Assembly: GCF_000024965.1 (NCBI RefSeq)
Contig: NC_013530.1
Location: 1,426,001 to 1,490,000 of the forward strand
Source of the DNA: Xylanimonas cellulosilytica DSM 15894
Lineage (GTDB): Bacteria; Actinomycetota; Actinomycetes; Actinomycetales; Cellulomonadaceae
DNA length: 64,000 nt
Direction: 5' to 3'
Shown: in pieces, positions 1 to 64,000 of the stretch
Layout of the letters: the number at the start of each line of letters is the position of its first letter
How positions within the stretch are numbered: the first letter of the stretch is position 1
The notes under the pieces: model-generated
What the model saw: only the letters and a program-made list of their open reading frames with translations
Told to the model about the DNA's origin: nothing
Database searches by the model: none
Translations under genes and position numbers: made by a program

Positions 1-2
1 GC

Positions 3-653
3 TCCGAGACCTCGTACGGCGACCCGCTCGCCGCCGCCCTCGACTGGCAGGCGGGCGGCGCCGAGTGGGTCCACCTGGTGGACCTCGACGCCGCGTTCGG
101 CCGCGGCTCCAACGCGGAGCTGCTGGCCGAGGTCGTGCGCAAGCTCGACGTGCACGTGGAGCTCTCGGGCGGCATCCGCGACGACGAGTCCCTGGAGCGT
201 GCGCTCGCCACCGGTGCCCGCCGCGTCAACATCGGCACGGCCGCGCTCGAGAACCCGGAGTGGACCGCGGCCATCATCTCGACGTACGGCGACCTGGTCG
301 CCGTCGGCCTCGACGTGCGCGGCACCACGCTCGCCGCCCGCGGCTGGACCCAGGAGGGCGGCGACCTGTGGGAGGTGCTCGCCCGCCTGGACGAGGCCGG
401 CTGCGCCCGCTACGTGGTCACCGACGTGACCAAGGACGGCACCCTGCGCGGCCCGAACGTCGACCTGCTGCGCGAGGTCGCCGCCCGCACGGACGCCGCG
501 GTCGTCGCCTCGGGCGGCATCTCCTCGCTCGACGACCTGCGCGCCCTGCGCGACCTGGTGGGAGAAGGCGTCGAGGGCGCTGTCGTCGGCAAGGCCCTGT
601 ACGCCGGGGCGTTCACCCTGCCCGAGGCGCTCGACGTCGCGGGCCGGCCGTGA
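3..653 (+). CDS. priA: Phosphoribosyl isomerase PriA/HisA, 3' part
   Basis: The gene is cut by the left window edge; about 216 residues remain, starting inside the barrel at [13 protein letters not shown]. The family isomerises ProFAR to PRFAR in histidine synthesis, and in actinobacteria the same (beta/alpha)8 enzyme usually also does the TrpF step. Visible landmarks are [59 protein letters not shown] and the second phosphate loop [13 protein letters not shown], ending with [11 protein letters not shown]. The wording of the [14 protein letters not shown] loop is that of actinobacterial bifunctional PriA rather than narrow HisA; this is inference from memory of the family. The stop overlaps the next start by four bases (GTGA), so the two are probably translationally coupled. 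Confidence 0.92.
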
Positions 654-1438
654 CCCACGCGCACGAGGACGACGCGGCGGGCCAGGCCCTGCCCGGCCAC
701 CTGCGCTCCATCCAGCCGACGTCGCAGTTCGCGGGCGACGACGGCACGGCCGACCCCGAGCTCGCCGCGCTCCTCGCGGGGCACGCGGCGGGCACGGTAC
801 CGCTGCGTGACGTCGTCGCGCGCCTGGCCGCGTGCCGGGTGCTGGTGCCGGTGCTGGCCGAGCTCGACGTCGCCGAGGCGGTCGTGGTCGACGGGCAGGA
901 GCTGCACGTCGACAAGGAGGCGTCCTCGGGCGTGGTCGCGCTGCAGGCGCCGGACGGGCGCCGCGCGCTGCCCGTGTTCACGTCCGTGGCGACCATGAGG
1001 GCGTGGCGGGAGTCGGCCCGGCCGGTGCCCGTCGAGGCCGCCCGCGCGGCGCTCTCCGCGGTGAGCGAGGACTGGTCGCTGCTGGTCGTCGACCCCGCCG
1101 GTCCGGTGACGGTGACCGTGCCGCGTCCCGCCGTGTGGGCCATGGCCCAGGGCAGGGCGTGGGAGCCGGCGCTCGTCGCGACGCAGGACGGGCTGGTCGT
1201 CGACGACGAGGTGCTCGCCGCCGTCCGGCTGGCCGCCGAACCGGTGCAGCACGTGGTGCGGGTGGGCGCGCAGCCGGGGCGGACGGCCGAGGTCGCCGTC
1301 GTGCTGTCCATCGATGCCGGGCTCGACCGGGCCGGGCTGGACGGCGTGCTGCGGCAGGTCAACGCCCGCCTGGGCGCCTCCGACGTCGTCGCCGAGCGCG
1401 TCGACTCCCTCGAGCTGCGGATCGCCGCGGCGAGGTAG
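650..1438 (+). CDS. SseB-family protein
   Basis: 262 residues. The GTG start at 650 overlaps the priA stop. The middle of the protein has the SseB N-terminal-domain pattern: LVPVLAEL, a variable stretch, then [25 protein letters not shown], followed by a region on how proteins fill a small alpha/beta fold. No catalytic motif is visible and the biochemical role of SseB-family proteins in actinobacteria is not established. A gene of this family commonly sits between priA and infC in Micrococcales (general knowledge). The last 30 coding bases, including the stop, are duplicated immediately downstream. Confidence 0.8.
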
Positions 1439-1472
1439 TGCTCGAGCTGCGGATCGCCGCGGCGCGGTAGCG
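1409..1472 (+). repeat. 32-bp tandem duplication across the SseB stop codon
   Basis: Bases 1409-1440 and 1441-1472 are near-identical copies starting CTCGAGCTGCGGATCGCC and ending in a TAG. They differ at two positions (AGG to CGG before the TAG, and the base after the TAG region). Because 32 is not a multiple of three, read-through would not restore the same frame. It looks like a recent slippage duplication of the gene end. Confidence 0.85.
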
Positions 1473-1507
1473 CCCCGGCCCGGCTCCCGGCGCGCCGTCG
1501 GGTGCGG

Positions 1508-2302
1508 TCAGGAGCAGGGCGTCACGGGCGTGAACTGCGCGGTGTCGGCGAGCATCGCCCGCAAGGTCGAGACCGGCACCAGCAGGGACCGCCCGTCGTC
1601 GGTCTTGGCGTAGACGACGCCGACGACGCGGCCGCTGTCGTCGAGCGCCGCGGACCCCGAGGAGCCGGGCTCGACGCGTGCGTCCGTGACCAGCACCTCG
1701 CCGAGGTTCTCGTTCAGCGGGTCGCTGCGCGTGCCGATCACCGTGCCCTGCGTGATCGTCAGCGCGCCGCCCTCGGGGTACCCGACGACGGTGACGCGCT
1801 CGCCGAGCACCGGGTCCTCCTCGCCGAGCTCGGGCGCCGACGGCAGGGCGTCCTCGGTGCGCACGACGGCGAGGTCGGCCAGGCCCGCGGTGCTCGCCGT
1901 CGCGACCTCGACGTCGCGCCCGTCGTACGTGCTGACCTGCAGCGTCGCCGCGTCGGCGACGACATGGCGGTTGGTGATGAGCGTGTTCGCGTCGATCGCG
2001 AAGCCGGACCCCGTCGAGAGCTCCCCGCACCCGATGTTGCGGATGCGCACCGCCATCCGTTGCACGGCGTCGAAGCCGTCGGGGGACAGCGCTGCGGCGT
2101 CGGACGGCGCGAGGGAGGGTGCGGCCTGCCGGGCCGCCTCGGGGACCAGATCGCTGGCGACCACGGCGGACGGCTCGGCCGAGGGCAGCCCGGGAAAGGG
2201 CGGGACGGTGCCGCACCCGGCGAGCGCGGCGATCGCCGCCGCCGCGAGGAGCGCCCGCGCTCGCGCCTGCGGAGCCCGTGCCCTCCGAGCCCGTGCACTC
2301 AC
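1508..2302 (-). CDS. Trypsin-like serine protease lipoprotein
   Basis: 264 residues from a GTG at 2302. An N-terminal Arg-rich and hydrophobic segment ends in a lipobox (LAGC, Cys30), so the mature protein is predicted to be lipid-anchored outside the membrane. A chymotrypsin-fold protease follows with a readable triad: His113 in TNRHVV, Asp143 in LADLAVV and Ser215 in EPGSSGSA. It has the HtrA/MarP-like fold but no PDZ domain and no transmembrane bundle. The start overlaps the stop of the upstream coiled-coil membrane protein by four bases, so the two are probably made together. The GSSGS in place of GNSGG is a common variant. Substrate unknown. Confidence 0.85.
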   Translation of the reverse strand: MSARARRARAPQARARALLAAAAIAALAGCGTVPPFPGLPSAEPSAVVASDLVPEAARQAAPSLAPSDAAALSPDGFDAVQRMAVRIRNIGCGELSTGSGFAIDANTLITNRHVVADAATLQVSTYDGRDVEVATASTAGLADLAVVRTEDALPSAPELGEEDPVLGERVTVVGYPEGGALTITQGTVIGTRSDPLNENLGEVLVTDARVEPGSSGSAALDDSGRVVGVVYAKTDDGRSLLVPVSTLRAMLADTAQFTPVTPCS

Positions 2303-3012
2303 TGGGTGAGCTCCTGCTGGAGCTGGACGTTGGCGTCCGTGGCCTGGCGGCACAGCACGTCGACCTCGTCGGCGAACCGTTCCAGGTCGTCCGGGTCGTA
2401 CTGCTCGGGCGTGCGCAGGTAGGTGATGAGCTGCGCCTGCCCGTCGGTGCAGCGGCCCAGCGCCTCGGCGACCACCCCGGCCGCCTCGCTGACCCGGCGC
2501 TGGTAGTCGAGGTACTGCTGGGAGGCGGCGTTGGCGTCCCCGAGCTGCGCCTTCTCGTCGGCGAGCTGCGTGATGCGCTGGGTCGCGGTGGCGAGCTGGT
2601 CGCGCGCCGCGCCGAGCTCCCGCGTCGTCGCGTCGAGCTGGGTCTGCAGCTCCGCGACGCTCTCGCCCTGGGCGCGTGCCTGGGACTGCCAGGCGTCGGA
2701 GTCGGCACGCCAGGAGTCGGCCGCGTACCAGAGGTAGCCGGCCAGCCCGAGCGCCGCGAGCAGCAGCACGGTCAGGACGACGACGGCGGCGACCGCGCCC
2801 CGGCGTCGGACCGGGCGTGAGGGCGGGGGCGCGACCGGCTCGAAGGCCGCGGTGCCTTCGGTGGCCGCAGGGGGAGCCGTCCCCGTCGCCTGGGCGGGCG
2901 GCGCGGATGGGACGGACGCCGTGCCCGTGCCGGGCGGGAACGTCGGCGGCGTGAGGGAGTCCGACCGCCACGCGGCGGTCGTCGTCTCGTCGCCGTGTCG
3001 CTGGTCGTTCAC
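2299..3012 (-). CDS. Single-pass membrane protein with Pro-rich N-terminus and coiled coil
   Basis: 237 residues from a GTG at 3012, preceded by a GGGAGG-type ribosome site. Order: a Pro/Thr/Ala-rich cytoplasmic head (about residues 1-75), one membrane helix (AVAAVVVLTVLLLAALGLAG), then an outside coiled coil (ELQTQLDATTRELGAARDQL and on) and a C-terminal helical part with two cysteines. No enzyme motif. It lies between the DUF1844 gene and the lipoprotein protease, overlapping the latter; a possible job is to scaffold or present the protease, but that is inference only. I do not recognise a named family. Confidence 0.7.
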   Translation of the reverse strand: MNDQRHGDETTTAAWRSDSLTPPTFPPGTGTASVPSAPPAQATGTAPPAATEGTAAFEPVAPPPSRPVRRRGAVAAVVVLTVLLLAALGLAGYLWYAADSWRADSDAWQSQARAQGESVAELQTQLDATTRELGAARDQLATATQRITQLADEKAQLGDANAASQQYLDYQRRVSEAAGVVAEALGRCTDGQAQLITYLRTPEQYDPDDLERFADEVDVLCRQATDANVQLQQELTQ

Positions 3013-3026
3013 GGGCCCTCCCGCGG

Positions 3027-3398
3027 TCAGACGGTGACGGAGCCGGAGGCCGTCGGCACGACGGACCCCGTGTACTCCTCGCCCGGGCCCTCGCCCGGCG
3101 CGTCCGGGATCACCGACGCCTCGCGGAACGCGAGCTGGAGCGAGCGCAGCCCGTCCCGCAGGGAGCGGGCGTGGACGGTGCCGATGTCGGACGCCGACGC
3201 CGTGACCAGCGCGGCGAGCGCCGTGATCAGCTTGCGGGCCTCGTCGAGGTCGAGGTGGTCCTGCTCGGCGGCGTCCTCGGCGAGGCCGCACTTCACGGCT
3301 GCGGCGCTCATGAGGTGCACCGCGGCGGCGGTGATGACCTCGACGGCGGCCACGTCGGCGATGTCGCGGGTGGCCTGCTCGGTCTCGGGGGTGCTCAT
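3027..3398 (-). CDS. DUF1844-domain protein
   Basis: 123 residues. The short helical protein has the DUF1844 pattern: a helix with AAVHLMSAAAVKCGL, then LDEARKLITALAAL and a second helix pair, with a Thr/Ser/Gly-rich tail. Function unknown in the literature I know. The ATG at 3398 is preferred over a near-by upstream ATG at 3407 because a TAGGAT -10 box lies 7 nt before it, so the transcript probably begins at the start codon. It is the first gene of a leftward unit and diverges from infC; DUF1844 genes next to infC are a recurrent actinobacterial arrangement. Confidence 0.8.
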   Translation of the reverse strand: MSTPETEQATRDIADVAAVEVITAAAVHLMSAAAVKCGLAEDAAEQDHLDLDEARKLITALAALVTASASDIGTVHARSLRDGLRSLQLAFREASVIPDAPGEGPGEEYTGSVVPTASGSVTV

Positions 3399-3405
3399 AC
3401 CTGGC

Positions 3406-3411
3406 ATCCTA
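3406..3411 (-). promoter_or_regulatory. -10 box of a leaderless promoter for the DUF1844 gene
   Basis: TAGGAT on the minus strand, 7 nt upstream of ATG 3398. No Shine-Dalgarno sequence lies between. A convincing -35 is not visible. Confidence 0.55.
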
Positions 3412-3500
3412 TGAGTGCGCGTGGCGCCGGAGTGCGTGTGCGGGCAGCGGATGTCGGTCACGTCACGGCGGCCGGCGTCGGCAGGGCGCAGCCTCCGTGC

Positions 3501-3751
3501 TAGCCTTGGGGGCTGACCGACCCGGTGTGCTGTGCGTACCGGGCGCATCAAGTGGAGATCCTCCCACCCGAGTTCCGACGGGCGACATGCCGACTGGTAT
3601 GTGCCGACAGGGGCCGGGTCCGGTCGCCCGTAGGGGCACGACAGTCGTCGTGCGCCGTCGTCGGGCTCGCCGAAGGCCTCCATCCTGATGCTCAGGACGG
3701 GGGCCTTTCCTCGTTCCTGGTGGTCCACCGACGATTTCTAGGAGCATCACC
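3501..3751 (+). promoter_or_regulatory. infC leader with a long attenuator-like hairpin
   Basis: About 250 bases of untranslated DNA lie between a weak -10 (TAGCCT, 3501-3506) and infC. The 3' part forms a strong hairpin: 3673-3681 (AAGGCCTCC) pairs with 3699-3707, then after one A/C mismatch TCCTGA 3683-3688 pairs with TCAGGA 3692-3697 around a TGC loop. Only a short TTTCCT follows, so it is a poor intrinsic terminator but a plausible attenuator or protein-binding leader. The infC-rpmI-rplT operon is autoregulated through leaders in other bacteria (known for L20 and IF3). Whether this one responds to L20 is inference. Confidence 0.55.
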
Positions 3752-4789
3752 ATCAGCGAGCCTCGCATCAACGACCGGATCCGCGTCTCCGAGGTCCGGC
3801 TCATCGGCCCCGGCGGGGAGCAGGTCGGCGTTGTCGCAACGGCGGTCGCCCTGAAGCTCGCCCAGGACGCCGACCTCGACCTGGTCGAGGTCGCCCCGGA
3901 CGCACGTCCGCCCGTCGCCAAGCTCATGGACTACGGCAAGTTCAAGTACGAGTCCGACATGAAGGCGCGTGAGGCCCGGCGCAACCAGGCCAACACCGTC
4001 CTCAAGGAGATCCGTTTCCGCCTCAAGATCGACGCGCACGACTACGAGACCAAGAAGGGTCACGTGGTCCGCTTCCTCGAGGGCGGCGACAAGGTCAAGG
4101 TCATGATCATGTTCCGCGGCCGTGAGCAGTCGCGCCCCGAGATGGGCGTGCGGCTGCTGACGCGGCTGGCGGAGGAGGTCGCGGACCTGGGCTCGGTCGA
4201 GTCCATGCCCAAGCAGGACGGCCGCAACATGACCATGGTCCTCGGGCCGGTGAAGAAGAAGGCCGACGCCAAGGCCGAGCAGCGCAAGCGGGCCGAGGAG
4301 GTCAACGCCTCGCGCATCACCAAGTCGGAGGCCCGCCGCGCGGCAGCCGGCGGGGACGAGGACTTCGAGCCCGAGGCCGCGCCGGTCCGGCGCGAGCGCG
4401 TCGAGGCCGAGCCGGTCGAGCCGGCGGTGCCGTTCGAGGAGATGGTCGCGGCTGCCAAGGCAGCGCCGCTGGAGCCCGCTCCGGTCGAGACCGCCCCGGT
4501 CGCGCCCGAGCCCGCCGCCCCGCGCGCCACGGCGTCGCGTCCGGCCCCCGCGAGGACCGCGGGCGGGAAGCCTGCCGGTGCCCGCCCGGCCACGGCGAAG
4601 CCGGCGGTGGCCCGTCCGGCCGCCGCGAGGCCCGCTGCTGCGAAGCCGGCCGCCGCCACCCCGGCGACCCCGCGCCCCGCGACTCCGAAGCCGGCCACCG
4701 CCACCCCGGCCGCGCCCCCCAAGCCGGCCGCGCCGAAGCCTGCGGTCCCGAAGCCGGCACCCAAGCCCAGCCCGCGCAGCCCTCGCTGA
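3752..4789 (+). CDS. infC: Translation initiation factor IF-3, with long C-terminal extension
   Basis: IF-3 binds the 30S subunit and checks initiator tRNA and start codon. The conserved N-terminus reads (I/M)[10 protein letters not shown] and begins at an ATC codon at 3752, after AGGAG at 3740-3744; no in-frame ATG or GTG fits. A rare AUU/AUC start is the known basis of infC autoregulation. The N domain, linker ([11 protein letters not shown] from residue 59) and C domain ([17 protein letters not shown]) are intact to about residue 165. A further 175 or so residues follow, Glu/Arg-rich at first, then an Ala/Pro/Lys/Arg low-complexity tail built of [13 protein letters not shown] units. Total about 345 residues against a usual 180-200. 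An ATC at 3746 is an alternative start. Confidence 0.93.
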
Positions 4790-4813
4790 CGGGCTGAGCC
4801 ACCACTGATGAAA

Positions 4814-4837
4814 CGGGCGACGGCAACCCGTCGCCCG
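4814..4837 (+). other. Intercistronic hairpin between infC and rpmI
   Basis: CGGGCGACGG (4814-4823) and CCGTCGCCCG (4828-4837) form a perfect 10-bp stem with a CAAC loop, midway between the infC stop and the rpmI start. No T run follows, so it is more likely an RNA-stability or processing element than a terminator. Confidence 0.6.
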
Positions 4838-4891
4838 CACCACGTCCCCGCCGTTCGCGGCGGGTGACCGACCCGAGGAGAGACGGCAGTC

Positions 4892-5086
4892 ATGCCGAAG
4901 AACAAGACGCACTCCGGCGCCAAGAAGCGCTTCCGGATCACCGGGAGCGGCAAGGTCATGCGCGAGCAGGCGAACGCCCGCCACCTGCTCGAGCACAAGC
5001 CGAGCACCCGCACGCGCCGTCTGGCTCAGGACCAGGTCGTCGCCCCCGCCGACGTCAAGAAGATCAAGAAGCTGCTCGGTAAGTGA
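4892..5086 (+). CDS. rpmI: 50S ribosomal protein bL35
   Basis: 64 residues, the family's normal size. It begins [20 protein letters not shown] and ends KKIKKLLGK, the expected small basic protein of the large subunit. GAGGAGAG about 10 nt before the ATG is the ribosome site. It sits between infC and rplT in the standard operon order. Confidence 0.97.
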
Positions 5087-5150
5087 CCTCGCGCCGCGGT
5101 CGTCAGCGATCGCGCGGAGCACCCCGACCCAACACTGCAAGGAGCATCAC

Positions 5151-5537
5151 GTGGCACGCGTGAAGCGGGCGGTCAACGCCCAGAAGAAGCGCCGTACGAC
5201 CCTCGAGCGCGCCAGCGGCTACCGCGGCCAGCGCTCGCGCCTCTACCGGAAGGCGAAGGAGCAGGTCACCCACTCCCTCGTCTACGCCTACCGTGACCGC
5301 AAGGTCAAGAAGGGCGACTTCCGCAAGCTGTGGATCCAGCGCATCAACGCTGCGGCCCGCGCCCAGGGTCTGACCTACAACCGCTTCGTCCAGGGCCTCG
5401 GCCTGGCCGGGGTCGAGGTCGACCGCCGCATGCTCGCGGAGCTCGCCGTCAACGACATCGCGGCGTTCAACGCGCTCGTCGAGGTCGCCAAGGCCGCGCT
5501 CCCCGCGGACGTCAACGCTCCCAAGGCCGCGGCCTGA
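5151..5537 (+). CDS. rplT: 50S ribosomal protein bL20
   Basis: 128 residues from a GTG at 5151, with AAGGAG 6-7 nt upstream. It starts (M)[14 protein letters not shown] and has the typical basic N-terminal arm followed by the helical globular domain (LNDIAAF-like [18 protein letters not shown]). L20 is needed for early 50S assembly and in other phyla represses its own operon. A short Ala/Lys tail ends the protein one base before the next gene starts. Confidence 0.97.
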
Positions 5538-5538
5538 C

Positions 5539-6444
5539 TTGAGCACCCCGGACGCCCGGACGGCTCCTCCCGCAGACGACGTCACGCTCGCCAACCCGCG
5601 AGCCGACCGCGTCAAGCAGGTGAGGGCGCTGTCCGGGCGTTCGGCACGCCTGCGGCACGCCCAGCTCCTCGTCGAGGGGCCGCAGGGCGTGCGCGAGGCG
5701 GTCCGCTGTTCGCCCGACGCCGTCCGCGACGTCTACCTCACCCCGGCGACGGCGCAGCGGTACGCCGAGATCGCCGACGCTGCGCGGGCCGCGGGCATCC
5801 GCGTGCACCTGGGCACGCACGAGGTCCTCGCGGCCATGAGCCCCGACGCCCAGGGCGTGCTCGCCGTGGTGCGCACCCACACCCCCACGCTGGACGAGGC
5901 GCTCGGCGCGCTCGACGGCCCGGACGGCGGACGGCGGCGGTCGCTGCTGGTCGCCGTGCTGGCCACGGTGCGCGACCCGGGCAACGCCGGCACCGTCATC
6001 CGCGCGGCCGACGCCGCCGGAGCAGACCTCGTCGTCCTCGCGGGCGACAGCGTGGACGTGCACAACCCCAAGGTCGTGCGCTCGACCGCCGGCTCGCTGT
6101 TCCACGTCCCCGTCGTCAGCGGTGTCCCGCTCGCCGACGTGGTCGACGCCGTGCACGAGCGCGGTCTCACGGTCCTGGCCGCCGACGGCGCCGGGCCGCA
6201 CGACCTCGACGACCTGCTCGACGTCGCCGGGCCCTCCCACGCGGGTGAGCGAGGAGCCGGGACGCCCGACCTCGCCGCGTCGACCGCGTGGGTCTTCGGC
6301 AACGAGGCGTGGGGCCTGCCGGAGAAGGATCGCGAGCTCGCCGACGCCGTCGTGCGCGTGCCCATCCGGGGCCGAGCCGAGTCGCTCAACCTGGCCACGG
6401 CCGCCACGGTGTGCCTGTACGCGTCGAGCCGCGCGCAGCGCTGA
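5539..6444 (+). CDS. TrmH/SpoU-family RNA 2'-O-methyltransferase
   Basis: 301 residues from a TTG at 5539, one base after the rplT stop, so it probably depends on coupled translation. The N-terminal substrate domain has RHAQLLVEGPQGVREA. The C-terminal SPOUT domain carries the three family motifs: NAGTVIRAADAAGAD, the FGNEAWGLP glycine loop, and IPIRGRAESLNLATAA (the trefoil knot that binds SAM). The family methylates a ribose in rRNA or tRNA; the exact target cannot be told from sequence. Its place next to rplT is common in actinobacteria and fits a role in ribosome maturation. Confidence 0.9.
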   Translation: MSTPDARTAPPADDVTLANPRADRVKQVRALSGRSARLRHAQLLVEGPQGVREAVRCSPDAVRDVYLTPATAQRYAEIADAARAAGIRVHLGTHEVLAAMSPDAQGVLAVVRTHTPTLDEALGALDGPDGGRRRSLLVAVLATVRDPGNAGTVIRAADAAGADLVVLAGDSVDVHNPKVVRSTAGSLFHVPVVSGVPLADVVDAVHERGLTVLAADGAGPHDLDDLLDVAGPSHAGERGAGTPDLAASTAWVFGNEAWGLPEKDRELADAVVRVPIRGRAESLNLATAATVCLYASSRAQR

Positions 6445-6453
6445 GACGACCCC

Positions 6454-6476
6454 GCGGCCGACGACGAGGCGGCCGC
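6454..6476 (+). terminator. Weak hairpin after the RNA methyltransferase gene
   Basis: GCGGCCG (6454-6460) and CGGCCGC (6470-6476) form a 7-bp GC stem with a 9-base loop. There is no T tract. It may slow or stop transcription from the ribosomal-protein operon, but the evidence is thin. Confidence 0.3.
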
Positions 6477-6513
6477 ACGCGCGACTGTCGGCCCCTCCTG
6501 CGACGATCGCGGG

Positions 6514-7164
6514 ATGCGCCTCTTCACCGCCGTCTACCCGTCGCCCGAGGCGTCCGCGCACCTCGACCTCGCGCTCGGCGCTATCGGCGGTGCCGCCGTC
6601 GCCGACCCGGGCGCGGGGCTGCGCTGGATCCCCCAGGAGCAGCGGCACGTGACCGTGGCGTTCCACGGCGAGGTGCCGGACGGCGCCGCGCCCGGCTACG
6701 TCGCCGACCTCGAGGCCGCCGTCGCGCAGATCGAGCCGTTCGACGTCGTCCTCGCGGGCGGCGGGTCGTTCGGCGGGCGCACGCTGTGGGCGGGCGTGGC
6801 CGACGGCGTCGCGGGCCTGCGCGCGCTCTCCGCCGCCGCCGAGGAGGCCGCGGCGACGGCCGGGTTCCGCGCCGACGACCGCGCGGGCGGGAGACCGCAC
6901 CTCACCCTGGCGCGGGTCTCTTCGTCGCGCGGGCTGCCGAACCGTGGGCTGTCGAACCGCGGCGGGCCGCGCCGCCCGGTCGGCCGGTCCGACGGCGCGG
7001 CGCCGCTGGCCGCGTGGGCGCACGCCCTGGCCGTGTACCGCGGCCCGGCCTGGACGGTGGAGGCGGTGCACGTCGTGGCGAGCGTGCTGGGTGCGGGCCG
7101 CTCCGGCGGACCGCTGCACGACGACGTCGCCGTCCTCGCCCTGGGCCACGGGTCGCGGGAGTAG
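6514..7164 (+). CDS. thpR: RNA 2',3'-cyclic phosphodiesterase (2H family)
   Basis: 216 residues. It has the two HxT motifs of the 2H phosphoesterase (2'-5' RNA ligase) fold: His45-Val-Thr47 in RHVTVAFHGEV and His129-Leu-Thr131 in RPHLTLARV, with the usual MRLFTAVYPS start. The family opens 2',3'-cyclic phosphates on RNA ends; the physiological substrate is unclear. After the second motif there is an unusual Gly/Arg/Asn-rich insertion (GLPNRGLSNRGGPRRP) that lengthens the protein compared with the usual 180 or so residues. A GACGAT -10-like box 6 nt before the ATG and no ribosome site suggest a leaderless message. Confidence 0.85.
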   Translation: MRLFTAVYPSPEASAHLDLALGAIGGAAVADPGAGLRWIPQEQRHVTVAFHGEVPDGAAPGYVADLEAAVAQIEPFDVVLAGGGSFGGRTLWAGVADGVAGLRALSAAAEEAAATAGFRADDRAGGRPHLTLARVSSSRGLPNRGLSNRGGPRRPVGRSDGAAPLAAWAHALAVYRGPAWTVEAVHVVASVLGAGRSGGPLHDDVAVLALGHGSRE

Positions 7165-7181
7165 CCGCGTCGGCCGCCTAG

Positions 7182-8317
<1,136 letters not shown>

Positions 8318-8318
<1 letters not shown>

Positions 8319-10912
8319 TGCCCCTCGTCGTCACGGAGTGGCTCGCCGACCACGTCGAGCTGCCCACGGACCTGACCGCCGAGCAGCTCGCGGCCGCTCT
8401 GGTCAAGGTGGGCCTCGAGGAGGAGGCGGTCCACGCCGCCAAGGTCACCGGGCCGCTGGTCGTCGGGCGCGTGCTCGCCCAGACGCCCGAGCCGCAGAAG
8501 AACGGCAAGACCATCAACTGGTGCCTGGTCGACGTCGGCCCGGAGCACAACGCCACGCAGATCAAGGGCGTCGACCCCGCCGACATCCCGGCGGGGGGTG
8601 CGCGCGGCATCATCTGCGGCGCGCACAACTTCGGTGTCGGCGACCTGGTGGTCGTCGCGCTGCCGGGCACCGTGCTGCCCGGACCGTTCCCCATCGCGGC
8701 CCGCAAGACGTACGGCCACGTCTCGGACGGCATGATCTGCTCGACGGCGGAGCTCGGCCTGGGCGACGGGGGGCACGGCATCATCGTCGTCCCGCGCGAC
8801 CTCGGCATCGAGGACGCGGTCCCCGGCCAGGACGCGATCGCCCTGCTGGGCCTGGGCGACGAGGTCCTCGAGATCAACGTGACCCCGGACCGCGGCTACG
8901 CGTTCAGCTACCGCGGCGTCGCGCGCGAGTTCTCGCACTCGACGGGCGCGGCCTTCACCGACCGCGCCCTGGTGAGCGACCTGCCCGCCGCCACGGCCGA
9001 CGGCTTCGCCGTCGAGGTGGACGACGCCGCACCGATCCACGGCGTCGTCGGCTGCGACCGGTTCGTCACGCGCATCGTGCGCGACCTCGACCCGACCGCC
9101 CCGACGCCATCCTGGATGAAGCGCCGCCTCGAAGCCTCGGGCATGCGCTCCATCTCGCTCGCCGTCGACGTCACCAACTACGTGATGCTCGACCTCGGCC
9201 AGCCGCTGCACGCGTACGACCTCGACAAGGTCGCCGCACCCGTCGTCGTGCGCCGCGCGACCCCCGGGGAGCGCCTCACCACGCTCGACGACGTCGACCG
9301 CGCGCTCGACTCCGAGGACCTGCTCATCACCGACAGCCCCGACGGCCGCGCGAGCCGCGTGCTGGGCCTGGCCGGCGTCATGGGTGGTGCCTCCTCCGAG
9401 GTCAGCGAGGCGACGACGGCGGTGCTCGTCGAGGCCGCGCACTTCGACCCGATCACCGTCGCGCGCACCGCACGCCGCCACAGGCTGCCCTCCGAGGCGG
9501 CCAAGCGGTTCGAGCGTGGCGTCGACCCGCGCCTCCCCGCGGTCGCGGCGCAGCGCGTCGTCGACCTGCTGGTCGAGCACGGCGGCGGCACGGCGGATCC
9601 GGCCGTCGGCGACCTGGACGCGACGACGGCACCCGCGCCGATCACGTTCCCGGTCGGGTTGGCGACGCGCGTCGCAGGCGTCGAGTACCCGCGCGAGCAG
9701 GTCGTCGGCATCCTCGAGCAGATCGGCTGCACCGTCGCCCCCGGGCCCACGGCGGACGAGGTCGTCGTGACCCCGCCGACCTGGCGGCCCGACCTGACCG
9801 AGCGGGTCGCGCTCGTCGAGGAGATCGTCCGCATCGCGGGCTACGACCAGATCCCGTCGGTCGTCCCCGCCGCCCCCGGGGGCCGCGGCCTCACCGCGGG
9901 GCAGCGCGTGCGCCGTTCCGTCGCCCGCGCCCTCGCGGAGGCGGGTCTCGTCGAGACTCTGTCGTACCCGTTCATCGGTGACGCGGAGCTCGACGCGCTC
10001 GGCCTGCCCGCCGACGACGCACGGCGGACCGCGGTGCGCCTGGCGAACCCGCTCGCGGACGACCGCCCGCTCATGCGCACGTCGCTGCTCGCCACGCTGG
10101 TGGAGACCGCACGCCGCAACGTGGCGCGGGGCCTGCCCGACGTCGCCGTGTTCGAGGTCGGTCTCGTCACGCTGCCGACGGCCGCGTCGCCTGCGGCACC
10201 GCAGCTGCCGGTGGGCGTGCGCCCGTCGGCCGACGAGCTCGAGGCGCTCGCGGCGGCGGTCCCGGCCCAGCCGAGGCACGTGGCCGCCGTGCTGACCGGC
10301 CGCAGCGACCTCGCCGGCTGGTGGGGCACGGGCCGCACGGCCGACTGGGCCGACGCCCTCGAGCTGGCTCGCCTGGTGGCGGAGCGTGCCGGGGTCGCCG
10401 TCGCGGTCGAGCCCGCCACCGACGTGATGCCGTGGCACCCGGGTCGCTGTGCGGCGCTGGTCGTCGACGGCGGGGACGCCGACGAGCGGATCATCGGCTA
10501 CGCGGGCGAGCTGCACCCGAAGGTCGTCGAGCGCACCGGCCTGCCGAAGCGCTCGGTCGCGTTCGAGCTCGACCTGACGGCCCTGGAGGACGCCGCGAGC
10601 GGGGAGCCCGTCGCGGCGACGCCGGTCTCGGCGTTCCCGGCGGCGAAGGAGGACTTCGCGTTCGTCGTCGACGACGCCGTCCCCGCCGAGACGGTGCGTG
10701 CCGCCGTCGTCACGGGGGCGGGGGACCTGCTGGAGGACGTGAGCCTCTTCGACGTCTTCACGGGGGAGCAGCTCGGCGAGGGCCGCAAGTCGCTGGCCTA
10801 CTCGGTGCGCCTGCGCGCCGCGGACCGCACCCTGACGGCCGACGAGGTCCGCGCGGCGCGCGAGGCCATCGTCGCCGCCGCGACGGAGGCCGGCGCCACG
10901 CTGCGCGCCTGA
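8318..10912 (+). CDS. pheT: Phenylalanine-tRNA ligase beta subunit
   Basis: 864 residues, slightly longer than the typical 800-830. Domains in order: N-terminal tRNA-binding (EMAP/OB) domain with GRVLAQTPEPQKNGKTINWC near residues 48-67, B3/4 editing region (about 215-390), the B5 DNA-binding-like domain (about 420-495), the catalytic-like core, and the C-terminal FDX-ACB anticodon-binding domain (AFPAAKEDFAFVVDDAVPAE to the end). Editing of Tyr-tRNA-Phe is expected from the B3/4 domain. It is coupled to pheS by a one-base overlap. Confidence 0.97.
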
Positions 10913-10930
10913 CGGCCTGACGGACCCGGA

Positions 10931-10977
10931 CAGACCAAGGGCTCGGCCACCGCTGAGGTGGCCGAGCCCGTGGTCTG
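10931..10977. terminator. Strong bidirectional terminator between pheT and the GH43 gene
   Basis: Arms 10931-10951 and 10957-10977 pair over 20 positions with a single A/G mismatch (core GGGCTCGGCCACC) around a GCTGA loop. The two flanking genes converge, so it can end transcription from both sides. There is no long T run, as is usual in high-GC actinobacteria. Confidence 0.85.
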
Positions 10978-11007
10978 TCTACCGTCGGCTCGCGCGGAGC
11001 CGCCCCG

Positions 11008-12012
11008 TCAGCGGACGGGCGGCGTGATGGTGGTGATGGTGCCGTCCGGCGCGATCTCCAGCGGCGTGTACTTGATGTTCCGCAGCTGGGTCTTGCCGCC
11101 CGACAGCTCCGCGTCGTGGTAGAAGAGGACCCACTGACCGTCGACCTCGACGATCGAGTGGTGCGTCGTCCACCCGAGCACCGGCTCGAGGATGCGTCCC
11201 TTGTACGTGAAGGGACCGAACGGCGTCTCACCCTCGGCGTACGCGAGGTAGTGCGTGTCACCGGTGGAGTACGAGAAGTAGTACTTGCCGTTGAACTTGT
11301 GCACCCAGGAGCCCTCGAAGAAGCGGCGGTCGGTGTCGGCCGCCTTGAGCAGCTCACCGTTCTCGTCGCGGATCTCGATGGTGCGCAGGGGCTCGGCCAG
11401 GGAGATCATGTCGTCGTTCAGCTCGGCCGCGAACGGCAGCAGCGCGGGCTGGTCGCCCTGGGGGCCGTCCTCGCCGGCGCTGGCGCCAGGGTTGGGGACG
11501 AACTCGCCGGTCTGCCACTTCTCGAGCTGGCCGCCCCACAGGCCGCCGACGTACAGGTAGGCCTTGCCGTCGTCGTCGACGAACACGGCCGGGTCGATGG
11601 TGAACGACCCGGCGATGTAGTCGGTCTCGGGCGTGAACGGGCCGGCGGGGGAGTCGCCGACGGCGACGCCGATGCGGAAGATGCCGTCCTTGTCCTTGGC
11701 CGGGAAGTAGAGGTAGTACTTGCCGTTCTTCGTGGCGGCGTCGGGGGCCCACATCTGCTCGCTGGCCCACGGCACGTCCTTGATGTGCAGGGCCTCACCC
11801 TCGTCGACGGCCTCGGCGTCGAGAGACTCCAGGGAGAAGACGTGGTAGTCCTCCATCCAGAAGTGGTCGCCGCTGCCGTCGTCCTCCTTGTCGTTGCCCA
11901 GGTCGTGCGACGGGTAGATGTAGATCTTGCCGTCGAAGACGTGGGCGGAGGGGTCGGCGGTGTAGATGCCGGTGACAAGCGGGGTGTGGGGCTTGGCCAC
12001 GGTGTGCCTCAT
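11008..12012 (-). CDS. Glycoside hydrolase family 43 protein (arabinan/xylan-active)
   Basis: 334 residues, a single five-bladed beta-propeller domain with no signal peptide, so it is probably cytoplasmic. The GH43 catalytic triad is visible: general base Asp20 (YTADPSAHVF), pKa-modulating Asp140 (FTIDPAVFVDDDG) and general acid Glu233 (FFEGSWVHK). The family includes alpha-L-arabinofuranosidases and beta-xylosidases acting on plant hemicellulose oligosaccharides; sequence alone does not fix the specificity. No transporter or regulator is adjacent. There is no ribosome-binding sequence before the ATG; a palindrome occupies that spot instead. Confidence 0.88.
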   Translation of the reverse strand: MRHTVAKPHTPLVTGIYTADPSAHVFDGKIYIYPSHDLGNDKEDDGSGDHFWMEDYHVFSLESLDAEAVDEGEALHIKDVPWASEQMWAPDAATKNGKYYLYFPAKDKDGIFRIGVAVGDSPAGPFTPETDYIAGSFTIDPAVFVDDDGKAYLYVGGLWGGQLEKWQTGEFVPNPGASAGEDGPQGDQPALLPFAAELNDDMISLAEPLRTIEIRDENGELLKAADTDRRFFEGSWVHKFNGKYYFSYSTGDTHYLAYAEGETPFGPFTYKGRILEPVLGWTTHHSIVEVDGQWVLFYHDAELSGGKTQLRNIKYTPLEIAPDGTITTITPPVR

Positions 12013-12023
12013 TCGTCGGGGTG

Positions 12024-12041
12024 CCCGTGCCTGGGCACGGG
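12024..12041. promoter_or_regulatory. Perfect inverted repeat in the GH43 5' region
   Basis: CCCGTGCC (12024-12031), TG, GGCACGGG (12034-12041). It lies 12 nt upstream of the GH43 start and downstream of a minus-strand TAGCCT -10-like box (12064-12069). It could be a repressor operator or an mRNA hairpin that hides the start. Confidence 0.45.
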
Positions 12042-12112
12042 GTGAGTGCGGGTTTCCGGGAGAAGGCTAGTTGCGTCCCTGCCCTGCGAGGCGCGCGTGA
12101 CCGCCCGGTGAG

Positions 12113-12898
12113 TCAGCGGGCGTCGCGCCAGGCCACCCACTTCGCGAGGTCGGTGAGGTCGTAGTCCGGGCCGCTGACCCCGACGATCAGCAGGGTGGCC
12201 CCGGCGGCGACCAGCGCGTCGGCGGTGTCCCGGGGCTCACCGCGGACCTCGACCGACCGTTCGACGGCCGCCACGGTGTCGCGGCCGACGGCGGCGCCGT
12301 GCTCGTCGAGGATGGCGGACTTGCGGGCCAGGGTCTCGGCGTCGCTGAACGAGTGCCAGATGTCGGCGTGCTCGGCGACGATCCGCAGCGTCTTGCGCTC
12401 GCCACCACCGCCGATGAGGATCGGGATGTCGCGCGTCGGTGCGGGGTTGCCGGCAGCGAGCCGTGCGCGGATCCGGGGCAGGTCCGCGGCCAGCCTCGCG
12501 ATCCGTGTGCCCGGTGTGCCGAACTCGTAGCCGAACTGGTCGTAGTCGCGCCGGAACCAGCCGGCGCCGATCCCCAGGACGAGGCGGCCGCCGGAGATGT
12601 GGTCGACGGTGCGGGCCATGTCCGCGAGCAGGTCCGGGTTCCGGTAGGAGTTGCAGGTGACGAGCGCGCCGATCTCGACGCGCTCGGTCTGCTCCGCCCA
12701 GGCGCCCAGCATCGTCCAGCACTCGAGGTGCTTGCCGTCCGGGTCCCCGGAGAGCGGGTAGAAGTGGTCCCAGTTCATGACGAGGTCGACGCCCAGGTCC
12801 TCCGCGCGGCGGACGGCGTCGCGGAGCTGGTGGTAGTCGGCGTGCTGCGGCTGGAGCTGGACGGCGACGCGGACGGGGCGTGGTGTGGCGACGGTCAT
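12113..12898 (-). CDS. LLM-class F420-dependent oxidoreductase
   Basis: 261 residues from the ATG at 12898, preceded by AGGGTG; a GTG at 12907 is possible but has no ribosome site. It shows the luciferase-like TIM-barrel pattern: [64 protein letters not shown], and a C-terminal region with ADIWHSF. The [13 protein letters not shown] stretch is the family signature. It probably uses F420 (or FMN), consistent with a deazaflavin-dependent protein gene nearby at 14011. Substrate unknown. It precedes nothing in an obvious operon; 64 bases separate it from the quinone oxidoreductase gene on the same strand. Confidence 0.85.
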
Positions 12899-12962
12899 AC
12901 CGGTCACCCTACGGATCGGACGAGTGGCTCGTCAGGACGCACTCCGGGCGCGTCGGCCCTGC

Positions 12963-13946
12963 TCACGGGATCAGCAGCACCTTGCCCGTCGTCGCCCGGC
13001 CCTCGAGCGCCCGGTGCGCGTCCGCGGCGTCGGCCAGCGGGTAGGTCGCCCCGATGCGCACGTCGAGGTCTCCGGCCGCCGCCGCACCCAGCACCTCGCG
13101 GGCCCGCCACTCGAGCTCGCCGCGCGTGGCGACGTAGTGCCCGAGGGTGGGCCGGGTCAGGAACAGCGACCCGGACCGGTTGAGCACCTGGGGGTCGACG
13201 GGGGGCACGGGCCCTGACGCCGCGCCGAAGAGCACGAGCATGCCGCGGCGGCGCAGCGAGGCGAGGGAGGCGGCGAACGTCGACCGCCCGACGCCGTCGT
13301 ACGCCACGTGCACGCCCTCGCCGCCGGTGAGCTCGCGGACCGCGGCGGGCAGCTGGGTGGCCAGGTCGCTCATGGCGGCGTAGTCGATGGTGTGCCTGGC
13401 CCCGGCCGCGCTGGACAGCGCCGCCTTCTCGGCCGTGGACACCGTGGTGATCACCTGCCCGCCGCGCGCGGTCGCAAGCTGCGTGGCCAGCAGGCCGACG
13501 CCGCCCGCCCCGGCCGTCAGCAGCACGTCGTGCCCCGGGCCCACCTCGAACGTCGAGGCGACGAGGTAGTGCGCCGTCATGCCCTGGAGCATCAGCGCGG
13601 CGGCGTGCGTCAGGTCGAGCCCGGCGGGCACGGCGACGGCGTCGGCGGCCCCGACGAGCGCGAGCTCGGCGTAGCTGCCGGGCGCCTCGGCCCAGGCGAC
13701 CCGGTCGCCGACGGCGAACCCGTCGACGCCCGCCCCGAGCGCCTCGACGACTCCTGCCCCCTCGACGCCCACGACGTGCGGGTACGGCATCGGGTACACG
13801 CCCGCACGCCGGTAGGTGTCGATGAAGTTGACGCCCGCCGCGGCGACGCGCACCAGGAGCTGGCCCGGACCGGGCGCGGGGTCGGGGAGCTCGACGGACG
13901 ACAGGACCTCGGGGCCGCCCGCTTCGCGGGCCTGTACTGCGCGCAT
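12963..13946 (-). CDS. NADPH:quinone oxidoreductase, zinc-free MDR family
   Basis: 327 residues. An N-terminal GroES-like domain (PGPGQLLVRVAAAGVNFIDTYRRAGVYP, GVEGAGVVEALG) is followed by a Rossmann domain with the nucleotide loop TAGAGGVGLLATQLA. No zinc-ligand cysteines are present, as in QOR/zeta-crystallin proteins, which reduce quinones with NADPH in the cytoplasm. The ATG at 13946 has TACGCT 8 nt upstream and no Shine-Dalgarno, suggesting a leaderless transcript. It diverges from the deazaflavin-dependent gene. Confidence 0.9.
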   Translation of the reverse strand: MRAVQAREAGGPEVLSSVELPDPAPGPGQLLVRVAAAGVNFIDTYRRAGVYPMPYPHVVGVEGAGVVEALGAGVDGFAVGDRVAWAEAPGSYAELALVGAADAVAVPAGLDLTHAAALMLQGMTAHYLVASTFEVGPGHDVLLTAGAGGVGLLATQLATARGGQVITTVSTAEKAALSSAAGARHTIDYAAMSDLATQLPAAVRELTGGEGVHVAYDGVGRSTFAASLASLRRRGMLVLFGAASGPVPPVDPQVLNRSGSLFLTRPTLGHYVATRGELEWRAREVLGAAAAGDLDVRIGATYPLADAADAHRALEGRATTGKVLLIP

Positions 13947-14010
13947 GACAGCCGAGCGTAGCCAGGTGGCATCCCGGGCAGGGAGCTCTTCGCGGGGTGA
14001 TCCTGGCGGG

Positions 14011-14424
14011 ATGACTGTCGGCGGGCGGATCAAGGCGGCCTGGCTCCAGGTCCTCAAGCACGGCCTGAACCGGTTCACGCTGCGGGCCGCGCACGCGGGG
14101 CGCGGGCCGTTCGTGCTGATGGAGCACGTCGGCCGCCGGTCGGGCCGCACCTTCGAGACGCCGCTCATCGTCGCGCGCACCGACGGCGGGTTCGTCGTCG
14201 AGCTCACCTACGGCACGCAGGTGCAGTGGTACCGCAACGTGCTCGCGGCAGGTGGCGGCACGATCGTCCGGGGTGCGCGGCGCTGGCGGGTGGGCGCCCC
14301 GCAGCTCCTCGACCCTCAGGCGGGGCGGGCGGCGTTCACCGCTCCCGCGCGGCTCGCCCTGCGCGTGCTGCGCCGTCGCGAGTTCCGGTTCCTGCCGGAC
14401 GCCCCGCCGCCCCCGGAGCTGTGA
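14011..14424 (+). CDS. Nitroreductase/deazaflavin-dependent (Ddn-like) family protein
   Basis: 137 residues from the ATG at 14011. The pattern [35 protein letters not shown] with W-Y-R-N-V-L-A-A-G is that of the F420-binding split beta-barrel family (DUF385/Ddn). Members reduce nitro-compounds or quinones with F420H2; others have no known substrate. It lies just upstream of argC but has its own strand context and is unlikely to be part of the arginine operon. Confidence 0.85.
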
Positions 14425-14455
14425 ACGTCCGCACGGCGAAAGCGAGTGTCGAGTC

Positions 14456-14485
14456 TATGCATGGGTATGTATAGTCATGCAGATG
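14456..14485 (+). promoter_or_regulatory. argC promoter overlapped by a probable ArgR box; leaderless start
   Basis: TATAGT (14470-14475) is a good -10 box located 7 nt before ATG 14483. The same stretch contains TATGCATG (14456-14463) and its partner CATGCA (14476-14481), i.e. an inverted TGCATG...CATGCA with a central TATGTATA. ArgR sites in actinobacteria are AT-rich palindromes with such half-sites (general knowledge). It is the only AT-rich patch in the region. Binding would cover both the -10 and the start codon. Confidence 0.7.
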
Positions 14486-15541
14486 ACGAGCACCCAGCCT
14501 GTCCGGGTCGCGGTCGCCGGTGCCTCCGGCTATGCGGGCGGAGAGTTCCTCCGTCTCGCCGCGAACCACCCGCACCTCGAGATCGGCGCCCTGACCGCCC
14601 ACTCGAACGCCGGCGCCACCCTCGGCAGCCTCCAGCCGCACCTGCGATCCCTCGCCGACCGCGTGCTCGAACCCACCGGGGTCGAGGCGCTCGCGGGTCA
14701 TGACGTCGTCGTGCTCGCCCTGCCGCACGGCGCGTCCGGTCAGATCGCGGCCGCCCTGCCCGGTGACGTCGTCGCCGTCGACCTGGGTGCCGACCACCGC
14801 CTCACCGACGCCGCCGCGTGGGAGCAGTTCTACGGCAGCCCGCACGCGGGCACCTGGCCGTACGGCCTGCCGGAGCTCCTCCACGCGGACGGGTCCCGGC
14901 AGCGCGACGCGTTGCGCGGAGCGACCCGCATCGCCGTCCCGGGCTGCAACGTCACCGCCGTCACGCTCGGTCTCCAGCCCGGCGTCGCCGCCGGGGTGAT
15001 CGAGACCGACGACGTCGTCGCCGTCCTCGCGAACGGGTACTCGGGCGCGGGCAAGGCGCTCAAGACGCACCTGCTGGCCTCCGAGGCGCTCGGCGCGGCA
15101 GCGCCCTATGCCGTCGGCGGCACGCACCGGCACATCCCCGAGATCCGGCAGAACCTCACCGTCGCGGGTGCCCGCGACGTGCGGATCAGCTTCACGCCGA
15201 CGCTCGTGCCGATGTCCCGCGGGATCCTCGCGACGGCGACGGCGCGCCTGGCCCCGGGCACCGACCCGGCCGCGGTGCGCCAAGCCTGGGTCGACGCCTA
15301 TGCCGACGAGCCGTTCGTCCACCTGCTGCCCGAGGGGCAGTGGCCCAGCACGGCGATGACGCTCGGCGCCAACACGGCCCTCGTCCAGGTGGCCGTCGAC
15401 GCGGCCGCCGGGCGCGTCGTGACCGTCACCGCCATCGACAACCTCGTCAAGGGCACCGCGGGCGCCGCGGTCCAGTCCCTCAACCTGGCCCTCGGCCTGC
15501 CCGAGACCGCCGGCCTGATCACCGAAGGAGTCGCGCCGTGA
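14483..15541 (+). CDS. argC: N-acetyl-gamma-glutamyl-phosphate reductase
   Basis: 352 residues. ArgC reduces N-acetylglutamyl phosphate with NADPH, the third step of arginine synthesis. Seen: nucleotide loop [17 protein letters not shown], active-site cysteine in [14 protein letters not shown], and the substrate-binding THRHIPEI. The ATG at 14483 (MTSTQPVRV) is chosen over ATG 14477 because it coincides with the expected transcription start 7 nt after the TATAGT box and no ribosome site exists. It opens the arg operon. Confidence 0.95.
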
Positions 15542-15572
15542 CCACGCCCCACGACCTCCCGGGGGTACCGGG

Positions 15573-16769
15573 ATGAGCGTCACCGCAGCCGCCGGCTTCC
15601 GGGCGGCGGGCGTCACCGCCGGCCTCAAGCACTCGGGCAACCCCGATCTCGCCCTGGTCGTCAACGACGGCCCGCAGCACGCCGCCGCCGCCGTGTTCAC
15701 GTCGAACCGCGTGGTCGGCGCCCCCGTCCTGTGGTCGCGCCAGTGCATCCAGGACGGCGTCGCCCGCGCCGTCGTCCTCAACTCCGGCTCCGCCAACGTG
15801 TGCACCGGCCCCGGCGGGTTCCAGGACTCGCACGCGACGGCCGAGGCCGTCGCCGCCGCCCTCGGCATCGGCCCGATCGACGTCCTCGTCGCCTCGACGG
15901 GAGTCATCGGCGTGCGCCTCAAGCGCGAGAAGCTGCTCGCCGGCATCCCCGTCGCCGCGGCAGCCCTGGCCGACGACGAGGCCGCGGGGGCTGCGGCCGC
16001 GAGCGCGATCATGACCACCGACACCGTGCCCAAGGTCTCGGTGCGCACCGTGGCGACCGCCGCGGGCGAGTTCACGATCGGTGGCATGGCGAAGGGCGCG
16101 GGCATGCTCGCCCCCGCGCTCGCCACCATGCTCTGCGTCATCACCACCGACGCCGTCGTGCCCGACGGCGACGAGGGCGCCGCACTCCTGGACCGTGCCC
16201 TGCGCGACGCGACCGCGACGACGTTCGACCGCATCGACTCCGACGGCTGCATGTCGACGTCGGACACCGTCGTGCTCATGGCCTCGGGCGCCTCGGGCGT
16301 GCAGCCCGCCGAGGCGGAGCTCGCCGCAGCGGTCCGCGCCGTGGCCGCCGACCTCGCCGCCCAGCTCCTCGCCGACGCCGAGGGCGCCTCGCACGACATC
16401 GCGATCACGGTGACCGGAGCGACCACGGACGACGCCGCGCTCGCGGTGGCCCGGGCGATCTCGCGCTCCAACCTCGTCAAGACGGCGGTCTACGGCAACG
16501 ACCCCAACTGGGGCCGCATCCTCGCCCAGGTCGGCACGGTCCCCGAGTCCGTCGCCCCGTACGACCCCGACCAGCTGGACGTCTCGGTCAACGGCGTCAT
16601 GGTCTGCAGAGCCGGTGGCGCGCACGAGGACCCGGCGGGCGTCGACATGGCCGCGAACCGGCTCGTGACGATCCTGGTCGACCTGCACGCCGGCGACGCC
16701 GAGGTCACCTTGCTGACGAACGACCTCACGCACGCCTACGTCGAAGAGAACAGCGCGTACACCTCATGA
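15573..16769 (+). CDS. argJ: Bifunctional ornithine acetyltransferase / N-acetylglutamate synthase
   Basis: 398 residues. ArgJ recycles the acetyl group from N-acetylornithine to glutamate and can also acetylate glutamate from acetyl-CoA. The proenzyme cleaves itself before the catalytic threonine, here Ala184/Thr185 within [15 protein letters not shown]. Other landmarks are GGMAKGAGM and the C-terminal NDPNWGRIL. It follows argC by 31 bases and overlaps argB by four (ATGA). Confidence 0.96.
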
Positions 16770-17829
16770 CGCCCACGCCCAGCAGCGCGGCCGTGGCCGC
16801 CCTCTCCCCGGACCAGAAGGCCGAGGTCCTCCTCGAGGCCCTCCCGTGGCTCCAGGAGTTCTCCGGCGCCCTCGTCGTCGTCAAGTACGGCGGCAACGCC
16901 ATGGTCGACGACCGGCTCAAGGCCGCGTTCGCCCACGACATGGTGTTCCTGCGCCAGGTCGGCCTGCGCCCCGTCGTCGTGCACGGTGGCGGCCCGCAGA
17001 TCAACGCGATGCTCTCCCGCCTGGACATCGCCAGCGAGTTCCGCGGTGGCCTGCGTGTCACCACGCCGGAGACCATGGAGGTGGTCCGCATGGTGCTCAC
17101 GGGCCAGGTCGGCCGCGAGCTCGTCGGCCTCCTCAACGCCCACGGCCCTCTCGCCGTCGGGCTCTCGGGCGAGGACGGCGGCCTGTTCCGCGCCCGGCGC
17201 CGCACCGCGACCGTCGACGGCGAGCCCGTCGACGTCGGCCTGGTCGGCGACGTCATCGGCGTCGACCCCTCTGCCGTCGAGGACATCCTCGCCGCCGGCC
17301 GCATCCCCGTGGTCTCCACCGTCGCCCCCGACGTCGACGACCCCACGCAGGTGCTCAACGTGAACGCCGACACCGCGGCGTCGGCGCTCGCGGTCGCGCT
17401 CGGCGCGAAGAAGCTCATCGTGCTGACGGACGTCGAAGGCCTCTACACCTCGTGGCCGGACCGGTCATCGCTCGTCGCGCAGATCACGGCGAGCGACCTG
17501 GCCGCGCTGCTGCCCAGCCTCGAGTCCGGCATGGTGCCCAAGATGGAGGCGTGCCTGCGCGCGGTCGAGGGCGGCGTCCCCGCGGCCACCGTCATCGACG
17601 GCCGCCAGCCGCATTCCGTCCTGCTGGAGGTCTTCACGGCCCGCGGCAACGGCACGATGGTGGTCCCCACCCCGCAACCCCCGGTGGCCGACCCCGCCGA
17701 CTCCGCCCAGCCCTCGGTGGTCGACCCCGCCGAAACCACCCAGCCCTCGGTGGTCGACCCCGCCGAAACCACCCCGCAGCCCCCGGTGGTTGAGCCTGTC
17801 GAAACCACCCCGACGACGAAGGCGACCTC

Positions 17830-17833
<4 letters not shown>
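16766..17833 (+). CDS. argB: Acetylglutamate kinase with repeat-encoded C-terminal tail
   Basis: 355 residues; the kinase itself ends near residue 300 ([12 protein letters not shown]), as is normal. It phosphorylates N-acetylglutamate. Seen: [55 protein letters not shown]. The N-terminal helix ([10 protein letters not shown]) is of the arginine-sensitive hexameric type, so feedback inhibition is likely. The last 55 or so residues are Pro/Val/Thr/Glu-rich and are read from an interspersed DNA repeat (17678-17812). Start overlaps argJ and stop overlaps argD, both as ATGA. Confidence 0.95.
17678..17812 (+). repeat. Four tandem units of an interspersed hairpin repeat inside argB
   Basis: Units 17678-17710, 17711-17743, 17744-17779 and 17780-17812 are 33, 33, 36 and 33 bp. 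The last unit carries the canonical core GGTTGAGCCTGTCGAAACC; the earlier ones are drifted (TCGACCCCGCCGAAACC). All are multiples of three and keep the argB frame, giving VVxPxETT peptides. Confidence 0.85.
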
Positions 17834-22135
<4,302 letters not shown>

Positions 22136-22160
22136 CGCCGGCCCGCCCGGCGGGGTTCGC

Positions 22161-22772
22161 ATGACCGTCGCCGCCGACGTCCTCGCCGCGCTGACCGCGC
22201 TCGCGCGGGCCAGGCGCGCCGACGCGCCCGAGGGCACGTTCCTCGTCGTCGTCGACGGCCCCGCCGGTTCCGGCAAGACGACGCTGGCGGCCCAGCTCGC
22301 ACCCCGCCTCGGTGACGGGGACGGCGGCCACGCCCAGGTCGTCCACCAGGACGACCTCTATGAGGGCTGGGAAGCGGGGCCCGACGGTGGTGCGGCTCGC
22401 CTCGCCGAGTGGGTCCTCGCGCCGCTGGCGCAGCACCGCCCGGGCCGGTACCGCCGGTACGACTGGACGTCGGGCCGGTACGCCGAGTGGCACACGGTGG
22501 CGCCCGCGGAGTTCGTGGTGGTCGAGGGCTGCGGCTCCGGCGCCCGCGCCGTCGACGCCCACCCGCGCCTGCTGATATGGGTGGAGGCCGACGACGACGA
22601 GCGGCTGCGCCGCGGGCTCGCCCGGGACGGCGCCGCCGAGCGCGACCACTGGCTGCGCTGGATGGACGACGAGGCGACGCACTACGAGCGCGAGGGCACG
22701 AGCGAGCGCGCCGACGTCCGGCTCGACGGCTTCGGTCGGGTCACCACCTGGCGCGCCGCGCCGGTGGCATAA
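22161..22772 (+). CDS. Uridine kinase-like P-loop protein
   Basis: 203 residues. Walker A GPAGSGKT at residues 33-40, preceded by FLVVVDG, and a later QDDLYEGW that resembles the DDFY/DDLY substrate region of uridine/cytidine kinases. It is shorter than bona fide Udk and the substrate is not certain; AAA/kinase-type annotation would be safer. It follows argH by 25 bases on the same strand and may be read from the same message. Confidence 0.7.
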   Translation: MTVAADVLAALTALARARRADAPEGTFLVVVDGPAGSGKTTLAAQLAPRLGDGDGGHAQVVHQDDLYEGWEAGPDGGAARLAEWVLAPLAQHRPGRYRRYDWTSGRYAEWHTVAPAEFVVVEGCGSGARAVDAHPRLLIWVEADDDERLRRGLARDGAAERDHWLRWMDDEATHYEREGTSERADVRLDGFGRVTTWRAAPVA

Positions 22773-22775
22773 CCT
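22770..22775 (+). promoter_or_regulatory. -10 box of a leaderless mpg promoter
   Basis: TAACCT lies 6 nt before the GTG start of mpg, with no ribosome site between. It overlaps the stop of the preceding gene. Confidence 0.5.
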
Positions 22776-22781
22776 CGAATC

Positions 22782-23462
22782 GTGAGCACCCCGAGCAGCC
22801 CGGCCCCGGCCGAGACCCAACCGTCGACGGTCCCGGGTCACGCCTGGTATGCACGTGACGTGCACGACGTCGCCCGCGACCTGCTCGGCGCGGTGCTGGT
22901 ACGCCGCACACCAGAGGGCACCGTGGCGCTGCGCATCACCGAGGTCGAGGCGTACGACGGCGAGGACGACCCCGGCTCGCACGCGTTCCGTGGCCGCACG
23001 CCCCGCAACGCGACGATGTTCGGCGAACCCGGCCGCGTCTACGTGTACCGGCACCTCGGGCTGCACCACTGCGTCAACGTCGTCTGCGGCCCGGTGGGCC
23101 GCGCCGCCGCCGTCCTCCTGCGCGCGGGCGAGGTGGTCGAGGGCGCTGCCCTCGCCCGGTCCCGCCGCCTCGCGGTCGGTGCCTGCGACTCCGACCGGCA
23201 GCTCGCGCGCGGCCCCGCCCGGCTCACGGTGGCGCTCGCCCTGAGCCTGTCCGACGACGGCGCGGACCTCACCGACCGTGAAGGCGACCTGACGCTGACG
23301 CTGCCCGTCGACCGGGAACGCGGCGCGGTGGCCACCGGCCCGCGCGTGGGGGTGAGCGGCGAGGCAGGCCGCGGCGACCTGTACCCCTGGCGGTCGTGGC
23401 TGGTGGGGGAGCCGACCGTGTCGGCCTACCGGCCCGTCTCGCCGCGCCGCCGGCCCGCCTGA
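22782..23462 (+). CDS. mpg: DNA-3-methyladenine glycosylase (AAG/MPG family)
   Basis: 226 residues. It removes alkylated purines to start base-excision repair. Seen: ARDLLGAVLVRR, the catalytic glutamate region ITEVEAYDGEDDPGSHAFRG, TPRNATMFGEPGRVYVY and HHCVNVV, all in family order. The N-terminal 18 residues are a low-complexity Pro/Ser/Thr lead-in. GTG start chosen by the -10 box 6 nt upstream. Confidence 0.93.
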   Translation: MSTPSSPAPAETQPSTVPGHAWYARDVHDVARDLLGAVLVRRTPEGTVALRITEVEAYDGEDDPGSHAFRGRTPRNATMFGEPGRVYVYRHLGLHHCVNVVCGPVGRAAAVLLRAGEVVEGAALARSRRLAVGACDSDRQLARGPARLTVALALSLSDDGADLTDREGDLTLTLPVDRERGAVATGPRVGVSGEAGRGDLYPWRSWLVGEPTVSAYRPVSPRRRPA

Positions 23463-23507
23463 GGGGCGGACTGCGTGGGGCGTCGCCGTCGTCGTCGGGC
23501 ACACTGG

Positions 23508-23533
23508 GTCCGGCGGCCGCGTGGCCGCCGGAC
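23508..23533 (+). other. Hairpin in the tyrS leader
   Basis: GTCCGGCGGCC (23508-23518) pairs perfectly with GGCCGCCGGAC (23523-23533) around a GCGT loop, 73 nt before tyrS. It may end mpg transcription or act in the tyrS leader. I see no T-box core sequence. Confidence 0.55.
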
Positions 23534-23605
23534 CTCCGGCCTGGCAGGCCGCGTTCCCGACGGGCCGCATGGTCTGTCGACCCGAACCACACGAGGAGTA
23601 CCACG

Positions 23606-24865
23606 GTGACCGACGTTCTCGACGAGCTGCAGTGGCGGGGCCTGGTGGCGCAGACCACCGACGAGGCCGCGCTGCGTTCCGCGCTGGCCGAGGGCCCGAT
23701 CACCTATTACTGCGGCTTCGACCCGACCGCGCCCAGCCTGCACCACGGGCACCTGGTCCAGCTCGTCGTCCTGCGCCACCTGCAGCTGGCCGGCCATCGC
23801 GCCGTCGCGCTCGTGGGCGGGGCGACGGGCCTGATCGGCGACCCGCGCCAGTCGGGGGAGCGGGTGCTCAACACCAAGGAGACGGTCGCCGACTGGACCG
23901 AGCGGCTGAAGGCGCAGGTGTCCCGGTTCCTCGACTTCGAGGGAGACAACCCCGCGTTGCTCGTCAACAACCTGGACTGGATCTCCGAGCTGTCGGCGAT
24001 CGACTTCCTGCGTGACGTGGGCAAGCACTACCGGCTCGGAACCATGCTCGCGAAGGACACCGTCGCGCGCCGGCTGCGGTCCGAGGAGGGCATCAGCTTC
24101 ACCGAGTTCAGCTACCAGATCCTCCAGGGGATCGACTTCCTGGAGCTGCACCGCCGGCACGGGGTGTCCCTGCAGACGGGGGGCAACGACCAGTGGGGCA
24201 ACCTGCTCTCCGGCGTCGAGCTCATCCGCAAGGCCGAGGGCACGGCCGTGCACGTGCTCACCACGCCCCTCATCACGAAGGCCGACGGGACGAAGTTCGG
24301 CAAGACCGAGGGCGGTGCCGTGTGGCTCGCACCGGACATGATGAGCCCGTACGCGTTCTACCAGTACTGGCTCAACGCCGCCGACGAGGACGTCGTGGGC
24401 TGGCTGAAGATCTTCACGTTCCGCTCGCGGGAGGAGATCGCCGAGCTCGAGACGGCGGTGCGCGAGCGGCCGGGCGCGCGCGAGGCGCAGCGTGCGCTCG
24501 CGAGCGACGTGACGACGCTCGTGCACGGGGCCGCGGCGACGGAGGCGGTGATCGCCGCGAGCCAGGCCCTGTTCGGCCGTGGTGAGCTGCGCGACCTCGA
24601 CGAGGCGACGCTGCGCGGCGCGGTCGCCGAGCTTCCCCGGACGACGGCCAAGCCCGGCGACCTGATCGTGGACGCGTTCGTGGGTGCAGGGCTGGTCGCC
24701 TCCAAGGCGGCGGCCCGCCGGGCGATCGGCGAGGGCGGCGCGTACGTCAACAACGTCAAGGTGACCTCGGAGGAGCAGGTCTTCGAGGCCGGCGACCTGC
24801 TGCACGGCAGGTACGCCGTGCTGCGCCGCGGCAAGAAGACGCTCGCGGTGGCGGACGCGTCCTGA
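23606..24865 (+). CDS. tyrS: Tyrosine-tRNA ligase
   Basis: 419 residues from GTG 23606, with GAGGAG 8-13 nt upstream. Class I synthetase: HIGH-type motif His46-His-Gly-His49 (PSLHHGHL), YQILQGIDFLEL, GGNDQWGN, and the KMSKS-equivalent KFGKT at 230-234. A C-terminal S4 RNA-binding domain begins near residue 355 (LVASKAAARRAIGEGGAYVNN). It charges tRNA-Tyr. It immediately precedes the rrn operon. Confidence 0.97.
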   Translation: MTDVLDELQWRGLVAQTTDEAALRSALAEGPITYYCGFDPTAPSLHHGHLVQLVVLRHLQLAGHRAVALVGGATGLIGDPRQSGERVLNTKETVADWTERLKAQVSRFLDFEGDNPALLVNNLDWISELSAIDFLRDVGKHYRLGTMLAKDTVARRLRSEEGISFTEFSYQILQGIDFLELHRRHGVSLQTGGNDQWGNLLSGVELIRKAEGTAVHVLTTPLITKADGTKFGKTEGGAVWLAPDMMSPYAFYQYWLNAADEDVVGWLKIFTFRSREEIAELETAVRERPGAREAQRALASDVTTLVHGAAATEAVIAASQALFGRGELRDLDEATLRGAVAELPRTTAKPGDLIVDAFVGAGLVASKAAARRAIGEGGAYVNNVKVTSEEQVFEAGDLLHGRYAVLRRGKKTLAVADAS

Positions 24866-24879
24866 GGCGGTCGCGGGGG

Positions 24880-24918
24880 GCGGGGAGTGCCCTGACCTGC
24901 GGATTTGGCACTCCCCGC
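24880..24918 (+). terminator. tyrS terminator hairpin that overlaps the rrn P1 -35 box
   Basis: GCGGGGAGTGCC (24880-24891) pairs perfectly with GGCACTCCCCGC (24907-24918). The loop is 15 bases. The 3' arm contains the GGCA of the TTGGCA -35 element of the next promoter. Confidence 0.75.
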
Positions 24919-24933
24919 AACCCCGTGTAATGT
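24905..24933 (+). promoter_or_regulatory. rrn promoter P1
   Basis: TTGGCA (24905-24910), 17-nt spacer, TAATGT (24928-24933), with a TG just before the -10. This is the best sigma-70-type promoter in the window and lies about 400 nt upstream of mature 16S. Confidence 0.75.
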
Positions 24934-25080
24934 TCTCGAACGTCGCCCAGACGGGAAACGGACACCGCGAGGTGGCCGACCGGAAGGGCAAGACCAACAA
25001 CCACTCCTCCTTCACAGGGGCGTTCTGCGCTCTGGAGTGGGCCAGATTGCTCCCCTCGCTCGATCGGTTCGCAAGGCCGA

Positions 25081-25110
25081 TTGGACAGGGCGGAACGAAC
25101 CGGGTAAGGT
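25081..25110 (+). promoter_or_regulatory. rrn promoter P2
   Basis: TTGGAC (25081-25086), 18-nt spacer, TAAGGT (25105-25110), about 230 nt before 16S. TAAGGT/TAAGCT -10 boxes are usual for actinobacterial rRNA promoters. The 476-bp region 24866-25341 holds P1, P2, the antitermination box and a processing arm, and no gene. Confidence 0.7.
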
Positions 25111-25170
25111 TGAAGGGTTGCCCCGGACGGGGTCGGAGCGAAGGTTCCGGTCGTGGATGGTGTGCGTCGG

Positions 25171-25207
25171 TTGTTTGAGAACTCAACAGTGCGTTTGATA
25201 GTCAATG
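25171..25207 (+). promoter_or_regulatory. rrn leader boxA and 16S processing arm
   Basis: TTGTTTGAGAACTCAA (25171-25186) is the conserved actinobacterial boxA-like antitermination sequence (NusB-S10 binding in other species). CAACAGT (25184-25190) and CAATG (25203-25207) together match the ITS sequence CATTGACTGTTG at 26973-26984, which would close the 16S RNase III stem. Confidence 0.65.
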
Positions 25208-25341
25208 CCAAATTTTAACCCTCGTTGGGTCGCCGTTGTGGTGGCCTGGGAGGATTCCTTTGGACAGATGAGCAGTTCAGCTCGTCTGGCCAGTTTTCAA
25301 GCACCGTATGGTTGTTACCCCTTTTGGGGGTGGCGAGATAC

Positions 25342-30435
<5,094 letters not shown>

Positions 30436-30455
30436 CACCACACACTACTTTGCTA

Positions 30456-30469
30456 CGCGTCCACTGTGC
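30456..30469 (+). other. 3' arm of the 23S RNase III processing stem
   Basis: CGCGTCCACTGTGC is an exact 14-base complement of 27203-27216, so the 23S precursor can form a continuous stem. It sits in the 126-bp 23S-5S spacer, which holds nothing else recognisable. Confidence 0.8.
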
Positions 30470-30561
30470 GGTTCCCGAGAAACGGGCAACCACCCCCACC
30501 CCACACCACCCCCCACACGGGGCAGGCGCGGGCAACGGGGGCACCCGAACAACTCGATACT

Positions 30562-30680
30562 GTTACGGCGGTCACAGCGTAGGGGAAACGCCCGGTCCCA
30601 TTCCGAACCCGGAAGCTCAGCCCTACAGCGCCGATGGTACTGCCCTGGAGACGGGGTGGGAGAGTAGGACGCCGCCGGAC
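30562..30680 (+). rRNA. rrf: 5S ribosomal RNA
   Basis: About 119 nt: GTTACGGCGGTCACAGCG at the 5' end, CGGTCCCATTCCGAACCCGG, GGTACTGC and GGGAGAGTAGG, with GCCGCCGG closing helix I. Ends approximate. Confidence 0.96.
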
Positions 30681-30690
30681 ACCCTTCACG

Positions 30691-30722
30691 AAAGACCCCG
30701 CACCACACGGTGCGGGGTCTTT
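30691..30722 (+). terminator. rrn operon terminator
   Basis: AAAGACCCCGCACC (30691-30704) and GGTGCGGGGTCTTT (30709-30722) form a perfect 14-bp stem with an ACAC loop just after 5S. Confidence 0.92.
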
Positions 30723-30833
30723 CGCATACCCAGACACGCACGCGGAGATCACAAGCCCGATCCGGGCATCCGCGAGTGCCACTTGCTCCTGACGTGGGAG
30801 AATCGATCGACCCACGAACCCGAGAGGACCACC

Positions 30834-33200
30834 GTGAACGATTCCGCCCGCGACCAGGGTGACGAGCGCGGCGACCGCCGAGGACGCCGCTTCGACAATG
30901 ACCGTCGAGGTCCTCGCTCCGAAGGCCGGCCCGGCGGTGACCGTCCTCGTTCCGGTGACCGTCCTCGTTCCGGCGAAGGGCCCCGATCGGGAAGCGGATC
31001 GTGGCAGCGCGGTGGCGGTGAGCGTCACGGAGGCGAGCGGGGGGCCCAGGGTTCCGACCGCCGCGAGGGTGGCTTCCGACGCGACGACCGCCAGGGCGGG
31101 TTCCGGAGGGACGACCGTCCCGGCGCAGGACGCGACGGTGACCGCCGCGACGACCGGGGCGCCGAGCGTCGCGATGGCGGCTACCGCCGCGACGATCGCC
31201 CTGCCGGTGGCTTCCGCCGTGATGACCGTGGCGACGGTGGACCTCGTGGTGCTGACCGTCGTGAGGGCGGGTTCCGGCGCGATGACCGTGGTGGGGATCG
31301 TCCGACCGGTGGCTTCCGTCGTGATGACCGCGGTGAGGGTGGACCTCGTGGTGGGGATCGCCGTGAGGGTGGCTTCCGTGGTGGTGATCGTCCGACCGGT
31401 GGCTTCCGCCGCGATGATCGCGGCGAAGGTGGACCTCGTGGTGGCGACCGCCGTGAGGGCGGGTTTCGCGGTGGTGATCGTCCGACCGGTGGTTTCCGCC
31501 GCGATGATCGCGGCGAAGGTGGACCTCGTGGTGGCGACCGCCGTGAAGGCGGGTTCCGGCGTGATGACCGGGGTGGTGATCGTCCGACCGGTGGTTTCCG
31601 TCGTGATGACCGCGGTGAGGGCGGGCCTCGTGGTGGGGACCGTCGTGAGGGCGGGTTCCGCGGTGGTGATCGTCCGACCGGTGGTTTCCGCCGCGATGAC
31701 CGCGGCGAAGGTGGACCTCGTGGTGGCGACCGTCGCGAGGGCGGCTTCCGTCGTGACGACCGTGCCACGGGTGGTTTCCGTCGTGACGACCGCGAGGGTG
31801 GTCGTCGTGGTGGCGACCGTCGTGAAGGCGGCTTCCGGCGTGATGACCGGGGTGGTGATCGTCCGACCGGTGGTTTCCGTCGGGATGACCGTGGCGAAGG
31901 TGCACCTCGTGGTGGGGACCGTCGTGAGGGCGGCTTCCGCGGTGGCGACCGTCGTGAGGGCGGCCACCGTCGGGACGACCGGTCGTCCGAGTTCCGCGGC
32001 GGTGATCGTCGTGACGGCGGGGCCCGCCGTGATGACCGAGGGCGCAGCGACGGCGGCCGGCGCGAAGGACCCGGAGCTGGTGACCGTGGCGGGCGCCCTT
32101 CGTTCGAACGCGATCGTCCCGCACGTGACGCTCGGCCCGGGCGGGACGAGCGTCCCTTCCAGCCGCGGGTCCAGGAGCCGGAGATCGCGGAGGACGTCGA
32201 CTTCCGCCAGCTGGCGAAGGACGCGCGCGAGCGTCTGCGCGGCCTGACGAAAGACAATGCCGAACGTGTCGGTGAGCACCTGGTCATGGCCGGCCGGCTG
32301 CTCGACGTCGACCCGGAGCTGGCCTACGAGCACACCCTGGCAGCCGTGCGTCGAGGCGGCCGCATCGACATCGTGCGTGAGGCCGCGGGTATTGCGGCCT
32401 ACCGGACGGGGCGCTATGCGGAGGCCTTGCGTGAGCTGCGGACCGTGCGTCGGCTGAACGGCTCGTCCGAGCACCTCGCGATCATGGCTGACGCGGAGCG
32501 TGGCCTCGGCCGACCCGAGCGTGCGATCGCACTCGCCTCCTCGCCTGAGGCCGACACGCTCGACCCGTACAGCACGGTCGAGCTGGCGATCGTGGTCAGC
32601 GGCGCTCGCTCCGATCTCGGCGAGCACGATGCCGCGCTCCTCGCGCTCGAGAAGCTGCCGACGCTCAAGGGCGACCTAGCACTGCGTGTCCTCCAGGCCC
32701 GTGCCGCGGCGCTCGAGGCCGCCGGTCGCACGGCGGAGGCCGCCGCGCTCCTCGCCGACATCGACCCCGACGACCTTGAGCGTGCTGCGGGCAATACCGA
32801 GCCCGAGGACGACATCGTCGTCTACGACGTCTACGACGAAGAAGCTGACGCCGAGGAGGCTGACGCCGAGGAGGCTGACGCCGAGGAGGCTGACGCCGAG
32901 GAGGAGGACGCCGAGGACGTCGAGGACGTCGAGGACGTCGAGGACGTCGAGGACGTCGAGGACGGGGATCACCTCGACGACGTCGACGACGCAGAGGTCG
33001 ATCACGATGCCGCGCCCGACGCCGAGGGTGATCAGGGCGATGGCCCCGATGACGCCGCGGCGGACCTTGACACGAGGGCTCACGGCGACGATGACGATGA
33101 CGATGATGGTGCCGACGTCGACGAGCTGACCCGTGGCGCCGACTCTGTCGATGGTTCTGCCGCTCAGGCTGACGTGGAGGACGAGGAGCCGCGATCGTGA
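30834..33200 (+). CDS. Rv1691-like TPR protein with giant Arg/Asp/Gly repeat region and acidic tail
   Basis: 788 residues from GTG 30834, after CGAGAGGACC. Three parts: residues 1 to about 435 are almost only R, D, G, E, F, S and P, with RDDRGEGGPRGGDRREGG units repeating every 30-34 residues; about 450-655 is a helical TPR-like domain (FRQLAKDARERLRGL, LVMAGRLLDVDPELAYEH, ALRELRTVRRLNG); about 660-788 is a very acidic tail with EEADA and EDV repeats. The middle domain and the position between the tyrS/rrn block and the HAD-tlyA-NAD kinase genes match M. tuberculosis Rv1691, whose function is unknown and which I recall as lacking the repeat part. RGG-like disordered regions often bind RNA and form condensates; an RNA or ribosome-linked role is inference. 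Next gene overlaps by four bases. Confidence 0.85.
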   Translation: MNDSARDQGDERGDRRGRRFDNDRRGPRSEGRPGGDRPRSGDRPRSGEGPRSGSGSWQRGGGERHGGERGAQGSDRREGGFRRDDRQGGFRRDDRPGAGRDGDRRDDRGAERRDGGYRRDDRPAGGFRRDDRGDGGPRGADRREGGFRRDDRGGDRPTGGFRRDDRGEGGPRGGDRREGGFRGGDRPTGGFRRDDRGEGGPRGGDRREGGFRGGDRPTGGFRRDDRGEGGPRGGDRREGGFRRDDRGGDRPTGGFRRDDRGEGGPRGGDRREGGFRGGDRPTGGFRRDDRGEGGPRGGDRREGGFRRDDRATGGFRRDDREGGRRGGDRREGGFRRDDRGGDRPTGGFRRDDRGEGAPRGGDRREGGFRGGDRREGGHRRDDRSSEFRGGDRRDGGARRDDRGRSDGGRREGPGAGDRGGRPSFERDRPARDARPGRDERPFQPRVQEPEIAEDVDFRQLAKDARERLRGLTKDNAERVGEHLVMAGRLLDVDPELAYEHTLAAVRRGGRIDIVREAAGIAAYRTGRYAEALRELRTVRRLNGSSEHLAIMADAERGLGRPERAIALASSPEADTLDPYSTVELAIVVSGARSDLGEHDAALLALEKLPTLKGDLALRVLQARAAALEAAGRTAEAAALLADIDPDDLERAAGNTEPEDDIVVYDVYDEEADAEEADAEEADAEEADAEEEDAEDVEDVEDVEDVEDVEDGDHLDDVDDAEVDHDAAPDAEGDQGDGPDDAAADLDTRAHGDDDDDDDGADVDELTRGADSVDGSAAQADVEDEEPRS
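31211..31960 (+). repeat. 90/102-bp coding tandem repeat array
   Basis: The marker TCCGACCGGTGG (Arg-Pro-Thr-Gly) recurs at 31301, 31391, 31481, 31583, 31673 and 31862, with a drifted copy near 31763. Spacings are 90, 90, 102, 90, 90 and 99 bases, all multiples of three. Copies are nearly identical and use GGT, CGT and GAT codons more than the neighbouring genes do. The array is the DNA basis of the Arg/Asp/Gly region. Confidence 0.9.
32844..32960 (+). repeat. 15-bp and 9-bp coding repeats of the acidic tail
   Basis: Four exact copies of GCTGACGCCGAGGAG (32844-32903) are followed by five exact copies of GACGTCGAG (32916-32960). They encode ADAEE and DVE units and are likely to vary in number between strains. 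Confidence 0.92.
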
Positions 33201-34213
33201 GCACGGCTGGTCTGCTCGGCAGTGACGTCCCACTTGCCGAGGCGTACGATCTCGCGCTCGTCGACCTCGACGGTGTCGCGTACCGGGGGCATCTGCCGAT
33301 CGAGCATGCGTCCGACAGCCTCGTCGCGGCACGGTCGCGAGGACTGCGTCTGCTGTTCGTGACCAACAACGCCTCGCGTGAGCCCGAGGACGTGGCCGGT
33401 CAGCTCACGGAGCTCGACATCCCGACGTCGGCGGATGAGGTGATGACCGCGGCCCAGGCCTGCGCGGCGCTGCTGCGAACGCGGCTCGAACCTGGCGCGC
33501 GCGTCCTCGTCGTCGGCGGGAAAGGCCTGGTCACGGCGGTGACGGCCGCGGGTTTCCGCGTCGTGTCGTCCGCCGACGAGGAGCCGGTCGCCGTCGCGCA
33601 GGGGTTCGCTCCGGACCTCGCCTGGGCGGACCTCGCAGAGGCGGCCTACGCCGTGTCGGCGGGGGCGTGGCACGTGGCGAGCAACCGCGACCTGTCGCTG
33701 CCCACGGCGCGGGGATACGCCCCCGGCAACGGCGCCCTCGTCGGCGCGGTGGTGGCGGCGACCGGCGTCGAACCGGCGAGCGCAGGAAAGCCCGAGCCGA
33801 CGATGTACCACCTCGCCGTCGAGCGGGTCGGCGCGCAGCGGCCGCTGGTGATCGGCGACCGCCTCGACACCGATCTGCAGGGTGCTCGCGCAGGCGACTA
33901 CCCGGGCCTGCACGTGCTGACCGGGGTGTCGTCGGCGCGCGACGACGTCCTCGCCGAGCCGGCACTTCGGCCGCACTTCATCGGCGCCGACCTTCGTTCG
34001 TTGCTGGAGACCCACCCAGTGCCCGAGCCCGGTGCCGACGGGTGGTGGGAGTGCGCCGGACGGGCGGCTCGCGTCGTCGACGGCCGCCTCGAGCTCGATC
34101 GCGAAGGTGTGCGCGGTATCGACGTCGTGCGCGCGGCGTGCGCGGCGGCGTGGGATGCCGCCGATGCCGGCCGACCCGTGGCACCGGACAGCGTTCCGGA
34201 GCTCACCGCGTAG
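33197..34213 (+). CDS. HAD-IIA (NagD-like) phosphatase, Rv1692-like
   Basis: 338 residues. HAD motif I is DLDGV with Asp23 and Asp25; motif II is FVTNNAS; motif III/IV are KPEP and IGDRLDTDLQGA, with a large C2a cap between, typical of NagD/phosphoglycolate-type phosphatases. M. tuberculosis Rv1692, in the same place, has been described as a glycerol-3-phosphate phosphatase in lipid recycling; transfer of that role here is inference from synteny. GTG start overlaps the previous stop (GTGA). Confidence 0.9.
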   Translation: MSTAGLLGSDVPLAEAYDLALVDLDGVAYRGHLPIEHASDSLVAARSRGLRLLFVTNNASREPEDVAGQLTELDIPTSADEVMTAAQACAALLRTRLEPGARVLVVGGKGLVTAVTAAGFRVVSSADEEPVAVAQGFAPDLAWADLAEAAYAVSAGAWHVASNRDLSLPTARGYAPGNGALVGAVVAATGVEPASAGKPEPTMYHLAVERVGAQRPLVIGDRLDTDLQGARAGDYPGLHVLTGVSSARDDVLAEPALRPHFIGADLRSLLETHPVPEPGADGWWECAGRAARVVDGRLELDREGVRGIDVVRAACAAAWDAADAGRPVAPDSVPELTA

Positions 34214-34370
34214 CTGCCGCGCCCTGGCACGGCGGCTCGGACTCACGGTCGATCACCCCTGCCTGTGGGCGAGTCGGCGGGCCGTCGGTGCCAGCGGGTA
34301 GCGTTGTGGCGGGCGATCAGGCCCGACGCAGACAGGCCGTGTCCGGCCGTGCCGACCCGACGGAGGAGCC

Positions 34371-34577
34371 ATGTCGCAGCACCCGAGCGATCCCAGGCCC
34401 GACTCTGCGCTCGGCACGCACACGCCGGAGCGTGACGCACTCTCCGGGCTGGACGATCTGGACGAGCTGCCCGTCGCCGAGCACGTCGCGCGCTTCGAGG
34501 CGGTGCACGACGCGCTGCGCGCGCGGCTCGCGGGCGAGCCTGGAGGCAAGCCACGGTCTGACGGCGGGCGCGCGTGA
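34371..34577 (+). CDS. Small conserved protein between HAD phosphatase and tlyA (Rv1693-like position)
   Basis: 68 residues. Acidic N-terminal half, then a helix LPVAEHVARFEAVHDALRARL. GGAGGAG lies just before the ATG, and the stop overlaps the tlyA GTG start by four bases, both supporting expression. A TAGCGT -10-like box is at 34298-34303. No function is known; small proteins sit at this locus in many actinobacteria. Confidence 0.75.
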   Translation: MSQHPSDPRPDSALGTHTPERDALSGLDDLDELPVAEHVARFEAVHDALRARLAGEPGGKPRSDGGRA

Positions 34578-35620
34578 CGCCGGCGAGGGTCGACGCCGAG
34601 CTCGTGCGCCGCGGTCTGGCGCGCTCGCGCGCGCACGCCGCCGAACTGGTGAAGGCGGGGCGGGTCTCGGCCGAGGGGCGGTCCGTCTCCAAGCCGTCGG
34701 TGGTCGTTCCCGACGACGCCGCAATCGACGTCGTCCCTGATCCCGCGGACCCGGGGTACGCGTCGCGGGCCGCGCTCAAGCTCGCGGGCGCGCTCGACGC
34801 GTTGGCCGCCGACGACGCCGGGCGACGTCTCGCGGACGCCGTCGAGAGTGGCTGGTGCCTCGACCTGGGCGCGTCGACCGGCGGGTTCACCGACGTCCTG
34901 CTGCGGCGTGGGGCCGCGCACGTCGTCGCGCTCGACGTCGGGCACGACCAGCTCGTGGCGCGGCTGCGCGACGACCCGCGCGTCACCGTGGTCGAGGGAT
35001 ACAACGTGCGCGACCTCGACCGCGCGGACCTGGACCGGTCGCCCGACCTGGTGGTCGGCGACCTGTCGTTCATCTCGCTCACGCTCGTGCTGCCGGCGCT
35101 CGCGGCCGTGCTCGATCCCGGGGCGCCGGCGCTGCTCCTGGTCAAGCCGCAGTTCGAGGTCGGCAGGGAGCGGCTCGGCACGGGAGGCGTCGTGCGCGAC
35201 CCTGCGCTCCACGTCGACGCCGTGCTCGATGTGATCGCGACGGGCGCCCGGACCGGGCTGCGTGCCCACGCCGTCGTGCCGAGCCCGCTGCCCGGCCCCA
35301 GCGGCAACCGCGAGTACTTCGTCGCGTTCGAGCGTGGCGAGGCCACCGACGGCGACGAAGTCCGTGCGGACGCCCTGGCGGCGGTGCGAGCCGCGGTGGC
35401 CTGGATCCCCGAGGAGCTCGGCACGAGCCGTCCGCCCGCGCTCGCGCTGGGCGTCGGCCGGCGCGACGTCGATCCGGTCGGGCGTGCAGCAGCCGTCAGG
35501 CCGGACTCGAACGATCACGACCGCCGTCCGGGCCCTTCGACAGTGCCTGAGCCGACCGTCGGCGAGGCGCCCGCCGCCACACCCGCGACCCCGTCTTCCC
35601 GCACCGGAGGTGCATCGTGA
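34574..35620 (+). CDS. tlyA: TlyA-family 16S/23S rRNA 2'-O-methyltransferase
   Basis: 348 residues. An N-terminal S4 RNA-binding domain (VDAELVRRGLARSRAHAAELV) is joined to an FtsJ-like Rossmann methyltransferase (WCLDLGASTGGFTDVLL, VVGDLSFISL, LLVKPQFEVGRERLG). TlyA methylates rRNA riboses; in mycobacteria this gives capreomycin sensitivity. The usual length is about 270; the last 65 or so residues are a low-complexity Pro/Ala/Thr tail, part of which (35535-35562) looks like a decayed copy of the interspersed repeat. Confidence 0.92.
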   Translation: MTPARVDAELVRRGLARSRAHAAELVKAGRVSAEGRSVSKPSVVVPDDAAIDVVPDPADPGYASRAALKLAGALDALAADDAGRRLADAVESGWCLDLGASTGGFTDVLLRRGAAHVVALDVGHDQLVARLRDDPRVTVVEGYNVRDLDRADLDRSPDLVVGDLSFISLTLVLPALAAVLDPGAPALLLVKPQFEVGRERLGTGGVVRDPALHVDAVLDVIATGARTGLRAHAVVPSPLPGPSGNREYFVAFERGEATDGDEVRADALAAVRAAVAWIPEELGTSRPPALALGVGRRDVDPVGRAAAVRPDSNDHDRRPGPSTVPEPTVGEAPAATPATPSSRTGGAS

Positions 35621-36648
35621 CCCGCAGAGTCCTCGTCGTCACCCACGGCGGCCGGGCGGAGGCGATCGCCTCGCTCGACGAGGCGGTCCGTGAGCTCGAG
35701 GCATCGGGTTTCGAGGTCGCGCTGCACGACGACGACCTCGCCGAGACGTTCGGCGACCACATGGCGATCGCGCGCCTGCGCGAGGGGGTCGCCGAGTCGG
35801 AGGCGGTCGTCGTCCTCGGCGGCGACGGCACGATCCTGCGCGCCGCCGAGCTCACGCACGGCACCAACGTCCCGATCCTGGGTGTCAACCTCGGACACGT
35901 CGGGTTCCTCGCCGAGTCCGAGCGTGAGGACCTGCGCGAGGCCATGCGCCGGCTCGCCGCCCACGACTACGTGGTCGAGGAACGCACGGTCGTGTCCGTC
36001 GAGGTCCGCACCCCGGGCGCGGCAGAGCCGCTCACCGGCTGGGCGCTCAACGAGGCCACCATCGAGAAGGCGCAGCGGCACCGGGTCGTCGAGGTCGGCA
36101 TCGAGGTGGACGGGCGCCCCCTGTCGAGCTTCGGGTGCGACGGCGTCGTCGTGGCGACGGCGACGGGGTCGACGGCGCACGCGTTCTCCGCGGGCGGACC
36201 GGTGATGTGGCCGGACCTCGACGGTGTGCTGCTGGTGCCGCTCTCGGCGCACGCGCTGTTCGCGCGCCCCCTCGTCATCGGCCCTCGCTCCGCCTACCGG
36301 ATCACGGTGCTGCAGCGGTCGCCCGTGTCGGCGGTGCTGACGTGCGACGGTCGCCGCAGCATCGACCTGCCGCAGGGGTCGACGGTCGAGGTGCGCCGCG
36401 GGGCGCAGCCGCTGCGCTTCGCGCGGCTGTCGACCGCCCCGTTCACCGACCGGCTCGTGTCCAAGTTCTCGCTGCCCGTCGTCGGCTGGCGCGAGGCCGC
36501 AGACGACGCCGCGGCCGCGCGCGCCCGCGCAGCCGCGCTCACGGACGCCGTGATCGAGGCCGACGACGACGACGACCCTGTCGCCGCCTCGGCGAACCCT
36601 GACCGCCCCGCGAGCGAGGCTCCGCACGACGACGCCAGGACGGTGTGA
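35617..36648 (+). CDS. nadK: NAD kinase
   Basis: 343 residues. It makes NADP from NAD using ATP or polyphosphate. Seen: GGDGT at 68-72 (VVLGGDGTILRAAE), NLGHVGFLAE, and ATGSTAHAFSAGGP. The C-terminal 35 residues are an acidic, disordered extension (EADDDDDP). GTG start overlaps the tlyA stop. Confidence 0.95.
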   Translation: MTRRVLVVTHGGRAEAIASLDEAVRELEASGFEVALHDDDLAETFGDHMAIARLREGVAESEAVVVLGGDGTILRAAELTHGTNVPILGVNLGHVGFLAESEREDLREAMRRLAAHDYVVEERTVVSVEVRTPGAAEPLTGWALNEATIEKAQRHRVVEVGIEVDGRPLSSFGCDGVVVATATGSTAHAFSAGGPVMWPDLDGVLLVPLSAHALFARPLVIGPRSAYRITVLQRSPVSAVLTCDGRRSIDLPQGSTVEVRRGAQPLRFARLSTAPFTDRLVSKFSLPVVGWREAADDAAAARARAAALTDAVIEADDDDDPVAASANPDRPASEAPHDDARTV

Positions 36649-36649
36649 G

Positions 36650-38374
36650 GTGCTCGAAGAGATCGCGATCGAGAACCTGGGGGTCATCCGCGCGGCACGG
36701 GTCAGCCTCGCGCGCGGACTGACGGTGATCACCGGCGAGACCGGGGCCGGCAAGACGATGGTGCTGACCGGCCTCGGCCTGCTCATGGGCGGCAAGGCTG
36801 ACCCGGGCGCCGTCCGCCCGGGGGCCAAGGGCGCCGCCGTCGAAGGGCGCTGGCAGCTTGCCGCGCGGCCCGCCGTCGTCGCGCGCGTCGAGGACGCCGG
36901 CGGGACGGTCGACGACGACGGCAGCGTCGTCGTGCTGCGGACCGTCGCGGCCGAGGGGCGCTCGCGAGCGCACCTCGGCGGGCGCAGCGTGCCGCAGGGC
37001 GTGCTGGCCGAGATCGCGGACGAGCTCGTCACGGTGCACGGGCAGGCCGACCAGCTCCGCCTGCGGACGCCGTCGAAGCAGCGCGAGGCGCTCGACGCGT
37101 TCGCCGGGGGCCCGCACCAGGCGACGCTCGAGGCGTACCGCGCGGCCTGGGCCGAGCGGGGAGCGCTCCAGGCGGAGATCGACGACCTGGCCGCCCGCAC
37201 CGCCGAGCGCGCCCGCGAGGCCGAGCTGCTGCGCCTGGGCCTGGCCGAGATCGAGCGCGTCGACCCGCAGCCGGGGGAGGACGCCGAGCTCCAGACCCTC
37301 GTCGCACGCCTGGGCAACGTGGAGGCGCTCCGCGTCGGCGCGACCGAGGCGCACGAGGCGCTCGCGGGGGAGGACCTCGGCGAGGTGACCTCCGCCGTCG
37401 AGCTGTTGACCAGGGCGCGGCGTGCGCTGGAGGCCGCGGCGCACGACGACGCGACGCTCGGCGGACTGGCCACGCGCGTCGCGGAGGCGGGGTACCTCGT
37501 CTCCGACGTCGCTACCGAGCTGTCGGCGTACGTCGACGACCTGCAGGCCGACCCGGCCGCGCTCGAGAGGGCGCACGCGCGCCTCGCCGAGCTGACCGCG
37601 CTGACCCGCACCTACGGCGAGACGGTCGACGACGTGCTGCGCTGGGCGTCCGACGCCGGGCTGCGGCTGCTCGACCTCGACGACGGCGGTGAGCGGATGC
37701 GTGGCCTGACGCAGCGCGTCGCGGAGCTCGACGACGACCTGGCCCGCCTCGGCGGCGAGGTCACGGTGGGCCGGTCGGGGGCGGGGGAGCGGCTCGCAGC
37801 GGCCGTCACCGACGAGCTCAAGGGCCTGGCCATGGGGGGAGCGCGCCTGGAGGTCGAGGTGGCGGCCGCCGAGCCCGGACCGTGGGGCGCGGACCAGGTG
37901 ACGTTCTCCCTGGTCCCGCACCCGGGGGCGCCGGCTCGCCCGCTCGGCAAGGGTGCGTCGGGCGGCGAGCTCTCGCGCGTCATGCTCGCCGTCGAGGTCT
38001 CCCTGGCCACCGCGGTGGTCGAGGCGTCGGAGGGTGACGGCGGCGCGGCCGTGCTGCCCACGTTCGTCTTCGACGAGGTCGACGCCGGGGTCGGCGGGCG
38101 TGCCGCGGTCGAGGTCGGGCGCAGACTGGCGCAGCTCGCGCGCAGCACGCAGGTGATCGTCGTCACGCACCTCGCGCAGGTCGCCGCGTTCGCCGACGCG
38201 CACCTCGTCGTCACCAAGTCCGCAGGCGACGCGGGGACGGTCACCGGAGTCGAGGAGGTCCGCGACGACGATCGGGTGCGCGAGCTCGCCCGCATGCTGT
38301 CCGGGCAGGAGGACTCGGACGCTGCGCGCACGCACGCGGTCGAGCTTCTGAGCACGTCGGTCGTGGGACGATGA
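36650..38374 (+). CDS. recN: DNA repair protein RecN
   Basis: 574 residues, SMC-like ATPase for double-strand break repair. Walker A GETGAGKT at residues 29-36, long helical coiled-coil arms in the centre (AERAREAELLRLGLAEIE and on), ABC signature GASGGELSRVMLAVE and Walker B TFVFDEVDAGVGG. GTG start two bases after the NAD kinase stop. Confidence 0.96.
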   Translation: MLEEIAIENLGVIRAARVSLARGLTVITGETGAGKTMVLTGLGLLMGGKADPGAVRPGAKGAAVEGRWQLAARPAVVARVEDAGGTVDDDGSVVVLRTVAAEGRSRAHLGGRSVPQGVLAEIADELVTVHGQADQLRLRTPSKQREALDAFAGGPHQATLEAYRAAWAERGALQAEIDDLAARTAERAREAELLRLGLAEIERVDPQPGEDAELQTLVARLGNVEALRVGATEAHEALAGEDLGEVTSAVELLTRARRALEAAAHDDATLGGLATRVAEAGYLVSDVATELSAYVDDLQADPAALERAHARLAELTALTRTYGETVDDVLRWASDAGLRLLDLDDGGERMRGLTQRVAELDDDLARLGGEVTVGRSGAGERLAAAVTDELKGLAMGGARLEVEVAAAEPGPWGADQVTFSLVPHPGAPARPLGKGASGGELSRVMLAVEVSLATAVVEASEGDGGAAVLPTFVFDEVDAGVGGRAAVEVGRRLAQLARSTQVIVVTHLAQVAAFADAHLVVTKSAGDAGTVTGVEEVRDDDRVRELARMLSGQEDSDAARTHAVELLSTSVVGR

Positions 38375-39585
38375 GCGCGATGAAGCTCATTCCTCGCAGG
38401 TCAGGCGACAGCACCGGGCGTTCCCGGGAGGGTGACGGTGCCGGGTCGGTCACCTATGGCCCGGCCCGGGTCGGCACACGGACCAAGGACCTGACCAAGC
38501 GACTCGTCCCCGGCGACGTCGCGGTCATCGACCACGTCGACATCGACCGGGTGGCCGCCGACGCCCTCGTCGCCGCCCGCCCGGCCGCCATCCTCAACGC
38601 GGCCCGTTCGACGTCGGGCCGCTACCCGAACGCCGGGCCGGGCATCCTGCTCGAGGCAGGCATCGTCCTGGTCGACGACCTGGGGCCGAGCATCATGTCG
38701 GTGCCCGACGGGGCTGCGGTCGAGATCCACGGCGGGCGCATCGTCGTGGGCGGCCGGACCGTGGCCGAGGGCGTCAGCCAGACCGTGGAGACGAACGAGG
38801 CGAACCTCCTGGAGGCCCGGGACGGCCTCGGCGCGGAGATCGAACGCTTCGCCGAGAACACCCTCGCGTACCTGCGGCGCGAGAAGGACCTGCTGCTCGA
38901 CGGCGTCGGCGTGCCGAACGTACGCACCGTGTTCGACGGACGTCACGTCCTCATCGTCGTGCGCGGCTATCACTACCGCGAGGACCTCGCGATGCTGCGC
39001 CCATACATCACCGAGAACCGGCCGCTGCTCGTCGGCGTGGACGGCGGGGCGGACGCGATCCTGGACGCCGGATACAAGCTCGACATGATCGTCGGCGACA
39101 TGGACTCGGTGTCCGACAAGGCGCTCGCCTGCGGGGCGGAGATCGTGGTGCACGCGTACCGCGACGGCAACGCGCCGGGCCTCGAACGTGTCACGGCGCT
39201 CGGCGTCGAACCCGTCGTGTTCCCCGCGACCGGCACGTCCGAGGACATCGCGATGCTGCTCGCCGACGACAAGGGCGCCGAGCTCATCGTCGCCGTCGGC
39301 ACGCACGCCACCCTGGTCGAGTTCCTCGACAAGGGACGCGCGGGCATGGCCAGCACCTTCCTGACCCGCCTGCGCGTCGGTGGCAAGCTCGTCGACGCCA
39401 AGGGCGTCTCGCGGCTGTACCGCACCCGCATCTCGAACATCCAGCTCACGCTGCTGTCCCTCGCCGGCGTGGCGGCCGTGGCGGCCGCGCTGTGGTCGAC
39501 GAAAGCCGGACAGACCTTCTTCGGCCTGGTCGGCGCCCGGTTCGACGACTTCCTCTCGTGGGTGGCCCGCCTGTTCGGCGGCTGA
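38371..39585 (+). CDS. steA: Cytokinetic ring protein SteA
   Basis: 404 residues. The central part resembles thiamin pyrophosphokinase (GVDGGADAILDAGYKLDMIVGDMDSVSDKAL, TSEDIAMLLADD), followed by one C-terminal membrane helix (LTLLSLAGVAAVAAALW) and a short outside end. In Corynebacterium SteA works with SteB at the division septum in cell-wall hydrolysis. ATG overlaps recN by four bases, the order conserved across actinobacteria. Confidence 0.9.
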   Translation: MSAMKLIPRRSGDSTGRSREGDGAGSVTYGPARVGTRTKDLTKRLVPGDVAVIDHVDIDRVAADALVAARPAAILNAARSTSGRYPNAGPGILLEAGIVLVDDLGPSIMSVPDGAAVEIHGGRIVVGGRTVAEGVSQTVETNEANLLEARDGLGAEIERFAENTLAYLRREKDLLLDGVGVPNVRTVFDGRHVLIVVRGYHYREDLAMLRPYITENRPLLVGVDGGADAILDAGYKLDMIVGDMDSVSDKALACGAEIVVHAYRDGNAPGLERVTALGVEPVVFPATGTSEDIAMLLADDKGAELIVAVGTHATLVEFLDKGRAGMASTFLTRLRVGGKLVDAKGVSRLYRTRISNIQLTLLSLAGVAAVAAALWSTKAGQTFFGLVGARFDDFLSWVARLFGG

Positions 39586-39650
39586 CCCTGACCCGGCCCC
39601 GCCGCACGACCGCCCGACCCACTTCCTGATCGAAGGAGCCCTCGCCCGCC

Positions 39651-40787
39651 GTGATCGACTTCCGGTACCACCTCGTCTCCCTGATCTCGGTGTTCCTCGC
39701 GCTCGCCGTCGGGATCATCCTTGGCGCCGGGCCGCTGCAGGGCACGATCGGCGACCAGCTCACCGAGCAGGTCGACACCCTGCGCGCCGAGCGCAACGAC
39801 CTGCGCGACGCGCTGACGGCCTCCGAGGCCGACGCCGACCAGCGCCTGCAGTTCATCGAGGCAGCAGGCCCGGCGCTCGTCGAGGGCTCGCTCCAGGGGG
39901 TCCAGGTCGCCGTCGTCAACCTGGACGACGTCGGCACGGACCTGGAGGAGCAGATGGCGGACGCCGTCGAGGCGGCCGGCGGGACCGTCGCGACGACCGC
40001 GGCGCTGACGGCCGGCTGGACGGACGAGGAGCACGAGGGCCTGCGGGACACGATCGCCGGGGGCATGCGCCCGCGGCTGACGGCGCTGGTCGGCGACCTG
40101 CCGGAGGACGCACCGACCGACGAGCTGCTCGCCGCGGCCCTGGGCGTCGCGCTCGGTGGCACCGACACGGCCGGGACGCGCAGCGACGACGCGATGGCCC
40201 TCGAGCAGCAGCTCGTCCAGGCGGACCTCATCACCGTCGAGGGGAACGTCACGGCCCCTGCCGACGTCGTCCTGCTGCTGACGGCGGCGAGCGGCGACTC
40301 CGGAACCGGTGCGGGGTCGACGCCCGCGCCTGGTGGGTCGGCACTCGACGCCATGGTGACGCTGGCCCGCACCATCCAGCCGATCACCCCTGCCGTCGTG
40401 GCGGGACCGGCGGCGAGCGGCGGCGACGTCATGTCCGCCGTGCGGAACGACAACGACGCGGCGGCGCGCGTGAGCACCGCCAGCGGTCTACGGACGCCGG
40501 TGGGGCGCATCGTCCTGCCGCTCGCGCTGGCCGCTCACCTGGGTGGGGAGGTCGGCCACTACGGGTTCGAGGCCGGCACGACGCCGCTGCCGCCCATCGT
40601 GCAGCTCCCCGACGCCGACGCCGACACCGGCTCTGGCGGGGACACGACGCCCGAGGGGTCCGGTGCTGAGGGCTCGGAGGGCGAGGGCGCGGGCACGGAG
40701 GACGCGGGGACCGGGGACGACGCGACCGGTGACCCGGCCGACGTCGAGCCCGTCGGCGACAACGTCGACCAGGGCGGGGACGGCTGA
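39651..40787 (+). CDS. MctB/SteB-family membrane-anchored protein
   Basis: 378 residues from GTG 39651. It starts IDFRYHLVSLISVFLALAVGIILGAGPL, the family signature with one membrane helix, then a coiled coil (TEQVDTLRAERNDLRDAL) and an extracytoplasmic domain. M. tuberculosis MctB (Rv1698) was proposed as a copper channel; the corynebacterial homologue SteB partners SteA in division. The adjacency to steA favours the SteB role here. The last 60 residues are a Gly/Glu/Asp/Thr-rich low-complexity tail. Confidence 0.88.
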   Translation: MIDFRYHLVSLISVFLALAVGIILGAGPLQGTIGDQLTEQVDTLRAERNDLRDALTASEADADQRLQFIEAAGPALVEGSLQGVQVAVVNLDDVGTDLEEQMADAVEAAGGTVATTAALTAGWTDEEHEGLRDTIAGGMRPRLTALVGDLPEDAPTDELLAAALGVALGGTDTAGTRSDDAMALEQQLVQADLITVEGNVTAPADVVLLLTAASGDSGTGAGSTPAPGGSALDAMVTLARTIQPITPAVVAGPAASGGDVMSAVRNDNDAAARVSTASGLRTPVGRIVLPLALAAHLGGEVGHYGFEAGTTPLPPIVQLPDADADTGSGGDTTPEGSGAEGSEGEGAGTEDAGTGDDATGDPADVEPVGDNVDQGGDG

Positions 40788-41617
40788 TGGGTCTGCGACG
40801 ACTCGTCCGCGGCGCGGTGACCGCGGCCGTGGTCACCGCCGGTGTGCGTGCGCTCGCCGGCAAGCAGCGACCGGGCGGCGCCGAGCGCTGGACGCGGACG
40901 AACCACCGTGGCGAGCCGATCAGCCTGCTCGAGGGTCCCGCCGTGACGGCCGGGCTGGCTGCCGGAGCGCTGGCCGCGGGGCACGGCCGGGGTCGCGCCG
41001 CAGGGGTGGTCGCGACGGCGGGCGCCGGGGTGTTCGGGCTGGTCGACGATCTCGGTGAGGACACCTCCACCCGCACGAAAGGCCTCAAGGGGCATCTCGG
41101 TGCGCTGCGCGAGGGGCGCCTGACGACCGGCGGCCTCAAGGTGCTGGGCATCGGTGCGACCTCGCTCGTCGCGGCCGCGATCGGGACGCGACGTCGCGGC
41201 ACGGCGGCCGGGTGGCTCGGCGACGTCGCCGTCAACGGCACCCTGATCGCCGGGACGGCGAACCTCCTCAACCTGCTCGACCTGCGGCCCGGGCGTGCGC
41301 TCAAGGCGTCTGCGGCGCTGGCCGTCCTGCCCGCGGGCGGGCCGCTCGCTGCGGCGGGCACCGGTGCGGTGCTCGGGTCCGGCGCGGCCGCCTGGGGCGG
41401 CGACCTGGGGGAGAAGGACATGCTCGGCGACAGCGGCGCCAACGCGCTCGGTGCGCTGCTGGGCACGCGGCTCGTGCTGGGCCTGCCCCGGCCGCTGCGG
41501 CTGGCCGCGCTCGCCGGCGTCGTCGGGCTGACGCTGGCGAGCGAGAAGGTGAGCTTCTCGAAGGTGATCGCCGAGACGCCGTGGCTCAAGGCGGTCGACG
41601 ACCTGGGGCGGCGTTGA
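40787..41617 (+). CDS. Short MraY/WecA-like polyprenyl-phosphate transferase homologue
   Basis: 276 residues, multiple hydrophobic helices. Conserved landmarks of the phospho-sugar transferase family are present: Asp87-Asp88 (FGLVDDLGEDTSTRTKGLKGHL), Asn162/Asp165 (ANLLNLLDLRPGRALK, in place of NxxNxxDGxDGL) and Asp215 (DMLGDSGANALGALLG). It is 80 or more residues shorter than MraY and I see no His-rich loop. The true MraY should be in the dcw cluster, so this is a second, divergent member. Its neighbours SteA/MctB and MurJ suggest a cell-envelope job. Start overlaps mctB by one base. Confidence 0.7.
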   Translation: MGLRRLVRGAVTAAVVTAGVRALAGKQRPGGAERWTRTNHRGEPISLLEGPAVTAGLAAGALAAGHGRGRAAGVVATAGAGVFGLVDDLGEDTSTRTKGLKGHLGALREGRLTTGGLKVLGIGATSLVAAAIGTRRRGTAAGWLGDVAVNGTLIAGTANLLNLLDLRPGRALKASAALAVLPAGGPLAAAGTGAVLGSGAAAWGGDLGEKDMLGDSGANALGALLGTRLVLGLPRPLRLAALAGVVGLTLASEKVSFSKVIAETPWLKAVDDLGRR

Positions 41618-43287
41618 CGCAGGCCCGCGCGCCTCGGGCGCAGACCGTCGCGAGCGCGGCACTCCTGATCACGCTGGTCACGCTCGCGAGCCGTGTCGTC
41701 GGGTTCGGGCGGTGGCTCGCGCAGGGCTGGTCGCTGGGCTCCGATGCGCTCGGCAACGCGTTCAACACCGCGAACGGGCTGCCGAACATCCTGTTCGAGG
41801 TGGCTGCGGGCGGCGCTCTCGCCGGAGCGATCATCCCGCTGGTCGCAGGTCCGCTCAGCCGGGCCGCGTTCACCGCCGACGGGACCGCCGAGGCGCGGGC
41901 GATCGCGTCCCGCAACGCGTCCGCGTTCCTGGGCTGGGCACTGGCCGTGCTGGTGCCGATCGGTGTGCTGGTCGCCGTCCTCGCTCACCCGATCGCCGGG
42001 CTCCTCGTCACGGGGCAAGGGCCGGCCGTGGACGTGGTGACGGCGTTCCTGCGGGTGTTCGCTCTCCAGATCCCGCTCTACGGGGTCGCCGTCGTGCTCG
42101 GGGCGGTGCTCCAGGCGCACAGGCGCTTCTTCTGGCCCGCGTTCGCACCGCTCGTCTCGAGCGTCGTCGTGATCGGCGTCTACCTGGGGTTCCTGCTGTT
42201 CGGCGAGAACCCGCGGGATCTTGCGGCGCTGTCCGGCGCCGCGCTCAACTGGCTCGCGTGGGGTACGACGGCGGGGGTCGCGTTCCTCGTGGTCCCGCTG
42301 CTGTGGCCGACCTACCGCACCGGCCTGAGATTGCGCCCGACGTTGCGGTTCCCGGTCGGTGAAGGCGCGCGCGCCGCGCGGCTCGCGTTCGCGGGCATCG
42401 GTGCCGTCGTCGCGCAGCAGGTCTCGGTGCTGGTCGTGATCCTGACGTCGAACTCCATCTCGGACGCGACGCTCCCCGTCTTCAACTACACCCAGCAGGT
42501 GTACCTGCTGCCGTATGCCGTGCTCGCGTTCCCGATCGCGACCAGTGCGTTCCCGGCATTCACCGAGCACGCGGCTCACCAACGCCTCGACAAGCTGCGC
42601 TCGCTCGTCGCCTCGACGACGCGCGCGCTGCTCCTGGCGGCTGCCGCGGGCGTTGCGATGCTCGTCGCGGCCGCGCCGCAGGTGGGCGCCGTGTTCGACC
42701 TCATGGTCCGGGGCGACGCCCCCGGGATGGTCGAAGGGCTCACCTGGATGGCGCCGGGGATCGTCGGCTTCGCCCTGATCCTGCACCTGTCACGCGTGCT
42801 CTACGCGATCGACCGCGGCCGTGCCGCGGTGGTGACGACGGCGGTCGGCTGGCTCGTCGTCACCACCGGGATCGCGATCGCCCCGGCGGTCCTGGGACCC
42901 GCCCCCGCCCCGAGCACGGTGCTCGCGTGGTTCGGCGGGTCGATGACGGTCGGTATGGCCGTCGCCGGCGTCGGGCTGCTCGTGGCCGTTCGACGCCATC
43001 TTGGCGCGGCGGCGCTCAGGGGCGTCCCGGTCACGCTCGCGGTGCTCGCCCTCGGAGTCGTCGTCGGCGGTCTCGTCGCTCGGCTCGTGCCGACACGGGT
43101 GACGGAGCCGTTCAACGGCGAGGTGAGGTTCGACGGTGCCGCGCTGGCTGCGAACCTCGGTCTCGGAGCGACGGCGGCGATCGTCGCTCTTGCCGTGCTG
43201 GCGGCCGTCAGCCTCGCCGACGCGGGGCTGCGGGGGCGCGTCCTCGCCGTCGTCGGCGGTGCGCGCCAGCGGCTGGCCGGACGCTAG
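41614..43287 (+). CDS. murJ: MurJ/MviN-family lipid II flippase-like protein
   Basis: 557 residues from TTG 41614, which overlaps the previous stop (TTGA). About 14 membrane helices. Family signatures near the start: [19 protein letters not shown] and [22 protein letters not shown], then [13 protein letters not shown] and [29 protein letters not shown]. The MOP-superfamily flippase moves lipid-linked cell-wall precursors. No long cytoplasmic kinase-like C-terminus, unlike mycobacterial MviN. Coupled to the MraY-like gene. Confidence 0.88.
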
Positions 43288-43428
43288 ACAGACCGCCTGC
43301 GTCTCGCGCCGATCCTGCGTCGCGCAGAACGCTGCCGTCCCACGCGGACGTCGTCGCCGGAGGACCTCGCCGCGCGGCACGTGCTGCGCCCCACACCGAT
43401 CACAGAGGGCTGAGCGGGCCGCGTCGGA

Positions 43429-43434
43429 TAGCAT
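43429..43434 (+). promoter_or_regulatory. -10 box before pyrG
   Basis: TAGCAT, 8 nt before GTG 43443. A GGAG at 43435-43438 could be a close ribosome site, so the message may be leaderless or nearly so. Confidence 0.5.
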
Positions 43435-43442
43435 GGAGTTCC

Positions 43443-45125
43443 GTGGCAGACCACCTCAATCGAACCCAGTCCCGCATCACCGGCCGTTCGGGTGCCACGC
43501 ACACGACGCGCCACATCTTCGTGACGGGCGGTGTGGTCTCCTCCCTCGGCAAGGGCCTGACGGCCTCCTCGCTCGGCCGCCTGCTGCGCTCGCGCGGCCT
43601 GCGAGTCACCATGCAGAAGCTCGACCCGTACCTCAACGTGGACCCGGGCACCATGAACCCGTTCCAGCACGGCGAGGTGTTCGTCACCGAGGACGGCGCC
43701 GAGACCGACCTCGACATCGGCCACTACGAGCGGTTCCTCGACGTCGAGCTCCCCGCGTCGTCGAACGTCACCACGGGCCAGATCTACTCGTCCGTCATCG
43801 CCAAGGAGCGCCGCGGCGAGTACCTCGGTGACACGGTGCAGGTCATCCCGCACATCACCGACGGCATCAAGGAGCGCATGCGTGACCAGGCGTCCGACGA
43901 CGTCGACGTCATCATCACGGAGATCGGCGGGACGGTGGGCGACATCGAGTCGCTGCCGTTCCTCGAGGCGGCACGCCAGGTGCGCCACGAGCTGGGCCGC
44001 GACAACTGCTTCTTCCTGCACGTCTCGCTGGTGCCGTACATCGGCCCGGCCGGGGAGCTGAAGACGAAGCCGACGCAGCACTCGGTCGCCGCGCTGCGCA
44101 ACATCGGCATCCAGCCCGACGCGCTCGTGCTGCGCTCCGACCGCCACATCCCCGACGCCATGAAGCGCAAGATCGCGCTGTTCTGCGACGTCGACAACGA
44201 GGCCGTGGTCAACGCCGCGGACGCGCCGAGCATCTACGACATCCCGCGTGTGCTGCACGCCGAGGGCCTGGACGCCTACGTGGTGCGCCGCCTCGACCTG
44301 CCGTTCCACGACGTCGACTGGGACGCCTGGAACACGGTGCTCCAGCGTGTGCACGAGCCGAAGGTGACCATCGAGGTCGCCCTTGTCGGCAAGTACATCG
44401 ACCTGCCCGACGCCTACCTGTCGGTCACCGAGGCGCTGCGGGCCGGCGGGTTCGCGAACAACGCGAAGGTCTCGATCCGCTGGGTCGCGGCCGACGACTG
44501 CCAGACGCCGCAGGGCGCGCAGGCGTCGCTCGAGGGCGCCGACGCGGTGCTCGTGCCGGGCGGGTTCGGCGTGCGCGGCATCGACGGCAAGGTCGGTGCG
44601 CTGCGGTGGGCGCGCGAGAACAAGATCCCGACGCTCGGCATCTGCCTGGGCCTGCAGTCGATGGTCATCGAGTACGCGCGCAACGTGCTCGGGCACACCG
44701 ACGCCTCCTCGACCGAGTTCGACCCGAAGAGCGCGCACCCGGTCATCGCGACGATGGAGGAGCAGCTCGCCTACGTCGAGGGGCAGGGCGACCTCGGCGG
44801 CACCATGCGCCTGGGCGGCTACCCGGCGGCGCTGACCCCCGGTTCGCAGGTCGCCAAGGCGTACGGCTCCGAGCAGGTCTCGGAGCGGCACCGTCACCGC
44901 TACGAGGTCAACAACGCCTACCGTCCCGAGCTCGAGGCGGCCGGCCTGGTGATCTCGGGCACGTCGCCCGACGGGTCACTCGTGGAGTACGTCGAGCTGC
45001 CCGCCGACGTGCACCCGTACTACGTGTCGACGCAGGCGCACCCCGAGTTCACGTCGCGCCCGACGCGCCCGCACCCGCTGTTCGCCGGGCTGATCGCCGC
45101 GGCGCTCGAGCAGCAGAACGCGTGA
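43443..45125 (+). CDS. pyrG: CTP synthase
   Basis: 560 residues. It aminates UTP to CTP using glutamine. The N-terminal synthetase domain has [20 protein letters not shown] and [20 protein letters not shown]; the C-terminal class I glutaminase has Cys401 ([16 protein letters not shown]) and the His-Pro-Glu of [10 protein letters not shown]. Forms tetramers or filaments in other bacteria. The NUDIX gene overlaps its stop by four bases. Confidence 0.97.
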
Positions 45126-45775
45126 CCGACCCCCTCGACGGCGCGCTGGCGGACGTCGTCGCGCCGCGCCCGGCGGTGCGTCGCGACGACGTCGCGTACT
45201 CGGGTCGCATCATCGACGTCGTGCGCGACGACGTCGACCTCGGCGACGCCGGGACCGTGCTGCGCGAGTACGTCGACCACCCCGGCGCGGTCGCCGTCGT
45301 CGCGCTCGACGACGACGGACGCGTCGCCCTGGTGAACCAGTACCGGCACCCCGTGCGCTCCGTGCTGTGGGAGATCCCCGCCGGCCTGCTCGACGTCGAC
45401 GGCGAGGACGCCCGGCTCGCCGCAGCCCGGGAGCTCGCCGAGGAGGCCGACCTGCGGGCCGGTCGCTGGGACGTGCTCGCCGACTTCCTCACCTCACCCG
45501 GCATCAGCAACGAGGCGCTGCGCGTGTTCCTCGCGCGCGACCTCAGCCCTGTCCCCGAGGCGGAGCGCCACGAGCGCACCGACGAGGAGGCGGGCATGGA
45601 GCTGCGCTGGGCGCCCCTCGACGAGGTCGTGGCCGGCGTGCTGGACGGGTCGCTGCACAACCCGTCGACCGCCGTCGGCGCGCTCGCAGCCTTTGCCGCC
45701 CGTGCGGGCGGATGGACGGCACTGCGGCCCGCGGACGCCCCGTGGGCCTACCGCCGGGGGACGCTGCCGCGCTGA
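45122..45775 (+). CDS. NUDIX hydrolase (ADP-ribose pyrophosphatase type), Rv1700-like
   Basis: 217 residues from GTG 45122. The NUDIX box is [28 protein letters not shown]-x-EE is intact, but the glycine expected four residues later is Asp (EEADL), and the first loop is one residue longer than GX5E, as I recall for the mycobacterial homologue. Upstream WEIPAG and downstream SPGISNE fit ADP-ribose pyrophosphatases, which hydrolyse ADP-ribose to AMP and ribose-5-phosphate. Position after pyrG is conserved. Confidence 0.88.
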
Positions 45776-45891
45776 GTCGGCGCCGAGCCGGCCCCGCGCC
45801 CACCCTGGGCCCGCGAGCTGCCGGGCGACGCCGTGCCCGGCGCTGCCCGCGCCGGCTGGCGGCCCGCCGACCCGTCGGCGATGCTTCCCGC

Positions 45892-46839
45892 GTGCCCGCA
45901 CCGCTCATGCTCCCGCCCGGCTGGTCCCAGCGCCCGCTGACGACGGCCGACGCCGGCGCGGTGGCGTCCCTCGTCGCCGCCGGCGAGCTGCACGACACGG
46001 GCGAGGTCGTGATCGAGGAGGCCGACCTCGTCGCCGAGTGGGCGCGCCCGTCCTTCGACCTCGGCGCGTCGAGCGTCGGCGTCGTCGGGCCGCGTGGCGA
46101 CCTCGTCGCCTACGCGGAGGTGAGCATCGCCGATCGCGGCGACCTCGCCGTGCTCCCCGAGCACCGTGGGCGCGGCCTGGAGGCGCAGCTCGCCCGCTGG
46201 CTGCGCGAGCGTGCGGGGGAAGTCGGGTCCGACGTCGTCGGGCTGCCGGTGCCGCAGGGATCCTCGACGGACCGGGAGCTCGAGGCGCTCGGCTGGGCCG
46301 TGCGCTGGACGAGCTGGGTGCTGGCCCTGCCCGAGGGGGCCGAGATCCCCGCGCGCGACCTCCCGCCCGGCTACGCAGTCCGCCAGGCCCGGTCCGACGA
46401 GCACGAGGCCTGCTGGCAGGTGATCGAGGACGCGTTCCTCGAGTGGTCCGCCCGGGAGCGGCGCAGCCTCGAGGACTGGTCGGCGACGGTGATGGGGCGG
46501 CCAGGCTTCGAGCCGTGGCACCTGCGCGTGGTCGTCGACCCGGCGGGCGCCGTCGTCGCGGCGTGCATCGTCATGCTCTCGACCCCCGACGCCGTCACGG
46601 AGGGGTACGTGGACGCCGTGGCCACCCGGCGCGACCAGCGGGGGCGTGGGATCGCGCAGGCGCTGCTCGCGGACGCGTTCGCTGCCGCCCGCGCGCACGG
46701 AGCGGCCCGGTCCACGCTCACGACCGACTCGCGCACGGGCGCGCTCGGGCTGTACCAGAAGCTCGGCATGGAGGTCGTGCTGGTCTGGGTCAACCGCGCG
46801 ACCGCGACCGTCCGCCGAACCGACGGCTCGCGCGCCTAG
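45892..46839 (+). CDS. Tandem GNAT acetyltransferase
   Basis: 315 residues. Two GNAT-like halves: the first has LAVLPEHRGRGLEAQLARWL, the second VDAVATRRDQRGRGIAQALLADAF with the acetyl-CoA loop RRDQRGRGIA, then LTTDSRTGALGLYQKLGME. The arrangement resembles mycothiol-synthase-type double GNAT proteins, but no substrate can be named. Start GTG 45892 is chosen for a GATGCT box 6 nt before; ATG 45907 is an alternative. Confidence 0.8.
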   Translation: MPAPLMLPPGWSQRPLTTADAGAVASLVAAGELHDTGEVVIEEADLVAEWARPSFDLGASSVGVVGPRGDLVAYAEVSIADRGDLAVLPEHRGRGLEAQLARWLRERAGEVGSDVVGLPVPQGSSTDRELEALGWAVRWTSWVLALPEGAEIPARDLPPGYAVRQARSDEHEACWQVIEDAFLEWSARERRSLEDWSATVMGRPGFEPWHLRVVVDPAGAVVAACIVMLSTPDAVTEGYVDAVATRRDQRGRGIAQALLADAFAAARAHGAARSTLTTDSRTGALGLYQKLGMEVVLVWVNRATATVRRTDGSRA

Positions 46840-46895
46840 CGTCGCCGGCCCGGAGCGCGCCGCCCGCGCACGGTGCGCCGGGCTAGGGTTCCCGG

Positions 46896-49800
46896 GTGAG
46901 CAACCGACCGATCGAGCCCTGCGTCGGCGTCCTCGGACACGTCGTCGTCACCGGGCCCGACGGCGAGGCGCGGCCACCGCGCGGCGAGCGCTCCGCGGCG
47001 CTGCTCGTCGCTCTCGCGCTGGCGGACGGGCGGGCGGTGCCCGTCACCTCGCTCGTCGACGACCTGTGGACCGACGGCGTGCCCGCAGACCCGCGTGCGG
47101 CCCTCCAGTCGCTGGTGTCCCGGCTGCGCGGGACCGCGGGCGGTGCCGTCGTCGTCGCCCGTCCGGGCGGGTACGCGCTCGACGTGGCCACCGACCTCGG
47201 CGCGGCCACGGCCGCCCTTGCGGCAGCCCGCGAGGCGCTGGCCCGCGGCGCCTGCTCGGAGGCCGCAAAGGTGACCCAGGAAGCCCTCGGCCTCTGGCGC
47301 GGCGAGCCCGGCGACGGGCTCGCCCCCGCCCACGACAGCCTGGCGCGCACGCTGGCCGGTGCCGCCGGACGACTCCGCGACGACCTCGCCGACGTGCGGC
47401 GGCAGGCCGCCGTCGCGCTCGGCGACCACGCGACCGTCGCCGCGCTCGCCGCGCCCGCCGTCGACGCCGACGCCACCGACGAGGTCGCCGCCCGCGACCT
47501 GATGACGGCGCTCGTGGCGCTCGGGCGGCGGGACGAGGCGGCGCGCGTGTACACGCGCCTGCGGCACGCCCTCGTCGCGGAGCTCGGCGCCGACCCGTCG
47601 CCCGAGACCGAGGCGATCGCCCGCGCCGCGTCGTCGGCACCGACCCCGGCCGCACCCGCCCGGCCGCACCAGGAAGGCCCGCGCGGCCCTCGTGGCCTGC
47701 GTGTCGCCGCGCAGCCGTTGCTCGGCCGCGACGCCGACGTCACCGCCCTGCTCGACGCCGTCGACCGGCACCGCCTCGTGACCATCCTCGGCCCCGGCGG
47801 GCTCGGCAAGACCCGTCTCGCGCTCGAGGTGGCGGGCCAGGTCCTCGACCGGGCGCCCGAGCACCTGCAGGTCGCCGTCGCCGAGCTCGCCGGCGTCCGC
47901 ACCGACGGCGACGTCCTGCTGGCGCTCGCGGACGCGATCGGGATCTCGGTGCTGACGTCCGCGCGGCTGCAGGACCGCCTGCTCGCAGGGGACGTGCGCG
48001 ACCAGCTCGTCGAACGGGTGCGCTCGACGCCGATGCTGCTCGTCCTGGACAACTGCGAGCACGTGGTGGCGGGGGCCGCCGACTGGGTCGCCGAGCTGCT
48101 CGCCGCTGCCCCTGACCTGCGGGTGCTGACGACGTCGCGGGCGCCGCTGCAGCTCGCCGTCGAGCAGGTGTACGCCCCGGCACCGCTCGACGCCTCCGGG
48201 GCCGGTGCGGAGCTGTTCCGCCGCCGCGCCGTCGCGGCGCGGCCGGGCGCCCACCTGCCCGACGACGTCGTCGTGCGGCTGGTGGAGCGGCTCGACGGGC
48301 TGCCGCTCGCGATCGAGCTGGCCGCCGCGCGGGTGCGCACCTTGAGCGTCGAGGAGATCGAGACACACCTCGACGAGCGGTTCGCGCTGCTGCGCGGCGG
48401 CGACCGTTCGGCCCCCGAACGGCACCGCACCCTCGAGGCCGTCATCGCGTGGAGCTGGAACCTGCTCGCACCCTCGCAGCAGGCGCTGTGGCGGCGGGTG
48501 GCGCTGCTGCCCGACGGGTTCTCCGTCCAGGCCGCCGCCGTCATCGGGCTGCTCGACCCCGGGGCACGGGCGTTCGACGTGCTCGACGACCTGGACGCGC
48601 TCGTGACGCAGTCGATCGTCGTGACCAGCGACGTCCCCGGCGGCACGCGCTACCGGATGCTGGAGACCGTCCGCGAGCTCGGGCTGGTGCGGCTCGAGGA
48701 GGCGGGCGAGCTGCCCGCGGTGCACGACGCGTTGTGGGCGTGGGCGGCCGACCTCGCCGCGCGACGCTCCAGCGAGCTGCTCGGCCCGCTGCAGGTCGAG
48801 GCGATGGCCGAGCTCGGACGCGAGCACGAGAACCTGCTCTTCGCGCTGCGCGCCGCCGCCCGGCCCGCCGACAGGCCGGCGCACGGTGCCTCGGCCGTGG
48901 TCCGGCCCGACGTCGTCGTGCGGCTGTTCGTCGCCCTCGTCGGGCAGTGGGCGCTGCAGGGCGCCGAGGAGCGGGCGACCCAGCTCGCCACCGCCGTCGC
49001 CGACGCGCTCCTGTGGTGGCGGGTCCCGCGTGAGCTGCGCGAGCCCGCAGCGCTCGCGCTCGTCTTCGCCGCGATGTCGCGCGGGATGGAGGGCGGTGCC
49101 GTCGCCCTGCGCCTGCTCGCCCGTCTGCGCCGCGTGCTGCGGGACGACGACGCGGACGCGCAAGGCGTCGCCGTCGGACGGCGGACCCGGATCGTCGCCG
49201 ACCTGTTCCTCACGGCGACCGGGCGACCCACCGAGGCGGCGATGGCGGCGGCCGGAGCGCTGCGTGACGACGCCGACCCCCTGCTCGCCGCCATGGCGTA
49301 CCTCGCCCTGTCGCAGGAGGCGGAGAACGGTGGTCGGCTCGACGAGTCGATCGAGCTCGCCACCCAGGGGTATGCGGCGACGCTCCGGATCGGCGACGTC
49401 GCGTCACGGTCGTTCGCGGCGATGGCGGCAGCCTCCGGGTGCAGCGAGGCCGGTGACCCCGTGCGGGCGCGTGAGTGGTCGTCGGTGGCCCGCGCCGGGA
49501 TGGCGGAGCTCGGGACGCGCGACGCCGAGCGCATGCTCGACTGGATCGACCTCGCCTCCGCGCTCGACCTCGGCGACCTCGACGACGCCGCGCGGCTGTG
49601 CGACGCCCTCGACGCCGCCGACGCCGACGGGGACGGGCCGCGCGGCGGCGTCGAGCAGCGTGCCGCCGGCGGTGCCGGGCGTGCCGAGCTCGCCTGGGCT
49701 CACGGCGACCGCGACCTCGCGCTCGACGTCTACCGGCGCACGCGCGCACGGGTCGCGGACGCGGAGGGCGGGGCGGCGCCCTGGGCGATCCTGGTCGGCG

Positions 49801-50198
49801 CTGCGGCCGCCGTCCGGCTGACGCAGGCCGGGACGCGGGAGGAGGCCATGGACTGCGCACGCGACGCCGCGAGCCGGGCGACGGCGTTCATGACCGTGTG
49901 GGCCGCGCGCGGCGTCGACCGGCCGGTGCTCGGCACCACGTGCGTCGGCGCCGGCGTCGCGCTGGCCCTCGGCGACGAGGCGGCGCCGTCCGACGTCGAG
50001 CGAGGGCTCGAGCTCGTGCAGCTCGGCGCCGTGCTCGGGGCGCGGCAGGATCTCTTGGCGCTCCGGCGCGGGCCGATCCTCGCCGCGCTGGGGGAGCGGC
50101 ACGGGGACGAGGCCCTCGCGGCCGCCGCCGCGCGGGTCGCGGAGCGTGGCCACGACGCGCTGACCGACCGCGCGATGGAGCTGCTCGGCGCGCTGTAG
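46896..50198 (+). CDS. SARP/BTAD-type transcriptional regulator with NB-ARC and TPR domains
   Basis: 1100 residues from GTG 46896, 6 nt after a TAGGGT -10 box (leaderless). Domain order as in large AfsR-like regulators: an OmpR-like winged helix (residues 8-90: LVDDLWTDGVPADPRAALQSLVSRLRG), a bacterial activation domain (about 95-235), an NB-ARC STAND ATPase with Walker A GPGGLGKT at 299-306 and LLVLDNCEH, then TPR-like helices to the end. Such proteins activate secondary-metabolite or exporter genes. The likely target is the exporter operon transcribed toward it, whose promoter has four phased TGACAG repeats (52119-52156). Confidence 0.88.
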   Translation: MSNRPIEPCVGVLGHVVVTGPDGEARPPRGERSAALLVALALADGRAVPVTSLVDDLWTDGVPADPRAALQSLVSRLRGTAGGAVVVARPGGYALDVATDLGAATAALAAAREALARGACSEAAKVTQEALGLWRGEPGDGLAPAHDSLARTLAGAAGRLRDDLADVRRQAAVALGDHATVAALAAPAVDADATDEVAARDLMTALVALGRRDEAARVYTRLRHALVAELGADPSPETEAIARAASSAPTPAAPARPHQEGPRGPRGLRVAAQPLLGRDADVTALLDAVDRHRLVTILGPGGLGKTRLALEVAGQVLDRAPEHLQVAVAELAGVRTDGDVLLALADAIGISVLTSARLQDRLLAGDVRDQLVERVRSTPMLLVLDNCEHVVAGAADWVAELLAAAPDLRVLTTSRAPLQLAVEQVYAPAPLDASGAGAELFRRRAVAARPGAHLPDDVVVRLVERLDGLPLAIELAAARVRTLSVEEIETHLDERFALLRGGDRSAPERHRTLEAVIAWSWNLLAPSQQALWRRVALLPDGFSVQAAAVIGLLDPGARAFDVLDDLDALVTQSIVVTSDVPGGTRYRMLETVRELGLVRLEEAGELPAVHDALWAWAADLAARRSSELLGPLQVEAMAELGREHENLLFALRAAARPADRPAHGASAVVRPDVVVRLFVALVGQWALQGAEERATQLATAVADALLWWRVPRELREPAALALVFAAMSRGMEGGAVALRLLARLRRVLRDDDADAQGVAVGRRTRIVADLFLTATGRPTEAAMAAAGALRDDADPLLAAMAYLALSQEAENGGRLDESIELATQGYAATLRIGDVASRSFAAMAAASGCSEAGDPVRAREWSSVARAGMAELGTRDAERMLDWIDLASALDLGDLDDAARLCDALDAADADGDGPRGGVEQRAAGGAGRAELAWAHGDRDLALDVYRRTRARVADAEGGAAPWAILVGAAAAVRLTQAGTREEAMDCARDAASRATAFMTVWAARGVDRPVLGTTCVGAGVALALGDEAAPSDVERGLELVQLGAVLGARQDLLALRRGPILAALGERHGDEALAAAAARVAERGHDALTDRAMELLGAL

Positions 50199-50207
50199 GA
50201 CGACGAC

Positions 50208-50256
50208 GCCGGCCGGGCCTGCGGAACCGTTCCGGGTTCCGGCAGGCTCGACCGGC
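50208..50256. terminator. Bidirectional terminator between SARP gene and ABC permease
   Basis: Arms 50208-50228 and 50235-50256 pair over about 19 positions (GCCGG...GGGCCTGC...GGAACC) with one mismatch and a bulge; loop of 6. It separates converging genes. Confidence 0.7.
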
Positions 50257-50285
50257 GTGGTCCGACCAGCGTGGCTCAGCCGGCG

Positions 50286-51104
50286 TCAGGCCTTGCGCAT
50301 GTAGCCGCGCACGGCGAGCGGGGCGAAGATCGCCACCACCACGGCCGCACCGAGCAGGGCGAACAGGACGTCCGACCCGCCGCCCGTCGCCGAGGTGAGG
50401 CCGCGCACCGCCGTCACGACGTGCGAGACCGGGTTGATGTCGACGAAGGCCTTCAGCCAGCGCGGCAGCGTCTCCGCCGGGACGAACGCGTTCGACAGGA
50501 ACGTCAGCGGGAACAGGATCAGGAACGAGATGCCCTGCACCGAGGACGCGCTGCGGGCGATCACGCCGAAGAACGCGAAGATCCAGCTCAGCGCCCAGGC
50601 GCAGACGATGACGAGCAGCGCGGCGCCGAGGGTGCCGCTGACCGACACGGGGCGCCAGCCCATGATCAGGCCCATGACCAGCGTGAGCGTCGTGGCGATG
50701 ACGTAACGCAGCACGTCGGCGACCAGAGCGCCGGCCAGCGGGGCGATGCGGGCGATGGGCAGCGACCGGAAGCGGTCGAACACCCCCTTGTCCATGTCCT
50801 CGCGGAGCTGGACCCCGGTGACCGTCGAGGTGGTGATGACCGTCTGGACCAGGATGCCGGGGATGATCGTCGGCAGGTACGAGACGACGTCACCCGCGAC
50901 GGCACCGCCGAAGAGGTACGCGAACATCAGCGTGAACAGGATCGGCTGCACCGTGACGTCGATGAGCTGCTCGGGGGTGCGGCGCACCTTGAGCAGGCCG
51001 CGCCACGCCATGGTGAGCGAGTGCTGCACCGTGGTGAGCAGCGTGATCGGGCGGGCCGCGGCGGCGCCCGTGGCCGGGCCGGCGGGGATCGCGAGGGCGG
51101 TCAT
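50286..51104 (-). CDS. ABC-2 type drug exporter permease (DrrB-like)
   Basis: 272 residues with six predicted membrane helices. Features of the DrrB family: [78 protein letters not shown] and [14 protein letters not shown]. It forms the channel for the ATPase encoded just upstream. Substrate probably a hydrophobic compound. The ATG overlaps the ATPase stop (ATGA). Confidence 0.88.
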
Positions 51105-52096
51105 GCGAGCACCTTCTCTGCGGTGGTCGAACGGGTGTCGGTGGGGGAGGCCTCCGCGGCTCCGTGGCCGGTGAGCGTGAGGAAGACCTCGTCGAGCGAC
51201 GGCTTGGCGAGGGCGAGCTCGAGCACGTCGACCCCGGACTCCCGCAGGCGCAGCAGCACCTCGGTGACGGCGCCCGACGCGTCGACGGGGGCGGTCAGGC
51301 GCACGCCGTCCGCCAGCGGGGTCGTGGCGGGCTCGTGGCCCGCGACGGCGAGCAGCACGCCGCGGGCGCGGTCGACGTCGGCGCGGGAGACCGTCAGCTG
51401 CAGTGCCTGGTGGCCGACGGACCGCTTGAGGTCGTCGGCCGTCCCCTCGGCGACGACCTGGCCGCGGTCGATGACCGCGATGCGGTCGGCGAGCTGATCG
51501 GCCTCGTCCAGGTACTGCGTGGTCAGCAGCACGGTCGAGCCGCCCGCGACCAGGCTGCGCACGGTGTCCCACATCTGGGTGCGGGTGCGGGGGTCGAGGC
51601 CCGTGGTGGGCTCGTCGAGGAAGATGAGCGGCGGCTGCGCGATGAGGCTGGCCGCGAGGTCGAGACGGCGACGCATGCCGCCCGAGAACGCCTTGAGAGG
51701 CTTGCGCGCGGCCTCGGTGAGGGAGAACTCCTCGAGCAGGTCGGCGGCCTTCTTCTTGGCGGCCCGCGAGGACAGGCCGAGCAGGCGGCCGAAGATCACG
51801 AGATTCTCGGTGGCCGACAGCGCCTCGTCGACCGAGGCGTACTGCCCCGTGACACCGATCAGGGAGCGGACCGTCTGCGGGTGCCGGACGACGTCGTGCC
51901 CGAACACGCGGGCGCTGCCGCCGTCGGGCCGCAGGAGGGTGGCGAGCATGCGGATGGTGGTGGTCTTGCCGGCACCGTTGGGGCCGAGGACGCCGTAGAC
52001 CGAGCCGGTCGCCACGCTCAGGTCCACGCCGTCGACGGCGCGGTTCTCGCCGAAGACCTTGACGAGGCCCTCGGCCTCGATCGCTGGTGTGTTCAT
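51101..52096 (-). CDS. ABC exporter ATPase (DrrA-like)
   Basis: 331 residues. Walker [12 protein letters not shown]-loop [16 protein letters not shown], signature [16 protein letters not shown], Walker [17 protein letters not shown] and the H-loop replaced by Gln ([11 protein letters not shown]), a hallmark of DrrA/DUF4162-type ATPases; the C-terminal regulatory domain is also present. It has a probable leaderless start at ATG 52096 with GACGCT 6 nt upstream, and four TGACAG repeats just beyond. Confidence 0.9.
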
Positions 52097-52118
52097 GCGG
52101 CGAGCGTCGCTCGCGCCG

Positions 52119-52156
52119 CTGTCAGCGGGCTGTCACGGCACTGTCACGCGCTGTCA
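52119..52156 (-). promoter_or_regulatory. Four phased TGACAG direct repeats upstream of the exporter operon
   Basis: On the minus strand TGACAG occurs at 52151-52156, 52141-52146, 52130-52135 and 52119-52124, spaced 10, 11 and 11 bases, i.e. one helical turn each. The last repeat ends 10 nt before a GACGCT -10 box. SARP-type activators are known to bind direct repeats at 11-bp (or 22-bp) spacing over the -35 region. Confidence 0.65.
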
Positions 52157-52186
52157 CGGCCCTGGTGCGGCGTACCGCCGCGCGGG

Positions 52187-53149
52187 TCAGGCGGTGAGCG
52201 GCGCCCGCGTGCGCAGGCGCAGCACGGCGTGCGCCGTCGCCCAGATGAGCAGCGCCGCACCGACCATGTGGATGCCCACGAGCAGCGCCGGCAGCCCGGT
52301 GAAGTACTGGACGTAGCCGATCACGCCCTGCAGGAGCGTCACCCCGGCCAGCAGCCACGCCGCCCGGCGGGCGGCCGCGACCTCGCGCGTCGTGCGCGCA
52401 CGGTGCAGGAGGAACAGCAGCCCGGCGAGCGCCGCGACGAACACGTAGACCGAGCCCGAGTGCCAGCGGGTGATCACCAGCGGGTCGATCGCGAAGCGGT
52501 ATCCGACGGTGTCGTCGCCGGAGTGCGGTCCCGAGCCGGTGACCAGCACGCCGAGCGTGACCACGGGAACCAGCAGCAGGCCCAGCACCCAGCCCGCGGC
52601 GCGGGCGCGCGGGACGGCGAGCGGCACGGGCGCGGCGTCACCCTCGCCGTACCGGTGCAGCAGCCAGGCCGAGCACCACACGAGGCCGGCCGAGACGGCC
52701 ATGTGCAGCGAGACCCAGCGCGGGTCGAGCTCCAGGAGCACGACGACGCCGCCGATCACGGCCTGGGCGAGCACGCCCGCGAGCGGCACGACACCGAGCA
52801 GCCGGTAGGAGCGGGCGCGGGACCGGTCCGTCCACACCAGTGCGAGGACGGCGACGGCGATGACCAGCAGCACGCCGGTGACGGTGCGGTTCCCGAACTC
52901 GACGAACGGGTGGAACCCGGACTCCGGGTGGTACTGCGGCGTGAAGCTGCCGGGGGTGCACATCGGCCACTCCGAGCAGCCCAGCCCCGACGCGGTCAGG
53001 CGCACCGCACCGCCCGAGCCGATGATCGCCACCTGTCCGATGACGTTGGCGAGCAGCACGCCGCGCGTCAGCCGGCGGTTGCGCTCGACGAGGTCGTGCA
53101 GGCGCTCGCGGGCGCCGCGAGGCCGGGAGGGGGCCGTGGTCTCGGTCAC
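52187..53149 (-). CDS. ctaA: Heme A synthase (COX15/CtaA)
   Basis: 320 residues from GTG 53149, with TAGCGT 6 nt before it (leaderless). Eight predicted membrane helices. Seen: GSGGAVRLTASGLGCSEWPMC (with the CSEWPMC cysteine pair), HPFVEFGNR, SLHMAVSAGLVW, TRWHSGSVYVF and GIHMVGA, which carry the heme-binding histidines. It oxidises heme O to heme A for cytochrome aa3 oxidase. No other oxidase genes are next to it. Confidence 0.92.
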   Translation of the reverse strand: MTETTAPSRPRGARERLHDLVERNRRLTRGVLLANVIGQVAIIGSGGAVRLTASGLGCSEWPMCTPGSFTPQYHPESGFHPFVEFGNRTVTGVLLVIAVAVLALVWTDRSRARSYRLLGVVPLAGVLAQAVIGGVVVLLELDPRWVSLHMAVSAGLVWCSAWLLHRYGEGDAAPVPLAVPRARAAGWVLGLLLVPVVTLGVLVTGSGPHSGDDTVGYRFAIDPLVITRWHSGSVYVFVAALAGLLFLLHRARTTREVAAARRAAWLLAGVTLLQGVIGYVQYFTGLPALLVGIHMVGAALLIWATAHAVLRLRTRAPLTA

Positions 53150-53234
53150 GCGTCCACGCTAGCGTCCGTGACGGGCCGCGCCGCCCGCGTGCGGGCCCGG
53201 GAGGCTGTGAGATTCGCCGCGGCGGGCGGCGGCG

Positions 53235-54004
53235 TCACTGCCAGCGGAAGAGCCGGGCGGCGCCCCAGGAGAGCGCCACGGTCCAGCCCGCGAGCACGAG
53301 GATCGAGACCCCGGGCACGCCGCCGCCGAGCAGCGCTCCGCGCAGCGCCTCGCCCAGCGCCCCGGACGGCAGCCAGGCGGCGACGTGCGAGAGCCCGGCC
53401 GGCAGCCGGTCCGGGGGGACCAGCACCCCGCCGCCGACGACGAGCAGCACGAGCACGAGGTTGGCGAGCGCGAGCACGCCCTCGGCCCGGAGCGTGCCCG
53501 CGAGCAGGAGCGCCAGGGCGGTGAAGGCGGCGGTGCCGAGCAGCCCGGCGCCGATCGCCGCCGGGATCCCCGCGGCGTCAGGCCGCCAGCCGAGGGCGAG
53601 GGCGACGCCGCAGAGCACGACGGCCTGCACCAGCTCGATCGCCAGGACCGCCAGCACTTTGCCGGCGAGCAGTCCGCGGCGGCCCAGGGGGGTGGTGGCC
53701 AGCAGCCGCAGCACCCCGTTGCGCCGGTCGAAGGCGGTCGCGATCGCCTGCGAGGTGAACGCGGTGGACATGATGGCCACCGCCAGCACGCCGGGCGTCA
53801 CGAAGTCGATGCGCGCCGCGCCGCCCGTGTCGAGCTCGACGACGGCGGTGCGGGCCAGCCCCACCAGCAGGAACAGGGGCAGGGCGATCGTGACGAGGAG
53901 CTGCTCGCCGTTGCGCAGCACCGTCCGGGACTCGAACGCGGCCTGCGTGAGGACGCGGCGCCACGCGGGGGCGGCGGCGGGAGCCACGGGGGCGGTCGCG
54001 GCGG

Positions 54005-54008
<4 letters not shown>
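53235..54008 (-). CDS. ABC-2 type transporter permease
   Basis: 257 residues, six hydrophobic segments. Landmarks: AAFESRTVLRNGEQLLVTIALPLFLLVG, VAIMSTAFTSQAIATAFDRRNGVLRLLATTPLGRRGLLAGK. This matches ABC-2 permeases found between heme A synthase and SUF genes in actinobacteria; a link to heme or cytochrome export is possible but not shown. Overlaps the ATPase stop by four bases. Confidence 0.85.
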
Positions 54009-54904
<896 letters not shown>

Positions 54905-54963
54905 GCCCAGGATCGTACGCGTCCGACCAGGGCAGATCCGGTCCGAGGTGAGGTAACCCTTGC

Positions 54964-54995
54964 TTGACACCCCGGTTTACGCAACGAGTATGTTC
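54964..54995 (+). promoter_or_regulatory. sufR-suf promoter with SufR-type operator over the -10 box
   Basis: TTGACA (54964-54969), 16 nt, GAGTAT (54986-54991). The -10 is framed exactly by CAAC (54982-54985) and GTTC (54992-54995), one base off the CAAC-N6-GTTG site described for cyanobacterial SufR. An imperfect DtxR/IdeR-like iron box, AGGTGAGGTAACCCT, lies at 54946-54960. Confidence 0.6.
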
Positions 54996-55064
54996 CCTAT
55001 ATCTCGCGCGGCCGGACGAGAGTCGCCGCGCACCAACCCGCAGCACCATCGGGAGGGAGCGACC

Positions 55065-55811
55065 GTGCCGAACCAGCAGGCCACACGTGCCGTCGTTCCC
55101 GCGAACGCCGAACCCGGCGAGGAGTCCGCCGAGTCGACCCGTCGCCGCGTCCTCGGGCTCGTCGCGAGCGACGGGCCCGTCACGGCAGCGGATCTCGCGG
55201 CCCGGCTCGGCCTCACCTCGGCCGGCGTACGCCGTCACCTGGCCCAGCTCGAGGAGGACGGAACCATCACCGTGCACTCCACGCCGGGTGTGGCGCCCGT
55301 CCGCCGGGGCCGCCCCGCACGGGCCTACGTGGTCACGTCGGGCGGGCAGGGCGAGCTGCACGACGCGTACTCCGAGGTGGCGGTGCAGGCGCTGCGGCAC
55401 CTGCGCGCGGCCGGCGGAGAGTCCGCCGTCGTCGGCTTCGCAGCCCAGCGGTACGACGACGTCGTCGAGCGGCTCATGCCGCAGCTCACGGCGACCGACC
55501 CCGCCGAACGGGCGGCCCAGCTCGCCGCCGCGCTGTCCCACGAGGGATACGCGGCGTCGGTGCGGCCCGTGGCGGCGGCCACGCTGGTGCCGATCGCCCA
55601 GCTGTGCCAGGGTCACTGCCCGGTCCAGCACGTCGCCGAGGAGTTCCCCGAGCTGTGCGAAGCGGAAGCTCGCGCCTTCGCGGAGCTGCTCGGCACGCAC
55701 GTCCAGCGCCTGGCCACGATCGCAGGCGGCGCGCACGCCTGCGTCACGAACCTCCCCCTGGGCATCGCCCAGGCACCTACTGCGGCGCAGATCCCGGAAG
55801 GAACACGATGA
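55065..55811 (+). CDS. sufR: SufR-family iron-sulfur repressor
   Basis: 248 residues from GTG 55065, with GGGAGGG upstream. N-terminal winged helix ([32 protein letters not shown] with the [12 protein letters not shown] wing). C-terminal domain has Cys181, Cys185 and Cys198 in [22 protein letters not shown], the predicted cluster ligands. The family senses Fe-S status and represses suf genes when holding a cluster; M. tuberculosis Rv1460 is the counterpart. Stop overlaps sufB by four bases, so it is autoregulated. Confidence 0.92.
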
Positions 55812-57247
55812 CTGCACCAACTGAGCAGCGCACCGACAAGCCGAGTGACGACGAGATCATCGCCTCGATCGGCTCCTACGAGTACGGCTGGCACGACTCC
55901 GACATCGCCGGTGCCACGGCACAGCGCGGTCTCTCGGAGGCGGTCGTGCGCAACATCTCGGCGCTGAAGAACGAGCCCGAGTGGATGCTCAACCAGCGAC
56001 TCAAGGCGCTGCGCCTGTTCGGCAAGAAGCCCATGCCCAGCTGGGGCGCGGACCTGTCGGGCATCGACTTCGACAACATCAAGTACTTCGTGCGGTCCAC
56101 GGAGAAGCAGGCCTCCTCGTGGGAGGAGCTGCCCGAGGACATCAAGGTGACGTACGACCGCCTCGGCATCCCCGAGGCGGAGAAGCAGCGCCTCGTCGCG
56201 GGCGTCGCCGCACAGTACGAGTCCGAGGTCGTCTACCACCAGATCCGCGAGGACCTGGAGGAGCAGGGCGTCATCTTCGTCGACACCGACACGGGCCTGC
56301 GCGACTACCCGGAGCTCTTCCAGGAGTACTTCGGCACCGTGATCCCGTCCGGCGACAACAAGTTCGCCGCGCTGAACTCGGCCGTCTGGTCGGGCGGTTC
56401 GTTCGTGTACGTGCCGCCGGGCGTGCACGTCGAGATCCCGCTGCAGGCCTACTTCCGCATCAACACGGAGAACATGGGCCAGTTCGAGCGGACGCTGATC
56501 ATCGCCGACGAGGGCTCGTACGTGCACTACGTCGAGGGCTGCACCGCTCCGATCTACAGCTCGGACTCGCTGCACTCCGCCGTCGTCGAGATCATCGTCA
56601 AGAAGAACGCCCGCGTGCGGTACACGACCATCCAGAACTGGTCGAACAACGTGTACAACCTGGTGACCAAGCGCGCCACGGCCGCCGAGGGCGCCACCAT
56701 GGAGTGGGTCGACGGCAACATCGGCTCCAAGGTGACGATGAAGTACCCGGCGATCTACCTGCTGGGCGAGCACGCCAAGGGCGAGACGCTGTCGATCGCG
56801 TTCGCCGGCGAGGGCCAGCACCAGGACGCCGGCTCGAAGATGGTGCACGCCGCGCCGAACACGTCGTCGTCGATCATCTCCAAGTCGGTGGCGCGCGGCG
56901 GTGGGCGCACCTCCTACCGCGGCCTGGTGCAGATCCTCGAGGGGGCCTCGCACTCCGCGTCCAACGTGCTGTGCGACGCGCTGCTCGTCGACCAGATCTC
57001 GCGGTCCGACACCTACCCGTACGTGGACGTCCGCGAGGACGACGTGTCGATGGGCCACGAGGCCACCGTGTCCCGCGTGAGCGAGGACCAGCTGTTCTAC
57101 CTGATGTCCCGAGGCATGCCCGAGACCGAGGCCATGGCCATGATCGTGCGCGGGTTCGTCGAGCCCATCGCCCGCGAGCTGCCCATGGAGTACGCCCTCG
57201 AGCTGAACCGCCTCATCGAGCTGCAGATGGAAGGGTCCGTCGGCTGA
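55808..57247 (+). CDS. sufB: Fe-S cluster assembly protein SufB
   Basis: 479 residues, scaffold of the SufBC2D complex. Family landmarks: [74 protein letters not shown] (the core Cys) and [13 protein letters not shown]. No intein, unlike mycobacterial SufB. Coupled to sufR. Confidence 0.97.
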
Positions 57248-57248
57248 C

Positions 57249-58444
57249 ATGTCGTTGACTACCGATCACTCTCGCGCCGTCGCCGACGGCGCCCACACGC
57301 ACGGCGTCGTCGTCCCCGTCGGGTCACGTGCCGAGCGCCTCACCTCGTTCGACCTCGCCGACATCCCCGTGCCCACCGGGCGCGAGGAGGAGTGGCGCTT
57401 CAGCCCTGTCGCGCGCCTCCAGCCGCTGTTCGCGGCCGACCTGGGCGAGTCCGGCGTGCGCGTCGACGTCGTCCCGGCGCCCGAGGTCAAGGTCGAGACC
57501 GTCGGCCGCGACGACGCGCGGCTCGGGACGGCCGGCAAGCCCGGCGACCGCACCGCCGTCACCGCGTGGAACGCGTTCGAGCAGGCCACCGTCGTGACGA
57601 TCCCGGCCGAGGCCGTGGCCACCGACGTCACCGCCGTCCGGATCACCGGCGCGTCGAAGGACGCCAGCGTCGCGCACCTGCTCATCCACGCGGAGCGGTT
57701 CAGCGAGGCCGTCGTCGTCGTCGACCACGTCGGGGACGCCACGCTCAACGAGACCGTCGAGATCGTCGTCGACGAGGGCGCGCACCTGACCGTCGTCTCC
57801 GTCCAGGACTGGGCCGACGGCGCCGTGCACGCCTCCTCGCACCGTTCCACGATCGCCCGCGACGGCCGCCTCAAGCACGTCGTCGTCACCTTCGGCGGCG
57901 ACGTCGTCCGCATCACCCCGGACGCCACGTTCACGGGCGAGGGCGCCGAGGTCGAGATGGACGGGCTGTACTTCGCCGACACCGACCAGCACCAGGAGCA
58001 CCGCCTCTTCGTGGACCACGCGCAGCCCCGCTGCAAGTCCCGCGTGACCTACAAGGGCGCGCTGCAGGGCGTCGGCGCCCACACCGTGTGGGTGGGTGAC
58101 GTGCTCATCCAGGCCGCGGCCGAGGGCACCGACACCTACGAGCTCAACCGCAACCTCGTGCTCACCGACGGCGCCCGCGCCGACTCCGTGCCCAACCTCG
58201 AGATCGAGACGGGCGAGATCGAGGGCGCCGGCCACGCCTCCGCCACCGGCCGGTTCGACGACGAGCAGCTCTTCTACCTCATGTCGCGCGGCATCCACGA
58301 GACCGCCGCACGGCGCCTCGTCGTGCGCGGCTTCTTCGCCGAGCTCATCGAGCAGATCGGCGTCCCCGCCGTGCAGGACCGCCTGCTCGCCTCCATCGAG
58401 GCCGAGCTGGAGAAGTCGATGTCCGTCATCACCGGCGAGGCCTG

Positions 58445-58445
<1 letters not shown>
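57249..58445 (+). CDS. sufD: Fe-S cluster assembly protein SufD
   Basis: 398 residues, the paralogue that pairs with SufB in SufBC2D. Seen: PVPTGREEEWRFSPVARL near the N-terminus, HRLFVDHAQPRCKSRVTYKGAL and the C-terminal [29 protein letters not shown]. The conserved His in the cluster-forming interface lies in VDHAQPRC. One base separates it from sufB. Confidence 0.96.
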
Positions 58446-60927
<2,482 letters not shown>

Positions 60928-60953
60928 TTCATGAGTTCGGGGATCGGAGGACG

Positions 60954-61421
60954 ATGAGCGCGCTCGAGCAGATGTATCAGCAGGTCATCCTGGACCACGC
61001 GAAGCGCCCGCACGGCCGGGGCCTCGTGCCCGCCGCCGCCGGGGCGGCGTCGGGGGAGTCGCACCAGGTCAACCCCACCTGCGGCGACGAGGTGACCCTG
61101 CGCGTCGCCGTCGCCGACGGCGTCGTCACGGGCGTCTCGTGGGAGGGGCAGGGCTGCTCGATCTCGCAGGCGTCCACGTCCGTGATGACCGAGCTGGTCA
61201 CCGGGCAGCCCTTGGCCGAGGTCGCGCACCTCGACGAGGTGTTCCACGCCCTCATGTCCTCGCGAGGCAAGGGCCTCGACTCCGAGGACGACGAAGACCT
61301 GCTCGGGGACGCGACCGCGTTCACCGGCACCTCGCAGTACCCCGCCCGTATCAAGTGCGCGCTGCTCGGCTGGGCCGCGCTCAAGGACTCGCTGGCGCGT
61401 TCGGGCGCGCTGGCCTCGTGA
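60954..61421 (+). CDS. sufU: SufU-type sulfur acceptor / scaffold
   Basis: 155 residues. Zn-binding U-type protein that receives sulfur from SufS. Ligands Cys43 and Asp45 (NPTCGDEV), Cys68 (GQGCSIS) and Cys135 (RIKCALL), plus the insertion typical of SufU over IscU. GGAGG 4-8 nt before the ATG at 60954. Twenty-six bases after sufS. Confidence 0.95.
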   Translation: MSALEQMYQQVILDHAKRPHGRGLVPAAAGAASGESHQVNPTCGDEVTLRVAVADGVVTGVSWEGQGCSISQASTSVMTELVTGQPLAEVAHLDEVFHALMSSRGKGLDSEDDEDLLGDATAFTGTSQYPARIKCALLGWAALKDSLARSGALAS

Positions 61422-61435
61422 AGGAGACTGCTGCC

Positions 61436-61771
61436 ATGACCGACTCCGTGGTGACACCGAGCCCCACCACCGTCGCCGACGTCGAAGAAGCGCTGCGCGA
61501 CGTCATCGACCCCGAGCTGGGCATCAACGTCGTCGACCTCGGCCTCGTCTACGGTATCCAGCTCGACCAGAACGGCTACGCGACCATCGACATGACGCTC
61601 ACCTCGGCGGCCTGCCCGCTCACCGACGTCATCGAGGACCAGTCCACGCAGGCGCTCGAAGGGCTCGTGACCGGCATGCACGTCAACTGGGTGTGGATGC
61701 CGCCGTGGGGGCCGGAGAAGATCACGGACGAGGGCCGCGAGCAGCTGCGGATGCTGGGGTTCAACGTCTGA
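61436..61771 (+). CDS. SufT-like DUF59 metal-sulfur cluster protein
   Basis: 111 residues. DUF59/MIP18 signature DPELGINVVDLGLVYGI and TSAACPLTDVIEDQ with Cys60. In actinobacteria this small gene ends the suf operon and helps cluster maturation under iron limitation (shown for M. tuberculosis Rv1466, by memory). AAGGAG lies 10 nt before the ATG. Confidence 0.93.
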   Translation: MTDSVVTPSPTTVADVEEALRDVIDPELGINVVDLGLVYGIQLDQNGYATIDMTLTSAACPLTDVIEDQSTQALEGLVTGMHVNWVWMPPWGPEKITDEGREQLRMLGFNV

Positions 61772-61940
61772 GGTTCTTCTGAAGTTCGAGTCAGGCCGCT
61801 GAACTGCGGAAATGCGGTCTGATCTGCGACATCGTGAACCGGCCTGGTGGCTGCGGCCTCGACATTCGAGCACTCGTAGGGAGGCCGGGAATGGCGGCGA
61901 GATACTGGGGCGGCTGTTGGCCGCGAGTCCCCGGAGCCCC

Positions 61941-61946
61941 TACGCT
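61941..61946 (+). promoter_or_regulatory. -10 box of a leaderless promoter for the exported protein gene
   Basis: TACGCT, 6 nt before ATG 61953. The 181-bp stretch 61772-61952 otherwise contains no gene I can support. Confidence 0.5.
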
Positions 61947-61952
61947 GCCGTC

Positions 61953-62570
61953 ATGTCGATCGCTGCCTTGCCGCCCGCCGTCGTCCGGGCGCGACGGAAG
62001 GTTGCGGTCCTCGTGGTGGTCGGCGCGATGGTCGTCGGCGTCGCGGCCTGGCAGGCGGTCGCTCGCACGGCACGAGTAGGCACGGGGAGCTCCATGTGGA
62101 CTCCGACGACGGTTCTGTCGGGCTGCGCGAGCGCACTGGGCGACGCCGGCGAAGCCTTCACGGTGTTCGCGCAGGGGCAGACGATCCATGTCGTGCAGTC
62201 GGTGCTCAACACGTCGCGCATCCCCGTTGTCCTCACCGGCGGAGGCGGCGACGCCCTCTCGGTCGTCTTCGAGACGGAGCTCGACTCCCCGGGGTCGGTC
62301 GACGACTGGACCGGCACGGAGGACACCCTCAGCCGCGTCGCGGTGCCGCCTGGCCGCGAGGCCATCGCTCACGTCACCTGGCCGGCGGACGCGTTCCAGG
62401 GTTCCTCCGGCGTCACCTACGGCATCCACGTCGTCCCGATCACGGTGAGCGCGCTCGGTGTGTCCCGCGCCGTCAAGGTCCCGCTTCAGGGGACCGTGCT
62501 GGTCATGCCCAGCGTGGAGGCGGGCACCGACGCCTTCCGCGACCAGCTCGCGTCGGTCTGCGGCCCCTAA
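61953..62570 (+). CDS. Single-pass exported protein of unknown function
   Basis: 205 residues. One N-terminal membrane helix or signal anchor (VAVLVVVGAMVVGVAAWQAV) followed by an extracytoplasmic beta-rich domain with two cysteines (SGCASAL and the C-terminal VCGP) that could form a disulfide. I do not recognise a family. ATG chosen by the -10 box upstream; a longer start at 61812 lacks support. Confidence 0.65.
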   Translation: MSIAALPPAVVRARRKVAVLVVVGAMVVGVAAWQAVARTARVGTGSSMWTPTTVLSGCASALGDAGEAFTVFAQGQTIHVVQSVLNTSRIPVVLTGGGGDALSVVFETELDSPGSVDDWTGTEDTLSRVAVPPGREAIAHVTWPADAFQGSSGVTYGIHVVPITVSALGVSRAVKVPLQGTVLVMPSVEAGTDAFRDQLASVCGP

Positions 62571-62693
62571 GCGCGAGCAGGAACGAGTCCCGTGGGGATG
62601 CCCGCGATGCGGGTGATCGAGCGTTCCCTCGCACCGGGCAGCGCTCGTCTCGGCGGGGCGGTGTTCCTCGCCTACCAGTTGCTCGTCGAGCGC

Positions 62694-63563
62694 TCATGAG
62701 TACCCGAGCTCTTCGGTCTCGCGAGAGAGCTCGTCAGCGATGGCTAGGCGGAGAACCGTGTCATCGACCTCGGCGAGTAGGTCGTTGGTGAGGGCGGCAA
62801 GCGCAGGACCAACCGTCGGGTCGCCCGCGGCGGCTGCGGTCGCGAGCGCGGGGAACGTCGCTGTCGGCGTCGTCGCATGCTTGCGGTACAGCGCGAGAGC
62901 CTCGATGGATGCGGAGGCTGCGTGGACCTCGACGGCGTGGAGCTCGAACCCGACCGCCAGGTCGACAGTCTCGACGGCGGCCAGGAGTCGGTATGCGTCG
63001 AGCGCGTCCTTCTCCTTGACGCGTGTCGGTCCCTGTTCGAGCCGCTCGCCGAGCTTGATGGCCTTGGCGGTGAGGAGTGCAGCGGGGCCGGCGACGCGCA
63101 GCGTGGCAGAGCGCGTGTCGGCCGGGTCGAGCGCGGCGATGGTGACCTGCGCGTTGTCGATGAGCGCGGGCTCGAGGCCGTGTGCGATGCGGGCGGTCAG
63201 CTTCTCGTGGGGTGCAATGCGCGCCGCCCGGGCGCTGGAACTGGTGGTGCCGGCCTGGTGCGGGACGACCATGAGGTCGACGGCGACGTCGCTGCTGGCG
63301 ACCCAGTGGCCGGGGTTGGGGCCCGGGACGAACCCGGCGGTGCGCAGGGTGTGGCCGATCTCGGGGTTCTCGGCGAGCCGGGCGGTGTTGATCGCGAGGT
63401 CGCCGTCGGTCGTCATCGGTGGCACCTGGAGGTCGGCGCTGCCGGTGTGGTGGTAGACGGCCTGCGCGCCGACCAGGACGAGGCTGTCGAGGTGGTCTGC
63501 GAGTGCTTCGAGGGCGTCGAGCAGGGTGCGGCGTGCGGCGATGTACTCAGGCGCGAAGCCCAT
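62694..63563 (-). CDS. AbiEii-like nucleotidyltransferase-fold protein
   Basis: 289 residues. The N-terminal part has the nucleotidyltransferase layout: VLVGAQAVYHHTG, then Asp53-x-Asp55 (TTDGDLAI) and a third acidic residue, Asp96 (VAVDLMVV). The GGxA/GAQA...DxD order is that of AbiEii/MNT-type toxins and related proteins. The C-terminal half is helical. Start ATG 63563 overlaps the upstream gene by 17 bases. As a toxin it would modify tRNA or another target by NTP transfer; that is inference. Confidence 0.65.
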   Translation of the reverse strand: MGFAPEYIAARRTLLDALEALADHLDSLVLVGAQAVYHHTGSADLQVPPMTTDGDLAINTARLAENPEIGHTLRTAGFVPGPNPGHWVASSDVAVDLMVVPHQAGTTSSSARAARIAPHEKLTARIAHGLEPALIDNAQVTIAALDPADTRSATLRVAGPAALLTAKAIKLGERLEQGPTRVKEKDALDAYRLLAAVETVDLAVGFELHAVEVHAASASIEALALYRKHATTPTATFPALATAAAAGDPTVGPALAALTNDLLAEVDDTVLRLAIADELSRETEELGYS

Positions 63564-64000
63564 TGGTGTCCTCCCAGGAACGGTTCGTCACGCTCAAGGT
63601 GTTCATGAGCTGCTCGGCCTCCGCGTCGGACCGCCCGGGGAGCGTGAGCAGGTCTGCGAGGACGAGGGTGGCAGGTGCTACTGACACGCCGTCGTCGGAA
63701 AGGATGTCGGGGTCTTGCGGGGCTGCGATGACGACGTTCGCCGTAGACGCGGTCGCGGGGATCAGCCCGAGGTCGGCCGCCAGCGACGTCGGGGTCGGCG
63801 TGTAGACCGCGAGGAGCGTGAGCGGCACGACGGGCACGACGCCGTCGGGTAGGAGCGTGCGTGCCGCGGCCGATCCGGTGAGCGCGACGAGAGGGGTCGA
63901 GGTGAGGCGCTGGAGGGTCCGGGACAGGCCGCGAGGGGCGATGAAGAACTCCGCGCCGCGGTTGGATGTCGTGAACCCGTAGTCGGCAACCCATCGGCGC
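63547..64000 (-). CDS. AbiEi-like antitoxin/regulator, C-terminal part (cut by window edge)
   Basis: About 150 residues are visible; the reading frame stays open to the window end, so the N-terminus (where a winged helix would be) is outside. The visible part has APRGLSRTLQRLTSTPLVALTGSAAARTLLP and ANVVIAAPQDPDILSDDG, a pattern I associate with regulators paired with AbiEii-like transferases. The 17-base overlap with the transferase gene supports a two-gene module. Not confirmed by any search. Confidence 0.5.
   Translation of the reverse strand, partial: RRWVADYGFTTSNRGAEFFIAPRGLSRTLQRLTSTPLVALTGSAAARTLLPDGVVPVVPLTLLAVYTPTPTSLAADLGLIPATASTANVVIAAPQDPDILSDDGVSVAPATLVLADLLTLPGRSDAEAEQLMNTLSVTNRSWEDTNGLRA

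What the first reader, a model, noticed from the sequence alone, without database searches (positions are those of the whole stretch)
30834..33200. Rv1691-like TPR protein carrying a 400-residue Arg/Asp/Gly repeat domain and a mirror-charged acidic tail, directly after the rRNA operon
Seen: residues up to about 435 are built from RDDR/GGFRR/GGDRRE units, the middle is TPR-like, and the last 130 residues are EEADA, EDV and poly-Asp. Known: the locus is conserved with Rv1691, which I recall as lacking these parts; RGG-type disorder commonly drives RNA binding and phase separation. Inference: a lineage-specific RNA- or ribosome-associated condensate protein, with the acidic tail possibly self-masking the basic repeats. 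It also sits 110 bp after the rrn terminator. This is my best candidate for something undescribed.
Basis: partly seen in the sequence, partly recalled or inferred. Interest (0 to 1): 0.75.

Follow-up and report, generated by a model that had tools for sequence, protein, structure and literature searches.

The report
Arginine-rich TPR protein behind rRNA genes
A little-studied protein made of a long, floppy, arginine-rich arm joined to a helical docking domain is encoded right behind ribosomal RNA genes in most of the actinobacteria examined, and may act as a scaffold in making ribosomal RNA.

Summary
ORF 30834-33200 encodes 788 aa: a 444-residue Arg/Gly/Asp repeat arm, a TPR solenoid (445-665) and a 123-residue acidic tail, starting 153 nt after the 5S gene. 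It is neither lineage-specific nor an artefact. The TPR core is in 269 of 296 sampled Actinomycetes genomes and 71 of 198 across the phylum. All 84 measurable N-termini (of 97 loci fetched) have 16-36% Arg and net positive charge, including five loci with third-position GC 0.33-0.43, which use Arg, not Lys. Mycobacterial-type copies have short arms rather than none. Codirectional rRNA lies upstream in 77 of 97 loci; 14 more end at a contig edge; 6 lack it. In three genomes rrn plus this gene is duplicated as one block ending near the TPR stop codon. A published pull-down places the M. smegmatis orthologue with RNA polymerase, without detectable DNA (PMC7092591). Best reading: a phylum-wide RNA- and RNA-polymerase-associated scaffold tied to rRNA production. 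Architecture, composition and linkage are shown; RNA binding, condensation and the tail's role are inferred.

The parts
25343..30680 (+). rRNA operon: 16S 25343-26866, 23S 27315-30438, 5S 30564-30680
   Evidence: Rfam matches over gathering score
30689..30724 (+). terminator-like hairpin between 5S and the gene
   Evidence: a stem of at least 7 bp is found in 72 of 79 such intergenic regions
30795..30803 (+). extended -10-like element TGGGAGAAT, 30 nt before the start codon
   Evidence: recurs as TGnGAnnAT-like at a similar place in close relatives (read by eye); the sigma-70 consensus scan found no promoter; -10 reading is inference
30834..33200 (+). complete coding sequence, 788 aa
30834..32165 (+). 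Arg/Gly/Asp mixed-charge disordered arm, residues 1-444
32166..32828 (+). TPR solenoid core, residues 445-665
32829..33197 (+). acidic tail, residues 666-788
33197..34213 (+). HAD-IIA family phosphatase; its inferred start codon overlaps the TPR stop codon
34574..35620 (+). TlyA-family rRNA (cytidine-2'-O)-methyltransferase
   Evidence: TIGR00478 185.7 bits against a cut-off of 185.8
23396..24865 (+). tyrS upstream of the rRNA operon (true start may lie further in)

Best explanation
A phylum-wide actinobacterial protein (the Rv1691/MSMEG_3754 group): an Arg-rich, Lys-poor, mixed-charge disordered arm on a TPR solenoid, with an acidic tail in many lineages, encoded as the gene next behind an rRNA operon. 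SHOWN: the architecture; conservation of arm composition across genomes of very different base composition; the rrn linkage; duplication of rrn plus this gene as one block in three genomes of one genus. INFERRED: it is an RNA- and RNA-polymerase-associated scaffold in rRNA transcription or early ribosome assembly. Arg (and aromatic) residues make weak multivalent contacts with nascent RNA and with other mixed-charge proteins. Interspersed Asp keeps the arm soluble and the contacts reversible. The TPR solenoid docks a specific partner. The acidic tail, where present, competes with RNA for the arm.
For: Core in 269 of 296 Actinomycetes genomes. Arm R 16-36%, net positive, in 84 of 84 measured of 97 loci; loci with GC3 0.33-0.43 keep 21-23% R and 0-2% K. 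Charges better mixed than shuffles in 64 of 64 arms of 100 aa or more, 57 with z below -2. Purifying selection between repeat units. rRNA codirectional upstream in 77 of 97, and 11 of 20 in other classes; median 5S-to-start 124 nt in 75 loci. In G026, G104 and G279 both copies lie behind their own rrn and one of each pair has lost HAD/TlyA as neighbours. Neighbour TlyA is an rRNA methyltransferase family. MSMEG_3754 recovered with anti-RNA-polymerase, no DNA recovered with the tagged protein (PMC7092591; passages and section 5 part 1).
Against: No direct evidence of RNA binding or of condensates. The pull-down used formaldehyde and 214 high-confidence proteins, ribosome being the most enriched cellular component, so proximity is weak evidence; and the M. 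smegmatis arm is expected to be short. Alternating R/D peptides did not phase separate in vitro (PMC9324279 abstract), and this arm alternates. rrn linkage can be old gene order, and rrn recombination alone can duplicate a neighbour. Some loci lack rRNA upstream (6 of 97; 4 of 20 in other classes) yet keep the gene. TlyA was detected downstream in only 39 of 97 loci.
Confidence: 0.4

Rival explanations
1. Adaptor of the neighbouring HAD phosphatase: the TPR solenoid binds and positions the HAD enzyme, the arm is a solubility tether, and rrn adjacency is only ancestral gene order.
For: HAD start overlaps the TPR stop in the window. A HAD relative lies downstream on the same strand in 68 of 97 loci, 28 of them within -40 to 150 nt. 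TPR and HAD are fused in L176 and L207.
Against: In three genomes the second copy of the gene keeps rrn but not HAD. HAD is not adjacent in the majority of loci, though diverged HADs may have been missed by tblastn. A phosphatase adaptor does not explain an Arg-rich arm.
Confidence: 0.18
2. Proteostasis role: a ClpC1 adaptor or substrate, or a chaperone-like TPR protein whose charged arm keeps clients soluble.
For: MSMEG_3754 is listed in a ClpC1 interactome table (PMC10433963, one passage). TPR domains commonly bind protein peptides (general knowledge).
Against: One table row among many; does not explain the rrn linkage or the Arg-not-Lys arm.
Confidence: 0.12
3. Neutral or near-neutral repeat expansion: the arm is an entropic spacer whose length drifts by repeat slippage in GC-rich genomes, with no specific role.
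For: Arm length runs from 34 to 903 residues and rises with GC3 (rho 0.46); R and G content rise weakly with GC3 (rho 0.25 and 0.30). Repeat units differ between genera.
Against: All 84 measured arms keep 16% R or more, also at GC3 0.33-0.43. Synonymous changes dominate between units. Arm GC3 is below core GC3 in 62 of 65. Charge mixing exceeds shuffles, though a repeated well-mixed unit inflates this.
Confidence: 0.15

Closest known systems
Rv1691 / MSMEG_3754 (mycobacterial TPR-repeat protein of unknown function)
   Same: Gene order TPR - HAD - tlyA (PMC3072309 lists lprJ, Rv1691, Rv1692, Rv1693, tlyA, ppnK, recN; one passage); mycobacterial-like loci hold the same core
   Different: Arm of only 38-57 residues and practically no acidic tail in the mycobacterial-like loci; the Rv1691 sequence itself was not fetched
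[quoted passage not shown]
   Same: R and D as main charged residues, Lys-poor, low complexity (PMC9324279 abstract; arm composition)
   Different: Also very rich in Gly with Phe; bacterial; fused to a TPR solenoid; condensation untested
RGG/FGG-type RNA-binding disordered domains
   Same: 17 RGG, 18 GGFR, 24 aromatic residues in 444
   Different: High Asp content with evenly alternating charge, unlike the recalled typical RGG domain
MamA and other generic TPR scaffolds
   Different: 12% identity; tied with many unrelated TPR chains; no charged disordered arm in the solved chains; fold shows no function
RNase E disordered C-terminus (BR-bodies), recalled
   Same: Charged bacterial disordered region linked to RNA-associated bodies (recalled, no call)
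   Different: Blocky charge pattern and nuclease core there (recalled); evenly mixed charge and TPR core here

Membership tests
TPR solenoid proteins | stacked antiparallel helix pairs | tested here: met
   AlphaFold2 core pLDDT 94.9 and PDB fold matches to TPR proteins
TPR solenoid proteins | match to a Pfam TPR model above its curated cut-off | tested here: not met
   best TPR_2 21.0 bits against 27; TPR_14 20.6 against 23.5
Rv1691/MSMEG_3754 group | same core by profile and same gene order (TPR, HAD, TlyA) | tested here: inconclusive
   core and gene order met in unnamed mycobacterial-like genomes; Rv1691 itself not fetched, so orthology with the named gene rests on gene order and inference
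Arg-enriched mixed-charge domain (R-MCD) | R and D as main charged residues, Arg preferred to Lys | tested here: met
   R 128, D 71, E 27, K 0 in 444; K median 0 in 84 arms
Arg-enriched mixed-charge domain (R-MCD) | targets or forms condensates | not testable with these tools
   no call
RGG-type RNA-binding domain | binds RNA | not testable with these tools
   no call; the published test of the orthologue was for DNA only and was negative (PMC7092591)
rRNA transcription / ribosome assembly factor | physical association with RNA polymerase, pre-rRNA or pre-ribosomes | not testable with these tools
   literature only: anti-RNA-polymerase pull-down of MSMEG_3754 (PMC7092591)
rRNA transcription / ribosome assembly factor | stable genomic link to rrn | tested here: met
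   77 of 97 loci, 14 cut by a contig edge, 6 without; gene-order inertia not excluded

The most novel reading that the evidence does not exclude
Actinobacteria have a dedicated, near-universal scaffold of rRNA production: an Arg-rich mixed-charge arm on a TPR hub, made from a gene held behind the rRNA operon, which gathers nascent rRNA, RNA polymerase and modification or assembly factors into a nucleolus-like condensate, with the acidic tail as a built-in release switch in the lineages that have one.
Probability: 0.17. Interest if true: 0.92.

Novelty: new variant of a known kind. Interest (0 to 1): 0.63.

Why it matters
Bacterial rRNA operons have been reported to cluster (search listings), but I know of no dedicated disordered scaffold for them. 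This protein's core is in about nine tenths of sampled Actinomycetes genomes, its arm resembles eukaryotic nucleolar and speckle sequences in composition, its gene sits behind rrn, and its mycobacterial orthologue has already been recovered with RNA polymerase. Natural arm lengths from about 34 to 900 residues give a ready series for testing what Arg-rich mixed-charge sequence does in bacteria.

Tried and rejected
Assembly artefact: rejected; relatives in other genera and families carry the same composition with different repeats.

GC-drift artefact: rejected as sole cause, although arm length rises with GC3.

Simple co-transcription with rrn: not supported as the rule. A hairpin lies between 5S and the inferred start in 72 of 79 regions (score 20 or more in 65, against 1 of 79 single shuffles), and an extended -10-like element recurs in close relatives. 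In 12 of 65 regions 40 nt or less separate hairpin and inferred start, so read-through, or a promoter inside the hairpin, stays open there. Starts were chosen by a Shine-Dalgarno heuristic and some are wrong (L209; L227 and L229, seen).

My first repeat statistic (pN 0.005) was biased because the copies were picked by identity of their first 15 residues; one search repeats it on unpicked residues. The pS/pN of the 8-aa motifs has the same bias and is not used.

Family label: NCBIfam had no match for the window core; 8 of 21 relatives matched a type III secretion chaperone model weakly, taken as generic TPR similarity. Fold search gave only generic TPR matches. A PDB sequence search gave MamA at E 0.0086.

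Comparison with other window genes is weak: crude gene calling, the target gene itself not selected by it, top rows probably 5' extensions.

Kinship: correlations and counts treat related loci as independent. The 97 loci came from 96 of the 269 matching genomes, picked by me for family coverage and contig length, not at random. One search left out L177; searches used only arms of 100 aa or more.

Papers that describe the architecture: none found; the library is open-access only and most of these were seen as listings.

Full report
WHAT IS THERE. The gene at 30834-33200 (+) encodes 788 aa, with GAGAGGA just upstream of a GTG start and an extended -10-like TGGGAGAAT at 30795-30803. The consensus promoter scan found nothing, so this -10 rests on conservation seen by eye. 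Upstream are tyrS and an rrn operon whose 5S ends at 30680, then a hairpin at 30689-30724. Downstream a HAD-IIA phosphatase frame begins inside the TPR stop codon, followed by a TlyA-family rRNA methyltransferase. The genome holds one copy of the gene and three 5S genes in 3.83 Mb, so a random gene would lie within 6 kb downstream of a 5S in well under 1% of cases.

ARM. Residues 1-444: R 128, G 127, D 71, E 27, P 26, F 22, no K; fraction charged 0.51, net charge per residue +0.07; kappa about 0.03 against 0.141 +/- 0.021 in 200 shuffles, i.e. an unusually even alternation of R and D/E. Six copies of a 30-aa unit, picked by their first 15 residues, differ in residues 16-30 by pS 0.436 and pN 0.010: DNA drifts, protein is held. 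The arm uses T-ending codons heavily (GGT 55 of 127 Gly codons, CGT 62 of 128 Arg codons), and arm third-position GC is below core GC3 in 62 of 65 relatives.

CORE AND TAIL. With a 102-sequence alignment the core models as a TPR solenoid, mean pLDDT 94.9, pTM 0.88. Fold matches are generic TPR proteins. Pfam TPR models stay below their cut-offs. In the full-length model (five sequences) residues 1-460 and 655-788 are below pLDDT 50. The tail has 62 acidic residues in 123.

DISTRIBUTION. The nearest named relatives are Xylanimicrobium (91%), Xylanimonas, Puerhibacterium and Isoptericola (best 80 of 122 relatives kept); the window is probably from Promicromonosporaceae (inference). With a profile of the core, 269 of 296 Actinomycetes genomes match. 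Of genomes drawn from the whole phylum 71 of 198 match, 54 of these 71 outside the class and with lower scores. In the window's genus 9 of 11 match. I fetched 97 usable Actinomycetes loci and 20 of other classes. Of the 97, 84 arms were measured: length 34-903 (median 249), R 16-36% (median 23%), K median 0, net positive in 84 of 84. Nine were dropped for a contig edge or no start codon. Four were dropped because the start heuristic left under 20 aa: read by eye, L227 and L229 do have an Arg-rich N-terminus, L176 has 20 Arg-rich residues, and L207 has a short stretch that is not clearly Arg-rich; L176 and L207 are TPR-HAD fusions. Five loci with GC3 0.33-0.43, from genomes of 1.3-2.2 Mb, keep 21-23% R and 0-2% K. 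In other classes several N-termini look Arg-rich (for example L241, L244, L248, L255, L257), some are short (L242, L246), and L243 is not clearly so (read by eye, starts uncertain). Tails: 48 of 83 are 30 aa or longer and 75 of 83 net negative; arm and tail net charge correlate at rho -0.62, uncorrected for kinship.

RRN LINKAGE. Codirectional rRNA lies within 6 kb upstream of the core in 77 of 97 Actinomycetes loci; 14 end at a contig edge within 2 kb of the frame; 6 show none (L161, L165, L188, L191, L218, L223, some with only 2-4 kb to look at). Other classes: 11 of 20, with 5 edges and 4 none. From 5S end to inferred start the median is 124 nt (10-90%: 84-405) in 75 loci. For mycobacteria the other side of the link, rrnB behind tyrS, is published, and only some species have rrnB (PMC10218544, passages), which would fit L161 and L165 if those are mycobacteria. 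In G026, G104 and G279 (one genus) the gene occurs twice, each copy behind its own rrn; one copy of each pair has HAD and TlyA behind it, the other has not; aligned copies are 98.5%, 97.9% and 99.7% identical. The homologous block reaches back to the end of a fetched stretch, through 23S into 16S, and ends 673-678 nt after the core start: 7-9 nt after the stop codon in G104 and G279, about 23-26 nt before its end in G026. In G036 two diverged copies (170 of 285 aligned residues identical) both follow a 5S. So these duplicates keep rrn and drop the other neighbours; recombination between rrn copies could also produce this without functional need.

WHAT IS IN PRINT. MSMEG_3754, named there as orthologue of Rv1691, was chosen from the high-confidence list of proteins recovered with anti-RNA-polymerase beta from formaldehyde-treated M. 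smegmatis; tagged protein recovered no DNA (PMC7092591; passages plus section 5 part 1). It is also in a ClpC1 interactome table (PMC10433963, one passage). Alternating R/D peptides did not phase separate, blocky ones did with RNA (PMC9324279, abstract and outline). No description of the arm or of the class-wide rrn link was found.

HOW IT PROBABLY WORKS. The polymerase pull-down without DNA, the rrn linkage and the Arg-not-Lys composition together favour contact with RNA and the transcription or assembly machinery. The evenly mixed charges argue for weak, reversible contacts rather than tight RNA binding, and count against simple self-driven condensation. The TPR core would supply specificity. 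HAD adaptor, proteostasis adaptor and inert spacer are not excluded. I put the scaffold reading at 0.40.

VERDICT. Observation confirmed.

Noticed in passing
L211, L212, L214, L273, L274, L275: In three genomes of one genus the rrn operon and the TPR gene are duplicated as one block that ends near the TPR stop codon.
   Followed up: partly
L176, L207: TPR core fused in frame to the HAD phosphatase, with a very short N-terminus.
   Followed up: partly
L277, L278: Two diverged copies of the gene in one genome (G036), each behind a 5S gene.
   Followed up: partly
30834-32165 and relatives: The arm uses T-ending Gly and Arg codons far more than the core; GC3 is lower in the arm in 62 of 65 relatives. 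Expression, mRNA structure or repeat stability could explain it.
   Followed up: partly
L198, L250, L210, L214, L146: Only about 18-31 nt lie between the hairpin behind 5S and the inferred start codon, leaving little room for a separate promoter.
   Followed up: no
upstream of the start codon in relatives listed: A TCACA/TGTGAC-like word recurs some tens of nt upstream of the -10-like element in many close relatives (by eye).
   Followed up: no
L267 (genome G477): The arm's reading frame is interrupted by a stop close to the core in one same-genus genome; sequencing error or real, not resolved.
   Followed up: no
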